Positions 1 to 64,000 of a stretch of 64,000 nucleotides of DNA are shown piece by piece. This DNA comes from Litchfieldia alkalitelluris (GTDB taxonomy: Bacteria > Bacillota > Bacilli > Bacillales > Bacillaceae_L): NCBI RefSeq assembly GCF_002019645.1, contig NZ_KV917374.1, positions 4,920,369 through 4,984,368 on the forward strand. Direction: 5' to 3'. The position numbers were made by a program, and so were the translations under genes. The first letter of the stretch is position 1, and the number at the start of each line of letters is the position of its first letter. Below the pieces are notes generated by a model. The model made no database searches, was not told where the DNA came from, and saw only the letters and a list, made by a program, of their open reading frames with translations.

Positions 1-589
1 GATCTTATTACCTATTTACCTCCAAACGGGTAGAGGGTTTACTGCATTTGAAGCAGGTCTTTTATTATTGCCTGGTGCTGTCATTAATGCCATGTTATCT
101 CCCGTAATCGGTAAATTATATGATAGCGTTGGTGCAAAGCCATTATTTATTATTGGGATTTTATTTATGATTCCTTCGATGTGGGCTGTAACTGATTTAA
201 CAGCTTCTACTTCTTTCATGTATTTAATGATACGTACCATTATTTTACGTATTGGTTTAAGTTTCATTACGATGCCACTTAATACATCTGCATTGAACGC
301 ATTGCCTAAGCAGTTAGGATCACATGGCTCTGCAGTTGTTAATACTGTACGCCAACTCGCAGGGGCAATCGGAACAGCTGTAGTGGTAACCATTTATACA
401 GTACAAGTTACGGAACATACATCGGAAATTATGAAACAAAATCCAACAGCTTCAGCGGAACAAATTGTAAGTTTATCTTCTATACTAGGTTCAGGTGATG
501 CTTATTTCTTTATGATGATATTAGCAGTAGTTGCAATTCTTTTAACGATATTTATGCCACAGAAAAAAATAAATCAACAGGATCTGTAG
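1..589 (+). CDS. DHA2-family MFS drug-efflux transporter, 3' part only
   Basis: The open frame runs in from the left window edge (frame of base 2) and ends at a TAG at 587-589, so only about 195 C-terminal residues are present. It shows five or six hydrophobic segments. The motif GAVINAMLSPVIGKLYD resembles the loop motif of EmrB/QacA (DHA2, 14-TM) proteins, and MPLNTSALNALP followed by GSAVVNTVRQLAGAIGTA is typical of LmrB/YhcA-like members. By family it would be a proton-driven multidrug exporter in the cytoplasmic membrane. In B. subtilis a DHA2 gene (yhcA) also lies close to yhbH, which supports orthology. The substrate cannot be read from the sequence. Confidence 0.9.
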   Translation, partial: ILLPIYLQTGRGFTAFEAGLLLLPGAVINAMLSPVIGKLYDSVGAKPLFIIGILFMIPSMWAVTDLTASTSFMYLMIRTIILRIGLSFITMPLNTSALNALPKQLGSHGSAVVNTVRQLAGAIGTAVVVTIYTVQVTEHTSEIMKQNPTASAEQIVSLSSILGSGDAYFFMMILAVVAILLTIFMPQKKINQQDL

Positions 590-654
590 TATCTAGACCC
601 ACCAGTCCAAGCAATGCAGATTAAAATGTATAGAAAGAAAGTTGAGTATAGTAA

Positions 655-813
655 CTTCTGAGAATTCGTTTACTAGAAGTTACAGAAATGCCAATTTCAG
701 ATTTCAACAAGCTTGGTTTTTCTTCTCAAAATTATTTTCATACTGTTTTTAAAAAAGTTACTGGGATGACGTCGATTGAGTACAGCAATAAAGTAAACAT
801 TACAAACCATTAG
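655..813 (+). pseudogene. Remnant of AraC-family regulator (C-terminal helix-turn-helix)
   Basis: An open frame between the TAA at 652-654 and the TAG at 811-813 encodes RLLEVTEMPISDFNKLGFSS followed by QNYFHTVFKKVTGMT. This is the second helix-turn-helix of an AraC/XylS protein and its conserved tail (GFSSQNYFxxxFKKxxGMTPxEYR). There is no start codon, ribosome binding site or N-terminal domain. The conserved Pro of the G-x-T/S-P motif reads Ser. I call it a decayed gene end beside the efflux gene. Confidence 0.75.
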
Positions 814-934
814 GGAAAATAATGATTTTGTTTTAAACAAACAGATCGATTTTTACAAAGAACTCCTACTTCTAAATATCGATGTGCCGAAGATCTTTAT
901 TTTTAATAAAGTCTTGTCAAATCCAAACCGACAA

Positions 935-967
935 AAAGAAGACCAGCATCATTAGCTGGTCTTCTTT
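935..967 (-). terminator. Intrinsic terminator of yhbH
   Basis: A perfect 13-bp stem (AAAGAAGACCAGC, 7-nt loop, GCTGGTCTTCTTT) starts directly after the yhbH stop and is followed by a T-run on the minus strand. Confidence 0.9.
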
Positions 968-968
968 A

Positions 969-2147
969 TCACGCATATTTCTTACTCTCTTCTTCCTTCC
1001 TAAAGAAGCTCTTCATCGCATGGAATACATCGGCTTTTTGCTTGAGGATATAATGACGGAACTTTTCATCTGAAATGTTTTTGTACGCAGACATAAGGGT
1101 CGAATGACGGTTATATTGATTCACTTCTCCATATCCAAAGATATTTGATACCTTCATTAATTCTGATACTAACTTTACACAACGTGCATTGTCTGACGTT
1201 AAGTTATCTCCATCTGAAAAATGGAACGGATATATATTGTATCTTGCTGGCTGATACTTATCATCAATTAATTCTAATGCTTTACGGTAAACCGATGAAC
1301 AGATGGTTCCTCCACTCTCACCTTTAGAGAAAAAGTCCTCCTCTGAAACGACCTTAGCTTCCGTATGATGTGCAATAAATTCAATTTCAACCGTTTCATA
1401 TTTAGTTCTTAGGAATCGAGTCATCCAGAAAAAGAAGCTTCGTGCCATGTACTTCTCCCACATGCCCATCGAACCACTCGTATCCATCATCGCTAACACG
1501 ACTGCTTTTGAATCTGGCTTTACGACTTCATTCCATGTTTTAAATTTTAAATCCTCTTGATAAATCGGGTGGAATCCTGGTTTTCCCTGCATCGCATTCC
1601 GCTTGTAAGCTGTCATCATTGTACGTTTTTTATCAATGTTCCCCATTAACCCTGTTTTTCGAATATCATTAAATTCAATGTCTTCCACGACGTTTTCATC
1701 GCGTTCCTTTTGCTGAAGATTCGGTAGCTCCAATTCCTTGAATAAAGCTTCCTCTAATTCCATTAACGATACTTCAGCTTCATAATAATCTTCACCAGCT
1801 TGATCTCCGGCTCCTTGGCCTTTTCCAGGTCCACTTTGCCCTGGACTTGGAGATCCATCTCTCGCAATCACATCTCCCACTTGACTTTCGCCATCACCTT
1901 GGCCTACATGTTTGTTTTTGTCATAGTTATATCTTATTTTGTATTCATCTAAAGACCTTATTGGAATTTTGACAACCTCTCTACCATTAGACATCACAAT
2001 ATTTTCTTCAGTAATTAAATCTGGCAAATTGTTTTTAATGGCTTCCTGAACCTTATCCTGATGTCTTTTTTGGTCATCATGGCCTTTTCGGTGGAGGGAC
2101 CAATCTTCTTGGGAAATGACAAAGTTCCTCTCATTACCTTTTGACAC
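969..2147 (-). CDS. yhbH: Sporulation protein YhbH (DUF444/UPF0229, vWA-like)
   Basis: A 392-residue protein starting at a GTG seven bases after a GGAGGGGA ribosome binding site. The N-terminal part is charged and contains a Gly/Ser/Pro-rich linker at about residues 90-120. The C-terminal half is a von Willebrand A-like domain with the metal-site motif MMDTSGSMG near residue 220. The family (UPF0229, YeaH/YhbH) is encoded with PrkA in many bacteria. In B. subtilis yhbH is a sporulation gene next to prkA. Here it is the next conserved gene downstream of prkA on the same strand, but 1.5 kb of repeats and a small ORF intervene, so co-transcription is uncertain. The molecular role is unknown, and partnership with PrkA is inferred from conserved linkage. 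Confidence 0.95.
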
Positions 2148-2356
2148 GCAAATCCCCTCCTAAAATTTTTTAGTTTTTTCATTCACACTTTTTCATTTTT
2201 GACATACATTATCTTGACGGGTTTTAATGGGTCCATCTTCTTACTAAATAAAAGTGGATTACTCTATACTATGCAAGGTTATAAGATTATTGACAAATAA
2301 TTTAGAAAATTAGGCTTGTACAAGCTGAAAATAGACAGGTATTGAAATATATTGAT

Positions 2357-2410
2357 AAAAAAACTTGGTGTTGGACCTGTATTTTCGGACAGGCGTTCAC
2401 CAAGTTTTTT
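2357..2410 (-). terminator. Terminator of the 50-residue ORF at 2414-2566
   Basis: A long hairpin with outer stem AAAACTTGGTG/CACCAAGTTTT and an inner CCTGT/ACAGG pair starts a few bases after the small ORF. On the minus strand it ends in a run of Ts. Confidence 0.8.
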
Positions 2411-2413
2411 ATG

Positions 2414-2566
2414 CTACTTCTTTTTATGCTGCTTTGGATCTGGGACTTTTCCATCTTTTTTTATCTCTTTATTTGTTTTCAGCTGTTCCATTTCTTTACC
2501 ATGCTGCTTTATTTCTTCTTCATTCCGTGTCATTGAACTATTCTTTGGTTTATCTTTTATAGACAT
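2414..2566 (-). CDS. Small hydrophilic protein, 50 residues, unknown
   Basis: ATG at 2566 has an AGGTGATTG ribosome binding site and the frame ends at TAG 2414-2416. The product begins MSIKDKPKNSSMTRNEEE and ends DPKQHKKK. It is very rich in Lys, Glu, Asn and Gln, with no hydrophobic segment and no Cys. A strong terminator follows immediately, so this is a complete single-gene unit. I do not recognise the family. Composition and position between two sporulation genes would fit a small spore or stress protein, but that is inference only. Confidence 0.65.
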   Translation of the reverse strand: MSIKDKPKNSSMTRNEEEIKQHGKEMEQLKTNKEIKKDGKVPDPKQHKKK

Positions 2567-2639
2567 TCAATCACCTCGTTTAGGGTTTACCCGAATGAGT
2601 AAGACTTAAAACATGAATATAAAGATTGGTGCGACTTCG

Positions 2640-2760
2640 GGACAACTATTCACCTCTCGTCACCTAAACCTGTCTGAACTTAGCTCGACTTTGGACAGCT
2701 TTCCTCTCAGGCACCTAAACCTGTATGAACTTAGCACAACTTCATCCACCTCGGACAGCT
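2640..2760. repeat. Degenerate family B hairpin-arm repeats
   Basis: Three arms related to the 17.2-18.6 kb array occur here: ACCTGTCTGAACTTAGC, TTTGGACAGCTTTCC and CTCGGACAGCT. They are separated by short tracts. They run directly into the first family A unit at 2761. Confidence 0.75.
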
Positions 2761-3480
2761 GTAATAAATAGAGGGAAAAATTCCCCTTAATTAATAAATA
2801 GCACCGAAAATAGATTAAATAGACGGAGAAATTTCTCTTATTTCACTCGAAAAGCTTGAAAATAGGTAATATACTTTGTATAGGGGGAAAAACTCCACCT
2901 ATTTACCCCGAAATGAGCTCTAATTTGCAATTAACGGAAATATCTCCGCTTATTGGAATTCCCCCCACTCGATCCTCAACTAAACCTGTCTAAACTTGGC
3001 TCGACTTAGGACAGCTGTAATAAATAGAGGGAAAAATTGCCCTTAATTAATGAATAGCACCGAAAATAGATTAAATAGACGGAGAAATTTCTCTTATTTC
3101 ACTCGAAAAGCTTGAAAATAGGTAATATATTTTGTATAGGCGGAAAAGCTCCCCCTATTTACCCCGAAATGAGCTCTAATTTGCAATTAACGGAAAAATC
3201 TCCGCTTATTGGAATTCCCCCCACTCAATCCTCAACTAAACCTGTCTAAACTTGGCTCGACTTCGGACAGCTTTAATAAAATAGAGGGAAAAACTTCCTT
3301 TAATAAACAAATAGCCCCAAAAATGGCTTAAATAGACGGAAAAATTTCTCTTATTTGACTCAAAAAGCTTGAAAATAGGTAATTTGCTTTTTATAGGTGG
3401 AAAAACTCCACCTATTTACCCTAAAATGAGCTCTAATTTGACATTAGCGGAAAAATCTCCGCTTATTGGCGTTCCCACTC
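2761..3480 (+). repeat. Three tandem 256-bp units of the four-box repeat (family A)
   Basis: Units begin at 2761, 3017 and 3273, exactly 256 bp apart; the third loses similarity near 3480. Each unit carries four imperfect palindromes of about 24 bp. In unit 1 they are centred near 2778, 2830, 2891 and 2941, so spacings are about 51, 61 and 51 bp. Units 1 and 2 then end with a family B arm pair (CCTGTCTAAACTTGG, GGACAGCT). Arms differ between copies while staying largely complementary: box 3 reads ATAGGGGGA in unit 1, ATAGGCGGA in unit 2 and ATAGGTGGA in unit 3, the last pairing perfectly with TCCACCTAT. The array separates prkA from yhbH. No ORF is credible here. Confidence 0.9.
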
Positions 3481-3651
3481 GACCCTAAAAACCTGTCTGA
3501 ACCTCGCCCCCAGAAAACTTTACCACTTTTATTGTCTAACCTTCCCACATTTCACACAGCTCCTCCCCATACTCCACATTCAACCTTGTCCAAACCAACA
3601 TACGCCCACACTCCACTTATTCCCCTCTCAAACCAAACAAACTCTCCCACA

Positions 3652-3684
3652 CAAAAAAACCAGACCCCACCCCAGCAGGATCTG
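3652..3684 (-). terminator. Likely terminator of prkA
   Basis: On the minus strand CAGATCC and GGGTCTG can pair (one G-U) across a 10-nt loop. A run of seven Ts follows, about 10 bases after the prkA stop. Confidence 0.7.
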
Positions 3685-3694
3685 ATTTTCTCTT

Positions 3695-5593
3695 TTATCG
3701 ATTCAATAGACTTCCAACATAACGCAGTAATTCATTTGCTGACGTTGAATTATAGCCATGCTCATCAATCAGTCTTGCAACAACTTCATTGACCTTTTTA
3801 AGCTGCTGTTCATCCGGAGTCTTCGATGATGTTGTAATTTTAACAACATCTTTCAAATCAGCAAATAGCTTCTTCTGAATCGCTTCTCTTAATCTCTCAT
3901 GGGAATTATAATTAAATCTCTTGCCTTTACGAGCATATGCAGAGATTCGGATTAAGATTTCTTCTCGGAATGCCTTTTTTGCATTTTCAGAGATTCCGAT
4001 TTGCTCTTCTATTGATCTCATTAACTTTTCATCTGGATTCATTTCCTCACCAGTTAATGGATCGCGTAATTTATTTTTATTACAGTAAGCTTCAACATTA
4101 TCCAAATAATTTTCCATTAATGTTTTAGCAGACTCTTCGTAAGAATATACGAATGCTTTTTGCACTTCTTTTTTCGCAATATCATCGTATTCTTTACGTG
4201 CTAAGGAAATGAAGTTTAGATAACGCTCACGATCTTCATTTGATATCGAAGGATGATGCTCAAGTCCTTCTTTCAATGAGCGTAGCACGTCTAAGGCATT
4301 GATTGACGGATTTTCATCTTTACGAATAATGGTTGAAGAAATTCGGTTGATCACATAACGAGGGTCAATCCCGCTCATTCCTTCATCCGCATATTCTTTC
4401 TTAAGCTCCTCCACATCAACTGCATTAAAGCCTTCTACACTTTCTCCATCATATAAGCGCATCTTCTTAATTAAATCAATATCACCTTTTTTAGGTGCCT
4501 TTAATCGAGAAAGAATGGTAAACATTGCCGCCACTTTTAATGTATGTGGTGCAATATGCACTTCGTGAACGTCACTTTCTCTAATCATTTTTTCATAAAT
4601 GCGTTCTTCTTCTGACACTCGAAGGTTATAAGGAACAGGCATGACAATAATCCGTGAGTGCAGAGCCTCATTTTTCTTATTACTAATAAACGAGCGGTAC
4701 TCTGTTTCGTTCGTATGAGCGACAATTAGCTCATCAGCTGAAATCAGGGCAAATCTACCAGCCTTGAAATTTCCCTCTTGAGTTAGGGATAACAAATGCC
4801 ATAGGAACTTTTCATCACACTTAAGCATTTCTTGGAATTCCATCATTCCTCGATTCGCTTTGTTCAATTCCCCATCAAATCGATATGCGCGTGGATCTGA
4901 TTCTGAACCAAACTCAGCAATGGTAGAAAAGTCGATACTTCCAGTTAAATCAGCAATATCCTGTGACTTAGGATCAGATGGACTAAAAGTTCCAATACCT
5001 ACACGCTTATCCTCAGACAAGAAAATTCGTTCAACCATCACATCTTCAATTCGGCCGCCATATTCTTTTTGAAGTCTCATCATATTTAATGGTGAGAGAT
5101 TTCCTTCAATTCGAACCCCATATTCTTGTTGAAAGTCTTCACGCAGATGTTGTGGGATTAAATGTAAAGGATCCTCATGCATCGGACAACCTTTAATTGC
5201 ATATACGGCACCTCGGTCAGAAAGTGTATAAGCTTCCAAACCTCTTTTGAGCATCGTAACTAGAGTTGATTTTCCTCCACTTACTGGTCCCATGAGTAAT
5301 AAAATACGCTTCCTAACATCTAATCGTTTAGCAGCTGGATGAAAATACTCTTCAACCAACCTTTCTAAAGGCTCTTCTAATCCAAACAACTGATGATCGA
5401 AAAATTTATATTTTCTTTTGCCATTGACCTCTTCAATACCAGCGTCTTTAATCATATTGTAAACTCTAGAATGAGCCGATTGAGCAACCCAAGGCTGTTC
5501 TTTAATAATTTCTAAATACTCAGCAAAGGTACCTTCCCACTGCAGACGCTGCTCTTCTTCACGATACTTTTCAATTTTCTTTAAAATATCCAT
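3695..5593 (-). CDS. prkA: PrkA, AAA+ protein kinase/protease of sporulation
   Basis: A 632-residue protein, about the length of B. subtilis PrkA. ATG at 5593 follows GAGGAGG. The AAA+ domain carries the Walker A motif MGPVSGGKST near residues 102-112. A C-terminal PrkA domain with many charged helices follows. The family was described as a Ser protein kinase and later as a Lon-like ATP-dependent protease acting during sporulation; I cannot distinguish these activities from sequence. A sigma-E-like promoter lies 47-75 bases upstream. YhbH, its usual neighbour, is displaced by the repeat array at 2640-3480. Confidence 0.97.
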   Translation of the reverse strand: MDILKKIEKYREEEQRLQWEGTFAEYLEIIKEQPWVAQSAHSRVYNMIKDAGIEEVNGKRKYKFFDHQLFGLEEPLERLVEEYFHPAAKRLDVRKRILLLMGPVSGGKSTLVTMLKRGLEAYTLSDRGAVYAIKGCPMHEDPLHLIPQHLREDFQQEYGVRIEGNLSPLNMMRLQKEYGGRIEDVMVERIFLSEDKRVGIGTFSPSDPKSQDIADLTGSIDFSTIAEFGSESDPRAYRFDGELNKANRGMMEFQEMLKCDEKFLWHLLSLTQEGNFKAGRFALISADELIVAHTNETEYRSFISNKKNEALHSRIIVMPVPYNLRVSEEERIYEKMIRESDVHEVHIAPHTLKVAAMFTILSRLKAPKKGDIDLIKKMRLYDGESVEGFNAVDVEELKKEYADEGMSGIDPRYVINRISSTIIRKDENPSINALDVLRSLKEGLEHHPSISNEDRERYLNFISLARKEYDDIAKKEVQKAFVYSYEESAKTLMENYLDNVEAYCNKNKLRDPLTGEEMNPDEKLMRSIEEQIGISENAKKAFREEILIRISAYARKGKRFNYNSHERLREAIQKKLFADLKDVVKITTSSKTPDEQQLKKVNEVVARLIDEHGYNSTSANELLRYVGSLLNR

Positions 5594-5639
5594 ATGGGCC
5601 TCCTCGATATTTGGTGATGATGACTCTGCGTGTTAATAC

Positions 5640-5668
5640 ACTTTATGCGAGGATGTCCGCTAACATTC
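5640..5668 (-). promoter_or_regulatory. Putative sigma-E promoter of prkA
   Basis: On the minus strand GAATGTT, 14 bp, then CATAAAGT match the sigma-E consensus (KMATATT, 14-15 bp, CATACAHT) with one mismatch in the -35 element and two in the -10. The position fits transcription of prkA in the mother cell. Confidence 0.6.
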
Positions 5669-6079
5669 GTTGAAATTCGAAAGAAACAAGGGGGACAAGG
5701 CAATTATTTTTATACCTCTGATAGCATAAAACAGTCCTCTCTGGGGTTTGACAGAGGATTGTTTGTATTGTTACTTTTGCTTAAATATGCTTTTCATATC
5801 CGAATATAGTTTATAATTAATTCACTAGTCCTCATCCAAGTTTCCATAATTGCTTTATCAAATTAGCATACACTCTCTCTTTGAAATAGAATTGGTCTTT
5901 TCTGAAAGATTGTTGTCAATTGACCCAGTTTTAATTTAATATGTATTATTGTTGCAGAATCTTGGATTTATTTTAGGAAGAAAAGAAAAGATGCCACTCT
6001 AGTTAACTTAAAGACCTTGCAAAAGCAACAAGGTTTACGAAAATAGCTAAATTAAAAAATGAAAAAGGAGATTTATACA
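5669..6079. other. Intergenic region between prkA and the aldo/keto reductase
   Basis: No credible ORF. One hairpin, ACAGTCCTCT pairing with AGAGGATTGT (5731-5762, one G-U), is present, with no strong T-run on the plus strand. The plus-strand reductase promoter should lie here, but I see no convincing -35/-10 pair. Confidence 0.5.
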
Positions 6080-7051
6080 ATGGAAGTTCAACAAAAAGTT
6101 GCCCTACGCCACCTAGGTCACACGGATTTACAAATATCTGCTTTAGGGCTAGGTTGCTGGCAGTTCGGTGGGAATTACTGGACAAAATTAAAACAAAAAG
6201 ACATTGATGAAATCGTTAAGATTTGCCTTAGTGGTGGAATCAATTGGTTTGACACTGCAGAAGTGTATGGAAAAGGCTCATCAGAGATGGCTTTATCTGA
6301 ATCACTTTTCAACATTAATGTAAATGAAGAAGATGCTCTTATTGCTACAAAATGGTGGCCACTTTTTAGACGAGCAAATTCGATTCCTAAGACCATTGAC
6401 CAGCGAATCAAAGCATTAAATGGTAGGAGGATTGATTTATATCAAGTACATCAACCCTTCTCTTTTTCTAGTGTCAGAGATCAAATGAAAGCAATGGCAG
6501 AATTAATTCGGATAAATAAAATCCGTTATGTGGGAGTCAGTAATTTTAGTGCAAAGAAAATGGCAGATGCTGATGATACATTAAAAAAGCAAGGGTATTT
6601 CCTTGCATCAAATCAGGTGAAATATAGTTTATTAGATCGTCGAATAGAAACAAACGGGGTATTAGATACAGCAAAAGAACGAGGCATTACAGTTATTGCT
6701 TATTCTCCATTAGAGCAAGGAATACTCTCAGGAAAGTTTCATAAAAATCCTGAGATCATCAAAAATATGACTGGTCCAAGAAAACATTCGAAACTTTTAA
6801 AGCCAGCAGGACTTGAAAAAACGAAACCACTTATTGACTTATTAGAGAAAATGGCAGCGAAGTACGAAGTGAGTTCTAGCCAAATTGCTTTAAATTGGCT
6901 CATCCATTTTCATGGTGATACGGTTGTTGCCATTCCAGGCGCCACTAAACCTCATCATGCCAAAGAAAACATTGGTGCGTTAAACTTCACTTTAACTCAG
7001 GAAGATATGGATGAAATTAACATCGTATCGAAAACTATAGCTAAATTATAA
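6080..7051 (+). CDS. Aldo/keto reductase
   Basis: The start is ATG 6080, which has AAAGGAG nine bases upstream; an in-frame ATG at 6059 lacks such a site. The 323-residue protein is a standard (beta/alpha)8 aldo/keto reductase. The catalytic tetrad is visible: Asp and Tyr in WFDTAEVYGKGSSE, Lys in IATKWW and His in YQVHQPF. The late motif VVAIPGATKPHHAKEN belongs to the NADP(H) site. It is closest in style to YhdN/IolS-type general reductases that reduce aldehydes or ketones in the cytoplasm. The true substrate is unknown. It is probably monocistronic. Confidence 0.92.
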   Translation: MEVQQKVALRHLGHTDLQISALGLGCWQFGGNYWTKLKQKDIDEIVKICLSGGINWFDTAEVYGKGSSEMALSESLFNINVNEEDALIATKWWPLFRRANSIPKTIDQRIKALNGRRIDLYQVHQPFSFSSVRDQMKAMAELIRINKIRYVGVSNFSAKKMADADDTLKKQGYFLASNQVKYSLLDRRIETNGVLDTAKERGITVIAYSPLEQGILSGKFHKNPEIIKNMTGPRKHSKLLKPAGLEKTKPLIDLLEKMAAKYEVSSSQIALNWLIHFHGDTVVAIPGATKPHHAKENIGALNFTLTQEDMDEINIVSKTIAKL

Positions 7052-7311
7052 AAAAACGCTACGGCGCCCGAATACTAAGCAACATTTATAAGACAGGCGC
7101 TGACTAGGATGAATTGGTTTGAATTCATCTTTGAAGGGACTATTGCTTATCCACCTCAAATTTAATTAGACCTGAGAGCCGGTAGCACTGGAACTAGACA
7201 TTAAAACTACGTAAAAATTTTAAAACGTTAAAAAAGGAAGAGTCTATCACACTTTAGATGTTTAAGACTCTAACCCCACAATTAAATGACAAAATAACTG
7301 AATCTCATTCC

Positions 7312-8202
7312 TTAGCTCGTCACAAAATCTCCACCATTAATGTGAATGATTTGACCTGTCACGTAACTCGAATCCCCAGAGGCTAAATATACATATGCTG
7401 GTGCTAATTCATACGGTTGACCAGCTCGACCCAATTCAGTATCCGAACCGAATGTCATAACATCTTCTGCCGGAAAACTCGCTGGAATTAACGGAGTCCA
7501 AATGGGACCAGGTGCAATGCCATTTACGCGAATTCCTTTTTCAGCTAACTGAAGTGCTAACGTTCGTGTGAAAGTGACAACCGCCCCTTTTGTTGCTGAA
7601 TAATCAAGTAACTGTCTGTGCCCTTTATAAGCAACAATTGAAGCTGTATTAATAATGGTATCTCCTTTTTTCATGTGAGGAAGTGCTGCCTTTGTTAGGT
7701 AAAAATAAGAAAAAACATTGGTTTGAAATGTGTGAACAAGCTGTTCATTGGTAATATCTAATATGCTTTCCTGAACATATTGAACAGCGCAATTATTTAC
7801 AAGGATATTGATTTTCCCAAATGTATCAAGAGTTTTTTGAACAACTAACTGGCTAGAATCAGGATGTCTCATGTCGGCAGCTATTGCAAGGCACTTTCTT
7901 CCAGATCTTTCAATTCGATTTTTCGTTTCAGTTGCATCTCTTTCTTCATTAAGATACACAATAACTATATCAGCACCCTCTTTGGCGAAGGCAATGGCTA
8001 CCGCTTTTCCAATCCCACTATCACCACCTGTAATGACAGCTACCTTACCCTGTAGCTTGCCTGTGCCTTTATACATAGGATCTTCTGACACGGGCCGGGG
8101 TTTCATTAACCATTCGAAACCAGGTTGAAAAGGTTGATGCTGTGGGGGAAACTCTATTTCTTTATCATTTTTTACTTTTAAGAATTCATAAGGATTACTC
8201 AA
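7312..8202 (-). CDS. Short-chain dehydrogenase, YhdF/YdaD-like
   Basis: I choose TTG 8202 as start because AGGAGAGGAG lies eight bases upstream; the frame could extend to 8301, but the extra residues are basic and unlike the family. The 296-residue protein has an N-terminal extension (FPPQHQPFQPGFEWLMKPRP) typical of the YhdF/YdaD/YhxD group. It then has the cofactor motif TGGDSGIGKA, a variant NNCAV in place of NNAG, and the catalytic YSATKGA. The family comprises NAD(P)-dependent oxidoreductases, several of them sigma-B stress genes in B. subtilis. The substrate is unknown. Confidence 0.9.
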   Translation of the reverse strand: MSNPYEFLKVKNDKEIEFPPQHQPFQPGFEWLMKPRPVSEDPMYKGTGKLQGKVAVITGGDSGIGKAVAIAFAKEGADIVIVYLNEERDATETKNRIERSGRKCLAIAADMRHPDSSQLVVQKTLDTFGKINILVNNCAVQYVQESILDITNEQLVHTFQTNVFSYFYLTKAALPHMKKGDTIINTASIVAYKGHRQLLDYSATKGAVVTFTRTLALQLAEKGIRVNGIAPGPIWTPLIPASFPAEDVMTFGSDTELGRAGQPYELAPAYVYLASGDSSYVTGQIIHINGGDFVTS

Positions 8203-8309
8203 TTTTTTTACTCCTCTCCTACTCAGTCTTTTTAGTCTATGTAATAGGCAATTTGAAGGTAACCTAGAAAAAAAGCATCTCTTAAAGAAAACTTTGTCCA
8301 CAATTTACA

Positions 8310-8338
8310 TTCACAAGTGAAATGGGTTAAGATATAAT
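8310..8338 (+). promoter_or_regulatory. Sigma-A promoter of the 31-residue ORF
   Basis: TTCACA (8310-8315), a 17-bp spacer and TATAAT (8333-8338). The -35 element is part of the palindrome TTCACAAGTGAA, which could also bind a repressor. Confidence 0.7.
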
Positions 8339-8381
8339 TAAAGAATATCTGTTGATTTACGTAATCAAGGAGGAAAAAACC

Positions 8382-8477
8382 ATGAAATTAATTCTAATTA
8401 TAGGTGTAAGCTTGACGTTTCTATCGGCAATCTTTGCGGCAGGATACAATGATAAGCCAAGTGCGAAAAACAAATAA
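8382..8477 (+). CDS. Tiny single-pass membrane peptide, 31 residues
   Basis: ATG 8382 follows AAGGAGGA with good spacing and TAA ends the frame at 8477. The product starts MKLILIIGVSLTFLSAIFAA and ends in the polar tail GYNDKPSAKNK. It looks like one membrane segment or an uncleaved signal anchor. It has its own sigma-A promoter and a strong terminator, so it is a complete gene. I do not recognise it. Small bitopic peptides of this kind often modulate membrane protein complexes, but nothing here shows a partner. Confidence 0.75.
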   Translation: MKLILIIGVSLTFLSAIFAAGYNDKPSAKNK

Positions 8478-8478
8478 A

Positions 8479-8507
8479 AAAACGACCCGCTGCTGGGTCG
8501 TTTTTTT
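8479..8507. terminator. Bidirectional terminator
   Basis: AACGACCC, a 6-nt loop and GGGTCGTT are flanked by A- and T-runs. It serves the plus-strand 31-residue ORF and minus-strand trmL, whose stop codon touches it. Confidence 0.9.
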
Positions 8508-8979
8508 ATGATAATCTAGGGTAGTTCTGCTGGCGTAATACTTCATAGAGCAAAACTGCTGCTGTGTTTGATACATTTAGTGAAGAAACAACATCAGTCA
8601 TTGGCAGTCTTACACAGCGTTCCACATTGTTCTCTATAAGTTCTTTCGGTAAGCCACTTGTTTCTCTTCCAAAAACAAAAAAGTGTTCTTTGTCCAAATC
8701 ACTAAAATCAAATGAGCTATGTGCTTTTTCTCCAAACTTCGTAATGAAATAAAATTCACCATTTTCGTGTTTTTCGAAAAGCTCCTCTAGCGAATCATAA
8801 TATTGAACATTAACAAATTGCCAGTAATCCAAGCCTGCACGCTTTAGAATTTTATTATCTGTTGAAAATCCTAAAGGTCTAATTAGATGTAATGTGGCAT
8901 TTGTTGCTGCACATGTGCGGGCAATATTCCCTGTATTAGCTGGAGTTTCTGGTTGATATAATACGACATTTAGTCCCAC
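8506..8979 (-). CDS. trmL: tRNA (cytidine/uridine-34-2'-O)-methyltransferase TrmL (CspR)
   Basis: A 157-residue SPOUT-class methyltransferase. I place the start at GTG 8979 because AGAGGTGA lies five bases upstream and the product then aligns with B. subtilis CspR from residue 1 (VVLYQPE, PANTGNIARTCAA). A GTG nine bases earlier has no spacing from its ribosome binding site. The knotted SAM-binding C-terminus is visible in FVFGRETSGLP, RLPM and SSLNVSNTAAVLLYEVLRQ. It methylates the wobble ribose of tRNA-Leu isoacceptors. The conserved neighbourhood with queG matches the yhb region. Confidence 0.95.
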   Translation of the reverse strand: MGLNVVLYQPETPANTGNIARTCAATNATLHLIRPLGFSTDNKILKRAGLDYWQFVNVQYYDSLEELFEKHENGEFYFITKFGEKAHSSFDFSDLDKEHFFVFGRETSGLPKELIENNVERCVRLPMTDVVSSLNVSNTAAVLLYEVLRQQNYPRLS

Positions 8980-9048
8980 GATTTTCACCTCTGTGCTATT
9001 ATAACACCGACATCTATTTTCATTGTAGTTTTATTATTGACTTTTCAT

Positions 9049-9957
9049 TTAACTATTTACATCAATAATCGAAAAGAATTTATACTTAATATTCGGTGTA
9101 TATGCAGTTGAATCCTCATATGCCCAATATCTCATTCGACTATTTTGAGTATGTGCGTTTACTAATGGCATTCCATCATAGTCTTTCGCAACCACAATTG
9201 TCGTGTGATTGTACTTTCCATCACCTTCAAAATCATAACAAATGATGTCACCAAGGAGCAAGTCTTCTGGGCCTGAGACTTCTTTAGCTTGTAAGCCTGA
9301 TTTAGAGCCACTTAAGTGCCAACGCATCGAATTGGCAACCGACCAACTGAAGCTCCAATTATTATTTTTCATCCACCAGCCTTTGCTCCGGTTAGTAAAG
9401 CCATTCATCGGGACTCCTCCTGCATGAATGCATTGAGAAATATAGTTCGTACAATCAACATCAAATTTCTTGTATTCCGGATTATAATCATTCCACCAAC
9501 GTTCCGCATATTTTACAGCAGCTAAACGATCGTACGTGTATTGTACACGTTCACGATCAACTACATCATTTTCTGAATGGATTGGTATACGGTCAGCTTC
9601 GCTAAATGATTTAATTAGTTCACGATCATCAATCATTTTATTATCACGAAACCTTGCTCTCCGTTCTTCATACGCTTCTTCAAGAAAGATGTTTTCTTTT
9701 TGTTTCACTAAGTATTGAAAATGCACAAGATAATCTAAATGAATCTCTTCTTCCATTTCATCCTGGCTTAGCACCTTTGTTTCGGCCTTACATTTTATGA
9801 TTTCAGCGTTTCGCTTCTGATAGCTTTCTTTTTTCTTGTATATTTTAGAAGCTTCTTCAACACCCAAGCTAATTCCATTTCTCTCGTCTTTACCAACATA
9901 TAATTGAACTCTTCGATGAATTAATTCTCTTAGTTGATCTTTCAATACCCTCACCAA
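9049..9957 (-). CDS. YhbB-like protein with Amidase_6 domain
   Basis: A 302-residue protein with no signal peptide. The first 130 residues are charged and helical, probably coiled coil. The C-terminal part from about residue 145 is an Amidase_6 domain (NlpC/P60-like papain fold). The catalytic Cys lies in DCTNYISQCIHAGG, the His in YNHTTIVVAKDYDG, and a second His in NAHTQNSRMRYW. The gene is similar to B. subtilis yhbB and lies between trmL and queG, a slightly different order from B. subtilis. Start choice is uncertain: TTG 9957 and a TTG 15 bases later are both possible. Substrate unknown. Confidence 0.85.
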   Translation of the reverse strand: MVRVLKDQLRELIHRRVQLYVGKDERNGISLGVEEASKIYKKKESYQKRNAEIIKCKAETKVLSQDEMEEEIHLDYLVHFQYLVKQKENIFLEEAYEERRARFRDNKMIDDRELIKSFSEADRIPIHSENDVVDRERVQYTYDRLAAVKYAERWWNDYNPEYKKFDVDCTNYISQCIHAGGVPMNGFTNRSKGWWMKNNNWSFSWSVANSMRWHLSGSKSGLQAKEVSGPEDLLLGDIICYDFEGDGKYNHTTIVVAKDYDGMPLVNAHTQNSRMRYWAYEDSTAYTPNIKYKFFSIIDVNS

Positions 9958-10142
9958 CCTTTTATTAATCCCTACAGAATATATGTATGATGGCGATTAG
10001 TGAGTAGAATAAGAAAAACCAAGGAAAGCCCGGCCCATTTTGTTTAGTGAAAATCTAAAATTTGTATTCTATTCTATTTAGTTACTTTTGCCTTCTTTTT
10101 AAATAGCTGTGTCCTATCATGTTGATTTTGCTGTGTTTAAAT

Positions 10143-10333
10143 TTAGTCGGATAAATTCCGCTTAAATTGGGAAATATCAACATTTCCCTAAAAATAACAG
10201 GAGTTTTTCCGCTTATATGAACCTACTCTTTAGATTTAGTCATATATTAGAGAAGTTAACCGGATTTTTTCCGCTTATATTTGCTTCTTAAGCCTCTACT
10301 AGATACATTAGCCGGAATTTCTCCGCCTATGAG
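10143..10333. repeat. Dispersed four-box repeat (family A), single divergent copy
   Basis: Four palindromic boxes (cores CGGA...TCCG, AGGA...TCCG, CGGA...TCCG, CGGA...TCCG) are centred near 10154, 10205, 10267 and 10319. Spacings are 51, 62 and 52 bp, as in the tandem copies at 2761-3480, although the spacer sequences have diverged. It fills the gap between the YhbB-like gene and queG. Confidence 0.8.
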
Positions 10334-10410
10334 TTCCTCTCTACCTGTACCTAAGCAAAAAACAGCACAGTATCAACGCCTGTAGCAGACCAAGATTTTA
10401 TAATTATTTT

Positions 10411-10449
10411 TAAAAAAAGAACTGATTATAACTACTTATAATCAGTTCT
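10411..10449 (-). terminator. Intrinsic terminator of queG
   Basis: A perfect 13-bp stem, AGAACTGATTATA with TATAATCAGTTCT, has a 6-nt loop and a minus-strand run of seven Ts. Confidence 0.93.
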
Positions 10450-10452
10450 ACC

Positions 10453-11595
10453 TTATTTTTCAACCTTAACAAGCATGTCGATTCCTTGATTGATTTCTCT
10501 TAGTACTTCTTCATCTTTTTCCCTAGAAGCGGCTTTTTCTAAAATAGCTATCGATTCTTTATTTCCGATTTTCCCTAATGCCCATGCAGCTGTTCCTCTT
10601 AGCACTGGACGTGGGTCGTTCGCTAAGACCTTCTCTAAGTCCGGGATGGCTGTTTCATCCTTATAATGTGCAAGTGCAATAATCGCATTTCGTTGAATCG
10701 GTTTTTTTCCTCTCCATGAACCAGAGAGCATTCCATATTTTTCTTTAAACTCTTTGTTACTAATATGAAGTAGGCCTTTTAGCTTTGGTTTTACAATCTC
10801 AGGATCTGGTTCCATTTCAGCATGAAGATGGAAGTCCTTTCCTTTATTTTCGGGACAAACCGTCTGACACGTATCGCAACCATAAAGGCGATTTCCTATT
10901 TTAACTCGATATTGCTCAGCTAAAAACCCTTTTGTTTGTGTTAAAAAAGCAATACACTTTGAAGAATCTAGTTGCCCGCCTTGAACCAATGCATTGGTTG
11001 GACATACCTCCACACACTTATTACATGTTCCACACTGATCTTCTATAGGAGTATCTGGTTCAAATGGAAGATTTGTAATCATCTCACCTAAATACACATA
11101 AGAACCGAATTCCGGAGTAATGATTGCACAGTTTTTTCCGCTCCAGCCAATTCCAGCACGCTCAGCAACTGCTCGGTCAGATAACTCCCCAGTATCAACC
11201 ATGGATTTCATTTTTGCTTCTGGTATTTTTTCTAGGATAAATGCTTCAAGCTTGTTCAATCTATCTCTTAAGACATGATGATAATCTTGTCCCCAAGATG
11301 CACGGCAAAATATCCCACGGCGGTCTTCCTTAGTAGACCTAGGGGCATTTTTCAACTTAGAAGGATAAGCAAGTGCAATCGCGATAATAGACTGGGCTTT
11401 GGGTAGTAAGAGATCGGGATGGGTTCTTTTGATCACATCTGATTCTTCAAAACCAGACTGATAACCTAATTCTTGTTGAGTAATCAACCGTTGTTTTAGA
11501 TTTTCAAACGTATCCGCACTCGCAAACCCAATTTTATCAATTCCGATGGTTTTGCTATATGCAATGATTTCCTCCTTTAACACTTTAAAATCCAT
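10453..11595 (-). CDS. queG: Epoxyqueuosine reductase QueG
   Basis: A 380-residue cytoplasmic iron-sulfur, cobalamin-dependent enzyme that performs the last step of queuosine synthesis in tRNA. ATG 11595 follows GGGAGGAG. The N-terminal cobalamin-binding domain is followed by two 4Fe-4S motifs, CGTCNKCVEVCP and CDTCQTVCP. A HEAT-like C-terminal region (AIIALAHYKDETAIPDLEKV, LRGTAAWALGKIG) follows, as in the Bacillus enzyme. Length and motifs are intact. It is the counterpart of B. subtilis yhbA in the conserved trmL neighbourhood. Confidence 0.96.
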   Translation of the reverse strand: MDFKVLKEEIIAYSKTIGIDKIGFASADTFENLKQRLITQQELGYQSGFEESDVIKRTHPDLLLPKAQSIIAIALAYPSKLKNAPRSTKEDRRGIFCRASWGQDYHHVLRDRLNKLEAFILEKIPEAKMKSMVDTGELSDRAVAERAGIGWSGKNCAIITPEFGSYVYLGEMITNLPFEPDTPIEDQCGTCNKCVEVCPTNALVQGGQLDSSKCIAFLTQTKGFLAEQYRVKIGNRLYGCDTCQTVCPENKGKDFHLHAEMEPDPEIVKPKLKGLLHISNKEFKEKYGMLSGSWRGKKPIQRNAIIALAHYKDETAIPDLEKVLANDPRPVLRGTAAWALGKIGNKESIAILEKAASREKDEEVLREINQGIDMLVKVEK

Positions 11596-11691
11596 GATTA
11601 ATCTCCTCCCTTCTCGTTTCGATGATTCACGTTTCTTTTGATATCAATATATATGGTAAACTATTGTTATTAAAATTTGGAGGGAGAAATA

Positions 11692-12360
11692 ATGGAAATC
11701 ACCATTTCACCATCACTAAAAAATCTTATTCCAGGCTTTAAGCTTGGTGTTATCACTTATTCTAACATTGATGTAGCAGACTCTCCACAAATGGTCAAAG
11801 GGCGACTTCAACTGTTTCAAGAAAATATCTTTTTTGACCTACAAGAAAAGGAATTCTCTGATTATGAGGGGTTAAAGGAATGGAAAGCTGCTTTTAAAGC
11901 TGTTGGAACAGATCCCAATAGGTATCGACCTTCTGTTGAAGCATTATACAGACGAATTAAAAAGCAAAATTACATTGGTACCATTAATTCAGCTGCTGAT
12001 ATTAATAACTTTTTTTCTCTACAGTACGAGGTTCCTATTGGTATTTATGATGTAGAACACTTAGCTGGTGACACAGTTGAGATACGGATTGGCACCGTGA
12101 ATGATGAGTACGAGGGAATTAACGGGAGAATTGTGTCCATGGATAAAAAAATTCTTTCATCCGATATGCAAGGGGCTTTTGGCAGTCCTATTGTTGATTC
12201 CGCTCGCTCTGCTGTAACTACCTCAACTCAAAATGCAATTCAGCTTGTTTACCTTAGACCATCAATGGATATTGAAGAATCGTTAAAGTTAGTTAAATCA
12301 TTAAAAGATATGTTTCTTCAAATCCATGGTGGAGAAGCAACTACATCAATAATTAGCTAA
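11692..12360 (+). CDS. B3/4-domain protein (PheRS beta-like tRNA-binding fold)
   Basis: ATG 11692 has GGAGGG seven bases upstream; an in-frame TTG at 11677 overlaps that site and is unlikely. The 222-residue protein matches the B3/4 domain of phenylalanyl-tRNA synthetase beta subunits: KAVGTDPNRYRPSVEALYRR, INNFFSLQYEVPIGIYDVEHL and ending with NAIQLVYLRPS. Stand-alone B3/4 proteins are thought to act in tRNA proofreading or an unknown tRNA-related step. It is monocistronic with its own terminator. Confidence 0.88.
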   Translation: MEITISPSLKNLIPGFKLGVITYSNIDVADSPQMVKGRLQLFQENIFFDLQEKEFSDYEGLKEWKAAFKAVGTDPNRYRPSVEALYRRIKKQNYIGTINSAADINNFFSLQYEVPIGIYDVEHLAGDTVEIRIGTVNDEYEGINGRIVSMDKKILSSDMQGAFGSPIVDSARSAVTTSTQNAIQLVYLRPSMDIEESLKLVKSLKDMFLQIHGGEATTSIIS

Positions 12361-12361
12361 T

Positions 12362-12394
12362 AATTAGGGAAGATGTATAATCTTCCCAATTTTC
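12362..12394 (+). terminator. Terminator of the B3/4 gene
   Basis: GGGAAGAT, a 5-nt loop and ATCTTCCC are followed by a T-rich tract. Confidence 0.85.
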
Positions 12395-12400
12395 TCACAA

Positions 12401-12444
12401 TAAAAAACGCAATACCTCGTTTTCAAGAAACGAACCACTGCGTT
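12401..12444 (-). terminator. Terminator of tRNA-Gly
   Basis: Nested inverted repeats (AACGCA/TGCGTT outside, TCGTTT/AAACGA inside) lie 15 bases after the tRNA 3' end. A T-run follows on the minus strand. Confidence 0.75.
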
Positions 12445-12458
12445 GTGAAAAATATGTA

Positions 12459-12532
12459 TGGAGCGGGTGATGAGAATCGAACTCACGACATCAGCTTGGA
12501 AGGCTGAGGTTTTACCATTAAACTACACCCGC
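12459..12532 (-). tRNA. tRNA-Gly (anticodon TCC, reads GGA)
   Basis: The 74-nt cloverleaf starts GCGGGTG and ends CACCCGC, then T and CCA. The D-arm has GTTTAATGG, the anticodon loop has CTTCCAA with TCC, and the T-arm has GAGTTCGATTCTC. CCA is encoded. It stands alone, not in an rRNA or tRNA cluster. Confidence 0.97.
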
Positions 12533-12641
12533 ATGGTATTTATATTGTTCATGTTTACGATTATAACAACTACTAATCAATCACGCAACCCTTATCGAGT
12601 AAAAAAATGATAGAAATTTGTCGAGCGTTGTCGAAAATAAA

Positions 12642-12662
12642 AACAGGTTTTACAACCTGTTA
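12642..12662 (-). terminator. Terminator of the CBO0543-type gene
   Basis: AACAGGTT and AACCTGTT pair across a short loop and are followed by TTTTATTTT on the minus strand, 45 bases after the gene. Confidence 0.75.
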
Positions 12663-12706
12663 ATAACATACATAATATTAACATGATATTTCTACAGTTT
12701 CAAGTA

Positions 12707-13210
12707 TTATTTTATCGGCACATTAAAATACAGCATCATAAAGACAATAACTATAATTGAAAGAATGTAAGTAAGTAAATGTCTAGTATGATGAAGTCTT
12801 AGCATGATATACATGACAGGGTAAAATAAAGCATCCATCCACAACTTATATCCATGATTAAACTCAAGTCTCCCTGTTTTGTAAAAATAAAGACTGATTA
12901 CCAGTGACCCAGCAACCCAATACATAATATAACGAGCTTGTTTTAACCACTTTTGTAAGAATGGATAGTTTGAAAGGTAAAGTAGGGTTACAGAAGGTAG
13001 GATAATAAAAGTATAAAGTAGATCAACAAGGACATGTGTTGTTAAAACACCCGGCTTATATTCCCATAATAGATGGTCATGACATAATATGTTATATAGT
13101 AAATTACACGTGATTACGTAATAAACTGTTAAACCATATTTATTTAGGTTACGATAAGTACCTTTTATAAATAAGAAACATAAAAAGATGACTGTCACAA
13201 TGATATGCAT
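12707..13210 (-). CDS. CBO0543-family integral membrane protein
   Basis: A 167-residue protein with about five membrane segments. Sequence features such as YYVITCNLLYNILCHDHLLWEY, GVLTTHVLVDLLYTFIILPS and YKTGRLEFNHGYKLWMDALF match the CBO0543 family of Firmicutes. Members are often single genes linked to sporulation or stress, and no biochemical role is known. ATG 13210 has AGAGGA upstream. Own terminator at 12642-12662. Confidence 0.8.
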   Translation of the reverse strand: MHIIVTVIFLCFLFIKGTYRNLNKYGLTVYYVITCNLLYNILCHDHLLWEYKPGVLTTHVLVDLLYTFIILPSVTLLYLSNYPFLQKWLKQARYIMYWVAGSLVISLYFYKTGRLEFNHGYKLWMDALFYPVMYIMLRLHHTRHLLTYILSIIVIVFMMLYFNVPIK

Positions 13211-13276
13211 ATATATTCCTCTTGATTGATGTAAATTTTTTCTTAGTATGTACTAGTTTTTAGAAAACATCCATTT

Positions 13277-13374
13277 AGACCGCCTTTGTTTTACTTTCTC
13301 CTTGTTTTCACTTAGGCAACTGGATCATAGACCGCCTTTGATTTACTTCCTTCTTGTTTTCACTTAGGCAACTG
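13277..13374. repeat. Two copies of the 52-bp family C repeat
   Basis: The unit CGCCTTTG...CTTGTTTTCACTTAGGCAACTG begins at 13281 and again at 13333, a period of 52 bp. Related units with the same period lie at 35815-35995. Confidence 0.85.
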
Positions 13375-13395
13375 TTTTGCATAAGGGCTACCCAC

Positions 13396-13432
13396 AAAAA
13401 AGCCGCTTCCTCTCCAAAAAGGGGAAACGACC
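13396..13432 (-). terminator. Terminator of the Gfo/Idh gene
   Basis: On the minus strand CGTTTCC pairs with GGAAGCG (one G-U) around a CCTTTTT-containing loop. Six Ts follow. Confidence 0.8.
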
Positions 13433-13444
13433 TCACCAATGAAA

Positions 13445-14485
13445 TTAATCTAACCTTACACTCCGACCTTCTTCACTACTCTTATAAATCGCATCGATAA
13501 TCTTTGATACATGTAAAGCTTCCTCTGGTTTTACTAAAAGCTCCTCTGTTCCTAAGCAGGCATTGATGAAGTTTTTGGCTTGTGGTAAACCTGGATCTTC
13601 TTCTCCTTCGATATAAGCTACGTTGCTATTAAGCAGCATTCCATGTTTTGCTTGATTTAACTGAAGTGGAAATAAATCAATACCACCTGTTTCACCTGAA
13701 ATACTCAAGCTTTCCTCATCATCTTTGATATTTGCAGCCCAAGATGTTTCAAATAGCATAGATGCTCCATTATCAAACTTAATGTAAGCCGTCACATGAT
13801 CATCTACCTCAAACGTTTCATGATCAAAACTGCCCCACATATTAACTTGATTTGGCATTTTACTTAATTTGTTATATGTAGTTCCCATCACTTCAACTGG
13901 CTCAGGATTCCCGAGCAACCATAAAGATAAATCTAAGAAATGGCAGCCATAATCAATCAAGCTTCCGCCACCCTGAAGCTCCTTATTTGTAAAAACACCC
14001 CAGCCTGGTACCTTTCGTCTTCTTAACGCTCTTGCTCTAGCCACCATCGGCTTACCAATTTCCTGTTCTAAAATCACACGCTTTGCTGCTTGAGAATCCT
14101 TCATAAATCGATAGTGATATGCAATTGACAATACTTTTCCTGACTTTTTCGCAGCATCAATCATAGCATTACACTCTTCTATGTTTAATGCCATTGGTTT
14201 TTCACACAAAACATGAACTCCAGCCTCAAGTGCAGCAACCGTGATTTCCGCATGAAATTTATTAGGAGTACAAATGGTTACAGCATCTACTACTTCAAAC
14301 ATCTCTCGATAATTTGTAAAAACGTGTTTAATTTTATGGGTTTTAGCAACCGTCTTTGCTGTTTCTTCATTTATATCACTAACCGCTTCAAGTGATACCT
14401 GATCTGATAATTGTAGGTAAGCTGGGATATGTCGCCCTTGTGCAATTCCTCCAACACCAATGATCCCCATTCGTAAATTCTTCAT
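13445..14485 (-). CDS. Gfo/Idh/MocA-family NAD(P)-dependent sugar oxidoreductase
   Basis: A 346-residue protein. The Rossmann N-terminus GIIGVGGIAQGRHIPAY binds NAD(P), and the family signature EKP lies in HVLCEKPMALN near residue 95. The C-terminal alpha/beta domain carries GGGSLIDYGCHFLDLSLWLLG, whose DYGCH is the catalytic-pocket motif. ATG 14485 follows AGAGGTGG. It is last in a minus-strand run after the YesM/YesN system and the sugar ABC transporter, so it probably oxidises or epimerises the imported sugar or uronate. The exact substrate cannot be read. Confidence 0.9.
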   Translation of the reverse strand: MKNLRMGIIGVGGIAQGRHIPAYLQLSDQVSLEAVSDINEETAKTVAKTHKIKHVFTNYREMFEVVDAVTICTPNKFHAEITVAALEAGVHVLCEKPMALNIEECNAMIDAAKKSGKVLSIAYHYRFMKDSQAAKRVILEQEIGKPMVARARALRRRKVPGWGVFTNKELQGGGSLIDYGCHFLDLSLWLLGNPEPVEVMGTTYNKLSKMPNQVNMWGSFDHETFEVDDHVTAYIKFDNGASMLFETSWAANIKDDEESLSISGETGGIDLFPLQLNQAKHGMLLNSNVAYIEGEEDPGLPQAKNFINACLGTEELLVKPEEALHVSKIIDAIYKSSEEGRSVRLD

Positions 14486-14556
14486 ATTCCACCTCTATCT
14501 TAGTTTTTTACTAACCTAATTATTTGTTCTATTTTTGCCATTTACCTACCATTCAT

Positions 14557-15303
14557 TTATTTTGATAAATGGGAACAGCGATATTCATTTGGAGTGATGC
14601 CAATCAATTTTTTAAAGACTTTACTAAAATACTTCTCATTATGATATCCAATATGATAGGCGATTTCATAAATTTTGAGATGAGGGTTACACAATAACTC
14701 CTTTGCCTTCTCTAATCGAATTCTTGTGACATAATCAGTAATTGTTTCTTTGTATTCCTGCTTAAACCTTCTAGATATATATTCCCTGCTTAGGTAAAAT
14801 TGATCAGCAATTTCTTGTAATGTAATATCTTGTTTATAATTAGCTATTAAAAATTGTTCAATATCATACATACTATTTTTATCTTTTTGAGAGATCTCTT
14901 CGACCGTATTACCGGTTTTCTCCTTATACTGATCTTTCCATTCATTCACAGCTCTTTCTAATGTTTCATTCAAGATCTCAGGGTCAATCGGCTTTAAGAT
15001 ATAGTCAAAACTTTTATAGTAGATAGCATTTCTCATATATTCAAAATCATCATATCCACTGATGACGATCGTTTTACTTGTGAGAGAAGAATCTGAAATC
15101 CATTTTAAGAGACCTATTCCATCCTTTTTGGGCATCCTCATATCCGTAAAAATAATTTCAGGCTGGTGCTCTGATATAAGTTGAACAGCTTCTTCTCCAT
15201 CCTCAGCTTCAATAATCATGTCAATTCCAAATCGATTCCATTCAGCTAATAAATGTAGACCTTCACGAACATGTTTTTCATCATCAATGATTATCGCTTT
15301 CAT
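14557..15303 (-). CDS. YesN-type response regulator (REC plus AraC HTH)
   Basis: The receiver domain starts MKAIIIDDEKHVREG; the phospho-acceptor Asp lies in IIFTDMRMPKKDG near residue 54, with the later Lys in YILKPID. The C-terminal AraC pair shows TLQEIADQFYLSREYISRRF and IYEIAYHIGYHNEKYFSKVF, then GITPNEYR. I start at ATG 15303, preceded by AAGGATGGGG; ATG 15312 is also possible. Either overlaps the kinase gene, so translation is probably coupled. By family it activates a neighbouring sugar operon, most likely the ABC transporter at 18776-21926. Confidence 0.93.
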   Translation of the reverse strand: MKAIIIDDEKHVREGLHLLAEWNRFGIDMIIEAEDGEEAVQLISEHQPEIIFTDMRMPKKDGIGLLKWISDSSLTSKTIVISGYDDFEYMRNAIYYKSFDYILKPIDPEILNETLERAVNEWKDQYKEKTGNTVEEISQKDKNSMYDIEQFLIANYKQDITLQEIADQFYLSREYISRRFKQEYKETITDYVTRIRLEKAKELLCNPHLKIYEIAYHIGYHNEKYFSKVFKKLIGITPNEYRCSHLSK

Positions 15304-17107
15304 TTTCCCCATCCTTTAACGTAATAGGTAGCCTTATAATCACCTTTAGTCCACCACTGTCGCGGTTTTTCAATTGTAAAGAGGCTTCTCCATTATAATA
15401 GAGCTTCAATCGGACATATACATTTTTTAATCCGATATTTGATTCTTCTCCATCTAGTTTTTGAATTCCTTCTTCAAAATGCTGATGAATTTCGTTTAGG
15501 CGATTCTCTGATATTCCTAATCCATTATCACGTATTTCGATTTGCAAAAAGGACTCATCCCGACTACATCTCAATCTGATTTTCCCAATACCTTCTCTTA
15601 TATCGAATCCATGCTTAAAATAATTCTCAATAATCGGTTGTATCACCATCTTAGGAACTATTACCTGCATCACATCTTCATGAACGTCAACTAAATAATC
15701 TAGATTATCACCAAACCGTTCCTTCTGTAAAAGCAGATACGCCTTTGTATAATTGATTTCTTTTATTAATGGAACAAGCTGCTCATCTGTGTTCATCCCA
15801 TATCTCATTATTTTTGATAAGTGTGTAATAAGCGTATAAATTTGTGGAACTTTATTTTTCAATGCGATGGTTCCAATTGATTGTAAGGCATTATATAAAA
15901 AATGCGGATTGATTTGTGATTGTAGAACCTTCAATTGATTCGTCTTATTTTCCAGCTCAAGCTTATATTCTCGATTAATTAAGTCATTAATTTTTTCAAT
16001 CATACCCTTAAAGCGTTCGCCAAGTATTCCAATTTCGTCCTTACCACCCAGTGAAGAAAATTGCACCTGCATATTCCCCGCCTCGACCTGCTGAATGTTT
16101 TGCAATAAGATCCTAATCGGTGATGTAATCTTAAAAGTGACAAACATAGTCGCCAAGATCACTAGTAACAAGCCAATAATTCCAAATAAAATATTGATTT
16201 TCGTGACAGAAAGAGCGCTTTCATACAGGGTTGAATAAGGAATTCTCTTAATTAAAATCCACCCACCTGCAGAATTGTCCATTTTATCGTAAATCATCAT
16301 CCCATGAAACTGATCTTCATTCCATTCTTTTGTACCACTTTCAGGTTCAGTTGCAAGTAATTCCGAAATCCATTCTTGATTCACTTCATTATCCGTAATT
16401 TTCACATTTGAGCTATACACTAATTTCCCATGTGGAGATAAAATATAGAATTCCTCTCGCTCTCGGTTATAAAGGTTTTCACTAATATTGAATATCTCAT
16501 CAGGTGAAACCTCTAAAGAGATATAAGCAAGAATGTCTTTTGAAGGAATATTTGTAAACGCTCGGTGAATCGAGAAAACATTTTTGGGACGCGGTTTAAC
16601 AAGCGAATCATCTCCATATTGATAATGGATAGGCTCAATATGCATATTAAAAGGACTATCTTTTGTTTTTTGATAATACTCTAGATAGGTTTCCTTTATA
16701 TTTGATGAAAAAGCAACCGTTGACCTTTTGGATATGGAAACAAGCTTATTTTCATCTAAAAATGAGATGTAGACTCGGTCGATGTGATCCTCCGCATAAA
16801 GAATGGTTTGCAATACACTCTTCACGGTACCAATTGTCATGTAATTGTTTTCTTTGTGTGCAGATCTCATATAATTCATAAAATCCGGATTATTGTATAA
16901 CGACAGTGTAAGGCCATTAAGTTCTCTTATGTAACTCTCTAGATTTACCTTTCCTTGATATAGGAGATTACTATTTTCTTCGACCACTTGATTGGTGATT
17001 GATTCTTTTGTGTGGACATAGGTTATGTAGATGGAAGTCCCGAAAGGAATAATAGTCGCTAATAGGAGTAAGAATATTAATTTATTTCGGATGCTTTTTT
17101 TGAACAT
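15284..17107 (-). CDS. YesM-type sensor histidine kinase
   Basis: A 607-residue membrane kinase. A membrane segment lies near residues 10-30 and another near 305-325, bracketing a large extracellular sensor domain. A HAMP linker (FKITSPIRILLQNIQQVEAG) follows, then the His_kinase domain with the phosphorylated His in NPHFLYNALQSIG. The GHKL ATPase shows PIIENYFKHG and RDNGLGIS. ATG 17107 has AGGAGGA upstream. It pairs with the overlapping response regulator. Such pairs respond to oligosaccharides or transporter state, and the ligand is unknown. The 52-bp array starts about 90 bases upstream and lies between it and the transporter genes. Confidence 0.94.
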   Translation of the reverse strand: MFKKSIRNKLIFLLLLATIIPFGTSIYITYVHTKESITNQVVEENSNLLYQGKVNLESYIRELNGLTLSLYNNPDFMNYMRSAHKENNYMTIGTVKSVLQTILYAEDHIDRVYISFLDENKLVSISKRSTVAFSSNIKETYLEYYQKTKDSPFNMHIEPIHYQYGDDSLVKPRPKNVFSIHRAFTNIPSKDILAYISLEVSPDEIFNISENLYNREREEFYILSPHGKLVYSSNVKITDNEVNQEWISELLATEPESGTKEWNEDQFHGMMIYDKMDNSAGGWILIKRIPYSTLYESALSVTKINILFGIIGLLLVILATMFVTFKITSPIRILLQNIQQVEAGNMQVQFSSLGGKDEIGILGERFKGMIEKINDLINREYKLELENKTNQLKVLQSQINPHFLYNALQSIGTIALKNKVPQIYTLITHLSKIMRYGMNTDEQLVPLIKEINYTKAYLLLQKERFGDNLDYLVDVHEDVMQVIVPKMVIQPIIENYFKHGFDIREGIGKIRLRCSRDESFLQIEIRDNGLGISENRLNEIHQHFEEGIQKLDGEESNIGLKNVYVRLKLYYNGEASLQLKNRDSGGLKVIIRLPITLKDGENESDNH

Positions 17108-17189
17108 GTGGATGTTCCTCCTATTAAGCTGGTATTTTTAGTATAAGATATAATTCTATGATTTAGTATCCCCAGTTCGTCTAACCTGA

Positions 17190-18580
17190 AAATAACTTAG
17201 GTTGGAGAGTTCCAACCGCTGCCTCTCCCTATACTTCGGACAGCTTTTCCTCTTCGCACACTCAAGCTGTCTGAACCTTACCCTACTTCGGACAGCTTTT
17301 CCTCTCCACACACCCTAGCTTCTGAACCTTACCCTACTTCGGACAGCTTTTCCTCTTCTCACACTCAAGCTGGCTGAACCTTACCCTACTTCGGACAGCT
17401 TTTCCACTTTGCACACCAAAGCTGTCTGAACCTCACTCTACTTCGGACAGCTTTTCCCCTCCTAACACCAAAGCTGTCTGAACTTCACTCTACTTCGGAC
17501 AGCTTTTCCCATCCTAACACCAAAGCTGTCTGAACTTCACCCTACTTCGGACAGCTTTTCCACTTTGCACACCAAAGCTGTCTGAACTTCACTCTACTTC
17601 GGACAGCTTTTCCTCTTTGCACACCAAAGCTGTCTGAACCTTACCCTACTTCGGACAGCTTTTCCCCTCCTAACACCAAAGCTGTCTGAACTTCACTCTA
17701 CTTCGGACAGCTTTTCCTCTTTGCACACCAAAGCTGTCTGAACCTCACTCTACTTCGGACAGCTTTTCCTCTTTGCACACCAAAGCTGGCTGAACCTTAC
17801 TCTACTTCGGACAGCTTTTCCCATCCTAACACAAAAGCTGTCTGAACCTCACTCTACTTCGGACAGCTTTTCCCCTCCTAACACCAAAGCTGTCTGAACT
17901 TCACTCTACTTCGGACAGCTTTTCCCATCCTAACACCAAAGCTGTCTGAACTTCACCCTACTTCGGACAGCTTTTCCCCTCCTAACACCAAAGCTGTCTG
18001 AACCTTACTCTACTTCGGACAGCTTTTCCTCTTTGCACACCAAAGCTGTCTGAACCTTACTCTACTTCGGACAGCTTTTCCATTTGGCACACCAAAGCTG
18101 TCTGAACCTCACTCTACTTCGGACAGCTTTTCCTCTTTGCACACCAAAGCTGTCTGAACCTCACTCTACTTCGGACAGCTTTTCCCCTCCTAACACCAAA
18201 GCTGTCTGAACTTCACTCTACTTCGGACAGCTTTTCCCATCCTAACACCAAAGCTGTCTGAACCTCACTCTACTTCGGACAGCTTTTCCATTTCGAACAC
18301 CAAGGCTGTCTGAACCTCACTCTACTTCGGACAGCTTTTCCTCTCCACACACCCTAGCTGTCTGAACCTTACTCTACTTCGGACAGCTTTTCCTCTTTGC
18401 ACACCAAAGCTGTCTGAACCTCACTCTACTTCGGACAGCTTTTCCTCTTTGCACACCAAAGCTGTCTGAACTTCACCCTACTTCGGACAGCTTTTCCTCT
18501 CCTAACACCAAAGCTGTCTGAACCTCACTCTACTTCGGACAGCTTTTCCATCTTGCACACCCAAGAGGTCTGAACTTCGC
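17190..18580. repeat. 52-bp tandem hairpin array, about 26 copies (family B)
   Basis: CTTCGGACAGCTTTT recurs from 17234 to 18533 with a steady period of 52 bp (one 51-bp step seen). Between copies stands AAAGCTGTCTGAAC with a 13-15 nt linker on each side. The two arms are near-perfect reverse complements, so each can pair with its left or right neighbour. Linkers fall into a few types (CCTCTTTGCACACC, CCCCTCCTAACACC, CCATCCTAACACC). Arm substitutions are few. The array fills the gap between the binding protein and kinase genes and holds no ORF. Confidence 0.95.
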
Positions 18581-18715
18581 TAAACTTTGTGACGTCTTTT
18601 ACACGTCTACGCTGGTCAGCTGGCTCTCCGCTCATTCTACACTAAGTGAGCACACTATTTTCATCCTCTATGGTGCGAATCAAATTAGCATGGAAGTCTA
18701 CCCTAAAACCAAAAT

Positions 18716-18760
18716 ATCTATAGAAAGAACATCTCAGGTTGAGACATTCCTTCTATAGAT
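18716..18760 (-). terminator. Terminator of the sugar ABC transporter operon
   Basis: A long stem with outer ATCTATAGAA/TTCTATAGAT and inner TCTCA/TGAGA begins 16 bases after the binding-protein stop. A T-rich tract follows on the minus strand. Confidence 0.85.
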
Positions 18761-18775
18761 TAAATTAGTAATGTA

Positions 18776-20068
18776 CTATTTTAAGTTATCCCAAGTACTT
18801 TGGAAGCGTTCGAGAACTGTGTCGTAGTCTATTTTACCAGTAGCATATTCTTGAATGGTTGCTGCAAATTCTTTATTTGCACCATCTGGCCATCTGAACC
18901 ATGTCCAAGGAATGGTCTTGTCATCTTTTGAGTATTCAAGAATTGATAAGCCTAAATCACCTAATCCAGCTGGTTCAATATTATCAAAGGCTGGAATGAA
19001 TGCGAATTCTTCTGTTAAATATCTCTTTCCAGTTTCAGATGATACCATCCAATTTAGGAATAGTTTAGCTTCTTCTAGGTGTTCTGAATTTTTGTTAAGA
19101 ACCCAGTTATTCGGAACCCCAATTGGCAAACGATCTGATGCTGCTTCATCATCATTAATTGGAATTGGTAAAAATGCCATATTAATTTCTGGATTAATTT
19201 CATAAATCATATTTTCTGTCCAGTTTCCTTGTTGTAGCATCGCCGCTTGACCTGATGCAAATAGCGTTACTTGCGTATTGTAGTCTGTTGTTAATGGATT
19301 ATCATTTGCAAATTTAATTTCAGTATCAAGTACTTCTTTAAACTGCATAAACTGTTCGTCACCTACAATTTTTTGCGAACCATCATATAATCCCTCAATA
19401 TATGCAACTGGGTCTTCATGCTGAGCGAATGGAATATTTAATAAATGTTGACCAATTACCCACCACTCACCATAACCAGCTGCAAATGGAGTAATACCTG
19501 CATCTTCAAGCTTTTGGGCAGCATCTTTTAGTTCAGATACTGTTGTTGGAGGCTCAGTAATACCTGCCTTTTCAAATAAGTCTTTATTATAGATAAATCC
19601 ATAACCTTCAAGGTTTACTGGCATTCCATAAAGCTTACCATCAGTATCAGTCATAGGAACCTTACCAATTGGAAGTACATGCTCTACCCATGGTTCCTCT
19701 GACAGGTCCGCTAAATGCTCCTTCCAAAGCTCAAGCTCCTTAAAACCTCCATTGTTAAAAATGTCAGGCTTTTCACCTGAAGCAAATTTCGCTTTTAATG
19801 CTGCACCATAATCAGCACCACCGCCAACTGTTTCAAGCTTAATTTTAATATTTGGATGCTCTGCTTCAAATTCATTGATCATTTCTTGGAGTTGATCTGC
19901 AATCTCTACCTTGAATTGAAAGAAATCAAGTGTTACAACTTCGTCTCCACCATTGTCTGTATCTGTATTAGGTGTTTCTCCGTTGGACTTCTCATTTCCA
20001 CATCCGGCAATGATTCCAACCATTAAAAACATCGATAAGAAAATCAGTACTAATCGGCTTTTCTTCAT
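18776..20068 (-). CDS. Sugar ABC transporter substrate-binding lipoprotein
   Basis: A 430-residue family 1 extracellular solute-binding protein. The N-terminus has a lipoprotein signal with lipobox VGIIAGC (Cys near residue 23), then a Gly/Asn/Asp linker. The body shows the usual features FASGEKPDIFNNGG, GKLYGMPVNLEGYGFIYNKD and FASGQAAMLQQGNW. ATG 20068 follows TAGGGGGT. It comes after its two permeases in the same direction, with an 89-base gap. No ATPase gene is present, so it probably uses a shared MsmX-type ATPase. Likely cargo is an oligosaccharide; pectin fragments are an inference from the PL11 gene elsewhere in the window. Confidence 0.94.
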   Translation of the reverse strand: MKKSRLVLIFLSMFLMVGIIAGCGNEKSNGETPNTDTDNGGDEVVTLDFFQFKVEIADQLQEMINEFEAEHPNIKIKLETVGGGADYGAALKAKFASGEKPDIFNNGGFKELELWKEHLADLSEEPWVEHVLPIGKVPMTDTDGKLYGMPVNLEGYGFIYNKDLFEKAGITEPPTTVSELKDAAQKLEDAGITPFAAGYGEWWVIGQHLLNIPFAQHEDPVAYIEGLYDGSQKIVGDEQFMQFKEVLDTEIKFANDNPLTTDYNTQVTLFASGQAAMLQQGNWTENMIYEINPEINMAFLPIPINDDEAASDRLPIGVPNNWVLNKNSEHLEEAKLFLNWMVSSETGKRYLTEEFAFIPAFDNIEPAGLGDLGLSILEYSKDDKTIPWTWFRWPDGANKEFAATIQEYATGKIDYDTVLERFQSTWDNLK

Positions 20069-20157
20069 AAAAATTTACCCCCTAATGTTTTGGTCATTTT
20101 ATATATAATCTTTTACAGCTTTATCGGTAAGCTACAAAAGGCTATAACCCTAACAAA

Positions 20158-20985
20158 CTACTTAATGGATCCTGCCGCAATTCCTTTAATAATATGTTTT
20201 TGTAAGAATAGGAAGAAAATGATGACTGGAGTAATACCTAACACTAACGCTGCGAGCCCCATATCCCATTGCTTCGTATATTGTGCAAAAAATGAACTTG
20301 TTGCCAACGGAATTGTTCTTAATTCAGCATCTTGTAAAACAAGCATTGGTAATAAGAAATCATTCCAAATCCAAAGCGTATTTAAAATAACAACAGTTAC
20401 TGTAATCGGTTTCAAGAGTGGGAAAACAATTCTCCAAAACACTCCAAATTGACTACAGCCATCTACTCGAGCAGATTCCTCGATTTCCATAGGCACTGTT
20501 TTTACAAACCCGTGATATAAGAATAATGACAATGGAACACCAAATCCGAAGTACATGATGATTAACCCTGGGATACTATTTGTAAGATTCAGAGCACCAC
20601 CTAGCTTCATTAGCGGAATCATCACCGTCTGAAACGGAATGACCATCGCTGAGACAAAGAAGATAAATAAAAACTTACTAAGCTTCCCCGGTGTTCGTAC
20701 CATTTTCCAGGCTGCCATTGAACTAATTACAACTAGCCCTATATTGCTAAATACGGTAATCACTAATGAATTCCAAAACGCCCGTGGAAAGTTAATGATT
20801 TCCCATACCTTTGCATAATTTGAAAACAGTATTTCTTTTGGCCATGCTGCTGCATCAATTAAGATTTCAGCAAAGCCTTTTACTGAATTGACTGCTACAA
20901 AGTAAAATGGGATAAGGAAGATAAAGGCGATTAGAATACCAATAACTTCAAGCAAAAAAGTCTTTTTCGAATACTTTGCATTCAT
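20158..20985 (-). CDS. Sugar ABC transporter permease (MalG/AraQ type)
   Basis: A 275-residue inner-membrane protein with six membrane segments. The EAA loop that docks the ATPase reads EESARVDGCSQFGVFWRIVFP near residue 185. The C-terminus ends FLQKHIIKGIAAGSIK, as usual in this family. Its ATG overlaps the stop of the other permease by one base (TAATG), so the pair is translationally coupled. Confidence 0.94.
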   Translation of the reverse strand: MNAKYSKKTFLLEVIGILIAFIFLIPFYFVAVNSVKGFAEILIDAAAWPKEILFSNYAKVWEIINFPRAFWNSLVITVFSNIGLVVISSMAAWKMVRTPGKLSKFLFIFFVSAMVIPFQTVMIPLMKLGGALNLTNSIPGLIIMYFGFGVPLSLFLYHGFVKTVPMEIEESARVDGCSQFGVFWRIVFPLLKPITVTVVILNTLWIWNDFLLPMLVLQDAELRTIPLATSSFFAQYTKQWDMGLAALVLGITPVIIFFLFLQKHIIKGIAAGSIK

Positions 20986-21926
20986 TAAGCCTCGACCTCC
21001 CTTTTCTTTGTAGCAAGCACCTGAACTGTCGTAAATATAGCAACAACTAAGAAGAATAGTATTGATTTAGCTGTACCAAGTCCATAACGGTTATTTTGGA
21101 ATGCCTCTTGATATATGTTAATTGCAACCGATTGCGTAGAGTTAAATGGACCTCCACCTGTTAATGATAAATTTAGATCAAAGATTTTGAAAGCCATCGA
21201 AATGGTTAAGAAGAAACAAATTGTAAACGCTGGAAGGATTAAAGGAATAATAATTTTTCTTAATATCGTCCAACTATTCGCACCGTCTATTTTAGCAGCT
21301 TCTAGCAGATTTGTATCCAACCCTTGTAATGCCGCTATATAAATGACCATCATATAACCACTTATTTGCCAAGCAAACACAATAACAATTCCCCAAAACG
21401 CTGTTTTTTCATCACCCAGCCATGCCAATTTAAAGAAAGGTATGTTAGTAATTGCGCCGATTGATGCGAACCCTTTCACAAAAATGAACTGCCAGATAAA
21501 TCCAAGTAATAGTCCACCAATTACATTTGGTATGAAATATACGGTTCTTAATATATTTCGAGTCTTTAATGCTGCATTTAATAATAAAGCTAAGCTGAAA
21601 CCAATTAAATTACTTATGATAACTGCAGCAAACATAAATTTTGTTGTGAATAAGAATGATTCCATAAATTGTCTATCATTGGAGAAGATTTTTATATAAT
21701 TCTCTAACCCGACCCACTCGACAGTTGAACTAACTCCATTCCAAGATGTAAAAGAATAATAGATTCCCATAAAAAACGGAATGATTTGAATCACCAGAAA
21801 GAATAAAAGAGCTGGACCAACGAATGCTGCATAGCTCAATATTTTAAGTAGATTCGTTTTTCTTTTCATCTTCTGGTTTAAGTTTGTTCTTGCTGTAGAT
21901 TCATGGGTTTGAACCTTTACTTCCAT
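20985..21926 (-). CDS. Sugar ABC transporter permease (MalF/AraP type)
   Basis: A 313-residue membrane protein and first gene of the transporter operon. It has a basic cytoplasmic N-terminus, six membrane segments and the EAA motif EAAKIDGANSWTILRKIIIP near residue 215, followed by the family signature SLTGGGPFNSTQ. ATG 21926 has GGGGGTG upstream. A -10 box and a cre site lie 25-50 bases upstream, so it should be repressed by CcpA on good carbon sources. Confidence 0.94.
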   Translation of the reverse strand: MEVKVQTHESTARTNLNQKMKRKTNLLKILSYAAFVGPALLFFLVIQIIPFFMGIYYSFTSWNGVSSTVEWVGLENYIKIFSNDRQFMESFLFTTKFMFAAVIISNLIGFSLALLLNAALKTRNILRTVYFIPNVIGGLLLGFIWQFIFVKGFASIGAITNIPFFKLAWLGDEKTAFWGIVIVFAWQISGYMMVIYIAALQGLDTNLLEAAKIDGANSWTILRKIIIPLILPAFTICFFLTISMAFKIFDLNLSLTGGGPFNSTQSVAINIYQEAFQNNRYGLGTAKSILFFLVVAIFTTVQVLATKKREVEA

Positions 21927-21950
21927 TTAGGCACCCCCTTGTCACTTACC

Positions 21951-21977
21951 TTGTAAACGCTTTCTAATTACATTATA
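21951..21977 (-). promoter_or_regulatory. Promoter -10 box and CcpA cre site of the sugar ABC operon
   Basis: On the minus strand TATAAT (21977-21972) has no good -35 hexamer 17 bp upstream, which fits an activator-dependent promoter such as a YesN target. Just downstream, TTGTAAACGCTTTCT (forward, 21951-21965) matches the cre consensus WTGNAANCGNWNNCW at every fixed position. CcpA bound there would block early transcription. Confidence 0.8.
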
Positions 21978-22157
21978 GAGCATGAAAGTCGAATTTAGGG
22001 TAACTTATATTGACTAAAAGAGTATACTATTTTGACATGTACAAGCTCCTCTTCAGATCACCAAAACCACCTTGATAGCTTAAAAACCTACACCAATTTT
22101 CTTGATATTGTAGATCTCTTCTACAAAAAAGAATGACATAGGTTGGTTTAATGAATA

Positions 22158-22301
22158 TTATTCAAATAGTGTCTTAAATCTCATCTTAATTTTTGTTTCG
22201 TTGTTAGGGTTCGGTTTTCTATTTTGAAAAAATCCCTTGTTTGCTTGGTCTTCATTTAAAGGTTCGATTAATTCTATGTTAGAGCTTAATGAATGATCCA
22301 T
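22158..22301 (-). CDS. Tiny ORF 2 downstream of the c-di-GMP riboswitch, 47 residues
   Basis: ATG 22301 has CGGAAG eight bases upstream; TAA ends the frame at 22158. The product begins MDHSLSSNIELIEPLNEDQA, contains KGFFQNRKPNPNNE and ends KMRFKTLFE. It has no Cys, no signal peptide and no membrane segment. It starts 20 bases after the preceding tiny ORF. Both share the tetrapeptide GFFQ, which may mean common descent or a common binding site. I do not recognise the family. No terminator is visible between it and the sugar ABC operon, so read-through is possible. Confidence 0.5.
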   Translation of the reverse strand: MDHSLSSNIELIEPLNEDQANKGFFQNRKPNPNNETKIKMRFKTLFE

Positions 22302-22320
22302 GTTAGTTACTTCCGTTATT

Positions 22321-22446
22321 TTAGGATAATCTTACTTCTTCTTCATGACTTTCATTAGCTACTTGAAAAAATCCTAATTCTTCAAATAAATCGTTTGTAG
22401 ATGTTGGCGAATCTAGAACTTCGTCTAACTCTTTTTGTATAGCCAT
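22321..22446 (-). CDS. Tiny ORF 1 controlled by the c-di-GMP riboswitch, 41 residues
   Basis: ATG 22446 follows AGGGGTGATATC with good spacing; TAA ends the frame at 22321. The acidic product starts MAIQKELDEVLDSPTSTNDL, contains LFEELGFFQVANESHEEE and ends VRLS. The first half looks helical. No Cys, no signal sequence and no membrane segment. It is the first ORF after a c-di-GMP-I aptamer and terminator, so its expression should depend on the second messenger. It superficially resembles a RiPP leader, but there is no modification enzyme nearby. Function unknown. Confidence 0.6.
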   Translation of the reverse strand: MAIQKELDEVLDSPTSTNDLFEELGFFQVANESHEEEVRLS

Positions 22447-22491
22447 GATATCACCCCTAGATATGATTTATACAGCTTAGTTTTACATAAC

Positions 22492-22520
22492 AAAAAGGAC
22501 CCGCCTAAATAGGTGGATCC
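22492..22520 (-). terminator. Expression-platform terminator of the c-di-GMP riboswitch
   Basis: On the minus strand GGATCCACC pairs with GGCGGGTCC (one mismatch, one G-U) and is followed by five Ts. It lies between the aptamer and tiny ORF 1, so transcription termination is the likely control step. Confidence 0.85.
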
Positions 22521-22537
22521 CACATTTGATATCATCC

Positions 22538-22641
22538 AACTTTTTCGGCGACCCGGCTACCATAGCAATTGCTTTAGGCCCGTAGTTTTGCGTCCCTACC
22601 TTTCAATAGGTTTGCCATTATCGAAAATCATTAATATTATA
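22538..22641 (-). promoter_or_regulatory. c-di-GMP-I (GEMM-I) riboswitch with its -10 box
   Basis: Read on the minus strand, the conserved GEMM-I core is plain: GGCAAACC, the P2 hairpin with a GAAA tetraloop (CCTATTGAAAGGTAGG), GGGACGCAAA, then ACGGGCCTAAAG, a P3 stem with CAATTG, GGTAGCCGGG and closing TCGCCG. This matches the cyclic di-GMP class I aptamer. TATAAT at 22641-22636 puts the transcript start next to the aptamer. The -35 element is weak. Two tiny ORFs follow the terminator. Whether ligand turns the unit on or off cannot be decided by eye. Confidence 0.93.
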
Positions 22642-22691
22642 GGTTAATTTCACCATATTTATTGTAAATACCAACAAATATTATCATTTTT

Positions 22692-22900
22692 TTACAAATG
22701 CATTAACCTTGCTCTCATTTTATTTTCCTTTATGTTAGAGACGAGCTTCATGAGTTCCATCTGAAAAATAATCGCACCTTGTTCACCAAGAACCGTTCTC
22801 GAATACTTTCAAGTTGCATCCATGTTCCTCTATGAATAGTTTTGACCTTATTATCGTAATAAACATTTGGTCGAAACTCCCATAATAAAGTATTTTAACA
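22692..22900 (-). pseudogene. Degraded gene end of unknown family
   Basis: Two minus-strand frames read as protein but need a frameshift to join: LLWEFRPNVYYDNKVKTIHR plus GTWMQLESIRER, then TVLGEQGAIIFQMELMKLVS plus NIKENKMRARLMHL and a stop at 22692. There is no start codon and no ribosome binding site. I do not recognise the family. It lies directly upstream of the riboswitch promoter. Confidence 0.4.
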
Positions 22901-22916
22901 ACATTATTTAGAAATA

Positions 22917-22949
22917 AAAAAAGAGTTATAATATTCATAACTCTTTTTT
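22917..22949. terminator. Terminator of the EamA transporter
   Basis: AAGAGTTAT, a 7-nt loop and ATAACTCTT are flanked by A- and T-runs on both sides, 30 bases after the EamA stop. Confidence 0.9.
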
Positions 22950-22978
22950 CACCCGATTTACTTTACTCTTCTTATTTC

Positions 22979-23863
22979 TTACTTGTTATATTCAACCTCT
23001 TTTACCTTCGTTGCTCGTTTGTTCACTAAAAATATGGCTATTAATATAAATCCTCCACCAGCTAATGTTGATAGATGTATTTCTTCATTTAGTAGTATCC
23101 ATCCAAAAATCACACCAAAGAATGGAGCAAGAAATAGGAAAGAACTTACCTTAGCTGAATCTTCTTTACTTAAAAGAAAAAACCAAGTAGCAAATTGAAT
23201 AATTGATGCCATGATAGCAAGCCATAAAATGATAAAAATAGATAAGGAATTTAGCACAAAAGTTACTTGTTCAAATAAAAGGCTACCCACTAAGAGTAGT
23301 ATCCCTCCAAACAACATCTGATATGCAGTTAATACCCATGTATCAAATGTTGATCCCCACTTTTTTAGCAAAACGGTAGCAATAGCCCAGGCGATTGCAC
23401 TTCCAAGCCCAAAAAGTGTGCCAGATTGTTGGATATTTAAGCTTGCTCCTAAAGTAATATAGACGCCAACTATACCAATTAACACGCCTACCCATTGAAT
23501 CCACCTGTATCTTATTCCTAAGAAAATAGTGCTCAGAATCACAACGAGCAAAGGATTTGTGAAGGTTAAGATCGAAGACTCACCAGCTGTAATTGTACGA
23601 ATACTTAGGAATATACATCCCATAACTGCTGTTGTTTGAAAGAAGCCAACAGTTAGGATCTTTATCCAATCAGTTATACGCTTAGGGTGAATTCGTTTTA
23701 ATAGAATAACCACCCCAGACATTAAAACTCCAGCAATGGTGAAACGCAAACCAACTAAAAGTAAAGGTGAAACATAGTTTAATCCAATCTTTCCAATGGC
23801 AAACGAAGAGCCCATTAGTCCGGTACTAATTACTATTAATATAGTAAACAATAATTTATTCAT
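22979..23863 (-). CDS. EamA/DMT-family transporter
   Basis: A 294-residue protein with ten membrane segments and two EamA repeats (GSSFAIGKIGLNYVSPLLLV in the first, TLFGLGSAIAWAIATVLLKK in the second). I start at ATG 23863, with GGAG eleven bases upstream; the frame could open 24 bases earlier at a TTG. The family exports amino acids, metabolites or drugs by an unknown gradient. It is monocistronic with its own terminator. Confidence 0.9.
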   Translation of the reverse strand: MNKLLFTILIVISTGLMGSSFAIGKIGLNYVSPLLLVGLRFTIAGVLMSGVVILLKRIHPKRITDWIKILTVGFFQTTAVMGCIFLSIRTITAGESSILTFTNPLLVVILSTIFLGIRYRWIQWVGVLIGIVGVYITLGASLNIQQSGTLFGLGSAIAWAIATVLLKKWGSTFDTWVLTAYQMLFGGILLLVGSLLFEQVTFVLNSLSIFIILWLAIMASIIQFATWFFLLSKEDSAKVSSFLFLAPFFGVIFGWILLNEEIHLSTLAGGGFILIAIFLVNKRATKVKEVEYNK

Positions 23864-23960
23864 TACTTGAGTAACTCCATTCTGCACAACTCATATATAA
23901 AATTTGCAATAAGTATAACAATTTTATATCTTAAAACAAAACAATACGAACCAAAATTTT

Positions 23961-23993
23961 AAAAGGCCTCATCTCTAAGAATGAGATGAGACT
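23961..23993 (-). terminator. Likely terminator of the OYE-type oxidoreductase
   Basis: CTCATCTC and GAGATGAG pair across a 7-nt loop. A T-rich tract follows on the minus strand, about 100 bases after the stop. Confidence 0.65.
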
Positions 23994-24093
23994 TTACTGC
24001 TATTCAGTTTACACCTGTCAAGATAGTCTAGTTTCAGATGTAGATACAGCAAAAACAGTTTGTCTAATCATATTTTTGAGTAAGCCCTATCAT

Positions 24094-25221
24094 TTACGCT
24101 TCAAAATCCTTTATTTTAGCATTCGGACTTAAAATTCTTTCAGGATTAAACTCACTTAAAGTTTGGCCACTTTTAACTTTAGTCACCCAATCATGGTTTG
24201 CTAATGCTCCCTTGCCTAATGTAATAACATCAGCATCACCATTTTCAATGATTTGTATTGCCTTATCAGGATCATGTAAACCTCCGTTAGCTATGACCGG
24301 CAATTTACTATACTTTTTTGCTAGTCCAGCGAGTGACTCTCCTCCATCACCAAAGGCGGAATCTGTGGCGACGGTTCCTTCTCCCTCAGGAAATGCCGGT
24401 TGCCATGCTTCATATTCCGTAACATGGATATAATCCAATCCAGCCTTTCCTAATTCCCGAAAAATAATTTCAGCGTCTTTTTCTTTTCCGGCCCATTTAT
24501 GTGTATAATCATTTACTTTTCCTTGTGAAATGCGGATCCCAACTGTATAATCTGTACCCACAGCCTCACGGACTGCTTTTGATACCTCTACTAGCAGTTT
24601 TACACGATTTTCTGTTGAGCCACCGTATTCATCGTTTCGTTGATTCATATAATCTGTAAGAAATTGATCTAATATGTAGCCATTCGCGCCATGAATTTCA
24701 ATTCCATCAAAGCCAGCTTCTTTTGCTTTCTTTGATGCATCTACAAACCCTTTAACCAATTCTGTGATGTCGTCTTGTGTAGCTTCCTTTGGAACTTTGA
24801 AGGGCCCATCTCCACCATAGAATTTCATTTGCTCTCCTTTAGGTTGAACAGGAGATGGCCCAAGGGTTTCACTGGTAAATCTGTTACCTTGTGATAACGC
24901 ACCTGCATGCATTAATTGAACAAATATTTTGCTGCCTTCTTGATGAACAGCTTCTGTTACCATTTTCCACGCTTGGACTTGATCTTTGTCAATTAAACCT
25001 GGTTGCTCAAAGTATCCTTGGCTATACTTACTATCAGGATAAGTTCCTTCTGTAATAATTAATCCAAAGCCACCACGAGCAAAATCAGCGTAATAGTTAA
25101 CCATTTGATCAGTAACTAAACCTTCAGGAGTTGCACTTGTGCGTGTCATCGGTGCAACACCAACTCGATTATTGATAGTTGTATTCCCCAGCTTTACTGA
25201 ATTGAATAAAATTGATGTCAT
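24094..25221 (-). CDS. Old-yellow-enzyme-type NADH:flavin oxidoreductase
   Basis: A 375-residue FMN TIM-barrel protein. RVGVAPMTRTSATPEGLVTD is the N-terminal FMN segment and FVQLMHAGA follows. FDGIEIHGANGYILDQFL carries the active-site HGAN motif. PVIANGGL and ADVITLGKGALANHDW form the phosphate site. Such enzymes reduce activated alkenes or nitro compounds with NAD(P)H. ATG 25221 has AGGGG upstream. It is divergent from the MFS gene at 25430, and the shared region may hold joint control. The natural substrate is unknown. Confidence 0.93.
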   Translation of the reverse strand: MTSILFNSVKLGNTTINNRVGVAPMTRTSATPEGLVTDQMVNYYADFARGGFGLIITEGTYPDSKYSQGYFEQPGLIDKDQVQAWKMVTEAVHQEGSKIFVQLMHAGALSQGNRFTSETLGPSPVQPKGEQMKFYGGDGPFKVPKEATQDDITELVKGFVDASKKAKEAGFDGIEIHGANGYILDQFLTDYMNQRNDEYGGSTENRVKLLVEVSKAVREAVGTDYTVGIRISQGKVNDYTHKWAGKEKDAEIIFRELGKAGLDYIHVTEYEAWQPAFPEGEGTVATDSAFGDGGESLAGLAKKYSKLPVIANGGLHDPDKAIQIIENGDADVITLGKGALANHDWVTKVKSGQTLSEFNPERILSPNAKIKDFEA

Positions 25222-25429
25222 GAATTTTCCCCTTTCTTTTTACCATTCATTATTTTTTCCAATTAGTTTTTAACCATTCTAAAAATTTTTTTGTAAAAGA
25301 TCTTCACGCTGTTTTCCTATACAAGTCATAAATATTTCACACATCGAAAATTTCGGATATGAAAATAAGAAATTTATATGATACTATTAGAATATTAAAA
25401 TTTCTTTACTTAATTTGGAGATGGAACAT

Positions 25430-26638
25430 ATGCCAACCTGGAAACGAAATTTATGGATACTATGGATTGGAGCATTTTTTACAGCAGCCAGCTTTTCAAT
25501 GGTTATCCCTTTTTTACCGATATTTCTACTTCAAATAGGAGTACATGATCATACCGAACTGTGGTCAGGATTGATATTTAGTTCTGCATTTTTTGCAGGT
25601 GCAATCGCAACACCGTTTTGGGGAAGTATGGCTGATAAATATGGTAGAAAGCCGATGATCATTCGGGCAGGATTCGCACTTTTTGTTGTTTATACACTAA
25701 TGGCGTTTGTCACAAATCCATATCAAATATTAGGATTACGCATCCTACAAGGATTATTAAGTGGATATATTCCAGGAGCGATAGCTTTAATTGGTACGAA
25801 TACACCAAGGGAGAAAGTGGGTTATGCTCTAGCTCTCATTTCTTCAGCGACTGCATCAGGAATGATTATGGGCCCATTATTAGGAGGAGGAATGGCAGAA
25901 CTCGTAGGAAATCGTTGGGCATTTGCAAGCGCAGGGATTATCGTTTTTTTTGCAACCCTCCTTATTATTTTTTGGGTAAAAGAAGAAAACTTTAAGCCAA
26001 GTAAGGAAAAAAGCTCTATTAAAAGAGACTTTAAAGTAGCGCTCAACAATCGACCTTTCTTACTTGTACTTATCCTAACCCTTATAGTCAGTTGCTCAGT
26101 CATGACGATTGAACCGATTCTTCCTTTATACATTGCGGACTTAAGCGGTTCTTCTAAATATGCATCGTTACTTACAGGTTTTATCATTTCGCTACCTGGG
26201 ATTGCTAGTGCTCTATTTGCACCAATCTGGGGAAAGTGGGCAGACAAAGTTGGATTTAAACGTGTTTTATTCATTGGTCTGCTGGGTGCTGGAATTGGAA
26301 CATTGGCTCAAATCATTTTCTCCCAAATATGGGGTTTCTCAATCACTAGGTTTATATATGGTGTCTTTTACTGCGCGATTTTCCCTGCACTAAATGGGCT
26401 CGTTGTTACATCTACCCAAGAAGAATTCCGTGGACGAGCATTCAGTTTGAATCAAACCTCAAACCAAATTGGCGGAATGATTGGTCCAATTATTGGTGGG
26501 TTACTTGGAGGAGTATTTCCGGTTCAAAGCGTATTTTTGGTAACCGGAATTTTATTATTAGGTGCAATGGGAACTGTATATTGGAATACAGATAAATCGA
26601 GAATCCCGGCGAAGAAAGAAGTCATTACCAGTAAATAA
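25430..26638 (+). CDS. DHA1-family multidrug MFS transporter
   Basis: I start at ATG 25430, with TTGGAG nine bases upstream; earlier in-frame codons overlap that site. The 402-residue protein has 12 membrane segments. The loop 2-3 motif reads GSMADKYGRKPMIIRAG and the repeat motif reads GKWADKVGFKRVLFIG. The drug-antiporter motif C appears as ASGMIMGPLLGGGMAE. By family it is a proton-coupled exporter. A truncated MarR gene lies convergent at 26856 and might have been its regulator. Confidence 0.92.
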   Translation: MPTWKRNLWILWIGAFFTAASFSMVIPFLPIFLLQIGVHDHTELWSGLIFSSAFFAGAIATPFWGSMADKYGRKPMIIRAGFALFVVYTLMAFVTNPYQILGLRILQGLLSGYIPGAIALIGTNTPREKVGYALALISSATASGMIMGPLLGGGMAELVGNRWAFASAGIIVFFATLLIIFWVKEENFKPSKEKSSIKRDFKVALNNRPFLLVLILTLIVSCSVMTIEPILPLYIADLSGSSKYASLLTGFIISLPGIASALFAPIWGKWADKVGFKRVLFIGLLGAGIGTLAQIIFSQIWGFSITRFIYGVFYCAIFPALNGLVVTSTQEEFRGRAFSLNQTSNQIGGMIGPIIGGLLGGVFPVQSVFLVTGILLLGAMGTVYWNTDKSRIPAKKEVITSK

Positions 26639-26640
26639 AG

Positions 26641-26672
26641 ATTAAGGAGTAAATTCCATTTACTCCTTTTTG
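26641..26672 (+). terminator. Terminator of the DHA1 transporter
   Basis: GGAGTAAA, a 5-nt loop and TTTACTCC are followed by five Ts. The hairpin overlaps the end of the small minus-strand ORF at 26660. Confidence 0.85.
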
Positions 26673-26767
26673 TAATGAACCGAAGCCTGCACCATTTCAT
26701 CTGTATAACCAATTTCTTGAAGTATGCTCAGTTCTTCATTGGTGCATCCTTTAAAATTAATCGTCAT
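26660..26767 (-). CDS. Small protein, 35 residues, unknown
   Basis: ATG 26767 has AAAGGA about eleven bases upstream; TAA ends at 26660. The product starts MTINFKGCTNEELSILQEIG and ends YTDEMVQASVHYKKE. It looks soluble and helical with one Cys. Its stop codon sits inside the terminator hairpin of the convergent MFS gene. It could be a real small gene or the leftover N-terminus of a longer one. I do not recognise it. Confidence 0.45.
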   Translation of the reverse strand: MTINFKGCTNEELSILQEIGYTDEMVQASVHYKKE

Positions 26768-26855
26768 TAGATTTCATTCCTTTATTTAATCAATAAATTC
26801 TCTTTTTTCCCTTTTTAACAGATTCCCAATCGACTTCAACATTTTTCCTTACTCT

Positions 26856-27242
26856 TTAAAGAAGATTAAATATAGTCTCTACTTCCGCTTCAGAAAGTCC
26901 TTCCAAAGCAACTTTATTGGAATGTTCATTTTCTTTCTTTATTGAAGGATAAACATCTTTCCCTTTCTCTGTTGGAAAAAGTTTTTTGATTTTTTGGTTA
27001 GTTTCATCGTCTCTCTTTTCAATAAAACCATTTAACTCAAGTTTTTTTATAGCACGAGCTGCAGTTGTTCGATCTACTTTAATCATCTCAGCGAGCTTTT
27101 CTTGTATGATTCCTGAATTTTCACATATTCGAACAAGATATAGATATTGCCCTTTTGTAAGCTCATATTCTTTAAATTCGATATTACTTATAGAATCTAA
27201 TGCCCTTGCTATCATTCCAATTTCACGAAGGATTTCTTTCAT
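26856..27242 (-). CDS. MarR-family regulator, cut short by an in-frame stop
   Basis: A 128-residue winged-helix protein: SGIIQEKLAEMIKVDRTTAA is the recognition region and FIEKRDDETNQKIKKLFPTE the wing. The frame ends at TAA 26856, but the next 21 codons stay open and read RVRKNVEVDWESVKKGKKRI then Y before a TGA at 26790. That is the usual MarR C-terminal dimerisation tail. So this is either a recent nonsense mutation, a sequencing error or a shortened functional protein. ATG 27242 has AAAGGGG upstream. Two palindromes upstream look like autoregulatory operators. Confidence 0.85.
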   Translation of the reverse strand: MKEILREIGMIARALDSISNIEFKEYELTKGQYLYLVRICENSGIIQEKLAEMIKVDRTTAARAIKKLELNGFIEKRDDETNQKIKKLFPTEKGKDVYPSIKKENEHSNKVALEGLSEAEVETIFNLL

Positions 27243-27265
27243 GATTAACCCCTTTCAAAAAACAA

Positions 27266-27326
27266 TGTTGTAAATGCAACAAATTAACATACACTGATTT
27301 TATTTCTATTTCGTTGCAATTGCGAC
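27266..27326. promoter_or_regulatory. Two candidate MarR operators
   Basis: TGTTGTAAATGCAACA (27266-27281) is an inverted repeat with TGTTG/CAACA arms. GTTGCAATTGCGAC (27313-27326) is palindromic with one mismatch. Both contain TTGC/GCAA-type half-sites and lie 24-84 bases upstream of the MarR start. Confidence 0.55.
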
Positions 27327-27667
27327 AAAAATCATTTAGGTGACAAATTTAGTGAATTATATTTTTGCGAATTAGAAATTAAATAAAGAAGGCTCTTTTC
27401 TGAAGACTAATTGCTCTATTTTTCGACTAGTTACACAATTTCACTAGATGTTATCGTTAATGTTAGGAAGAAAAGATGCCAATCTACTTAGTTCATAGTG
27501 ATTTTTAAGAGAGCGCTAAAAGCGGCATAGTATACGATAACAGCCATAAAGAAACACACCAATAATGGTGCTTATTGGTGTGTTCGAAAGTTTTATTATT
27601 CTTTTTTACAAGCCCGTTCCTGAAATTTTGTGGGATAAATTAAAATCTTCAAATGACCAATAACAAC
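27327..27667. other. Intergenic region with terminator hairpin at 27553-27584
   Basis: No credible ORF. A perfect 13-bp stem, AACACACCAATAA with TTATTGGTGTGTT, has a 6-nt loop and a minus-strand TTTCTTT tract. It may end the PRPP synthetase transcript 84 bases after its stop. Confidence 0.7.
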
Positions 27668-28618
27668 TTACTCAAATAAAGGGCTTAATGCTTTCTCATT
27701 ATGAATGCGATCTATCGCATCTACAAACAACGGTGCAACAGATAAGGTAATCAGCTTTTCTATTTTCTTTTCTGATGGTATCTCAATCGTATTCGTCACC
27801 ACTAACTCTTTAATGGCTGACTGTTCAATTCTATTAATCGCTTCCCCAGAAAGTACCGCGTGTGTACAGCAAGCATACACTGCTTTTGCCCCTTTTTCAG
27901 CTAAGGCTGCCGCTGCGTTGGAAATAGTAGCCGCTGTATCAATTAGATCATCGACAATAATCACATTTTGTCCTTCTATATGACCTACAATGTTCATAAT
28001 TTCAGACATATTTCGTTCAGGGTGCCTTCTGTCAATTAAAGCAATAGGTGCACCTAATCTGGCGGCCATTTTCCGGGCTCTTACGACACTGCCTTTATGC
28101 GGAGCAACAAACACGACATCGTCTAATCCCTTATTCTGATAATAATCTACAAAGATTGGTACCCCTACTAGGTGCTCCAGAGAAATATCAAAAAAGCCCT
28201 GAACTTGAGGTGCATGTAAGTCCATCGTCAGTACTCTTGAAGCCCCTGCTCTTTCTAAGAGGTTTGCAATCAGTTTTGCCGTAATAGGTTCTCTTGCTCT
28301 AGCTTTTCGATCTTGGCGTGAATAACTGTAGTATGGTATAACCACATTAATTGTTTTTGCAGCTGCTCTTTTCAAGGCATCAATCATGATTAGAAGCTCC
28401 ATAATGTGTTCATTACTTGGGTATGAAGTAGATTGAACAACAAATACTTCGCTTCCCCGAATACTTTCTTCTATGTGAATATGAATTTCTCCATCACTAA
28501 AACGCGTAACAGAGCTTTTTCCTATTTTACAACCTAAAAGGTTGGCTATCTCTTTTGATAGCGTTTGGTTTGAGTTTAATGCAAATAATTTAAAGTTCTC
28601 TTTAAGTTGATAATCCAC
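27668..28618 (-). CDS. Ribose-phosphate pyrophosphokinase paralogue
   Basis: A 316-residue Prs-family protein with GTG start at 28618 and GGGGGG upstream. [20 protein letters not shown] is well kept (ARQDRKARSREPITAK in canonical enzymes). Two sites differ: the conserved metal-binding SPDxGGVxRAR region reads [11 protein letters not shown], and the PRPP loop DDIIDTAGT reads DDLIDTAAT. The gene also stands alone rather than in the usual gcaD-prs context. I infer a second, diverged copy. It may be a PRPP synthetase with altered regulation, or have lost activity. Confidence 0.85.
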
Positions 28619-29043
28619 GTTTGCCCCCCATGTTGTTTAATTTTTTCTATTATCTTATTTTACATATAAAAAACAAATAGGACAACGTAAGTAACATAAA
28701 CACTATAACTATATAATCGACGGAACATGAAATAGCCATTGCTTATCACTTTTTTGAAATCTTCATCATATTGTGAAGTGATTGATTTTTATACTGCTAT
28801 TTCAAATTAGTAGTTTAGGGCTACTTCCTTGAAATGATAACTCAGACTATAGGCTGTGATTGATGTAGGACCATTTTCCTTTTCTTTTTCAATCACTGTT
28901 TTTCAAACAAACATCTCTAATTATTTGATACGCAAGTTTGTACTTCGTTCTTATAATTACAGAGTATTCCCAGACTTAAATCCTTTACTAGGATTATTTT
29001 TTCCGGGAGAAAAATGCTCGAAAGGAGATGCAATCAAACTAAA
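28619..29043. other. Intergenic region upstream of the rhamnogalacturonan lyase
   Basis: AT-rich. One ORF of 85 codons on the plus strand has neither ribosome binding site nor family resemblance. No hairpin with a T-run is seen. The lyase promoter should be in the right part. Confidence 0.4.
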
Positions 29044-29058
29044 ATGTAAGCGCTGTCA
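29044..29058 (+). promoter_or_regulatory. CcpA cre site of the rhamnogalacturonan lyase
   Basis: ATGTAAGCGCTGTCA matches WTGNAANCGNWNNCW at every fixed position. It lies 92 bases before the lyase start and so should mediate glucose repression. Confidence 0.8.
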
Positions 29059-29149
29059 AAACTTAGTGTATTTTGTCACCTTATGCAAACTTTATAGGGG
29101 AAGCGGAAAGTAGAAGAGTTTTACTATAAAAATACTGGAAGGTGAAAAC

Positions 29150-31702
29150 ATGAAAAAAGCTTCATTATCAAAAAAAATTGTTACCAATGTTTTAGCAACT
29201 AGTCTGTTATTTACAGGAGTAGTTGGTGCACAAGCAGCGGCTGGGAAGGACAAGACTCCAGTTTCTAGCAATAATGGAATCCAACTTGAGCACTTAGATC
29301 GAGGTTTAGTAGCGGCATCCACATCTGAAGGAAACTTTCTTTCATGGCGATTACTGGCTAATGAAGTCACCGGGTATACGGACAATGGTTTGACTGGCGC
29401 AAACTTCAATGTGTATCGTGATGGCAAAAAAATCGCAACAGTTGATAACAGCACTAACTTCTTAGATAAAGATGGCACATCTGATTCAGTTTATTTTGTA
29501 AGCGTTGTCGTAGGTAAAAAGGAGCTAGACAAAAGTGAAGCAGTGTCTCCTTGGGCTGATTCCTACTATGATTTGCCACTACATAAGCCAGAAGATGGAG
29601 TAACTCCTGCAGGTGAAGCTTATACGTATCATGCAAATGATATGAGTGTTGGTGATGTTGATGGTGATGGCCAATATGAATTTTTCGTTAAATGGGATCC
29701 GTCTAACTCTAAGGACGTTTCACAAAAAGGGTATACAGGAAATACGTATATTGATGCCTACAAACAAGATGGAACAATTTTATATCGAATTGACTTAGGA
29801 GTAAATATCCGCTCTGGCGCCCATTACACCCAGTTCTTAGTCTATGATTTTGATGGAGATGGAAAAGCAGAAACCATGTTTAAAACTGCCCCAGGTACAA
29901 AAATCATCAAGTTTGATTCAACTGGAACTGTAGCTTCAGAAGAATATATTACCATGCCACAAGAAGATCTAGATGCTGGTTATAGTCACAGTGATGACTA
30001 TCGTATGAGTAGCGAGGATTATTATGACCATGTGGTCGAGATGTTTATGGGCTGGCATGAGCATGAAGAGGTCATAGCTGGAAACTGGCCGGCAACATTG
30101 GAAGAAAGCTTTGGTATAGAGCCTGAATATAGTTACCCGTTATCTAAAGAAGATGCAGCAAGTCTAGCAGATTATTTTATTGATGTGTATGCTCCTGCAA
30201 GAAGTAGCCGTAATGATTTAAGAGATTTTGAGGGCTTCATTGTGAAAGGTCCTGAGTATTTAACTGTATTTAACGGGGAAACAGGAAAAGAAATGGAGAC
30301 GATACACTATAAGACTGAACGTCATGACGATGGATTGATGTGGGGAGATTATGCGATGAGCAGAATTGAGCCGGGCAACCGCGTTGATCGATTTCTTGCT
30401 GGTGTAGCTTATCTTGATGGAGAGAAACCGTCAGCAATTTTTGCCCGTGGATATTATACTAGATCTACACTTGTTTCATATGACTGGGATGGTAAGAATC
30501 TGAAGGAAAAATGGACGGTGGATAGCGGCTGGGCTCCGATGACAAATCCGTTTAACGATGGACCACATGGTAGACCAGGGACAAATGAAGAATTTGCTTT
30601 ACTGACAACTCAAGGAGCACACTCATTAAGTACGGCCGATGTGGATGGAGATGGCAAGCAGGAAATCATCTATGGATCTTCTACAATCGACAATGATGGT
30701 TCCCTTTTATATAATTCACGCGCAATAATGCCTGAAGGTAGTGGCATGCCAGGAGTAGAAGCAGGACTTGGACATGGGGATGCCCTTCACGTGGCTGATA
30801 TTGACCCAGACCGCGAAGGCTTAGAAATCTTTATGGTACATGAAGGCGGACGTTGGGCGCCATATGGATATGCTTTACGAGATGCAGCGACTGGTGAAGT
30901 AATTTATGGAGGATACACTGGAAAAGATACTGGCCGAGGCATGATAGGTGATGTTGATCCGGAACAAAGAGGCTTGGAGACTTGGGCTGTTGGATTATGG
31001 TCGGCAGATGGGAAAAAAATTAGTAATATCGGACCTGGAACGAATATGAATATAAAATGGGCTGGGGACATGACAACCCAAATCGTGAATGGTTCACGTG
31101 ACCAAACCCCTTCGATTGATGACTGGAAAAAGGGCAAAGTTCTTACTGCTGAAGGAACTAGAACAAACAACTGGACAAAGGGTAACCCAAACCTAGTAGC
31201 TGATGTATTCGGTGACTGGAGAGAAGAGTTACTTGTGCGTACCGAAGATAGCTCAGCAATCCGTATTTACCTTAGCGATGAGGTAACAGACCGTAAGCTT
31301 TATACACTTATGCATGATGCACAATATCGAACAGGAATTGCATGGCAAAACACAGCATATAATCAACCTGCATATCCAAGCTTCTATTTTGCATCAGATA
31401 CAGATTTCGCGAATGTTTCAGTTCCAGAATATTGGAGTCCTGGTGAAGTAAGTGCCTTAGAGAAGCTTATGGGGGAATATAAAGCTAGTGGACAATTAAA
31501 AGGTCCTTTAACTTCTCAATTAGAAAACACATTAAGACAAGTTGAGCACCATTTACAAAAGGGCTCAGAAAAACAAGCGATTAAATTTATGGATAAGTAT
31601 TTGAATCAACTTAACCACAAAACAAAGCAAACACATATTTCTTCGACAGCTAAAATGAATTTATCTCATCATGCACAGTTATTTATTGATAGATTAGAAT
31701 AA
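29150..31702 (+). CDS. Secreted PL11 rhamnogalacturonan lyase with FIMAH domain
   Basis: An 850-residue exoenzyme. The signal peptide MKKASLSKKIVTNVLATSLL ends near AQAAA. The PL11 body (about residues 40-765) is an eight-bladed propeller with repeated calcium loops: DVDGDGQYEFFVKWDPSNSK, DFDGDGKAETMFKTAPGTK and DVDGDGKQEIIYGSSTID. It is close to YesW/YesX, which cut the rhamnogalacturonan I backbone. The last 80 residues, from ALEKLMGEYKASGQLKGPL, form a FIMAH domain found at the end of Bacillus exoproteins, which YesW (about 620 residues) lacks. ATG 29150 has GGAAGGTGA upstream. A cre site precedes it. Products could feed the ABC transporter at 18776-21926. Confidence 0.95.
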   Translation: MKKASLSKKIVTNVLATSLLFTGVVGAQAAAGKDKTPVSSNNGIQLEHLDRGLVAASTSEGNFLSWRLLANEVTGYTDNGLTGANFNVYRDGKKIATVDNSTNFLDKDGTSDSVYFVSVVVGKKELDKSEAVSPWADSYYDLPLHKPEDGVTPAGEAYTYHANDMSVGDVDGDGQYEFFVKWDPSNSKDVSQKGYTGNTYIDAYKQDGTILYRIDLGVNIRSGAHYTQFLVYDFDGDGKAETMFKTAPGTKIIKFDSTGTVASEEYITMPQEDLDAGYSHSDDYRMSSEDYYDHVVEMFMGWHEHEEVIAGNWPATLEESFGIEPEYSYPLSKEDAASLADYFIDVYAPARSSRNDLRDFEGFIVKGPEYLTVFNGETGKEMETIHYKTERHDDGLMWGDYAMSRIEPGNRVDRFLAGVAYLDGEKPSAIFARGYYTRSTLVSYDWDGKNLKEKWTVDSGWAPMTNPFNDGPHGRPGTNEEFALLTTQGAHSLSTADVDGDGKQEIIYGSSTIDNDGSLLYNSRAIMPEGSGMPGVEAGLGHGDALHVADIDPDREGLEIFMVHEGGRWAPYGYALRDAATGEVIYGGYTGKDTGRGMIGDVDPEQRGLETWAVGLWSADGKKISNIGPGTNMNIKWAGDMTTQIVNGSRDQTPSIDDWKKGKVLTAEGTRTNNWTKGNPNLVADVFGDWREELLVRTEDSSAIRIYLSDEVTDRKLYTLMHDAQYRTGIAWQNTAYNQPAYPSFYFASDTDFANVSVPEYWSPGEVSALEKLMGEYKASGQLKGPLTSQLENTLRQVEHHLQKGSEKQAIKFMDKYLNQLNHKTKQTHISSTAKMNLSHHAQLFIDRLE

Positions 31703-31712
31703 GTCAATCGCG

Positions 31713-31814
31713 CAACTGCCCCGACAGAGATGGAGCCCCTGACTAAGCAGGCTGCTTTATGCCGGAAGTGTCTGAAATTCTCGAGGTCTCGAGGGGATAG
31801 GTGCCGGGGCAGAC
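31713..31814. other. GC-rich structured intergenic element
   Basis: About 100 bp, clearly GC-richer than its surroundings, framed by CTGCCCCG (31716-31723) and CGGGGCAG (31805-31812). Inside are AGCAGGCTGCT, CTCGAGGTCTCGAG and a TGTCTG/CAGACA pair that competes with the outer stem. It follows the lyase stop directly and is too elaborate for a plain terminator. It may be a repeat element or a structured RNA. Confidence 0.6.
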
Positions 31815-31864
31815 ACTACAACTATTAAGTTAATAGAAATTTATTAGAAATGTTTAAACAATTA

Positions 31865-31890
31865 GAAGAGGACCAAGATAGGTCCTCTTC
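31865..31890 (+). terminator. Likely terminator of the lyase gene
   Basis: GAAGAGGACC and GGTCCTCTTC form a perfect 10-bp stem with a 6-nt loop, followed by TTGTTAC. The T-run is weak. Confidence 0.7.
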
Positions 31891-31933
31891 TTGTTACATA
31901 GGTAGGAATACACCTACTATTAAATTTATATAA

Positions 31934-32167
31934 TTATGTCACTAGCATAAGGATTAATCCAATTAGTCCAGCAAAAAGAGAATAATACAGCATCGGCACT
32001 ATCGTCATACGAATGATCGCGAATAATTTGTAGTGGCACCTTCCAATAAACAACTGCCAAAAACGCTGTAGCAGCTAAACTAATCGCCATTGCCTTCACT
32101 GCGGGCGGAAAACAACCAGAAACAACATGACTGCAATAATTGGGGTTAGTGCTACTAAAGTGGTCAT
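31934..32167 (-). pseudogene. Lactate permease remnant with internal deletion
   Basis: ATG 32167 opens MTTLVALTPIIAVMLFLVVF, the N-terminus of LctP/LutP lactate permeases, then hits TGA at 32096. In another frame the protein continues PAVKAMAISLAATAFLAVVY then WKVPLQII. The sequence then jumps to a C-terminal end, IVPMLYYSLFAGLIGLILML and VT, with stop at 31934. A normal lactate permease has over 500 residues, so most of the gene is gone and the rest is frameshifted. Confidence 0.8.
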
Positions 32168-32451
32168 GTATCAATTTCCTTTCTATTTTTATATGTTATT
32201 ATTATGCTCAAGTTTGGAGTAATTAGTTTGTTATAAGAATAATTCATCAATCGTCCACACTACAAAACACTAAAAAATAACATATCTGTACCAACAGTTT
32301 TCTGTTTAAAATTTTTTCACCTTAAAACTTTTCCATTTACGACATACCCTACCTTAAACAACAGTATATCACCTAAAAGAGACGCAAAAAATGGAGTAAA
32401 TATGACAACAGCAATATATCAAATTTATTTGTGAACTAGGAAAACTGAATA

Positions 32452-32478
32452 AAGGACCTCTGTTTGAACGGAGGTCCT
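32452..32478 (-). terminator. Terminator of the DegV gene
   Basis: AGGACCTC and GAGGTCCT pair across a 10-nt loop, 41 bases after the DegV stop. The rest of the gap 32168-32518 is AT-rich and shows nothing else. Confidence 0.75.
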
Positions 32479-32518
32479 CTTGATAAAGAATATATATATT
32501 AATCCATTAAACTCTTTT

Positions 32519-33370
32519 CTATAACTCTAACCCTGCAACTCCAAATCCTCCAGGTCCAGAGTGAGTAGTAATCATTGCACCAGCTTGGATCCATTTTACA
32601 TTTTTGAATCCAGTTTCTTTGGCAAGTTCGTCCATCTGTTGTTTGATACTTTCTTCAAGTCCGATTGAGTAGATAAAATAAAGCTGTTCTCTATCAATGT
32701 TATATTGAGTTAAAAACTCTCGCATAAGTTTTTCAGAAACAACGTTCATTTTCCCACGGTATTTTTTTGTAGAAACAAGCTTTCCGTCAATTAATTCTAT
32801 GCACGGCTTTATTTTTAACAACGCTCCTCCAAGATACGCAATATTACTTACACGTCCACCGGCTCTTAAAAATTCCAAGCTGCCGGGAATGAAAGCCAAC
32901 CTTGACTTAGGAACCATTGACTCTATTTTTTCAACTAATCGTACAGGTTCAATATCAGGCTCTTTCTCTAACAAAGATACAGCATACATGACAATAGCTG
33001 TTAAACCACCTGTTACGTTCAAAGCATCAATTAGAAAAAGGTCTTCAAACTCTTCCGCTGCGATTACCGCATTTTGAAACGAGGAAGATGCCTTTGACGT
33101 GTAACCAATATGGACAATAATGCAATCTGGGTAATCCGATTTTATTTTTGTAAAAAACTCTTGATATTCATGAGCATTAGTGGAGGTTGTAGATGGTATT
33201 TTTTTGGTGCGTCCATAATAGTCATAAATATCTTTAATAGGTAAAGAACCATCTAAATAATCCTTACCATCCATAATGATATGCATAGGAACCACTTGAA
33301 CAGCATATCGGCTAGCTAAATCTTCAGGTAAATCCGCTCCACTTTCAGTAGTCAAAATAATTTTTCTCAC
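32519..33370 (-). CDS. DegV-family fatty-acid-binding protein
   Basis: A 283-residue two-domain protein with GTG start at 33370 and GGGGGATA upstream. The N-terminal lobe shows TTESGADLPEDL and later IPSTTSTNAHEYQEFF, whose Ser/Thr residues contact the bound fatty acid. The C-terminal lobe has SRLAFIPGSLEFLRAGGRVS (usually LxYLxKGGRI) and ends THSGPGGFGVAGLEL, carrying the conserved HxGPG motif. DegV (FakB-like) proteins present fatty acids to the FakA kinase. No fakA gene is in the window. Confidence 0.92.
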   Translation of the reverse strand: MRKIILTTESGADLPEDLASRYAVQVVPMHIIMDGKDYLDGSLPIKDIYDYYGRTKKIPSTTSTNAHEYQEFFTKIKSDYPDCIIVHIGYTSKASSSFQNAVIAAEEFEDLFLIDALNVTGGLTAIVMYAVSLLEKEPDIEPVRLVEKIESMVPKSRLAFIPGSLEFLRAGGRVSNIAYLGGALLKIKPCIELIDGKLVSTKKYRGKMNVVSEKLMREFLTQYNIDREQLYFIYSIGLEESIKQQMDELAKETGFKNVKWIQAGAMITTHSGPGGFGVAGLEL

Positions 33371-33559
33371 TTCATATCCCCCTTATCTATAATTAAGCCA
33401 GCGATTACTATTTTAGTTCTTTACAAAGGCCTATTTTTACTATACAGCAGATAAGAAAGTTATTGTTGTTAATATAACTAAGAAAACTTAAAATTTTGCA
33501 AAATGATTTCTATCTCTCTTAGGTTTTATTATTTAGAATGATTTGGTAAGAGACCGTAA

Positions 33560-33740
33560 ATTGTTACCGCTGCGGGTAATGCATATAAGGAATTCGCTTT
33601 TAAAGTCAGTGAAAATTTGGATTTACTTGATGAAGGTAGTAGAGTATGGTTTTATGAATTCTTTAAAAATAAGAACGCAGTCCAAATTCAAATAAAAAAT
33701 GGATGTCTCACAAGTTCGCTTTTAACTTTTGAGATATCCT
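33560..33740 (+). other. Possible gene remnant and terminator hairpin
   Basis: A plus-strand frame reads VTAAGNAYKEFAFKVSENLD then LLDEGSRVWFYEFFKNKNAV. It has no start codon or ribosome binding site, and I cannot assign a family. Its right part, 33702-33740, contains GGATGTCTCA/TGAGATATCC. On the minus strand this forms a hairpin with a T-run and probably ends the 33779 gene. The rest of 33371-33778 shows nothing. Confidence 0.4.
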
Positions 33741-33778
33741 TAACGACGTTTTAGACAAATTCATCTATGATAACCAAG

Positions 33779-34714
33779 TTATTTAATTGAAATGACAATT
33801 TTTCCACGAGCATGATTTGTTTCACTAAGTTCATGTGCCTTTACAATCTCATCGATTGAAAAAATTTCACCTGTTATCGGTTTTACTTTTTTATTTTCTA
33901 TTAATGTAGTAATCTTTTTTACTACTTCTCCACTAGGATCACTAATGAAGAATTCTAGATGAATTCCTTTTTTTTGCGCTTTGATATGATCCTTTTCAGT
34001 TGGAAAAGTAGCTATAGTAATTAATTTCCCATCTGCCTTAATTATTTCAAAGGCTTGCTCGAATACATTTCTCCCTACCGTATCAAAGACAAGATCAAAA
34101 CCTTGTTCGTAGGAAAAATGATCTGTAGTATAATCTAATACCTCATCTGCTCCGAGCTTTTTCACAAAATCAACATTGCTTCTACTCGTTGTTGCTACTA
34201 CATAAGCACCTAAGCTTTTCGCAAGCTGTACGGCAAAGCTACCAACCCCACCTGAACCACCAAGTATAAGCACTCTTTGTCCGTGTCCAACATTCCCTCT
34301 TTCAACCAATCCCCGCCAGGCAGCTGTTCCAACTAGTGGGATTGAGGCTGCTTCATAAAAAGAAATATTTCGTGGTTTTCTAGCAACAAAACTTTCATCA
34401 ATACTCACATAGTCTGCATATGTACCGTTTCTTGTTAACTCAGGATAGCTATACACTTCGTCCCCAATACTAAAATTAGTCACTTTTTCCCCGACTTCTT
34501 TTACAACACCCGCCACATCATACCCTAATATAAGTGGAAAGGAAGAGTTTAACCTACGATGGAGGTAGCCTTCGCGGATCGCAATATCAACTGGATTCAC
34601 AGCTGCTGCATGTACCTCAATTAACACATCTTTTGGTTTAACGGTTGGGTATGCAAGCTCCATCAACTTCAATTGATCCCTACTTCCGTACTGTTCTATT
34701 GCGACTGCTTTCAT
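33779..34714 (-). CDS. Quinone oxidoreductase-like MDR-family protein
   Basis: A 311-residue zinc-free medium-chain reductase. A GroES-like N-terminus (VHAAAVNPVDIAIREG, FPLILGYDVAGVVKEVG) is followed by a Rossmann domain with the NADP(H) motif ILGGSGGVGSFAVQLAKSLG near residue 150. The C-terminus ends SETNHARGKIVISI. There is no structural-zinc Cys cluster. It is similar to bacterial NADPH:quinone reductases and enoyl reductases; the substrate is unknown. ATG 34714 follows GAGGAGG. Confidence 0.92.
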   Translation of the reverse strand: MKAVAIEQYGSRDQLKLMELAYPTVKPKDVLIEVHAAAVNPVDIAIREGYLHRRLNSSFPLILGYDVAGVVKEVGEKVTNFSIGDEVYSYPELTRNGTYADYVSIDESFVARKPRNISFYEAASIPLVGTAAWRGLVERGNVGHGQRVLILGGSGGVGSFAVQLAKSLGAYVVATTSRSNVDFVKKLGADEVLDYTTDHFSYEQGFDLVFDTVGRNVFEQAFEIIKADGKLITIATFPTEKDHIKAQKKGIHLEFFISDPSGEVVKKITTLIENKKVKPITGEIFSIDEIVKAHELSETNHARGKIVISIK

Positions 34715-34841
34715 ATAATTCCTCCTCTAATCCCGATTGTAAAACAATGGAAGAGTGATGCACTAGATGTGATACATCACTCCACTCTCTAAAAATGAAT
34801 GATACTACTATTAATCGAATGTATATTTACTTTTTATCAAC

Positions 34842-34861
34842 TAATCAATTTTTTTTGATTA
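34842..34861. promoter_or_regulatory. AT-rich palindrome behind the Cys-tailed peptide gene
   Basis: TAATCAA and TTGATTA around six Ts, nine bases after the peptide stop. The same half-sites recur twice at the promoter. It could be an operator or a weak terminator. Confidence 0.5.
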
Positions 34862-34869
34862 ATTAACCA

Positions 34870-35031
34870 TTAACAAGTTGCACAGCTTTGGTAGTTAGGA
34901 ACACACTTTGTTGGTACATTGTTAACCTGTTGCTTTTCTTCATGATTTTCTACCCTCTTATATAGCACTGGACGTTGAAGATGTGAGTGTCTATAGGCTA
35001 ACTCTGCTTTTAATGTTTCTAAATTATACAT
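34870..35031 (-). CDS. Orphan 53-residue peptide with Cys-rich tail
   Basis: ATG 35031 has GGAGAG upstream; TAA ends the frame at 34870. The product starts MYNLETLKAELAYRHSHLQR, has a charged middle (YKRVENHEEKQQ) and ends NVPTKCVPNYQSCATC, with all three Cys in the last 11 residues. A polar leader with a short Cys-bearing core is the layout of a modified-peptide precursor or a small metal- or thiol-active peptide. However, there is no modification, transport or immunity gene beside it. It has its own promoter embedded in palindromes. I do not recognise the family. Confidence 0.65.
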   Translation of the reverse strand: MYNLETLKAELAYRHSHLQRPVLYKRVENHEEKQQVNNVPTKCVPNYQSCATC

Positions 35032-35048
35032 ATTTAACTCTCCTTATT

Positions 35049-35129
35049 TATCAAATTTTATTGATTAATTATATAGTAAATTATTCCAACTGATTTATCA
35101 AGATATTTAATCAACTTTTTTTGATTAAA
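35049..35129 (-). promoter_or_regulatory. Promoter and paired palindromic operators of the Cys-tailed peptide
   Basis: On the minus strand TTGATA (35101-35096), a 17-bp spacer and TACTAT (35078-35073) form a sigma-A promoter. Upstream lies TTTAATCAA/TTGATTAAA (35106-35129, 9-bp arms). Just downstream of the -10 lies TAATCAA/TTGATA (35049-35067). Two like palindromes on either side of a promoter suggest a dimeric repressor with looping or co-operative binding. Confidence 0.6.
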
Positions 35130-35360
35130 AATCAAAAGTACAAAATCATTTTAGTTGCATCCACATTCCTTCATATATTTATCTGGTATATCCAAAGAAA
35201 TCAACTATAGCTATTTAGGAGTTTGTTATAATATTAGATATTATATAAAGGTCGTTTTTCTAGATTGTTGCTATCCGACCTAAAAAAAAGCAGTTGTACT
35301 TCTAGCCTATGAAAGAAAGTCCCAATAAAGAAACCATCCTAAAAAAAAGAGGAAAATACT

Positions 35361-35771
35361 TTGGGTAAGAAAAAGAAAAGAAAAAGTAAAAAGAAACAGT
35401 TTTGGGGATTACCGAGGGACATTCGTATTGAGAACGCCAAATCCTGGATTGAAACGTATAATGAAGAATATATCGTACAAGCTTATGCAAAAAGATTTGG
35501 ACTCAATCTAAAAAACGCAATGAAAGAACTTCAAATTATTGGATTCCAAATAAGTACCCAAGAAAGAGTGCACATTAAAAGGATTATTAAAGAAAGAAAA
35601 CTACAAAAAGAGAACAAGAAAGCAAAAAGAAAAGCCATAGAATTAAACGAATTTGAGGAATACGACGAAACATTTGCATTTATTGCTGGTTATACCGAGG
35701 GCGGTGCACCATTCGGAGTTACTTATGAAGAAATAGAAGAAACTTATGAGCCAGTTCTTATAAGAGATTAA
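35361..35771 (+). CDS. Basic hydrophilic hypothetical protein, 136 residues
   Basis: TTG 35361 follows GAGGA eight bases upstream. The N-terminus GKKKKRKSKKKQFWGLPRDI is extremely basic. The middle (SWIETYNEEYIVQAYAKRFG, LNLKNAMKELQIIG) could be a small DNA-binding helical domain. A Lys/Arg-rich helix and an acidic tail with AGYTEGGAPFGVTYEEIEE follow. There is no signal or membrane segment. I do not recognise the family; a nucleic-acid-binding role is a guess from composition. Confidence 0.75.
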   Translation: MGKKKKRKSKKKQFWGLPRDIRIENAKSWIETYNEEYIVQAYAKRFGLNLKNAMKELQIIGFQISTQERVHIKRIIKERKLQKENKKAKRKAIELNEFEEYDETFAFIAGYTEGGAPFGVTYEEIEETYEPVLIRD

Positions 35772-35814
35772 AAATAATGGTACCTGATTATCCCCATTGA
35801 ACTCTAGGGAGCTC

Positions 35815-35995
35815 AATAGGCTCAGGCAACTGGATCATAGAAGGCCTATGATTCACTTTCTCCTTGTTTTCGCTCAGGCAACTGGATCATAGAAGGCCTA
35901 TGACTCACTTTCTGCTTGTTTTCACTCAGGCATCTGAATCATAGACCCTATGATTTACTTCCGTCTTTCTTTTACTTTGGCAACTGTATGAAAGC
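35815..35995. repeat. Three to four copies of the 52-bp family C repeat
   Basis: AGGCAACTGG recurs at 35824, 35876 and (as AGGCATCTGA) 35928, exactly 52 bp apart, with a final degenerate GGCAACTG near 35981. Each unit contains the hairpin ATCATAGAAGGCCTATGAT. It is related to 13277-13374. Confidence 0.88.
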
Positions 35996-36032
35996 CAATG
36001 GATTCACCTAAATTATTTATTCGCATAGTGGC

Positions 36033-38633
36033 TTACTTTGAAAAAAACAGTCTAAACAACTGAATCACCACAAGTGGCACTAAAGACAAACCATAAATGG
36101 TTCCAAATTGCGCTGCATTAAGAGTTGCAATTTCAAATACGCCCATCAGCGGTGGTAAGAATAACACTAAGTGCAATAGTACCACTCCTAGGATGACAGC
36201 ATACCAAAGATATTTATTTGAGAAGAAACCTATTTTAAATAAAGACTGGTTACTTCTAGAGTTGAAACCGTGAAACAGTCTAGCTAAACACAATGTCGAA
36301 AAGGCCATTGTACTTGCAACCAATGCGTCTCCCGTTGAAAGTCCAATGTGAAATGCAATTAAGGTTGCGATGGCGATAATTACACCCTCAACGGAAACTC
36401 GTTTCGCAAATGCTTTATTTAACAGAGGTGTATTTATATCTCTAGGTTTTTCCTTCATTATTTTCTTATTGTGAGGCTCAAGACCGATTGCTATCGCTGG
36501 TAAACTGTCTGTCAGTAGGTTAATAAACAGTAAATGGACGGCTGCAAACGGAACTGGTAAAGCTAATATAGAAGCGTAAAGAACAGATAAAACTCCACCC
36601 ATATTTCCAGCTAATAAAAACTTAATGGAATTTTGAATGTTTGCATAAATGCTTCGACCATTTGAAATGGCTTTTACAATGGTTGAAAAATTGTCATCCG
36701 TTAAAACCATAGAAGAAGCTTCTTTCGCCACCTCTGTCCCAGTGATCCCCATGGCGATTCCTATGTCAGCCTGTTTTAATGCAGGCCCATCATTTACACC
36801 ATCTCCTGTCATCGCAACGACATTCCCTTTTTCCTGCCACGCTCTTACAATCCTAATTTTGTGTTCTGGAGAAACCCTTGCGTAAACCGAGATATCAGTT
36901 ACTTTTTCTTTAAGCTCTTGATCACTCCATTTTTCAATCTCAGAGCCCTCTACTGCTTCTGACTCAATTTTTAATATACCAATTTGCTTAGCAATAGCAG
37001 AGGCCGTTATTTTATGATCACCAGTAATCATAACCGGCTTAATCCCTGCATCAATACAAGAAGCAACAGCTCCTGCTGATTCCTCCCTTGGTGGATCCAT
37101 CATGGATATTAACCCTACAAACGTTAAGTCATTCTCGTCCTCAAATCCAATTGTTGTCCCTTCATCCACCTCTTTATAAGCAAACCCAAGAACCCGAAGA
37201 CCGCTCATTGAAAATTCCATATTTACATTCTCAATTTCTTGTTTGTGTTTTTCGGTAAAATCGATAATTCCATCAGAGGTCTCAATTTTTGCTACCCGTG
37301 ACAATAGGACGTCTAATGCTCCTTTGGTAAACATCAACTTTTGACCTTCATAGTTGTTGACTGTACTCATCAGTTTTCGATCTGAGTCAAATGGTAATTC
37401 CTTAATCCTCGGGAACTCATCTCTTATCTTCAGTTCATCCAATTGGTACTTTTCACCAAGGTCAACCAGTGCGATTTCTGTTGGATCACCAATTTCCTTT
37501 TTATCAATCGTCACTGAATCATTACATAGTAAAGACATGAATAAGATTCTTTTTTCAATGTGATTCTCTAAGTCTAATTGATCGTGTTCAATAACTCGTT
37601 GATTCGCATACACTTGTTGAACCGTCATTTTGTTTTGAGTTAACGTCCCTGTTTTATCAGAACAAATCACAGATATACTCCCTAGACTTTCGACAGCATG
37701 AAGTTTTCGAACAATGGCATTTTCTTTAGCCATCTTCTGGGTTCCAAAGGCTAATACAATTGTAACAATCGAGCTTAAAGCCTCTGGAATGGCTGCAACT
37801 GCAAGTGCAACTGCAAACATAAACGAATCAGCTAGTTCATTTCCTCTGATGATATCTATGACGAAAATAAGAATCGCAATTGCAATGATAATACCTGCAA
37901 GTTTTTTACCAAATTGATCAAGACTTGCCTGAAGCGGTGTCTTCTTCTCTTTAGCTGACTCAAGTAAATTTGCAATCTTTCCGATTTCGGTATTCATACC
38001 AATGTTTGTAACAACGACTACAGCACGGCCATATGTAACAAAACTGCCTGAAAAGACCATATTCTTCTTATCTCCAATAGGAACATCCTGCTCAGCTATT
38101 GGGGCAACATCCTTCTCGACACTTAACGATTCGCCCGTAAGTGAACTTTCATTGATTTGTAAACTGTGATTCTCTATTATTCTCCCATCAGCACTTACAA
38201 AATCACCTGCATCAAGAAATAGAATATCGCCAACTAACAGCTCCCTAGAAGGAATCTCAATCTTTTGACCATTTCTTAGGACTTTTGCGGTAGGCGAAGA
38301 CAATGCCTTTAAGCTATTCAAGCTTTGTTCTGCTTTTAGGTGCTGAACCGTTCCTAAGATTGCATTCAGGACAATAACAACCATGATAACAATTGTACTC
38401 TCAAACTTTCCTAAAAAAGCTGAGATCACTGCTGCAGCAATTAGAATAATGACTAAAAAGTCCTTGAACTGTTCGAAAAACACTTCAATGGCTGATTTTC
38501 TTTTCCCTTCAGCTAATTCATTGTATCCGTATTGTTCACGACGTTTATCTATATCCTCAGATACTAGTCCTTTTTCCGTGACATTTAATTCATCTAACAC
38601 TTCTCTTGATGTTTTCATAAAAAAATCATTCAT
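36033..38633 (-). CDS. Calcium-translocating P-type ATPase (type II)
   Basis: An 866-residue membrane pump with ten membrane segments. TM4 carries the ion-site motif AAIPEALSSIVTIVLAFGT. The phosphorylated Asp lies in CSDKTGTLTQNKM near residue 330. The ATP site includes KGALDVLLSR, and the hinge reads MTGDGVNDGPALKQADIGIA. The order N-terminal cation domain, E1-E2, hydrolase, C-terminal domain matches YloB/PMR1-like pumps that export Ca2+, possibly Mn2+. It is monocistronic. Confidence 0.95.
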   Translation of the reverse strand: MNDFFMKTSREVLDELNVTEKGLVSEDIDKRREQYGYNELAEGKRKSAIEVFFEQFKDFLVIILIAAAVISAFLGKFESTIVIMVVIVLNAILGTVQHLKAEQSLNSLKALSSPTAKVLRNGQKIEIPSRELLVGDILFLDAGDFVSADGRIIENHSLQINESSLTGESLSVEKDVAPIAEQDVPIGDKKNMVFSGSFVTYGRAVVVVTNIGMNTEIGKIANLLESAKEKKTPLQASLDQFGKKLAGIIIAIAILIFVIDIIRGNELADSFMFAVALAVAAIPEALSSIVTIVLAFGTQKMAKENAIVRKLHAVESLGSISVICSDKTGTLTQNKMTVQQVYANQRVIEHDQLDLENHIEKRILFMSLLCNDSVTIDKKEIGDPTEIALVDLGEKYQLDELKIRDEFPRIKELPFDSDRKLMSTVNNYEGQKLMFTKGALDVLLSRVAKIETSDGIIDFTEKHKQEIENVNMEFSMSGLRVLGFAYKEVDEGTTIGFEDENDLTFVGLISMMDPPREESAGAVASCIDAGIKPVMITGDHKITASAIAKQIGILKIESEAVEGSEIEKWSDQELKEKVTDISVYARVSPEHKIRIVRAWQEKGNVVAMTGDGVNDGPALKQADIGIAMGITGTEVAKEASSMVLTDDNFSTIVKAISNGRSIYANIQNSIKFLLAGNMGGVLSVLYASILALPVPFAAVHLLFINLLTDSLPAIAIGLEPHNKKIMKEKPRDINTPLLNKAFAKRVSVEGVIIAIATLIAFHIGLSTGDALVASTMAFSTLCLARLFHGFNSRSNQSLFKIGFFSNKYLWYAVILGVVLLHLVLFLPPLMGVFEIATLNAAQFGTIYGLSLVPLVVIQLFRLFFSK

Positions 38634-39133
38634 TGAGAAATCCCCCCCTTTAGAATAGGCTTTTAGAATGCAAAATGGTAATCTTTTCTACATATATACT
38701 TATTGTACCCTGAAAAAGGTTATTTTTATGTATGATTCTTTCTTTCCTTTTTACAATATTGTTAAACTTTCTAGGTCGAAAAACATTTAGTTTTAAAAAA
38801 CACACTGTGCGCCAAGATTTATAGAAGTGCACTTCCACGAGTAACCACCTAGTCATATTTGTCATGTACCATTAATATATGTCACAAAAGCTCGCCCACT
38901 TGAATTCTGTCAATAGGGATAAACTAGTATTTATTCCCTTTAACACTAGAAATAGGAATATACCAAAACCAAAAACAATCCTTCAAATCTATTAATTTTC
39001 AACGATTGATAAAAATGAAATAGTAGGAAAGTTTTGAGTTTTACCTAGCAGGAAAAGTCTTCCTCAAATGTTACAAAATTCGCATGCTATGATGTGCATG
39101 TACAAGCCGTACACACAACAAGGAGGACTGAAT
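38634..39133. other. Intergenic region between the Ca2+ ATPase and the CAP-domain gene
   Basis: AT-rich with no credible ORF. The palindromic stretch GCATGCTATGATGTGCATG and TGTACAAGCCGTACA (39083-39115) just before the CAP gene could be regulatory. No clear terminator is seen. Confidence 0.4.
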
Positions 39134-39886
39134 ATGAAAAAAACAGTAGTATCTTTAGTAGTAGCAGGTGCACTATTGGTTTCAGGGCCATTAGCTAGTT
39201 CTGCGGCACATGAAAGTGGATCAAAAAATGTATACGAAAGTCGTTATGTTGTAACTGTGAACAACACGACGAACTGGAATGCGTTTATTCAGAGCTTACT
39301 TAAAAAATATTATTCTCAAAACGATCAAACTCAGCCACAAGTGGAAAAACCTTCTCAACCAGCTGAGGAGCCTGCAAAAGAAACAAATCAAACTGAACCA
39401 ACAGAACCTAAGGCCCAAGAACCAGTTCAGGAAAGTCCTCTCGTACAGCAGCCTGTTCAACAACAGCCGGTTGAACAAACAAATGAAACGACAAATAAGG
39501 CTACTTACTCATTAAATCAGTTTGAACAAGAAGTTGTAACACTAACGAATAATGAACGTGTCAAACATGGCTTACAGCCACTAAAAATTGATTTAAAAGT
39601 AAGTGAAGTTGCTAGACTAAAATCTTCTGATATGAAGAATAATGGGTATTTTTCTCATACAAGTCCAACCTACGGATCACCATTCGATATGATGAAGCAA
39701 TTTGGTGTTCAATACCGTGCAGCTGGTGAAAATATTGCGAAGGGTCAGCGTTCTCCACAAGAGGTTGTAAATGCATGGATGAACAGTGAAGGTCACCGTA
39801 AAAACATTTTAAGTTCAAACTTTACTCACATTGGAGTAGGTCATGTTGAAGGAAATTATTGGACACAGATGTTTATTGGAAAATAA
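39134..39886 (+). CDS. Secreted CAP/SCP-domain protein (YkwD-like)
   Basis: ATG 39134 has AAGGAGG seven bases upstream, so the upstream ATGs are not used. The 250-residue protein starts with a signal peptide (MKKTVVSLVVAGALLVSGPL, cleavage near SSAA). A low-complexity Gln/Pro/Glu linker at about residues 70-120 follows, then a CAP domain: LTNNERVKHGLQPLKIDLKV, SPTYGSPFDMMKQFGV, AGENIAKGQRSPQEVVNAWM and HRKNILSSNFTHIGVGHVEG. The family includes YkwD and SafA-associated spore proteins, and the activity is uncertain. Confidence 0.93.
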   Translation: MKKTVVSLVVAGALLVSGPLASSAAHESGSKNVYESRYVVTVNNTTNWNAFIQSLLKKYYSQNDQTQPQVEKPSQPAEEPAKETNQTEPTEPKAQEPVQESPLVQQPVQQQPVEQTNETTNKATYSLNQFEQEVVTLTNNERVKHGLQPLKIDLKVSEVARLKSSDMKNNGYFSHTSPTYGSPFDMMKQFGVQYRAAGENIAKGQRSPQEVVNAWMNSEGHRKNILSSNFTHIGVGHVEGNYWTQMFIGK

Positions 39887-39916
39887 CATAGATTAATAGA
39901 AAATGCTCATTGGGGT

Positions 39917-39947
39917 ACTTAACGAAGAATCGTTAAGTGCTCTTTTT
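39917..39947 (+). terminator. Terminator of the CAP-domain gene
   Basis: ACTTAACGA, loop AGAA and TCGTTAAGT are followed by six Ts. Confidence 0.9.
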
Positions 39948-39989
39948 TACTTGAGTAGGTTGATTTGAAGTACCGACACGGCCCCTATT

Positions 39990-40025
39990 CAAAAAAGAAA
40001 AGCGTCGATCATTAGATCCACGCTT
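39990..40025 (-). terminator. Terminator of the AlkD-like gene
   Basis: AAGCGT-C-GATC pairs with GATC-C-ACGCTT. A T-rich tract follows on the minus strand. Confidence 0.8.
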
Positions 40026-40062
40026 CGTTTAGTAGAGATTTTTTCCCGATGTGATACTATTT

Positions 40063-40770
40063 TTAACATCTAACATATTTGCGTTTAAAACCCACTCTTC
40101 CTCTTTCAACTTCTTTTTGAATACTTTCGGAAGCGTTAAGTAAGCTGTTTTTCTTCATATCCCGCTTAACTTCTACTACCCCTATTTCCTTAGCAGTCTC
40201 GACTGCCTTTTCATGTAAAAGCACATAAGAGATCCCTACCGTGTATACAAAATTATTCATTGCAGATTTCGCTCGTGCTGGTGAATCATGAATCTTATTT
40301 TTCACAAGATCAAGCATGTTGGAAATCTTACTCTCGGAAAATTCAGCGTCTTTGCGATTCCCTAAAAGCCAGCAGTAGCAACTCCAGCCCGCTGACATTT
40401 TCAATTCTTCACCACTTGCGATCCAATTATCCGCAACATTTTGGGCGATATCTGACTCTGATAAAGTGACTGCCACCACATAATCAGACAGCATATAAAA
40501 ATACGCTCCACCCATCCAACGATCATAATCGGACTCGGTCATAGCTTTTGGTTCTGCAATGATGCCTGCAAAGTACATGGCATCATAGTTCCCTGTTGCA
40601 TAAAGCTCGTCAGCTAAGCTTTGATTGAATTTTATTTTCTTTGCGATAGGTTTCATAGCACCTGTGGCCACCCCAAATAGTGGCTCGTGCGCACCATTGG
40701 ATATATACAATTTCTTAGTGCGTTCCTTGCCTAGGGATTCTAGCTCTTGCATCACCGTTTCGAAATCCAA
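40063..40770 (-). CDS. DNA alkylation repair protein, AlkD-like
   Basis: I start at TTG 40770, with AAAGGAAG eight bases upstream; upstream residues are unlike the family. The 235-residue protein is a helical HEAT-like repeat protein: SNGAHEPLFGVATGAMKPIA, YDAMYFAGIIAEPKAM and WIASGEELKMSAGWSCYCWL. It resembles AlkD-related DNA alkylation repair proteins widespread in Bacillus. Classical AlkD catalytic Trp/Asp residues cannot be assigned safely, so glycosylase activity is uncertain. Confidence 0.8.
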   Translation of the reverse strand: MDFETVMQELESLGKERTKKLYISNGAHEPLFGVATGAMKPIAKKIKFNQSLADELYATGNYDAMYFAGIIAEPKAMTESDYDRWMGGAYFYMLSDYVVAVTLSESDIAQNVADNWIASGEELKMSAGWSCYCWLLGNRKDAEFSESKISNMLDLVKNKIHDSPARAKSAMNNFVYTVGISYVLLHEKAVETAKEIGVVEVKRDMKKNSLLNASESIQKEVERGRVGFKRKYVRC

Positions 40771-41389
40771 AGTTTGCACTTCCTTTGTTATTATTACTAT
40801 CATTATATTTTGACTCACTCCACGGGACAAGCTTACGTGGTTTTACGAGCATTTTTTAGTTTGTGCTCTATATCATGAATACTTATGAACATTATTTGAA
40901 CTCACTTTGAAAAGGAGTTTTAAGAGAACCCTTAAGACTTGCCTGAATTCCTTTCTTTTCACTATAATTAAGATATGAGAATTTATTCCAAATAAAAGTA
41001 TAATATTAAACAGCTAAATTATTTCAATCATTATTCTTCTAAAACATGCCTTTATATTCTCATTATAATAATTAGTAACTCCCCTCTACGATTATACTTC
41101 TGTGTTTTTACATCAAGTGTGTATCATAATCAACTATTCGCCTTAATATAATAGAAACGGTGCAAGATAAACATGCACTTCATACTAATGTTTATTCTAT
41201 ATATTCTCATTATCACTTTCGTATTAACTCCATTTCAAGCGTAATATGTTTCATTCTATTTTCATTTAAATCTATTGTTTCGCAATTATTCTACTCATAG
41301 AAATTATCATTAAATACTTTTAATAAGCCTATTATTATTGATTAAATCAGTCATTTTAAATCTTACAGTATATATTTCTTTCATTTTTA
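40771..41389. other. Long AT-rich intergenic region upstream of katG
   Basis: A stretch of about 600 bases with no convincing gene. One 23-codon frame at 41172 (MHFILMFILYILIITFVLTP) lacks a ribosome binding site. Inverted tracts such as AATACTTTTAATAAG are low-complexity. No terminator is seen. Confidence 0.45.
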
Positions 41390-41429
41390 TTGACAATTTA
41401 TTATAATAACTACATAATAATTATTATAA
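41390..41429 (+). promoter_or_regulatory. katG promoter with PerR box
   Basis: TTGACA (41390-41395), 17 bp and CATAAT (41413-41418). Overlapping the -10 is TAATAATTATTATAA (41415-41429), which differs from the PerR consensus TTATAATNATTATAA at one position. PerR would therefore repress the gene until peroxide oxidises it. Confidence 0.85.
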
Positions 41430-41465
41430 ATTTAGTTTTAATGTTTTCTAAAACTAGATATATAA

Positions 41466-43727
<2,262 letters not shown>

Positions 43728-43735
43728 GTTTTAAG

Positions 43736-43761
43736 AAAAAACCGCCGTTGGCGGTTTTTTT
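43736..43761 (+). terminator. Terminator of katG
   Basis: AACCGCC, a short loop and GGCGGTT are followed by seven Ts. Nothing else is seen up to 44000. Confidence 0.93.
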
Positions 43762-44020
43762 ACTTAATTTCACCTTAATTGTGAACGATTCCTTACAGAC
43801 TAGTAGATTAAGAACATGCCACTTTTTTGTTATTTGTATCCCCCAAAAAGCATCCCTTTTAATATCCTTTGGATAAGCTATAACTACTTTATTTTGATAT
43901 TATATATAACTTCTCCCCTCTTCAAATAACAGTGTTTTGACCATTTTTTTATAAAAGCAAGATAAAAAACTAAACCTTTGGGGACACTTAGATTGATTAA
44001 AAAATAGAGGAGGCAAAAAT

Positions 44021-44473
44021 GTGAAACGAATTTTATTTGTGTTTTGTACATTGGTCATGGTTGGATTGTTACTCGGAGGATGTCAGGCGGATAAAGAAAA
44101 TAGCAGTAGCGACATTGAAACGCCTGATGCTGTAGAAACGATGAATCAGCAAGCAGAAAATAGTGACACCACGGAACTAGTAAAAGGATTAGAGACTGTA
44201 TTACTCACAGTTAACAAGTTAAACGAAACTACAAAAAGCTCTCCAAGTGATGTGAAGCAAATTAATGAATTTGGAAAGGCACTTGAAGAGAATTGGGATA
44301 AAATTGAAAAAACGGTTGAAAAGCTTGATAAGGAATCGTACATAGCCATTGAAAAAAGCCTTTATCCTTTAATTGCTGAAGCAAAAAAACCATCACCTGC
44401 TACAGATAAAATTAAAACATTAGCGGAGGATACTACTAAAAAATTAGAGAAATACAAGGAAAAGATATCATAA
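44021..44473 (+). CDS. Small helical lipoprotein, unknown
   Basis: GTG 44021 follows GGAGG. The 150-residue product has a lipoprotein signal (lipobox LLGGC, Cys at 21), a Ser/Glu-rich linker and a helical body. The body, KGLETVLLTVNKLNETTKSS to DKIKTLAEDTTKKLEKYKEK, is highly charged. The body recalls helical-bundle imelysin/EfeO-like proteins, but conserved metal ligands are not seen. The function is unknown; it is anchored outside the membrane. Confidence 0.85.
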   Translation: MKRILFVFCTLVMVGLLLGGCQADKENSSSDIETPDAVETMNQQAENSDTTELVKGLETVLLTVNKLNETTKSSPSDVKQINEFGKALEENWDKIEKTVEKLDKESYIAIEKSLYPLIAEAKKPSPATDKIKTLAEDTTKKLEKYKEKIS

Positions 44474-44486
44474 TAATAACTTTTGC

Positions 44487-44519
44487 CCCCGGTATAATTA
44501 AACTCAAACTATACCGGGG
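44487..44519 (+). terminator. Terminator of the lipoprotein gene
   Basis: CCCCGGTATA and TATACCGGGG form a perfect 10-bp stem with a 13-nt loop. The T-run is weak. Confidence 0.75.
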
Positions 44520-45039
44520 ACTTGACTATAATTTTTTTAGACTCACTCTAAACTCTCTTTCCCTCTCTTGCCACAGCAAGTTCCCACACGTAGAAATTCG
44601 TTATGAAATATAGAAAATAAAACAATAAACATAGTTAATAAGTAGACCTTGTCCTTCTTTTCATATTTAATAGCTTCCTATTATATTTATTCTACAGGTA
44701 CTTCACCTCAAGCCAAGATTTCCCACACTGTAGGATATAGCTAAATAGATCTTGTCAAATACTCACAAAAAGATAACGTTCATGTTTAAGAAAGGCAAAT
44801 AGTGAAAATAATAACTAATAGAAACTCTACTAAAAGATATGTTCATCTTAGGCATACCTAAAAAAACGAAAGAAAATCGAAACTATTATTGATGCGATTC
44901 GTCTAAATAGTATAGGAAAATTACCAAACTTCCCCTTAGAGTCATAGAATAACTTATTACCTAATATACATCTTGTAATCTCTCATAAAATAAAATCCAT
45001 TTTATTCACCACTCAAGTAAAAAGATAGGAGGATTCACA
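44520..45039. other. Intergenic region with no recognised element
   Basis: AT-rich. I see no ORF with a ribosome binding site, no strong hairpin and no repeat of families A-C. Confidence 0.4.
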
Positions 45040-45423
45040 ATGCAAATAGAACCAGCTAAAATACTTCAGCCACTGTCTAAATTCAAATTTAAGCCCAAAA
45101 TAACATTTAAATTATACGAAAAAGAAGAGTTACAATTCTATTTCTCTAACTTCCGACTTAACTGTTATCTACTATTATTATTCTCTCCCGTTGGGTTAGG
45201 ACTATCAGCTTACTTATTCTTAGCTTCTTTTACGATGGCAACCATTGGTTTAGGAATTGGATTATTTTTAGTCGGGTTGCTTCTATTATTGCCTTGGACT
45301 CTCGTCCCATTACTATATCTTTTTACAACCTTTCCGCAAAAAACTTGGCAGAGGAAAGTTTCTTGGGGCTATGCTTGCGTCTTGGTCATAGCATTAGCAT
45401 ATTGGGTTTATTATTTTAGTTAA
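45040..45423 (+). CDS. Small integral membrane protein, 127 residues
   Basis: ATG 45040 follows AGGAGGATT. The N-terminal 45 residues are cytoplasmic-looking (FKFKPKITFKLYEKEELQFY). Three hydrophobic segments follow (LLLLFSPVGLGLSAYLFLAS, LGIGLFLVGLLLLLPWTLVP, YACVLVIALAYWVYYF). I do not recognise the family. It stands alone, with a weak GTCCTC/GAGGAC hairpin downstream. Confidence 0.75.
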   Translation: MQIEPAKILQPLSKFKFKPKITFKLYEKEELQFYFSNFRLNCYLLLLFSPVGLGLSAYLFLASFTMATIGLGIGLFLVGLLLLLPWTLVPLLYLFTTFPQKTWQRKVSWGYACVLVIALAYWVYYFS

Positions 45424-45626
45424 TTCATAGGAATTTAACCGGTCCTCTCCCTGCTATACTAAAATTCAGCGCAATGGAGGACAGGCCTTTCCAAAAGTGT
45501 ATACATAGTTAAAATCGCTATCGATTATATTACAGTTAGACTTCTTCTGTCTCACTTTCCACATTTGGCTAGTATGTTATCATATTCACTTTGTCAAATC
45601 ATTTACATACTTTAGAAAAATATAAA

Positions 45627-45673
45627 AAGCTGACTCAAAAAAGTCGTTTATCAACGACCTTTTGAGTCAGCTT
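45627..45673 (-). terminator. Terminator of the glycosidase operon
   Basis: A perfect 14-bp stem, AAGCTGACTCAAAA with TTTTGAGTCAGCTT, encloses an inner GTCGTT/AACGAC hairpin. A T-rich tract follows on the minus strand. It lies 48 bases after the last gene of the operon that starts at 55883. Confidence 0.9.
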
Positions 45674-45720
45674 ATTTTTCACCAGATTTTTAATAGAGTA
45701 TGAAAAACATTAGAGTTAAG

Positions 45721-46167
45721 TTAAGCTTTTTTTCCTACACTGAAGAATGAAGCAATGATAGATAGTATCCAAGTGATCAAAAAGATCACAATAAGCATAA
45801 TCGCTTGTTCCCCTGCATCAAAAGCCGCTTCATTCCCCATTTCAAGGTTTGAGCCAAAAATATAACCAAACGACTCAACACGCATACTGATAAAACTAAC
45901 ACCTGCCCAGATAATAAGGACAGTAGAAGCTACTCTACTAATATCTACAATCACTCGTGACGCTTTTGAATCAACTATTTGCGGCAAGATTATTGCAAAT
46001 AGCATAGCAAGTAAAGCACCGACTAATATAAAGATCACATCCATACGCATATCTTCATAATAAGGTTTATTCACATTGGAAATATAAAGGCTTAACGAGA
46101 CAATCGTCATCACTGCAACGACTATATATGCAATAAAACCTAACTTTTGCTTCTTTAAGAAATCCAT
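45721..46167 (-). CDS. Four-TM membrane protein, partner of the GH3 enzyme
   Basis: A 148-residue protein with four membrane segments and a short external loop after the third (VESFGYIFGSNLEMGNEAAF). Its ATG lies 13 bases inside the end of the GH3 gene, with GGGGGAAG upstream, so the two are translationally coupled. The tight link suggests that it helps anchor or assemble the GH3 enzyme, which itself has a C-terminal membrane segment. I do not recognise the family; the partnership is inferred from position. Confidence 0.8.
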   Translation of the reverse strand: MDFLKKQKLGFIAYIVVAVMTIVSLSLYISNVNKPYYEDMRMDVIFILVGALLAMLFAIILPQIVDSKASRVIVDISRVASTVLIIWAGVSFISMRVESFGYIFGSNLEMGNEAAFDAGEQAIMLIVIFLITWILSIIASFFSVGKKA

Positions 46168-49100
46168 TCTGCTTCCCCCTTCTTCCTAGGTTTTCCAATA
46201 GCTAATAGATATAGTGCAAAACTTAGTAATGCAAGTCCAATACCACCATAAATACCAGCTTTCATCGCTGTTTCCCACCAAGGAGTTACTTTAATCGTTT
46301 GTACGTTTTGCGCTGCACTTTGTGCATATGCATATAGCTGATATTTCATGTTTTGTCTTGCTTTTTCTATGAATGCTTCATCTTTTGAGACAAGATCGGT
46401 CGTCAAGTATGGCCACGATTCTGTCACTTGTTCCATTTTTTCATTTGAACCAAAGTCCGCCATCATTGTTACACCCGCATTAATTATTGACTCTGGACGG
46501 AAGTAACCCATGTTATTTACCATATCTGTTGATAACAAACCATTAAAGCCCCATTCGTCACGTAGGATATTTTGAAGAAGACCAACTGAATTATTCCCGT
46601 TTGTTGCACCAATTCGACTGAATGTAACCATAGCTCCTAATGCACCTGCATCTTCAAATGAGCCTTGGAATGCACGAAGATCACCTTCACGCGCTTTTTG
46701 CTCTGTCATATATGGAGCAACACCACTACGCTGTGTTTCTTGATCATTAAATGCAAAGTGTTTAGGACCAATAATTACACCGTAATCTAGTGCCCCTTTC
46801 ACTGTCGCTGCTGCCATATAGTTTGAAAGCATTGGATCTTCTGAATAATACTCATGGTTACGACCATTATATGGCGTTCTATGAATGTTTGGCGCTACAG
46901 CCCAAACAAGGTAATTTCCACTCCAAAGACCATCATTACCTATTAATTTGCCCCATTCATACGCAAGCTCTTTATTAAATGTACTTCCAATGAGTGTAGC
47001 ATTTGCCATAGTACCCATGACATAATCAGCATTTTCATCACTTTCATTTAGACCGCGACCATTTAATGCACCACCAAAGCCATTTGGTCCATCGTTTTGG
47101 TAAATAAGTGGTGAATTAACTTCATCGATCACGTCACTTGTACTACCACCCTTAGCGATACTTGGTATTAAAGTATCTATTGGTATTTGATTAACAAGTT
47201 GATCCCAACGAATATCATTAATATCATCGACACCAGCCATATCGTTAAACTTCAAATCATCCTGAATACCGTTCACATTAGGTTCGCCGTTTTCTGTAAA
47301 CTGATAGTTTTCATTCGTTAAATTTTTAACCCATTCATCTAGCTTTTCACCATCAATCGTTAAATCATCATAAGTTCGTGGGAATGTTCCTTCCCAGTCA
47401 GTTCTTGTGAGATATGTCGCATAGTCTGGTTTGTAGTAGTTGATATCAGCATCTTCTAATTGATTAACAATTGCTGTGCCATTTTCTGAGGAAGCAAATG
47501 TCTCCTCATCAACTGTACCTTCATCTCCGATTGCTTCAACAATAACCGTTTGCTCTTCACTAGTTACGTCGTATCCTTGTGTAGCAAGCACATTATTAAC
47601 CGCTGAGTGTGCACCATTACCTAAAGCAAAGTAATAATCGCCACCATCAAGAATGTAACCACCTTGACCATCTTTCGCTGTTGAATCCCAACTTGTCATG
47701 TATTTCATGTCAACTGTGATCGTCACAGTTTCAGATTCACCTGGTTCTAAGTTTTTAGTTTTTTCAAAGCCTAATAAATCAATTGCTGCTTTTTCGATAT
47801 TATTTTCTTTGTTATAGTCTGTGTATGGTTTTTGCACATACAGTTGTGCAACATGTTTCCCGCTTACATTTCCTGTATTTTCAATTGTTGCTTTTGCAGT
47901 TATCGTTTGCTCATCTAAATTAACTTCAAGATCTGTAAGCTCTTGACTAAATGTTGTATACGATAAACCATAACCAAAGTCATAGGTTACTTCATTATTA
48001 TACTCCCATGAAGAAGCTCCATCTAAAGCACCCACAGCACTATCTGCGTTACCTTGATCTACAACCGTATCGTAATAACGTGTTTCATAGTATTTATAAC
48101 CTGTATAGATACCTTCTGCTTGAATTAAATAGTGATCTGCTGCTAATGAAGCATCACCACCGAAACTTCCTAAAGGTGATGTAGCAGGTAATTCACCCAT
48201 TAATGAGTCAGAAGCTTTGATTGGGCTTAAATCATTTAATTCAATCTTACCGAAATTTTGCATTGCTGGTGAATTTGCTGTGTCTACTGCATATGTGTCT
48301 GTTAGACGACCAGATGGACTTACCTCACCCTTTAACACATCGGCAATTCCCAAGAAGCCATAGTTGCCTGGAAAACCAACATATAAAATTGAATCTACAT
48401 CATTATCTGTTTTTAACTCTTCAATTTCCATTGTGGAAGCACTATTAATCATCACAATAACTGTATCAAAATTAGTTTTTGCTAATTCAAGCACCGCTCG
48501 TTCATTATTTGAAAGTCCAAGTGGTGTATCAGTTCCATACTTTTCAGAATCGATTCCCTTTTCACCCGGATAATAATCATTACCTTCAGAACCAGGACGA
48601 GAAAAGACGACAATTGCTGCATCATTATATTCATTAAAACTCTCGGTGTATTCATCAGATGCACCTGCACCATTATTTTCAGGTGACGCTGTATATACAT
48701 CAAGGGCTGGTTCAGACGGTTCATATGGAATCGAGAAGTTAGCTGGTCTAAAACCAAAAACTGGAATCGTTCTTCCGAATCGTTCAAATTCACCTGTTTG
48801 TATTTCACCAAGAGATTGATAGATATCTAGCATTGTTGGATTCACATCAAAACCTTTTTCCTCAAGAGACTGTACAAGGTTTTTTTGTGATGCACCCGTA
48901 ATTGTACTTCCCATCGTACCACCTAAGAAAGGATAGGCACTACCCATTCCAAAAAGTGTTACTTTAGGATTATCACTTGTTAACGGAAGCGCTTTACTTT
49001 CGTTTTTAAGTAAAACAACTCCTTCTTCACCCATTCTTTCCCCAAGGTCAACGTGCGCTTCAATTAATTCAGCTGTTGTCTTATAATCAGACTTGAATTT

Positions 49101-49256
49101 TTCATCATTAACGGTCTCTGTACTTGTAGTACCAAGCGCTAGGTCAATAATTGGTCGCCATTGTTCTGCGACTCCAGTTAAGCCAATTAGTGCAACTGAA
49201 AGCGATAGTGATAATGCTGTTAATCCACGCCACAATCGGATAGATCTCTTCTTCAT
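46155..49256 (-). CDS. Membrane-anchored GH3 enzyme with swapped domain order
   Basis: A 1033-residue protein. It opens with a membrane segment (LTALSLSLSVALIGLTGVAE). The first large domain, from GERMGEEGVVLLKNESKALP, is the GH3 C-terminal alpha/beta sandwich. A fibronectin-III-like domain follows at about 440-520. The GH3 N-terminal barrel comes last: GLWSGNYLVWAVAPNIHRTP, GVIIGPKHFAFNDQETQRSG and the nucleophile Asp (about 911) in NGLLSTDMVNN. This reversed order is known from Ruminococcus albus-type beta-glucosidases. The C-terminus has a second membrane segment (IYGGIGLALLSFALYLLAIG). It probably removes beta-glucosyl or related units at the outer face of the membrane. Confidence 0.93.
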   Translation of the reverse strand: MKKRSIRLWRGLTALSLSLSVALIGLTGVAEQWRPIIDLALGTTSTETVNDEKFKSDYKTTAELIEAHVDLGERMGEEGVVLLKNESKALPLTSDNPKVTLFGMGSAYPFLGGTMGSTITGASQKNLVQSLEEKGFDVNPTMLDIYQSLGEIQTGEFERFGRTIPVFGFRPANFSIPYEPSEPALDVYTASPENNGAGASDEYTESFNEYNDAAIVVFSRPGSEGNDYYPGEKGIDSEKYGTDTPLGLSNNERAVLELAKTNFDTVIVMINSASTMEIEELKTDNDVDSILYVGFPGNYGFLGIADVLKGEVSPSGRLTDTYAVDTANSPAMQNFGKIELNDLSPIKASDSLMGELPATSPLGSFGGDASLAADHYLIQAEGIYTGYKYYETRYYDTVVDQGNADSAVGALDGASSWEYNNEVTYDFGYGLSYTTFSQELTDLEVNLDEQTITAKATIENTGNVSGKHVAQLYVQKPYTDYNKENNIEKAAIDLLGFEKTKNLEPGESETVTITVDMKYMTSWDSTAKDGQGGYILDGGDYYFALGNGAHSAVNNVLATQGYDVTSEEQTVIVEAIGDEGTVDEETFASSENGTAIVNQLEDADINYYKPDYATYLTRTDWEGTFPRTYDDLTIDGEKLDEWVKNLTNENYQFTENGEPNVNGIQDDLKFNDMAGVDDINDIRWDQLVNQIPIDTLIPSIAKGGSTSDVIDEVNSPLIYQNDGPNGFGGALNGRGLNESDENADYVMGTMANATLIGSTFNKELAYEWGKLIGNDGLWSGNYLVWAVAPNIHRTPYNGRNHEYYSEDPMLSNYMAAATVKGALDYGVIIGPKHFAFNDQETQRSGVAPYMTEQKAREGDLRAFQGSFEDAGALGAMVTFSRIGATNGNNSVGLLQNILRDEWGFNGLLSTDMVNNMGYFRPESIINAGVTMMADFGSNEKMEQVTESWPYLTTDLVSKDEAFIEKARQNMKYQLYAYAQSAAQNVQTIKVTPWWETAMKAGIYGGIGLALLSFALYLLAIGKPRKKGEAEWIS

Positions 49257-49349
49257 TTCCCTCTCTCCTTTAATACTATTTATTGATATTAACCCATCCC
49301 AGCTAGACGCACAATAGATGCATCTGCTGAGAAGTGTTAAATAATCACG

Positions 49350-50954
49350 TTATTTATTTTTAGACTTTGATGCGTTTTTCTTTTCTCTTAAGACCTTGGC
49401 TTCTCTTTCGGCCTCTTCTTCTTCAAGTCTTAAGCGCTCCTCTGGTTCTATCCATTCACCACCTGAAGATAATACACGTTCTTTTTGGAAGGCTACGATT
49501 TTCTTCTGGTCTTCCTCAACATGCTTTTCTACTTTTAGGAAAAACATCAAGAGAACAATCCCGGCATAACAAATTAATTCAAATCCCAAAAAGGCGAATG
49601 CTAACACACTTTGTACGCTCCCGCTTTGAACAGTTGCCGTTGGATCATAGCCACTTGCAGTTAGTAACGCATTAATGATTCCACTTCCTAACCCCATTAA
49701 ACCAACCATGATCGAACCGTATACTGACATCGTAAATCCATCGCTTCGAAAACCATTTTTAGCTTCCAAATGATCTAAAACATCGGATAATAAAGCAAGG
49801 GTGACATACATCGCAGGTACCGCACCTATCCCTTTTAAAACGAGACCTGCTGATACAATGATGAGATTGTTTACATCTATAAAACTTACTAAACCACCTA
49901 TAACAGAGATAACCATTCCATATAGAACAGCATTTCTTTTACCAAGTTTGTTTGCAATTGGCCAAGCAACCAACATTCCAATAGCGATTGGTACACCACC
50001 AATTAAACCTAACATCCCCATGGCAAATCCTGCAGATGCCTCATCGGTTACGCTATCAAACATCCAGCGAGAGTAATAACTCATAGAGCCATTTTTAACA
50101 AGCCCACCAAACTGAAAAAGTAAGAAATAAGCAATAATTAGCCACCAATAGGGACTAGATACACAGCCTTGAATTTGCTTTTTCATTGAAATTTTGTCTT
50201 CTGTTATCGCTAACTTTACATTTTCTTCAGTAATACGTTCACGAGTGAAAAAGTACTCTAGTAATATAGCGAAGAAAGTGATAATACATAAAGCAACCAT
50301 CATGATGCGCCAATTGTTATAACTTGCAACTCGATCAATTACACCATTTTGTGAAACAAATAAGTAACCTTGTAAGAAAATGGGAACTAATATACTACCA
50401 CCAATACCAATCGCTGCAACACCTGAGGCATTTGAGAATGTTGCTAGTTTCCCACGATCATTACTATTCCGTGTTGATAAAGCCACCATCGAACTATGTG
50501 CTGTATAAAAGAACGGAAAAGCAATTGCATAGTAAAGGTTATATGATATACCTATCCACACCATTTGAACCATTGGACTTAATGTTGTTGGTGTTAAGAA
50601 CAAGAACGCAATGGCAATAACGAGAAGTGGTGCTGAAATTAATAGATAAGGACGCGCTTTACCTTGTGAGGTTCGCGTTCTATCAATCAAACGACCTACA
50701 AACAAGTTTCCAAGAATAACAAAGATTACAGAAACGATTGGGATGACAGCTGAAAAGATCCCAAAACGACTTGCGTCCGTCCAGCCGATCACATCCGAGT
50801 AATACCGATTTAAATATGCACCGAATATCGCATTTGATAAAAGTGCTAAAAAGGGACCTAGAAAGTACCCAATTAGTAACTCTCTTGATTTAACCTTCGC
50901 AGATGTAACTTTTGTTTTTGCTAGTGCTGACTCAAAGAATAAATTAGATTGCAT
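49350..50954 (-). CDS. GPH-family sugar:cation symporter
   Basis: I start at ATG 50954, with AGAGGA upstream and an 11-base overlap with the GH78 gene. The 534-residue protein has 12 membrane segments. RELLIGYFLGPFLALLSNAI at the N-terminus and GRLIDRTRTSQGKARPYLL in the first loop are typical of the GPH group (MelB, XynP, YicJ). The C-terminal 50 residues are a long charged tail (EERLRLEEEEAEREAKVLRE). It should import the glycosides cut by the neighbouring enzymes with Na+ or H+. Confidence 0.92.
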   Translation of the reverse strand: MQSNLFFESALAKTKVTSAKVKSRELLIGYFLGPFLALLSNAIFGAYLNRYYSDVIGWTDASRFGIFSAVIPIVSVIFVILGNLFVGRLIDRTRTSQGKARPYLLISAPLLVIAIAFLFLTPTTLSPMVQMVWIGISYNLYYAIAFPFFYTAHSSMVALSTRNSNDRGKLATFSNASGVAAIGIGGSILVPIFLQGYLFVSQNGVIDRVASYNNWRIMMVALCIITFFAILLEYFFTRERITEENVKLAITEDKISMKKQIQGCVSSPYWWLIIAYFLLFQFGGLVKNGSMSYYSRWMFDSVTDEASAGFAMGMLGLIGGVPIAIGMLVAWPIANKLGKRNAVLYGMVISVIGGLVSFIDVNNLIIVSAGLVLKGIGAVPAMYVTLALLSDVLDHLEAKNGFRSDGFTMSVYGSIMVGLMGLGSGIINALLTASGYDPTATVQSGSVQSVLAFAFLGFELICYAGIVLLMFFLKVEKHVEEDQKKIVAFQKERVLSSGGEWIEPEERLRLEEEEAEREAKVLREKKNASKSKNK

Positions 50955-53511
50955 GTTCTTTTTCCTCTCGACCTTCTTGGAACTGATAATGGCCACTACC
51001 TAATACATGTGTTTTGTCATTCGGTAATGTAAGATAACATGTCGTTCCTACGGGTACATGTATGTCGATAGTAAATACGTCATTTTTCAGGGTCCAGTGG
51101 CTTTTAACCTGACCATATGCGGTTTCAACTTCTGCTTTTGCATAAGTCAATCCCCCACCTAAAATCGGTTCAATCTTAAATGATTTATAACCACCTTCAA
51201 TTGGTTCAATACCGGCGATCCGACGATACATGAAGTCACCGACCGCACCATTTGCGAAGTGGTTGAACGAAACCATTCCGTTCGTTCCATCATCAGCTCC
51301 AGTATTACTCGTTCCGTCTTCTCTTAACGCATCCCAACGCTCCCAAATGGTTGTAGCTCCTGCTTTAATTTGGAATAACCAAGATGGACGAGTATCAGTG
51401 AGAAGCATTTTATAAGCCTCATCAATGTAACCGTTATCTGCTAAAGCAAAAAGTACATACGGTGTGCCAGGAAATCCTGTTCCAATATGATAATTATTTT
51501 CTTTAATCATTCGAGCTAAGTGAGAGGCAGTTTTCGCTGCATCGCCTCGATTCAGCATTTTATAATGGAGTGGTAAAACATAGGCAGTCTGGAATTCTTT
51601 TTTCACACGACAGTCTTTATCCATTAATAGTGATCGATATGCATCTGAAGCTTCTTCACTTAGTTTTTTATAATACTTAGCATCCTCTGGTTGATCCAAT
51701 ATTTCAGCGATTTGAGAAAGTAAGTTAGATGTGTTTGCAAGACTTGCAGTTGCTGTCCATTTACCGCGGCCCATCCACGTCCATAAACCAGCTTCAGGGG
51801 CAACCCAGTCACCATAATGGTGTAATAAACGCCAAACTCGACGATGTTTACCGACTGAGAAAAGCTCCGCCCAAAACTTACACGCTTTCACATATCTTTT
51901 CATCGTAGGATAAAGTTGCTTTAATAAACCAACATCTCCACGGCTCAGGTATTCTGCCCAAGGAACTAAAATACAAGCATCACCCCAGTGATCAACTGCC
52001 ATCGGAATCATAATCTCCCATTGAAACGGCACTCTAACTAATGGAACTGTAACCGGAATTCCTCCACCGCGATTCTGTTCTTTCTGCACATCTAGTAGCC
52101 ATTTGTCATAGAAGCGGCGTGTGTTAAAATTGAACGACGCTGTTGATGCAAATAAAGCAATATCTCCTGTCCAACCCATTCGCTCATCTCTTTGGGGACA
52201 ATCTGTGGGTATATCTACAAAATTTGATTTTGCTCCCCACTTTATATTGTTTTGTAATTGATTAAGCATGGTATTTGAGCATTCAAAATGACCTGTTTCA
52301 TCTACATTTGAATAAATCGCTCTTGCCGTTAACTCAATATCTTCTGGATGACCTCCTTCTACACCAACATATCTAAAGCCCATATAAGTCATTGTTGGTG
52401 AATAGGTTTGTTGCCCGTCTTTACAAATGTATACGAGCTCTTGCTTTGCTGAGCGAAGTGGCTCTGTAAACAATTCACCTTCCATTAAAACTTCAGCATG
52501 TTTCATTGTAATTTTTTGGCCTTTTTTTCCTTTAATCTTCGCTGAAATCACACCAGCAAAGTTTTGGCCAAAATCATAGATCCACATTCCTGATTCTGCT
52601 TTATTGCAACTAACTGGTTTAAACTCTTCTTTAGCCCGAACAGGTAATCCATATTGAGCTAGTAACTCTGGGTTTATTTTTACTTTTTCAATACTTGCTT
52701 TTTCCCATTGACTTTCATCCATGTTCACCGTTGCATCATAAATTTCACCATTATAAAACTCAGCTTCTTTGATGTGACCGTCCATAGTAACTGAAAATGA
52801 CTCATCTGAAGTCATGATTTCTTTTGTTCCGTCTTCATACTCCATATGCAGCTCACATAATAGTGCTTGGCGCTTTGCATATACTCGGTTTCGTCTAGCA
52901 TAAGTAAAAGCACCTACCGCCCAACCACCGGCCACTGTAAAAAGAAGTTCATTCGATCGCTTCAGCTGTTCTGTCACATCATAGGTTTGATACTGTAACT
53001 GATGTTTGTAAGAAGTAAAACCTGGTGCAAAGTAGTCAGCACCGATTTTCTCTCCATTTAATTTTGCTTCATAAATCCCTAATGCCGTTGAGTAAAGACG
53101 TGCCTTCACTACTTTTTTTCGACATGAGAATTGACGTTTAAAATGCATCGGTTTCGGTGATGTTTTTTTCTCAGTAAAATGATAGCTTCCGTTTGTAATC
53201 CATTTTGCTTTAAACGGTGTATCTAGACGTCCTGTTTCAAAGCTCAAAGAAGCGGTTGCTTTTTCACCATGATTGTCTGTCACTTCCAGTATTACCTTAT
53301 ATACTGTGAACGGTTCTAAATCAGGTCCGTTATACTCAATCCCAATTTGAGTATTTACATTGCGCTGCCAATTGCCAATTGTTAATGTTGCTTCTTTTAA
53401 CGCTACATTTTGTTGATCGCTTTCCAACGCAAATGAAAATACTGGTTGCTTTTGATCCGTCACGCAGTCCACGGTCATATCATTTACGGTAAAACGCTTG
53501 ATTGTTAACAT
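50944..53511 (-). CDS. GH78 alpha-L-rhamnosidase
   Basis: An 855-residue enzyme without signal peptide, so cytoplasmic. N-terminal beta-sandwich domains include the lectin-like GADYFAPGFTSYKHQLQYQT. The (alpha/alpha)6 catalytic domain carries FVDIPTDCPQRDERMGWTGD, the GH78 acid cluster, and the second acid lies in GATTIWERWDAL. ATG 53511 has AAAGGAGAG upstream and overlaps the GH2 stop by 7 bases. It removes terminal alpha-L-rhamnose from imported rhamnoglycosides. Confidence 0.94.
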   Translation of the reverse strand: MLTIKRFTVNDMTVDCVTDQKQPVFSFALESDQQNVALKEATLTIGNWQRNVNTQIGIEYNGPDLEPFTVYKVILEVTDNHGEKATASLSFETGRLDTPFKAKWITNGSYHFTEKKTSPKPMHFKRQFSCRKKVVKARLYSTALGIYEAKLNGEKIGADYFAPGFTSYKHQLQYQTYDVTEQLKRSNELLFTVAGGWAVGAFTYARRNRVYAKRQALLCELHMEYEDGTKEIMTSDESFSVTMDGHIKEAEFYNGEIYDATVNMDESQWEKASIEKVKINPELLAQYGLPVRAKEEFKPVSCNKAESGMWIYDFGQNFAGVISAKIKGKKGQKITMKHAEVLMEGELFTEPLRSAKQELVYICKDGQQTYSPTMTYMGFRYVGVEGGHPEDIELTARAIYSNVDETGHFECSNTMLNQLQNNIKWGAKSNFVDIPTDCPQRDERMGWTGDIALFASTASFNFNTRRFYDKWLLDVQKEQNRGGGIPVTVPLVRVPFQWEIMIPMAVDHWGDACILVPWAEYLSRGDVGLLKQLYPTMKRYVKACKFWAELFSVGKHRRVWRLLHHYGDWVAPEAGLWTWMGRGKWTATASLANTSNLLSQIAEILDQPEDAKYYKKLSEEASDAYRSLLMDKDCRVKKEFQTAYVLPLHYKMLNRGDAAKTASHLARMIKENNYHIGTGFPGTPYVLFALADNGYIDEAYKMLLTDTRPSWLFQIKAGATTIWERWDALREDGTSNTGADDGTNGMVSFNHFANGAVGDFMYRRIAGIEPIEGGYKSFKIEPILGGGLTYAKAEVETAYGQVKSHWTLKNDVFTIDIHVPVGTTCYLTLPNDKTHVLGSGHYQFQEGREEKEHAI

Positions 53512-55883
53512 AGGCTCTCCTTTCTTATCGGGATGTTTATTTCTACTGTTCTCTCATTATTATCTATTGCTTTTATCGTAATTGATGAATCAACCTTGTC
53601 ATCCGCTTGAACAATGGCCATTGCTTCGCCATAGTAAGTGTTTGTTTCTGTATTTGTATAACCGTCTGGATTATACGGACAAGCATGCCCAAGCCCGAGT
53701 AATTTACCGCCTGTTAGCTCGATACGTACTTTGTTTTTCTCCATTGGCTTTAAGATTTTTTCTTTGTCTGTATAGGCAATACGAATATAACTTAAGCCGC
53801 CTTGTTGGACTGTTTCTTCTTCTGGTTCCAAGGTTAAATACGTAGGCTCTGCTGCTGTTTTCAATGTGTGTCGGCCAATTTCATGACCTGATTCATCATA
53901 TGAAATTGCCGTAATCGTTCCCTTTTGATAAGGTGTTTCAATAAAAGTCCGACAACCTTTAGAGATTTTTTTCTTTGCAACAATCTTATCGTTCACTAAT
54001 AAGGTAACAGATGCAGCGCGAGCATATACTTCTACCTTCGCCTTCATACCCTCACAGCCAGGCCACGTCCAAGACGGCATTGCGTCAGTCATTTTCCAAG
54101 CTGAAGGTGAGTGCTTTCCTGTCTGATAAACAGGTTTTACAGCGATCAAAGGACCCTTTGTCTTTTCAAGTGCCACTTTCGTAAATAACGCTTCTCCGAT
54201 TTCTCTTCCCGTTATATCAATTCGGCCACTACCTGCTGTCATCCAAGCTGCTTGATTGTTTTTATCTGGAGCATAGTCTTCGTACACCCATGCACCAATA
54301 CCAACCTCTCCTAAGTAATCGATTCCCGCCCAAACAAAATCCCCAATAATACGCGGGTTTTCTTTTGCAAGCTCCAAAAACTCATAAGCATCTTTACAAA
54401 ATGTTTCTGTGCCAAGAATCAATCGATTAGGATATTTTTTCAGATCTTTTTTATAGCGTAAAATCCCATAATTATAACCCGCTATATCCATATTTGCGAA
54501 AGCATCGCGTGTTTTCACATCACTTCCATGGAGTGTAGCACCAATTTTCATCGTTTTATCGCCTAATAGACCAGCCAATTTATTATAAAATTCACTACCA
54601 ACAGCTTTCTTGTTGTTACTCTTCTTTGCTTTTTCATCGGTATAAACACCAAAGCCTAAGGAACTTAAATAATTAAAAAAGATATTAACACCGCAAGTCA
54701 CCGGTCTTGTTGGATCAAGTTTGTGTAAAAACTCTGTCATTTCACCAGTAATCTTAATACCACGTTCTTGAGCTGTTTCTGATACTTCATTTCCAGTTGA
54801 ATAAAGGATAACACTAGGATGGTTGTAGTCTTTATTGACCATATCTTCTAAGTCAGCTCTCCACCAGTCACTAAAGTAATCAGCATAGTCATAACGTGTT
54901 TTATGGATATACCACATATCCACATATTCATCCATTACTAGCATACCTAACTCATCGCAAGCGTCTAACATCGCTTTTGAACAGGGATTATGTGCTGAGC
55001 GAATGGCGTTATAGCCAACATTTTGAAGTATCTTTACCTTCCTCTTTTCCGCGTCATCATATGCAGCAGCACCTAAGAGGCCATTATCATGATGAATACA
55101 CGCACCTTTTAAAATCACTCGTTCACCATTAATCTCTAAACCTCTATCTACTCCCCACTGTATCGTCCGAATGCCAAAGGTTGTTTCATATTGGTGATCT
55201 TCGAACTCAACTTGGCAAGTATATAAGTTTGGTGCATCTGGCGACCATAACTTTACATCAGGCACATCTATTTCTAGAGTGATAGCACCTTCTGTTTTTG
55301 CAGTTTTTGTTACCACAACTTGTTGTTGATGCTTAATGTCAACCTGCACTTCACCAGATGTATTTGTATCAATCATAACCTCGATTTTTGCAGGAGAAAT
55401 ATTTAATGTTTTTACTTTAATTCCATTTAGTTTGACATGCTTGTTTGGTAAAACGTACATGTGTACAGGTCTATAAATTCCCGATCCTGAGTACCATCTG
55501 CTGTTAGGTTGATCTCCGTTATGAGCAATGACTTCAATCGTATTATCTGAATCATAGTTTAAAAGCTTAGTAGCATCGACGTAAAAATTAGTGTAACCAT
55601 ACGGCCGGTACATCGCTTTTTCACCATTGATATATACTTCAGCGTTACGGTAAACGCCTTCAAATTCAAACACAATATATTTATTTTCATATTCCTGTGG
55701 AATAAAGAATGTTTTCTTGTAAACATAGTCCCCGCCCATATGCCAGCTAACATGACCAGCACCTTCACTTTGATCGGTTCTTGGTTCTAGGCGCATCGCG
55801 TCATGTGGCAGTGTTACTTCTGTTTCTGGGTTTTGACCAACTTTTCCATAATACCAACCATGATTAAAGTCAATTTGTTTCAT
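53505..55883 (-). CDS. GH2 beta-glycosidase (galactosidase/glucuronidase type)
   Basis: First gene of the operon. I start at ATG 55883, with AAGGTGGGG upstream; a GTG 12 bases earlier lies inside that site. The 792-residue cytoplasmic enzyme has a jelly-roll sugar-binding domain (YVYKKTFFIPQEYENKYIVF, GYTNFYVDAT), an immunoglobulin-like domain and a TIM barrel. The acid/base Glu is in VILYSTGNEVSETA and the nucleophile Glu in RLILGTETFCKDAY. C-terminal Ig-like domains follow. It may act on beta-galactosides or beta-glucuronides exposed after rhamnose removal; the specificity cannot be read. Confidence 0.93.
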   Translation of the reverse strand: MKQIDFNHGWYYGKVGQNPETEVTLPHDAMRLEPRTDQSEGAGHVSWHMGGDYVYKKTFFIPQEYENKYIVFEFEGVYRNAEVYINGEKAMYRPYGYTNFYVDATKLLNYDSDNTIEVIAHNGDQPNSRWYSGSGIYRPVHMYVLPNKHVKLNGIKVKTLNISPAKIEVMIDTNTSGEVQVDIKHQQQVVVTKTAKTEGAITLEIDVPDVKLWSPDAPNLYTCQVEFEDHQYETTFGIRTIQWGVDRGLEINGERVILKGACIHHDNGLLGAAAYDDAEKRKVKILQNVGYNAIRSAHNPCSKAMLDACDELGMLVMDEYVDMWYIHKTRYDYADYFSDWWRADLEDMVNKDYNHPSVILYSTGNEVSETAQERGIKITGEMTEFLHKLDPTRPVTCGVNIFFNYLSSLGFGVYTDEKAKKSNNKKAVGSEFYNKLAGLLGDKTMKIGATLHGSDVKTRDAFANMDIAGYNYGILRYKKDLKKYPNRLILGTETFCKDAYEFLELAKENPRIIGDFVWAGIDYLGEVGIGAWVYEDYAPDKNNQAAWMTAGSGRIDITGREIGEALFTKVALEKTKGPLIAVKPVYQTGKHSPSAWKMTDAMPSWTWPGCEGMKAKVEVYARAASVTLLVNDKIVAKKKISKGCRTFIETPYQKGTITAISYDESGHEIGRHTLKTAAEPTYLTLEPEEETVQQGGLSYIRIAYTDKEKILKPMEKNKVRIELTGGKLLGLGHACPYNPDGYTNTETNTYYGEAMAIVQADDKVDSSITIKAIDNNERTVEINIPIRKESLC

Positions 55884-55932
55884 GTTATTCCCCACCTTTT
55901 AGTTACTCATTGGCGACTTTTTCTTAATTCGA

Positions 55933-55961
55933 ATTATAACGCTTTCATTTTTTATTGAACG
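55933..55961 (-). promoter_or_regulatory. Operon promoter with overlapping cre-like site
   Basis: On the minus strand TATAAT (55938-55933) has a weak -35 (CGTTCA) at 17 bp. ATGAAAGCGTTATAA (55948-55934) overlaps the -10 and misses the cre consensus at one fixed position. A weak -35 with an upstream direct repeat fits an activated, CcpA-repressed promoter. Confidence 0.7.
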
Positions 55962-55968
55962 GATTTTT

Positions 55969-55999
55969 CATGAATGGTCTATTTTTTTGCATGAATGGT
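55969..55999 (-). promoter_or_regulatory. Direct-repeat activator site, 21-bp period
   Basis: CATGAATGGT occurs at 55969-55978 and 55990-55999, identical over 10 bases with a start-to-start distance of 21 bp. It lies about 8 bp upstream of the -35 element. The spacing equals two helical turns, as in LytTR-family sites (9-bp repeats, 12-bp gap). The LytTR regulator at 60827-61528 is the obvious candidate. Confidence 0.6.
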
Positions 56000-56141
56000 T
56001 TTATTTAAGGTAAGCGTCACCATTTTGACCAGAGCTCCACAGTATGCAAATGTATGATCGTAGCATTTGTTTATTTATATAGGTGATGGTCGTGACGGAA
56101 GGGCGCTTTCATCCTATTGGGTCTGTAATACAAACAAAAAG

Positions 56142-56163
56142 AGAACCTCAGATAAGAGGTTCT
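56142..56163 (-). terminator. Minus-strand terminator behind the DUF559-like gene
   Basis: AGAACCTC, a 6-nt loop and GAGGTTCT are followed by CTTTTTG on the minus strand. It would end a transcript of the 56438 gene that runs through the four-box repeat. Confidence 0.75.
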
Positions 56164-56249
56164 ACCAAGACTAAGTTGTGCGGTTTAATGGTGTTTTTTG
56201 CTGAAATGACAATTGAATTGAATTGGTGTGATGGATTTTTTATTAGCGA

Positions 56250-56440
56250 TAAATAATAAGGGGAGAATTTTCCGTTAAATGAAGATTAGCACTCGTTTTG
56301 GGGTAAATAAGGGAAGTTTTTCCCTCTATACAAGTAAAATTACCAATTTCCTTGTTTTATGAGTAAAATAAGAGAAATTTTTCCCTCTATATGCACCGTT
56401 TTCGATGAAATTTATTAATTAAGAGAAATTTTTCCCTCTA
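56250..56440 (-). repeat. Four-box repeat (family A) abutting the DUF559-like gene
   Basis: Boxes are centred near 56266, 56317, 56378 and 56430, with spacings 51, 61 and 52 bp. Read on the minus strand, the order and spacers match the tandem units at 2761-3480 (ATAGAGGGAAAAATTTC, ACTTGTATAGAGGGAAAA, TTTAACGGAAAATTC). Box 1 begins at the TAG stop codon of the 56438 gene, so the repeat forms its 3' end. Confidence 0.9.
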
Positions 56441-57112
56441 TCGACTGATTAGATCATAGTGCCTAACCTGTTCCCCTATCCGATAAGAGCGAACTCTCAC
56501 TGTCCCAGATGCGGGAATTAACAGCTTTTTATCGACTAGTTGAGAAAGCACTTTTCTAACCGTCTTGTTACTTAGCTTCAAATACTTCTCGAATTCTACA
56601 GGGGTTATGGCTTCAACGCTTCGAATCGCTAGCCGAAGTACTTCCTTTTCAACTAAGGACAAAGTGGTCTGGTCCAGTTCATCCCCTAGCCATCGGCCAA
56701 TCACTTGCTGAATAACTTGTTGGCATTGACGAGGCTTCTCGTTAACTTGGTCATAAGAAAAGCGGATCACTGTCCATCCGTCAATCACTAACTGGTTTTG
56801 ACGTTCCAGGCTGTCTGAAAATTGCCATCGGCTTATGTTCTGTAAGTGAGGGCCGTACCCGTCAATCTCGAGGCAAATCTGCATAGTCGGCCGAATATAA
56901 GCAAAGTCCAAGTACCTTTTGCCATCCTTGAAATCATTGACCTCATATTCTGGATGCAGATATCGAAAATGGTGAAATAATGGCCACCACACTTGCTTCA
57001 AAAACAACATTTCAGCATGTTTGTGACCTTCCTTTAAGCGCCGCAACCGTTCACCGGTTCTTGTCTTTAAATGATTATTCATAAATGTCTGATATTCTTT
57101 TTCAAATCCCAT
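56438..57112 (-). CDS. DUF559/Vsr-like nuclease domain with winged helix
   Basis: I start at ATG 57112, with AGAGGAA upstream. The 224-residue protein has a basic helical N-terminus, then a PD-(D/E)xK-like core: RYLDFAYIRPTMQICLEIDG followed by GWTVIRFSYDQV, as in DUF559 and very-short-patch nucleases. The C-terminal 80 residues read as a winged helix (TPVEFEKYLKLSNKTVRKVL, VRVRSYRIGEQV). Cytoplasmic, presumably DNA-acting. Its stop codon is the first base triplet of a family A repeat. Decayed pieces of the same 3' end lie at 59237-59311 and 62250-62306, each beside family A boxes. I infer a link with repeat spread; the biochemical role is unknown. Confidence 0.75.
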   Translation of the reverse strand: MGFEKEYQTFMNNHLKTRTGERLRRLKEGHKHAEMLFLKQVWWPLFHHFRYLHPEYEVNDFKDGKRYLDFAYIRPTMQICLEIDGYGPHLQNISRWQFSDSLERQNQLVIDGWTVIRFSYDQVNEKPRQCQQVIQQVIGRWLGDELDQTTLSLVEKEVLRLAIRSVEAITPVEFEKYLKLSNKTVRKVLSQLVDKKLLIPASGTVRVRSYRIGEQVRHYDLISR

Positions 57113-57133
57113 AGCATTCCTCTTCCTATCCAA

Positions 57134-57500
57134 TGGTTATGTTTTTTGTGGTGGAAACCTTAAATTTGAACTTCGGAAAGATTTTAAAGATAATGAGTGT
57201 TAAAATGCGAGTGAAAAAAAGAAGTTTAATGTGGTCTCAACTGGGAGGGGGGATTGTAGCAATAAAGAATGGTAGAGCGGATACAAAGATTACGGAAGAA
57301 ACCTGAGTGTAGAACTAGTTTTAGTTTAATAGAATCCTTTTATTTGTCAATCTATTCTCTTTATAATTCACCAAATCTACTCTTAACATTTCTACTTTCA
57401 GCCTCCCCAGCCTTAAGGAAGGCATTCGTGAATCACCGGAACGCATTAAAATAAGGTTCCAACATCATTCTTCCCGCTACTTTAAATATAAAAATTCCTA
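57134..57500. other. Intergenic region upstream of the DUF559-like gene
   Basis: No recognised element. A 61-codon plus-strand frame at 57269 has a purine-rich leader but no family resemblance and odd composition. The promoter of the minus-strand gene should lie in the left part. Confidence 0.4.
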
Positions 57501-57504
57501 GCCA

Positions 57505-57590
57505 TAAAAAATAAGGGGAGTTATTTCCGTTAATTGCCAATTAGAGCTTATTTTTGGGTAAATAAGTGGAGTTTTTCCACTAGCCTTGCA
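57505..57590 (-). repeat. Partial four-box repeat left of the IS
   Basis: Two boxes (AAGGGGAGTTATTTCCGT and AAGTGGAGTTTTTCCACT), centred near 57522 and 57573, are 51 bp apart. The spacer AATTAGAGCTTATTTTTGGG matches box 4 to box 3 of the full unit. The remaining boxes are missing. Confidence 0.8.
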
Positions 57591-57700
57591 AGAAGATGTT
57601 AATTAGTTCCATTTTATATATTTTTGCAGGAGCAATGCAACGATAATGACCCACTAATTGTTATTTTAGTGAAATTTTTCCATGTGTAATTACTCAACTA

Positions 57701-59047
57701 ATAAAAAAAAGAAACACACAAACAAACGAAGACATGTTCCTGTTTTTTCCAATTATTAACTTAGATGTAAATTACCTTTTTTGTTTTAAGAATCCGTGGA
57801 TGTTTTCTAGGTCGACCAGGTTTACCTTTTTTGACTCTTCCTCTAGTAGTCCGAGAAGTCTTGTAGGTAATTAAATTAAAAAACTTCTGCCATGGTTGAT
57901 ACCAATTACAAATCATCTTTTTTAAGATTTGTTTAGTTGTATACTTTACATTTTCAAACTGGTCTTTTACTAATTCACATAGTCCGAAAGCGATAAAAGC
58001 AAGGTAGATTTGATTCCAAACAGCCGTTGTTTTGTAGCTAAATAGCTTCTCAAATTTTAGGTTTTGTTTCAACCACTTGAAGAATAGTTCAATGCACCAT
58101 CTTCTTTTGTAAATCATAGCTACATTCTCTGAAGAAAGGTCCCAACGATTAGTTAGTACACGATATCGATTACCATCCGAGTCACGGTATTCGACTAGTC
58201 GTGCAATGATTGTTTCCTCAGTCTTTGGAACTTTCATTTCTACCTTTGCATCAAGTGTAATGAGACTTTCTGTCTCAATTGAGTACTCTTCTATAACCTT
58301 TGTTCTCGAGCTTTCCTTAAGCCTAACAACAAAGTTTATATTACTTTCTAACCACTTTGAGAACAGTGTGTAGTTGATATAACCACGATCCATCACATGA
58401 GTATGATGTTGGCTTGTAAGTATGTAATCCGCAACTTCATGGTCGGCATATCCTGCAGTTGATGGGATGAAAAATTCCGGATAGACGTTATCTTGGCCAA
58501 AAGATCCAAGCAAAAGATGTACTTTTACTGCATTCTTACTTTTGGATGTATACGCCCATTCTCCTGCCTTTTTAGGAAGTTTAATTTCTGTGGAATCTAG
58601 TATTCCTAACAAACCTACTTCTGAAGAAGTAGCGGATGTAGATTCCTGTGGTTTTTTCAATTCTGCAACCTGGTTTAGTATTTCGAAACACATCTCTTGA
58701 AGATGATGCGTTGGAATTTCATTTAACTTTCGACATAGAGATGAACCACTTATTGACTTCAATCCTAAATAAGACTGTAGATCCTCATTAGCCTTTAGAT
58801 GGTCAGCTATTTCATCTAGAGAACCATGATTTTGTAAGAAGGCATTAACAAATAATAAGATTGTATGCCCTGTTAACAGTTTCTTTGAGTAAGTATCGGA
58901 AACTGGGCATCGAAAATTTTTCATAGAAATTAACGAAAAACACTTTTCAAAAACAGATATATTTGGTATGTTACTCATACGGTTTTCTCCTATTGTTTGT
59001 GTTTGAGTAACATGTCTTCAAACATACAATAGGGGATTTTTTTTATA
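57701..59047 (-). mobile_element. IS4-type insertion sequence
   Basis: A single transposase gene is enclosed by inverted ends. Both ends, read inward, share ATAAAAAAAA and then GAAGACATGTT (left at 57728-57738, right as complement near 59010-59020). The exact outer border and any target duplication cannot be fixed by eye. Flanks on both sides are fragments of family A, so it inserted into a repeat cluster. Confidence 0.75.
57761..58978 (-). CDS. IS4-family transposase
   Basis: A 405-residue DDE transposase, full length. ATG 58978 has GGAGAAAA upstream. The N-terminal helical domain (LLTGHTILLFVNAFLQNHGS) is followed by the catalytic RNase-H fold: first Asp in LLGILDSTEIKLP, second in HVMDRGYINYTLF, and Glu in YKRRWCIELFFKWLKQNLK, the IS4 Y-(2)R-(3)E-(6)K signature. 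The basic tail ends GRPRKHPRILKTKK. No frameshift is seen, so it may be active. Confidence 0.93.
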   Translation of the reverse strand: MSNIPNISVFEKCFSLISMKNFRCPVSDTYSKKLLTGHTILLFVNAFLQNHGSLDEIADHLKANEDLQSYLGLKSISGSSLCRKLNEIPTHHLQEMCFEILNQVAELKKPQESTSATSSEVGLLGILDSTEIKLPKKAGEWAYTSKSKNAVKVHLLLGSFGQDNVYPEFFIPSTAGYADHEVADYILTSQHHTHVMDRGYINYTLFSKWLESNINFVVRLKESSRTKVIEEYSIETESLITLDAKVEMKVPKTEETIIARLVEYRDSDGNRYRVLTNRWDLSSENVAMIYKRRWCIELFFKWLKQNLKFEKLFSYKTTAVWNQIYLAFIAFGLCELVKDQFENVKYTTKQILKKMICNWYQPWQKFFNLITYKTSRTTRGRVKKGKPGRPRKHPRILKTKKVIYI

Positions 59048-59094
59048 TGTCTAAACAAATTTTGGTAAATAAGTAAATCATTAGAATTGTTTTG

Positions 59095-59236
59095 CAATGC
59101 TAGTGGAGTTTTTCCCCCTATACAAGCAAAATCACCTATTTTCTTATGTTTCTAATAAAATAAGAGAAATTTTTTCCCCTATTTTAGCTAATTTCGATAC
59201 TATTAATTAATTAAGAGAAATTTTTCCCTTTATTTA
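59095..59236 (-). repeat. Partial four-box repeat right of the IS
   Basis: Three boxes centred near 59110, 59171 and 59222 have spacings 61 and 51 bp, i.e. boxes 3, 2 and 1 of the unit read on the minus strand. The outermost box joins directly to a decayed nuclease gene end at 59237. Confidence 0.82.
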
Positions 59237-59311
59237 TTAAATCAAAGAGCCGAATCTCCCCCATTTACGATAAAATCGGTGACTGCCCCAAAATTCAGGA
59301 ATCAGCAGCTT
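59237..59311 (-). pseudogene. Decayed 3' end of a second DUF559-like gene
   Basis: The minus-strand frame reads KLLIPEFWGSHRFYRKWGRF then GSLI and TAA. The intact gene ends KLLIPASGTVRVRSYRIG...LISR at the same distance from its family A boxes. Nucleotide similarity (CAGCTTTTTAT-, CGATAAGA-like stretches) also persists. Confidence 0.55.
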
Positions 59312-59472
59312 TATAAACTGTACAATGCTTATTCCAATGCTATGTCAAAGTTAAAAAACTCACATAGGAGCCCTAATAAACAAAGAAAAAGACGCATGGC
59401 CAAGTTCACACGTCAATTTGATGTCTGTTAAAAAGAAAGCCTTCTAAAACGGCCATTTTAACTTAGAGAATA

Positions 59473-60786
59473 CTATAATAACGGAAAGAGTATTCGTAGC
59501 TCAAACCAGCCATCTTCGGTCTTTATTGTCATCGTGCCATCATATTTCTTCACTGTTTGTTGGATGCTCTTTAATCCATATCCATGAAAGTTTTTATCCT
59601 TTTTGGTTGTGACGGGTAATCCATTATTGAAGATTAATTTCCCTTCGTAACAGTTTTCTACTCGAACACTCAAAAAACTTTTCCGTTTACTTATCGTTAA
59701 ATGAATAAGTCTTTTCTCGATATCATCGATTTTCACAACACTTTCAATAGCGTTATCTAAAATATTTCCAAATAAGGTGCTTATATCAACCGGATCCATA
59801 AAATCAAGAGCTTTTCCTTCTGCGACAACCGTTAAGGTGACATTCACATCTTGACAATGCAGTTGTTTCCCCATAAGTACCGTATCCAGTACTTTATTTC
59901 CTGTTTTGTTTTGTGCTTCATATATTTTTATATCATCTTCCATTTGTTCAAGGTAATCAACTGCTTCTTGTGTACTAGCATCTTGTTTTAATACTGCAAT
60001 TTGATGTTTTAAATCATGATATTTCTGGTTAACTAATTCAATACTTTTTTCTGACAGCTCATAATTCGCAATTTGCAGCCTTAATAAATTCTGCAATTTT
60101 TCCACTTCGAACTTCATATTCATTTCATTAATTTGGATATGATACGCAAAAAGTAAAGCTACTCCCCCAAAATCAACGAGTGTTCGGATATTAAAAATAT
60201 CTCTTGCCATACTTCCACTAAATGGCGTGTTTTGATATACATAACTAATATTACTCATCGTGAACACTACTGCAACAATGATAAAAGCTGAAAACATCTC
60301 TCTAGCTGTTACATCATGGGTTGAATGGTTCTTAACAAATCGCTTTTCTAATAGGTACATGAAAGCTAAAACCACACTATAACTTATAAAAATAAACAGA
60401 TATGTGGTGAAATAAGTAAACGACATTTCTAAATCTAAAACAGCGAAATAATAAATTTGATAGGAAAAAGATGCAATAAATTCACCAACAATAAATGCTC
60501 TAGCTGTGTAGTAACCCACACTCAATAAGGACAAATCACACATAAGATAAATGTATAGATAAATGATACCAATCGATACCAATATACTCGGCACAAAAAA
60601 CATCATATGAACATCTGTGTTAATGATCTCCATGTAAATAAATATAAGTGCTAGAAAACTCAACGTAATTAAAAAGGATTCTATCTTCGTTCTTTTGCCT
60701 TTATTTAATACAGCAAAAAGCAAAGCACTCATCAGGTATGCGACAGCATAAAATCCCCCTGGAGTTTCGGCTAAATCGTAAGGCAT
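59473..60786 (-). CDS. AgrC/ComD-type sensor histidine kinase
   Basis: A 437-residue kinase with about six N-terminal membrane segments (residues 10-200). A cytoplasmic helix with NQKYHDLKHQIAVLKQD follows, whose first His is the phospho-acceptor. The GHKL ATPase has FGNILDNAIESVVKI and GYGLKSIQQTVKKY. ATG 60786 has AGAGGAGA upstream. It follows the LytTR regulator by 40 bases. AgrC-type kinases often sense peptides, but no agrB/agrD genes are here. A role in sugar sensing for the glycosidase operon is inferred. Confidence 0.9.
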   Translation of the reverse strand: MPYDLAETPGGFYAVAYLMSALLFAVLNKGKRTKIESFLITLSFLALIFIYMEIINTDVHMMFFVPSILVSIGIIYLYIYLMCDLSLLSVGYYTARAFIVGEFIASFSYQIYYFAVLDLEMSFTYFTTYLFIFISYSVVLAFMYLLEKRFVKNHSTHDVTAREMFSAFIIVAVVFTMSNISYVYQNTPFSGSMARDIFNIRTLVDFGGVALLFAYHIQINEMNMKFEVEKLQNLLRLQIANYELSEKSIELVNQKYHDLKHQIAVLKQDASTQEAVDYLEQMEDDIKIYEAQNKTGNKVLDTVLMGKQLHCQDVNVTLTVVAEGKALDFMDPVDISTLFGNILDNAIESVVKIDDIEKRLIHLTISKRKSFLSVRVENCYEGKLIFNNGLPVTTKKDKNFHGYGLKSIQQTVKKYDGTMTIKTEDGWFELRILFPLL

Positions 60787-60826
60787 TACGTTTCTCCTCT
60801 ACACATGTTCATTAAATAAATCCTAA

Positions 60827-61528
60827 TTACATATCCCATTGGTCAACTAACGCTTCCATAAAAGGCTTTCGATTTGATCTACTAATTGGAAGTTCCTCTC
60901 CTTTAACGATAACGCCTTTATCTTTTACCCCTTCGACATGAGCAAGATTAACTAAATAACTTCTATGAATTCTAAAAAACCAATCATCATTCAATTCTTT
61001 TTCTAATTCTTTAATTGCTCCTGATGCCTCAATCGTAGCATCTTTGGTTTTCAATAATAACTTATGACCTTGGCTTTCGATATAATAAATCTCTGACATA
61101 TCTAAGCGTGTATAGCCATTTTTCACTTTAATGGTCAAGTACTCTACCTCTCTTTTTCCTAACCTATTAATGGCTTTATTTAACCGTTCAGAAAATGCGT
61201 AATAAGTGATTGGTTTTAACACATAATCGAGTGCATCAACAGCATAGCCTTTAATCGCATACTGCGCCATATTCGTAATAAAGATAATGACTACTTTCGA
61301 ATCAACTTTTCGAATTTCTTCTGCCGCTGACATTCCGTCCATTAGAGGCATTTGCACATCCATCAAAATAATGTCAAACTGCGCATCATATTTATTAATA
61401 AACTCATCACCATCAGTAAATGTTTGCACATCCATCGGTACTTGATTTTCTTTTTGAAATCTTTGTAAATAGTCTAATAATTGCTCTTGATAGATAGACT
61501 GATCTTCCACAACTGCAATACGTAACAT
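60827..61528 (-). CDS. LytTR-family response regulator
   Basis: A 233-residue protein. The receiver domain has VVEDQSIYQEQLLDYL, the phospho-acceptor Asp in FDIILMDVQMPLMDG and the Lys in ALDYVLKPITYYAFSERL. The C-terminal LytTR DNA-binding domain shows LDMSEIYYIESQGHKLLLKT, WFFRIHRSYLVNLAHVEGV and LPISRSNRKPFMEAL. ATG 61528 follows AAAGGAGTG. It should bind 9-10 bp direct repeats about 21 bp apart, as seen at 55969-55999. Confidence 0.95.
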   Translation of the reverse strand: MLRIAVVEDQSIYQEQLLDYLQRFQKENQVPMDVQTFTDGDEFINKYDAQFDIILMDVQMPLMDGMSAAEEIRKVDSKVVIIFITNMAQYAIKGYAVDALDYVLKPITYYAFSERLNKAINRLGKREVEYLTIKVKNGYTRLDMSEIYYIESQGHKLLLKTKDATIEASGAIKELEKELNDDWFFRIHRSYLVNLAHVEGVKDKGVIVKGEELPISRSNRKPFMEALVDQWDM

Positions 61529-62054
61529 ATCTACACTCCTTTTATATAATCTATTAGATATAAGTGTATATAGTAATCAATTTAGTTATCCTTCGGTTTT
61601 GATATGTAGTTACCACTATATCAAACATTGAGGTGTTTTATTCTAGTTTTTTCTGTGTCGAGGTTTTACTGAAATAAACTGTAGCTCTACAGTCAGTTAT
61701 TATATATCTACTTTTTAAGGTGCGAAAGGTTAATCTTATCCTATTTATCGTCACTTCTAGAATATTTTAAAATAGGGATTCAATTTCAACACAACTAAAC
61801 TCATTTTTATGATGAATTTGATAGGATAACTATTACCGCTCTATTCTAGTGCGTAGTCAAAGAGTTTCCTTAATCACTAATATTAAATATGAGCGCCAAT
61901 TTACATATGAAATTGACACTCATTATTTTTGGTGTAAAGCCATGTGGGTGAAAATCAAATTTTCACAGGGAAATGCAAACCAAATTGTAGAGGTACAACG
62001 GCTATTGGTCCCCCACAATTTGTTATACGACTTATCTTACTGTAAATTTTAAAA
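61529..62054. other. Intergenic region upstream of the LytTR operon
   Basis: The regulator promoter should lie in 61540-61700, where AGTTA-type motifs recur without the 21-bp spacing. A 67-codon plus-strand frame at 61849 has no ribosome binding site and no family resemblance. No terminator is seen. Confidence 0.4.
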
Positions 62055-62232
62055 TTAGCGGAGATTTTCCGGTTAACGGCAAAATAGAGCTTGGTTCAGC
62101 CTATAAGCGGAGTATTTCCGATTAAGCAAAGAACAACAACCCATTTTTATGTTTTTTGAGTCAATAGGCGGAATCCTTCCGTCTATTTAAGCTATTTTAA
62201 GTGCTAATTCCCAATTAAGAGAACTTTCTCCA
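62055..62232 (-). repeat. Four-box repeat (family A), divergent copy
   Basis: GCGGAGATTTTCCG, GCGGAGTATTTCCG, GCGGAATCCTTCCG and GAGAACTTTCTC are centred near 62064, 62114, 62175 and 62225. Spacings are 49, 61 and 50 bp. Spacer words (AAAATAGAGCTT, TTTTTTGAGTCAATAG) match the other copies. Confidence 0.85.
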
Positions 62233-62249
62233 CTTATTTTCAACAACCC

Positions 62250-62306
62250 ATTCTGACTCCTTCATCTGGGGCCGTGATGGTCCGCTCTTATGTGGTTGGG
62301 GGGAGT
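62250..62306 (+). pseudogene. Decayed piece of a third DUF559-like gene end
   Basis: The plus-strand frame reads ILTPSSGAVMVRSYVVGG, matching LLIPASGTVRVRSYRIGE of the intact gene at 56438 almost residue for residue. It lies about 20 bases from a family A copy, but in the opposite relative orientation to the intact locus. No start or upstream part remains. Confidence 0.65.
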
Positions 62307-62407
62307 AGAATATTGAGAAAGGAGATGCACTGCTAACGAATAGCGATCTTGAAGAAATAGAAATCTCTTACTAAAGTAACTGGTTGCGGCTATTTCAACA
62401 GGCAAAC

Positions 62408-62443
62408 AAAAAAATGCCTCAATATAAACTGAGACATTTTTTT
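62408..62443 (-). terminator. Terminator of the GH43 gene
   Basis: AAATGCCTCA pairs with TGAGACATTT (one mismatch). Runs of A and T flank the stem, 33 bases after the GH43 stop. Confidence 0.8.
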
Positions 62444-62476
62444 CAATTGCAAAACCGATACAAAAAGCAGTACAAA

Positions 62477-63895
62477 TTATTCCAGTATAAAAGAAGCTAA
62501 ACCGGCACTCCCATTTCCTTTATAGGTAAAATACAATGGTTGAATATCATCCGGAATGACGATGTCAGAAGAGTATTCCGTCCATACATTCGTAAAATCA
62601 ACAGGTATCTCAGCAAGCGCTGCACCATCCCATGAAGTTTTCACCTCAAATACACCTTTACAATATCCCCGCACCTTAATTTTGATTTTCTTTATATCCT
62701 GACAATCAAAATATTTAAATCCCGCAGTAGCAGAATCCTGCATATTAGCAATATATCCTATTTCCTCATCCCCATCTTTTCCATCCTGGGTGATCTTCGG
62801 GAATTGGCTGTCCATCCATAAACCACCTGAATACTTTGCCTCATCTCGACAGAACAGATTGCACGCAAGATATGCTGGATACTCTCCACGTCCGATAAGT
62901 GGTCCGCCATTTGGTCCACAGGACGTCATCTCTACTTGAGGAATAGTTCCATCTTTTAGAATTTTAATAGGCTCAATACATCCCTGACGACTGAAGCTTG
63001 ATCCATTTGTATGTCGATGATAAAAAATATACCATTTGCCATTCATTTCAATAATACTGCCATGATTATTGCCACCATAAAACATTGGTTTATCCGCCGG
63101 TTTGTAAGAATCAATATGGAGATCATTATTGCTTACAATTACGCCCTTGTATTCAAAACCTTTTGTTGGATTTTTGCTGGTGGCATAACACAGTTCATGC
63201 ATCACGATCGAGGAATATAGCAAATAATAGGTATCTCCCATCTTTCTCATCGAAGGCGCTTCAAAAAACTCATGCCCCTCAAAACCACTACCTGCACTAT
63301 AAGGCTCACTTGGTGCGATAAATACCGGTTCTTCTACAATGGTAAGCATATCCGGACCGAGAACCGTTGCCATAGCTCCCTTTCTGGATTTATCACCCGC
63401 TGCACAAAAACCAGTATACAGATACGTTTTATCTCCTTCGGTCAGTAAGCCAGGATCAAACTGTGGTTGATCTCCTTCTCTTTCCCCAAGACGTGTTCCA
63501 TCTGCATAATGTACATATCCATAGAATTCATATTTTCCTGCTGGAGTATCGCAAACAGCTACTGATACAACGGATACTTTATCTAGAACATAGTACAAAT
63601 AATATTTTCCATCATGTCCAACCGTGACATCTGGAGCATATAAACACATATTTTCAGCATAATTCAGAGGATCATCTGTTTTTTTATAAATAACACCCTC
63701 ATACCGCCAATCCCCCAAATCATCCGCCGGGGCTGACCAACATACATAATCATTCAAGCAAAATACATGCCCATTAAAGCGGTCATGGGAGCCATAAATA
63801 TACACTCTGTCATTAAACACATAAGGTTCCGCATCAGGAATATACTCCCATGAAGGGAGGTAAGGATTCACGCCTTGTTTTTTCTGTGTTTCCAC
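62477..63895 (-). CDS. GH43 glycosidase with C-terminal carbohydrate-binding domain
   Basis: I start at GTG 63895, six bases after GAGGTG; the frame could open 9 bases earlier. The 472-residue protein lacks a signal peptide. The five-bladed propeller shows the base Asp in EYIPDAEPYVFNDRVYIYGS, the middle Asp in APDVTVGHDGKYYLYY and the acid Glu in HEFFEAPSMRKMGDTYYLLY. From about residue 340 a CBM6-like beta-sandwich follows (FKYFDCQDIKKIKIKVRGYC). GH43 enzymes of this type release arabinose or xylose side chains. It fits the plant-glycan theme and may share control with the adjacent LytTR system. Confidence 0.92.
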   Translation of the reverse strand: METQKKQGVNPYLPSWEYIPDAEPYVFNDRVYIYGSHDRFNGHVFCLNDYVCWSAPADDLGDWRYEGVIYKKTDDPLNYAENMCLYAPDVTVGHDGKYYLYYVLDKVSVVSVAVCDTPAGKYEFYGYVHYADGTRLGEREGDQPQFDPGLLTEGDKTYLYTGFCAAGDKSRKGAMATVLGPDMLTIVEEPVFIAPSEPYSAGSGFEGHEFFEAPSMRKMGDTYYLLYSSIVMHELCYATSKNPTKGFEYKGVIVSNNDLHIDSYKPADKPMFYGGNNHGSIIEMNGKWYIFYHRHTNGSSFSRQGCIEPIKILKDGTIPQVEMTSCGPNGGPLIGRGEYPAYLACNLFCRDEAKYSGGLWMDSQFPKITQDGKDGDEEIGYIANMQDSATAGFKYFDCQDIKKIKIKVRGYCKGVFEVKTSWDGAALAEIPVDFTNVWTEYSSDIVIPDDIQPLYFTYKGNGSAGLASFILE

Positions 63896-64000
63896 TGTAA
63901 GCACCTCATCTTTAGTTGTTAGTCGTTTTAGTTAGTCGAATCATATTCCACGATAATTTTGGTAAAATACCGACTACCTTCCCATTTTCCATATAAGATT

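Follow-up and report, generated by a model that had tools for sequence, protein, structure and literature searches.

Our analysis of the window, i.e. the whole stretch of 64,000 nucleotides of Litchfieldia alkalitelluris considered here, points to a pairing between a gene for a DUF559-like nuclease of 224 residues and an array of four palindromic boxes that abuts its 3' end. On balance, we regard gene and array as a cognate pair, that is, a sequence-specific nuclease together with the array of sites it recognises. Gene and array are linked, the boxes are phased, box likeness goes with protein likeness, the boxes are dispersed, putative catalytic residues are conserved, the gene occurs in many contexts and decayed gene tails lie beside some arrays. 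We infer that the protein binds and cuts the array and that repair accounts for its spread; this suggests that the gene-array pair may spread itself.

The nuclease gene lies on the minus strand (56438-57112) and encodes the DUF559-like domain at about residues 50-140 and a C-terminal winged helix at about residues 150-215. The four-box unit at its 3' end occupies positions 56254-56441 on the plus strand, with box cores at 56258-56278, 56308-56328, 56369-56389 and 56420-56440. The stop codon had been read as part of a box, and indeed the outer half of the box closest to the gene contains the TAG (56438-56440, minus strand). On the other side, the upstream region of the gene (57113-57480, minus strand) is partly conserved among homologues, as judged from 31 chosen upstream regions that were aligned, and contains a promoter-like TTGACA (57346-57351) with a TATTAAACT-like -10 element as well as a hairpin at 57401-57423, all read directly from the sequence. 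When searched with a pattern written by hand from the boxes, the box core is found at 14 places in the window with at most three mismatches, compared to an average of 0.11 in shuffled sequences.

A second four-box unit is interrupted by an insertion sequence. Its first part (57500-57578, plus strand) is 80% identical to 56244-56323 and its second part (59105-59233, plus strand) continues the match, positions 59102-59233 being 80% identical to 56310-56441. The insertion sequence between them (57579-59104), which landed within a palindromic box, carries an IS4-type transposase (57761-58978, minus strand) that matches Pfam DDE_Tnp_1 with an E-value of 1.1e-22. By eye, it ends in ACTAGC/GCTAGT and is flanked by an 11-bp duplication, GGAGTTTTTCC, at 57568-57578 and 59105-59115. 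Next to the second part lies the decayed 3' end of a second gene copy (59236-59315, minus strand), with a local alignment score of 56 that none of 500 shuffles reaches (best shuffle 30). A further unit of about 240 bp (62049-62289, plus strand) belongs to another subfamily that is also dispersed in the relative G407, where at least eight copies, among the matches listed, align to about query positions 8550-8790. A fragment of about 44 nt within and beyond this unit (62258-62301, plus strand) resembles the gene's 3' end in inverted orientation (score 44, reached by 0 of 500 shuffles, best shuffle 34), while the match in the same orientation is not significant (score 20, reached by 213 of 500 shuffles).

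The sequence-only reading had counted three associations of unit and gene within 6 kb, unlikely by chance, with remnants of the gene's 3' end beside units at 59095 and 62055. The remnant at 59095 is real and aligns with the gene, whereas the one at 62055 does not align in the orientation proposed and is found as the inverted match only. Moreover, 59095 is not a separate whole unit, but the second part of the one begun at 57500-57578. What remains is an intact pair, a decayed pair that the insertion sequence has divided, and a unit with an inverted gene-like fragment. Hence, these local associations are not three independent ones, since the units at 57500 and 59095 are one and the same, and the fragment at 62055 is inverted, at a unit whose subfamily has dispersed copies in a relative.

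The linkage is far clearer when homologues are compared. A search with an alignment of four homologues as query yielded 90 relatives, 80 of which were kept as the named-genome set, and a four-box HMM was trained on 27 units of the window's genome that had been selected without gene or gene tail. Under one and the same rule for homologues and controls (E < 1e-5, either strand, distance taken from the stop codon), 68 of the 80 homologous loci have a unit directly at the stop codon, which is true of none of the 314 control ORFs; when the distance is widened to 200 nt, the counts become 73 of 80 and 27 of 314, respectively. Such an enrichment of the four-box model is what the sequence-only reading had proposed to check, and the outcome that it named as adverse, homologues elsewhere that lack flanking boxes, did not arise, as unit and gene occur together in those 73 loci. 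The position is also narrowly defined, with the unit starting 7-19 nt past the last aligned codon in 67 of the 80 loci. Seven loci gave no match to the four-box HMM near the 3' end, namely L067, L093, L101, with Ns in its flank, and the four loci that diverge most. Of the latter, three (L130, L131 and L135) have significant palindrome pairs of another kind at the 3' end of the gene, and L136, with a short flank, shows one palindrome by eye.

A class-wide search (E 1e-8) extended the comparison to mostly distant homologues. Matches are found in at least 47 of 398 genomes, with a patchy distribution and up to at least eight matches per genome, fragments included, and flanks were taken from most of the near-full-length homologues. 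We applied a box-pair test, which scanned distances of 50-52 and 60-62 only, to L130, L131, L135 and the class-wide loci from L137 on, short or N-containing flanks being excluded. A significant box pair, in the 3' flanks usually of different sequence, is present in 68 of 106 3' flanks versus 12 of 106 5' flanks, and in the other 38 3' flanks the test is not significant. In pairwise comparisons of 76 loci, which represent 53 flanking contexts, shared sequence ends on the 3' side at +200-209 in 901 of 2704 pairs; this is where the unit has its outer edge. A unit in the same orientation is present upstream within 1.3 kb in 22 of these 76 loci and an inverted unit alone in one, and a gene-tail match accompanies 7 of 21 upstream direct units (L076 not counted). 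Some genes are bordered by direct units on both sides, and decayed gene tails adjoin some arrays.

In the aligned set of 53 gene-adjacent units, box centres are 51, 61 and 51 nt apart, and the near-invariant positions define a half-site TA(A/G)nnGGA. Inner box positions hold conserved mismatches, e.g. G opposite G in 44 of the 53 units. Mismatch cells of the G-U and A-C type amount to 228 and 158, respectively, with no consistent excess: two boxes lean towards G-U, one is even and one leans towards A-C. Given the conserved inner mismatches and the lack of a consistent G-U or A-C excess, a double-stranded site bound by a dimer fits better than a hairpin, and the boxes, judged by their sequence, look like double-stranded sites for a protein dimer. 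By simple arithmetic, the spacings of 51 and 61 nt correspond to about five and six helical turns, and may serve binding to the same face of the DNA. Distances between palindrome pairs were also counted in 179 of the 189 gene loci, close and distant homologues together. Of the 144 pairs that the 3' flanks contain at 20-130 nt, 40 fall into a peak at 51-52 nt and 22 into one at 61-62 nt, although these peaks are not all independent, since the 179 loci contain many close relatives. The 5' flanks hold seven palindrome pairs in total, three of them at 50-52 nt, and shuffles hold three, none of them at 50-52 nt.

The boxes differ by clade, as exemplified by ATAACGGAA..TTCCGTTAAT, TTAGAGGGA..TCCCTCTAAA, TGTATGCGA..TCGAATACAAT and ATCAGAGGTA..TACCTCTGAT, and they do so in step with the protein. 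Across 62 loci (53 of the 106, those with strong boxes, and nine hand-picked from the named-genome set), box likeness tracks protein identity with a Mantel r of 0.487, which none of 2000 permutations reaches. For protein pairs below 60% identity the correlation is nearly gone (r 0.09 over 1641 pairs), as if box specificity changed fully within that distance. Cross-genome pairs with at least 55% protein identity (167 pairs) show a box likeness of 0.61, and paralogues of the same genome (41 pairs, with genome labels assigned by hand) one of 0.49, equal to that of unrelated pairs.

The window's protein scores 20.0 bits against Pfam DUF559 (PF04480), for which the cutoff is 20.6; of its homologues, L135 (25.8) and L136 (24.8) lie above, and L131 (16.1) and L124 (17.8) below this value. 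The AlphaFold2 model (mean pLDDT 82) predicts an alpha/beta core followed by a C-terminal helical part with a wing, and its structural matches, none of which reaches an E-value of 0.001 or better, comprise the endonuclease-like 3hrl and many MarR-type regulators. The putative catalytic residues D69, E82 and H89, which we take to be of the PD-(D/E)XK type, do not vary in any of the 180 proteins for which more than 190 positions were aligned. At position 84, the named-genome set has D throughout (76 of 76 proteins), and the class-wide set has D, K or Q in 97 of its 104 proteins. With a median dN/dS of 0.17 relative to the window's gene (70 pairs), the gene evolves under purifying selection. In tblastn searches at E 1e-5, one of 72,556 plasmid records and none of 50,697 phage records matched it. 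Scans of the protein against Pfam, NCBIfam and PHROGs returned no transposase family, but DUF559-like, HTH and weak unrelated matches only; those in PHROGs, all weak, are to a helicase and to two families without a known function. The best PDB match by sequence is a 'circular tendon repeat protein' on the HTH part (E 1.7e-4), and no nuclease was among the matches. In PADLOC, weak and partial matches of the C-terminal region to MkoB (E 2.3e-4, residues 148-200) and SoFic (E 6.1e-3) were obtained for the window's protein, and none for that of L135.

Within the window's genome we found two intact gene copies, 83% identical to each other, and several fragments. Six of nine protein-level matches abut a unit on the same side, among the matches listed, i.e. 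the two intact genes and tails at 5217371, 1241425, 4091323 and 3892468. The match at 993102 has a unit about 220 nt away, and those at 5011469 and 2820968 (E 0.98) have no unit beside them among the matches listed. Gene-less units are more numerous. The window itself holds a tandem array of three (2727-3464, minus strand), with which, as a query of positions 2727-3470, at least 44 matches were obtained in this genome when 40 of 165 first-look candidates were scored. Short repeats GCTGTCCGAAGTCGAGCC...GACAGGTTTAG occur between and beside these tandem units (window positions of about 2640-2760, 2975-3040 and 3215-3280, minus strand). The units are intergenic, none of 39 entries overlapping an ORF of at least 90 aa in a count that left out 12 of 51 entries from other genomes or in tandem or split units. 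Where ORFs lie on both sides (23 units), their arrangement is convergent in 12 cases, tandem in 10 and divergent in one. Dispersal is not confined to this genome: in each of two genomes, perhaps of Paenibacillaceae, the box of one homologue was searched with up to three mismatches allowed, and it is found 36 times in G063 and 164 times in G386, copies beside the gene included, with 0 for the reversed control. In G386, the boxes form runs of 1-16 with nearly constant steps of 52 nt (20 regions), in which, by eye, the sequence between boxes recurs at the array edges, while the array ends look unique and share no terminal inverted repeat (TIR).

Such arrays could in principle serve the host. The protein would then be a domesticated DNA-organising or regulatory protein, the arrays would be binding platforms used for nucleoid structure or transcription ends, and the nuclease domain would act in repair or regulation. 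Phased, operator-like boxes and the intergenic location of the units agree with this explanation, as do the purifying selection on the gene and its near absence from plasmids and phages. However, the patchy distribution over the class, the many contexts, the decayed gene copies, and the several matches in some genomes, fragments included, with different boxes in paralogues, make the arrays look selfish rather than host-serving. As such, we consider a domesticated protein unlikely.

A part of the gene-less units evidently resides in other elements. Among the 47 unit entries from the genome of the window, 10 have TIRs like TAACCCGTTCGGTTGAGAGGGAG, recognised by eye, on one side in five and on both sides in five. 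Among the latter, L012 and L038 have 9-bp duplications, L034 has 8 of 9 matching positions, and L019 and L035 have none that is clear (by eye). A MITE family with the TIR TAACCCGTTCGGTTGAGAGGGAG bears the four-box unit in its middle in these five entries, and five one-ended ones add to it. In G401 and G403, units lie inside elements with the TIR TAACGGGTTCTCTTTT, and duplications of about 10 bp are seen by eye in L350 and L351 (8 of 11 copies aligned); this second MITE family (L347-L352, L356 and L357), which holds the four-box unit, has the right end AAAAGAGAACCCGTTA. The gene tail of L002 is matched in six of the 11 copies at 0 of 300 shuffles and in one at 3 of 300, and is not matched in the remaining four (46, 68, 279 and 38 of 300 shuffles). 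The tail of the window's own gene has no match beyond chance in the 11 elements.

It is therefore conceivable that gene-less units are merely the cargo of TIR-bounded MITEs moved by DDE transposases, and that the nuclease takes no part in their dispersal. Besides the elements just described, the units of G402, which are alike even though the gene was not detected there, speak for such passenger spread. Yet, 37 of the 47 entries in the window's genome show no TIR, and TIRs together with a target duplication, as expected of a MITE, are found for a subset of the gene-less units only. The array ends in G386, unique-looking as noted, share no TIR either. We also considered the TIRs as ends of a gene-bearing element; the TIR core, with one mismatch allowed, flanks none of the 80 gene-bearing loci on both sides. 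Finally, MITE carriage leaves unexplained why genes have the boxes of their own clade beside them. Altogether, passenger spread as the sole explanation appears quite unlikely.

The likeness of unit copies was compared with gene presence, using 3-9 copies per genome that were picked by their likeness to the window. Nearest-neighbour identities are 0.98 in G407, 0.95 in G401, 0.80 in G409 and 0.83 in G400, all with the gene, 0.91 in G403 with a broken gene, and 0.92 in G402, 0.83 in G405, 0.78 in G404 and 0.75 in G406, where the gene was not detected. The picture is mixed, with copies in G402 and G403 as alike as some in genomes with the gene, and thus lends no support to the gene being the sole driver. 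Among 17 genomes of the window's family, with the unit beside the gene counted and at most ten candidates scored per genome, units are present in 8 of 8 genomes with a close gene or remnant and in 4 of 9 without (one-sided Fisher test 0.020, which ignores relatedness).

Empty and filled sites had been suggested as a further comparison. G005 has a stretch of about 2.1 kb that G190 lacks, containing a distant homologue (L214) and a dispersed repeat of 188 nt in three copies. The likeness of the flanks is no more than 73-76%, the direction of the event is not firm and its boundary not exact, and the homologue's own box-pair test is not significant (p 0.42). The downstream flank in G005 recurs in G325 (query 3042-4589) and partly in G368 and G289 (3052-3879), without that gene in the match, and the upstream flank is found in G190 only, at E 1e-15. 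Gene-bearing copies showed neither a clean insertion boundary nor a target duplication. A search for an empty site in Rossellomorea, in which L079 was compared with the genomes of eight loci, its own included, met with rearranged upstream flanks and gave no clean empty site. At the site shared by L079 and L093, L079 has the gene and two downstream units and the genome of L093 has the gene without them; units are gained and lost next to a gene that stays in place.

It is highly improbable that the boxes are RNA elements, i.e. 3' UTR hairpins that act as terminator or stability element and are repeated elsewhere by chance: they do follow directly after the stop codon and their palindromes could form stems, but their mismatches are conserved with no consistent G-U or A-C excess, RNAalifold on the 53 gene-adjacent units pairs distant boxes in a long-range fold with a very small covariation term of -0.49 (9 of 20 pairs with double changes), the box unit has no Rfam match at gathering scores, and boxes also form gene-less runs of up to 16.

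Returning to gene and array as a cognate pair of nuclease and recognised sites, we can outline how the two might work together. The protein most likely binds each palindrome of about 24 bp as a dimer via its winged helix. With the boxes about five or six helical turns apart, several dimers would be placed on one face of the DNA and their nuclease domains brought together. A cut at or near the array would call for recombinational repair between array copies, which could copy the array, or gene and array, into other sites that carry boxes. Repair between direct arrays would delete the intervening genes and leave gene-less arrays behind, and these could then spread further, both carried along by ordinary MITEs and multiplied in tandem. 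More tentatively, and with less than even confidence, we propose that such pairs are self-dispersing nuclease-array elements and form a new class in bacilli. A PD-(D/E)XK/winged-helix protein would recognise its own helically phased array as a multi-dimer complex, cut, and spread array and gene by repair, and many clades would evolve new enzyme/box specificities in parallel, several within one genome. The REP/RAYT way of life would then have been invented a second time, independently.

REP sequences and their RAYTs are a known case of a bacterial enzyme tied to its own dispersed palindromes, the RAYT being an HUH Y1 enzyme that acts on single-stranded hairpins. In REP/REPIN with RAYT (TnpA-REP) as in the present system, a single gene is associated with palindromes which also occur scattered between genes, in copies that lack the enzyme gene, and in both, enzyme and palindrome are related, the boxes here matching the enzyme gene and being dispersed. 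The enzyme, in contrast, is DUF559-like with a winged helix, and its boxes are phased at 51 and 61 nt and look like double-stranded dimer sites. Indeed, the HUH Y1 transposase that defines the RAYT enzymes was looked for in the Pfam, NCBIfam and PHROGs scans of the protein and not found, and we thus read the arrangement as REP/RAYT-like in habit with an unrelated enzyme, not as a member of REP/RAYT. The analogy to REP and RAYT drawn in the sequence-only reading therefore applies to the arrangement, with its linkage, box-protein pairing and gene-less dispersal, but less well to the nuclease as agent, given the units in TIR MITEs and the alike units of G402.

Free-standing homing endonucleases provide a second comparison, their nuclease gene adjoining the presumed target. 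A nuclease gene beside its presumed target is what we find here, and spread by repair would fit as well, but the gene does not interrupt the array, and the target, as far as the boxes tell, is multi-box and phased. The nuclease families DUF559 and MTES_1575 (PF04480 and PF18741), compared by description, share the catalytic domain with its conserved D, E-x-[DKQ] and H; our protein has a C-terminal winged helix, and the family descriptions include no array. Like bcr1 and other MITEs, the units are short, dispersed and intergenic, and some of them sit in TIR elements, but gene-bearing copies do not have these TIRs on both sides and most gene-less unit entries do not have them at all. The bacterial MITEs named in the part of PMC3733652 consulted are bcr1, RUP, NEMIS and ERIC. 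In the consulted part of PMC8049555, RAYTs are described as hardly occurring on plasmids, as holds for the nuclease gene, and as single-copy and vertically inherited, whereas the nuclease gene occurs in many contexts and with several paralogues. REPINs and RAYTs, REP and MITE families and stem-loop families are covered in PMC8049555, PMC3733652 and PMC2267715, which name no such enzyme in the parts consulted. A description of such a nuclease-array pair was not found in the literature searched, with most subscription papers outside its reach.

If the proposal of self-dispersing elements is true, a second, unrelated enzyme with the REP/RAYT habit would suggest a general strategy, and nuclease-array elements could explain many of the repeats that lie between genes in bacilli. 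With so many enzymes matched to their boxes, there is a natural data set from which the DNA specificity of a nuclease family without a known function can be read, and the agent of such repeat spread becomes a testable question.

Some further observations concern individual arrays and the window. The gene-less arrays L373, L358 and L374 of G386, with 15-16 boxes at 52-nt steps, are CRISPR-like at first sight. L002 contains, at about positions 600-1500, a tandem unit array whose spacers include a gene-tail piece, with one spacer part inverted (GATGCTGATTCCTGCATC versus GATGCAGGAATCAGCATC). The window also carries a c-di-GMP-I riboswitch at 22544-22626 on the minus strand (Rfam RF01051, 81.9 bits).
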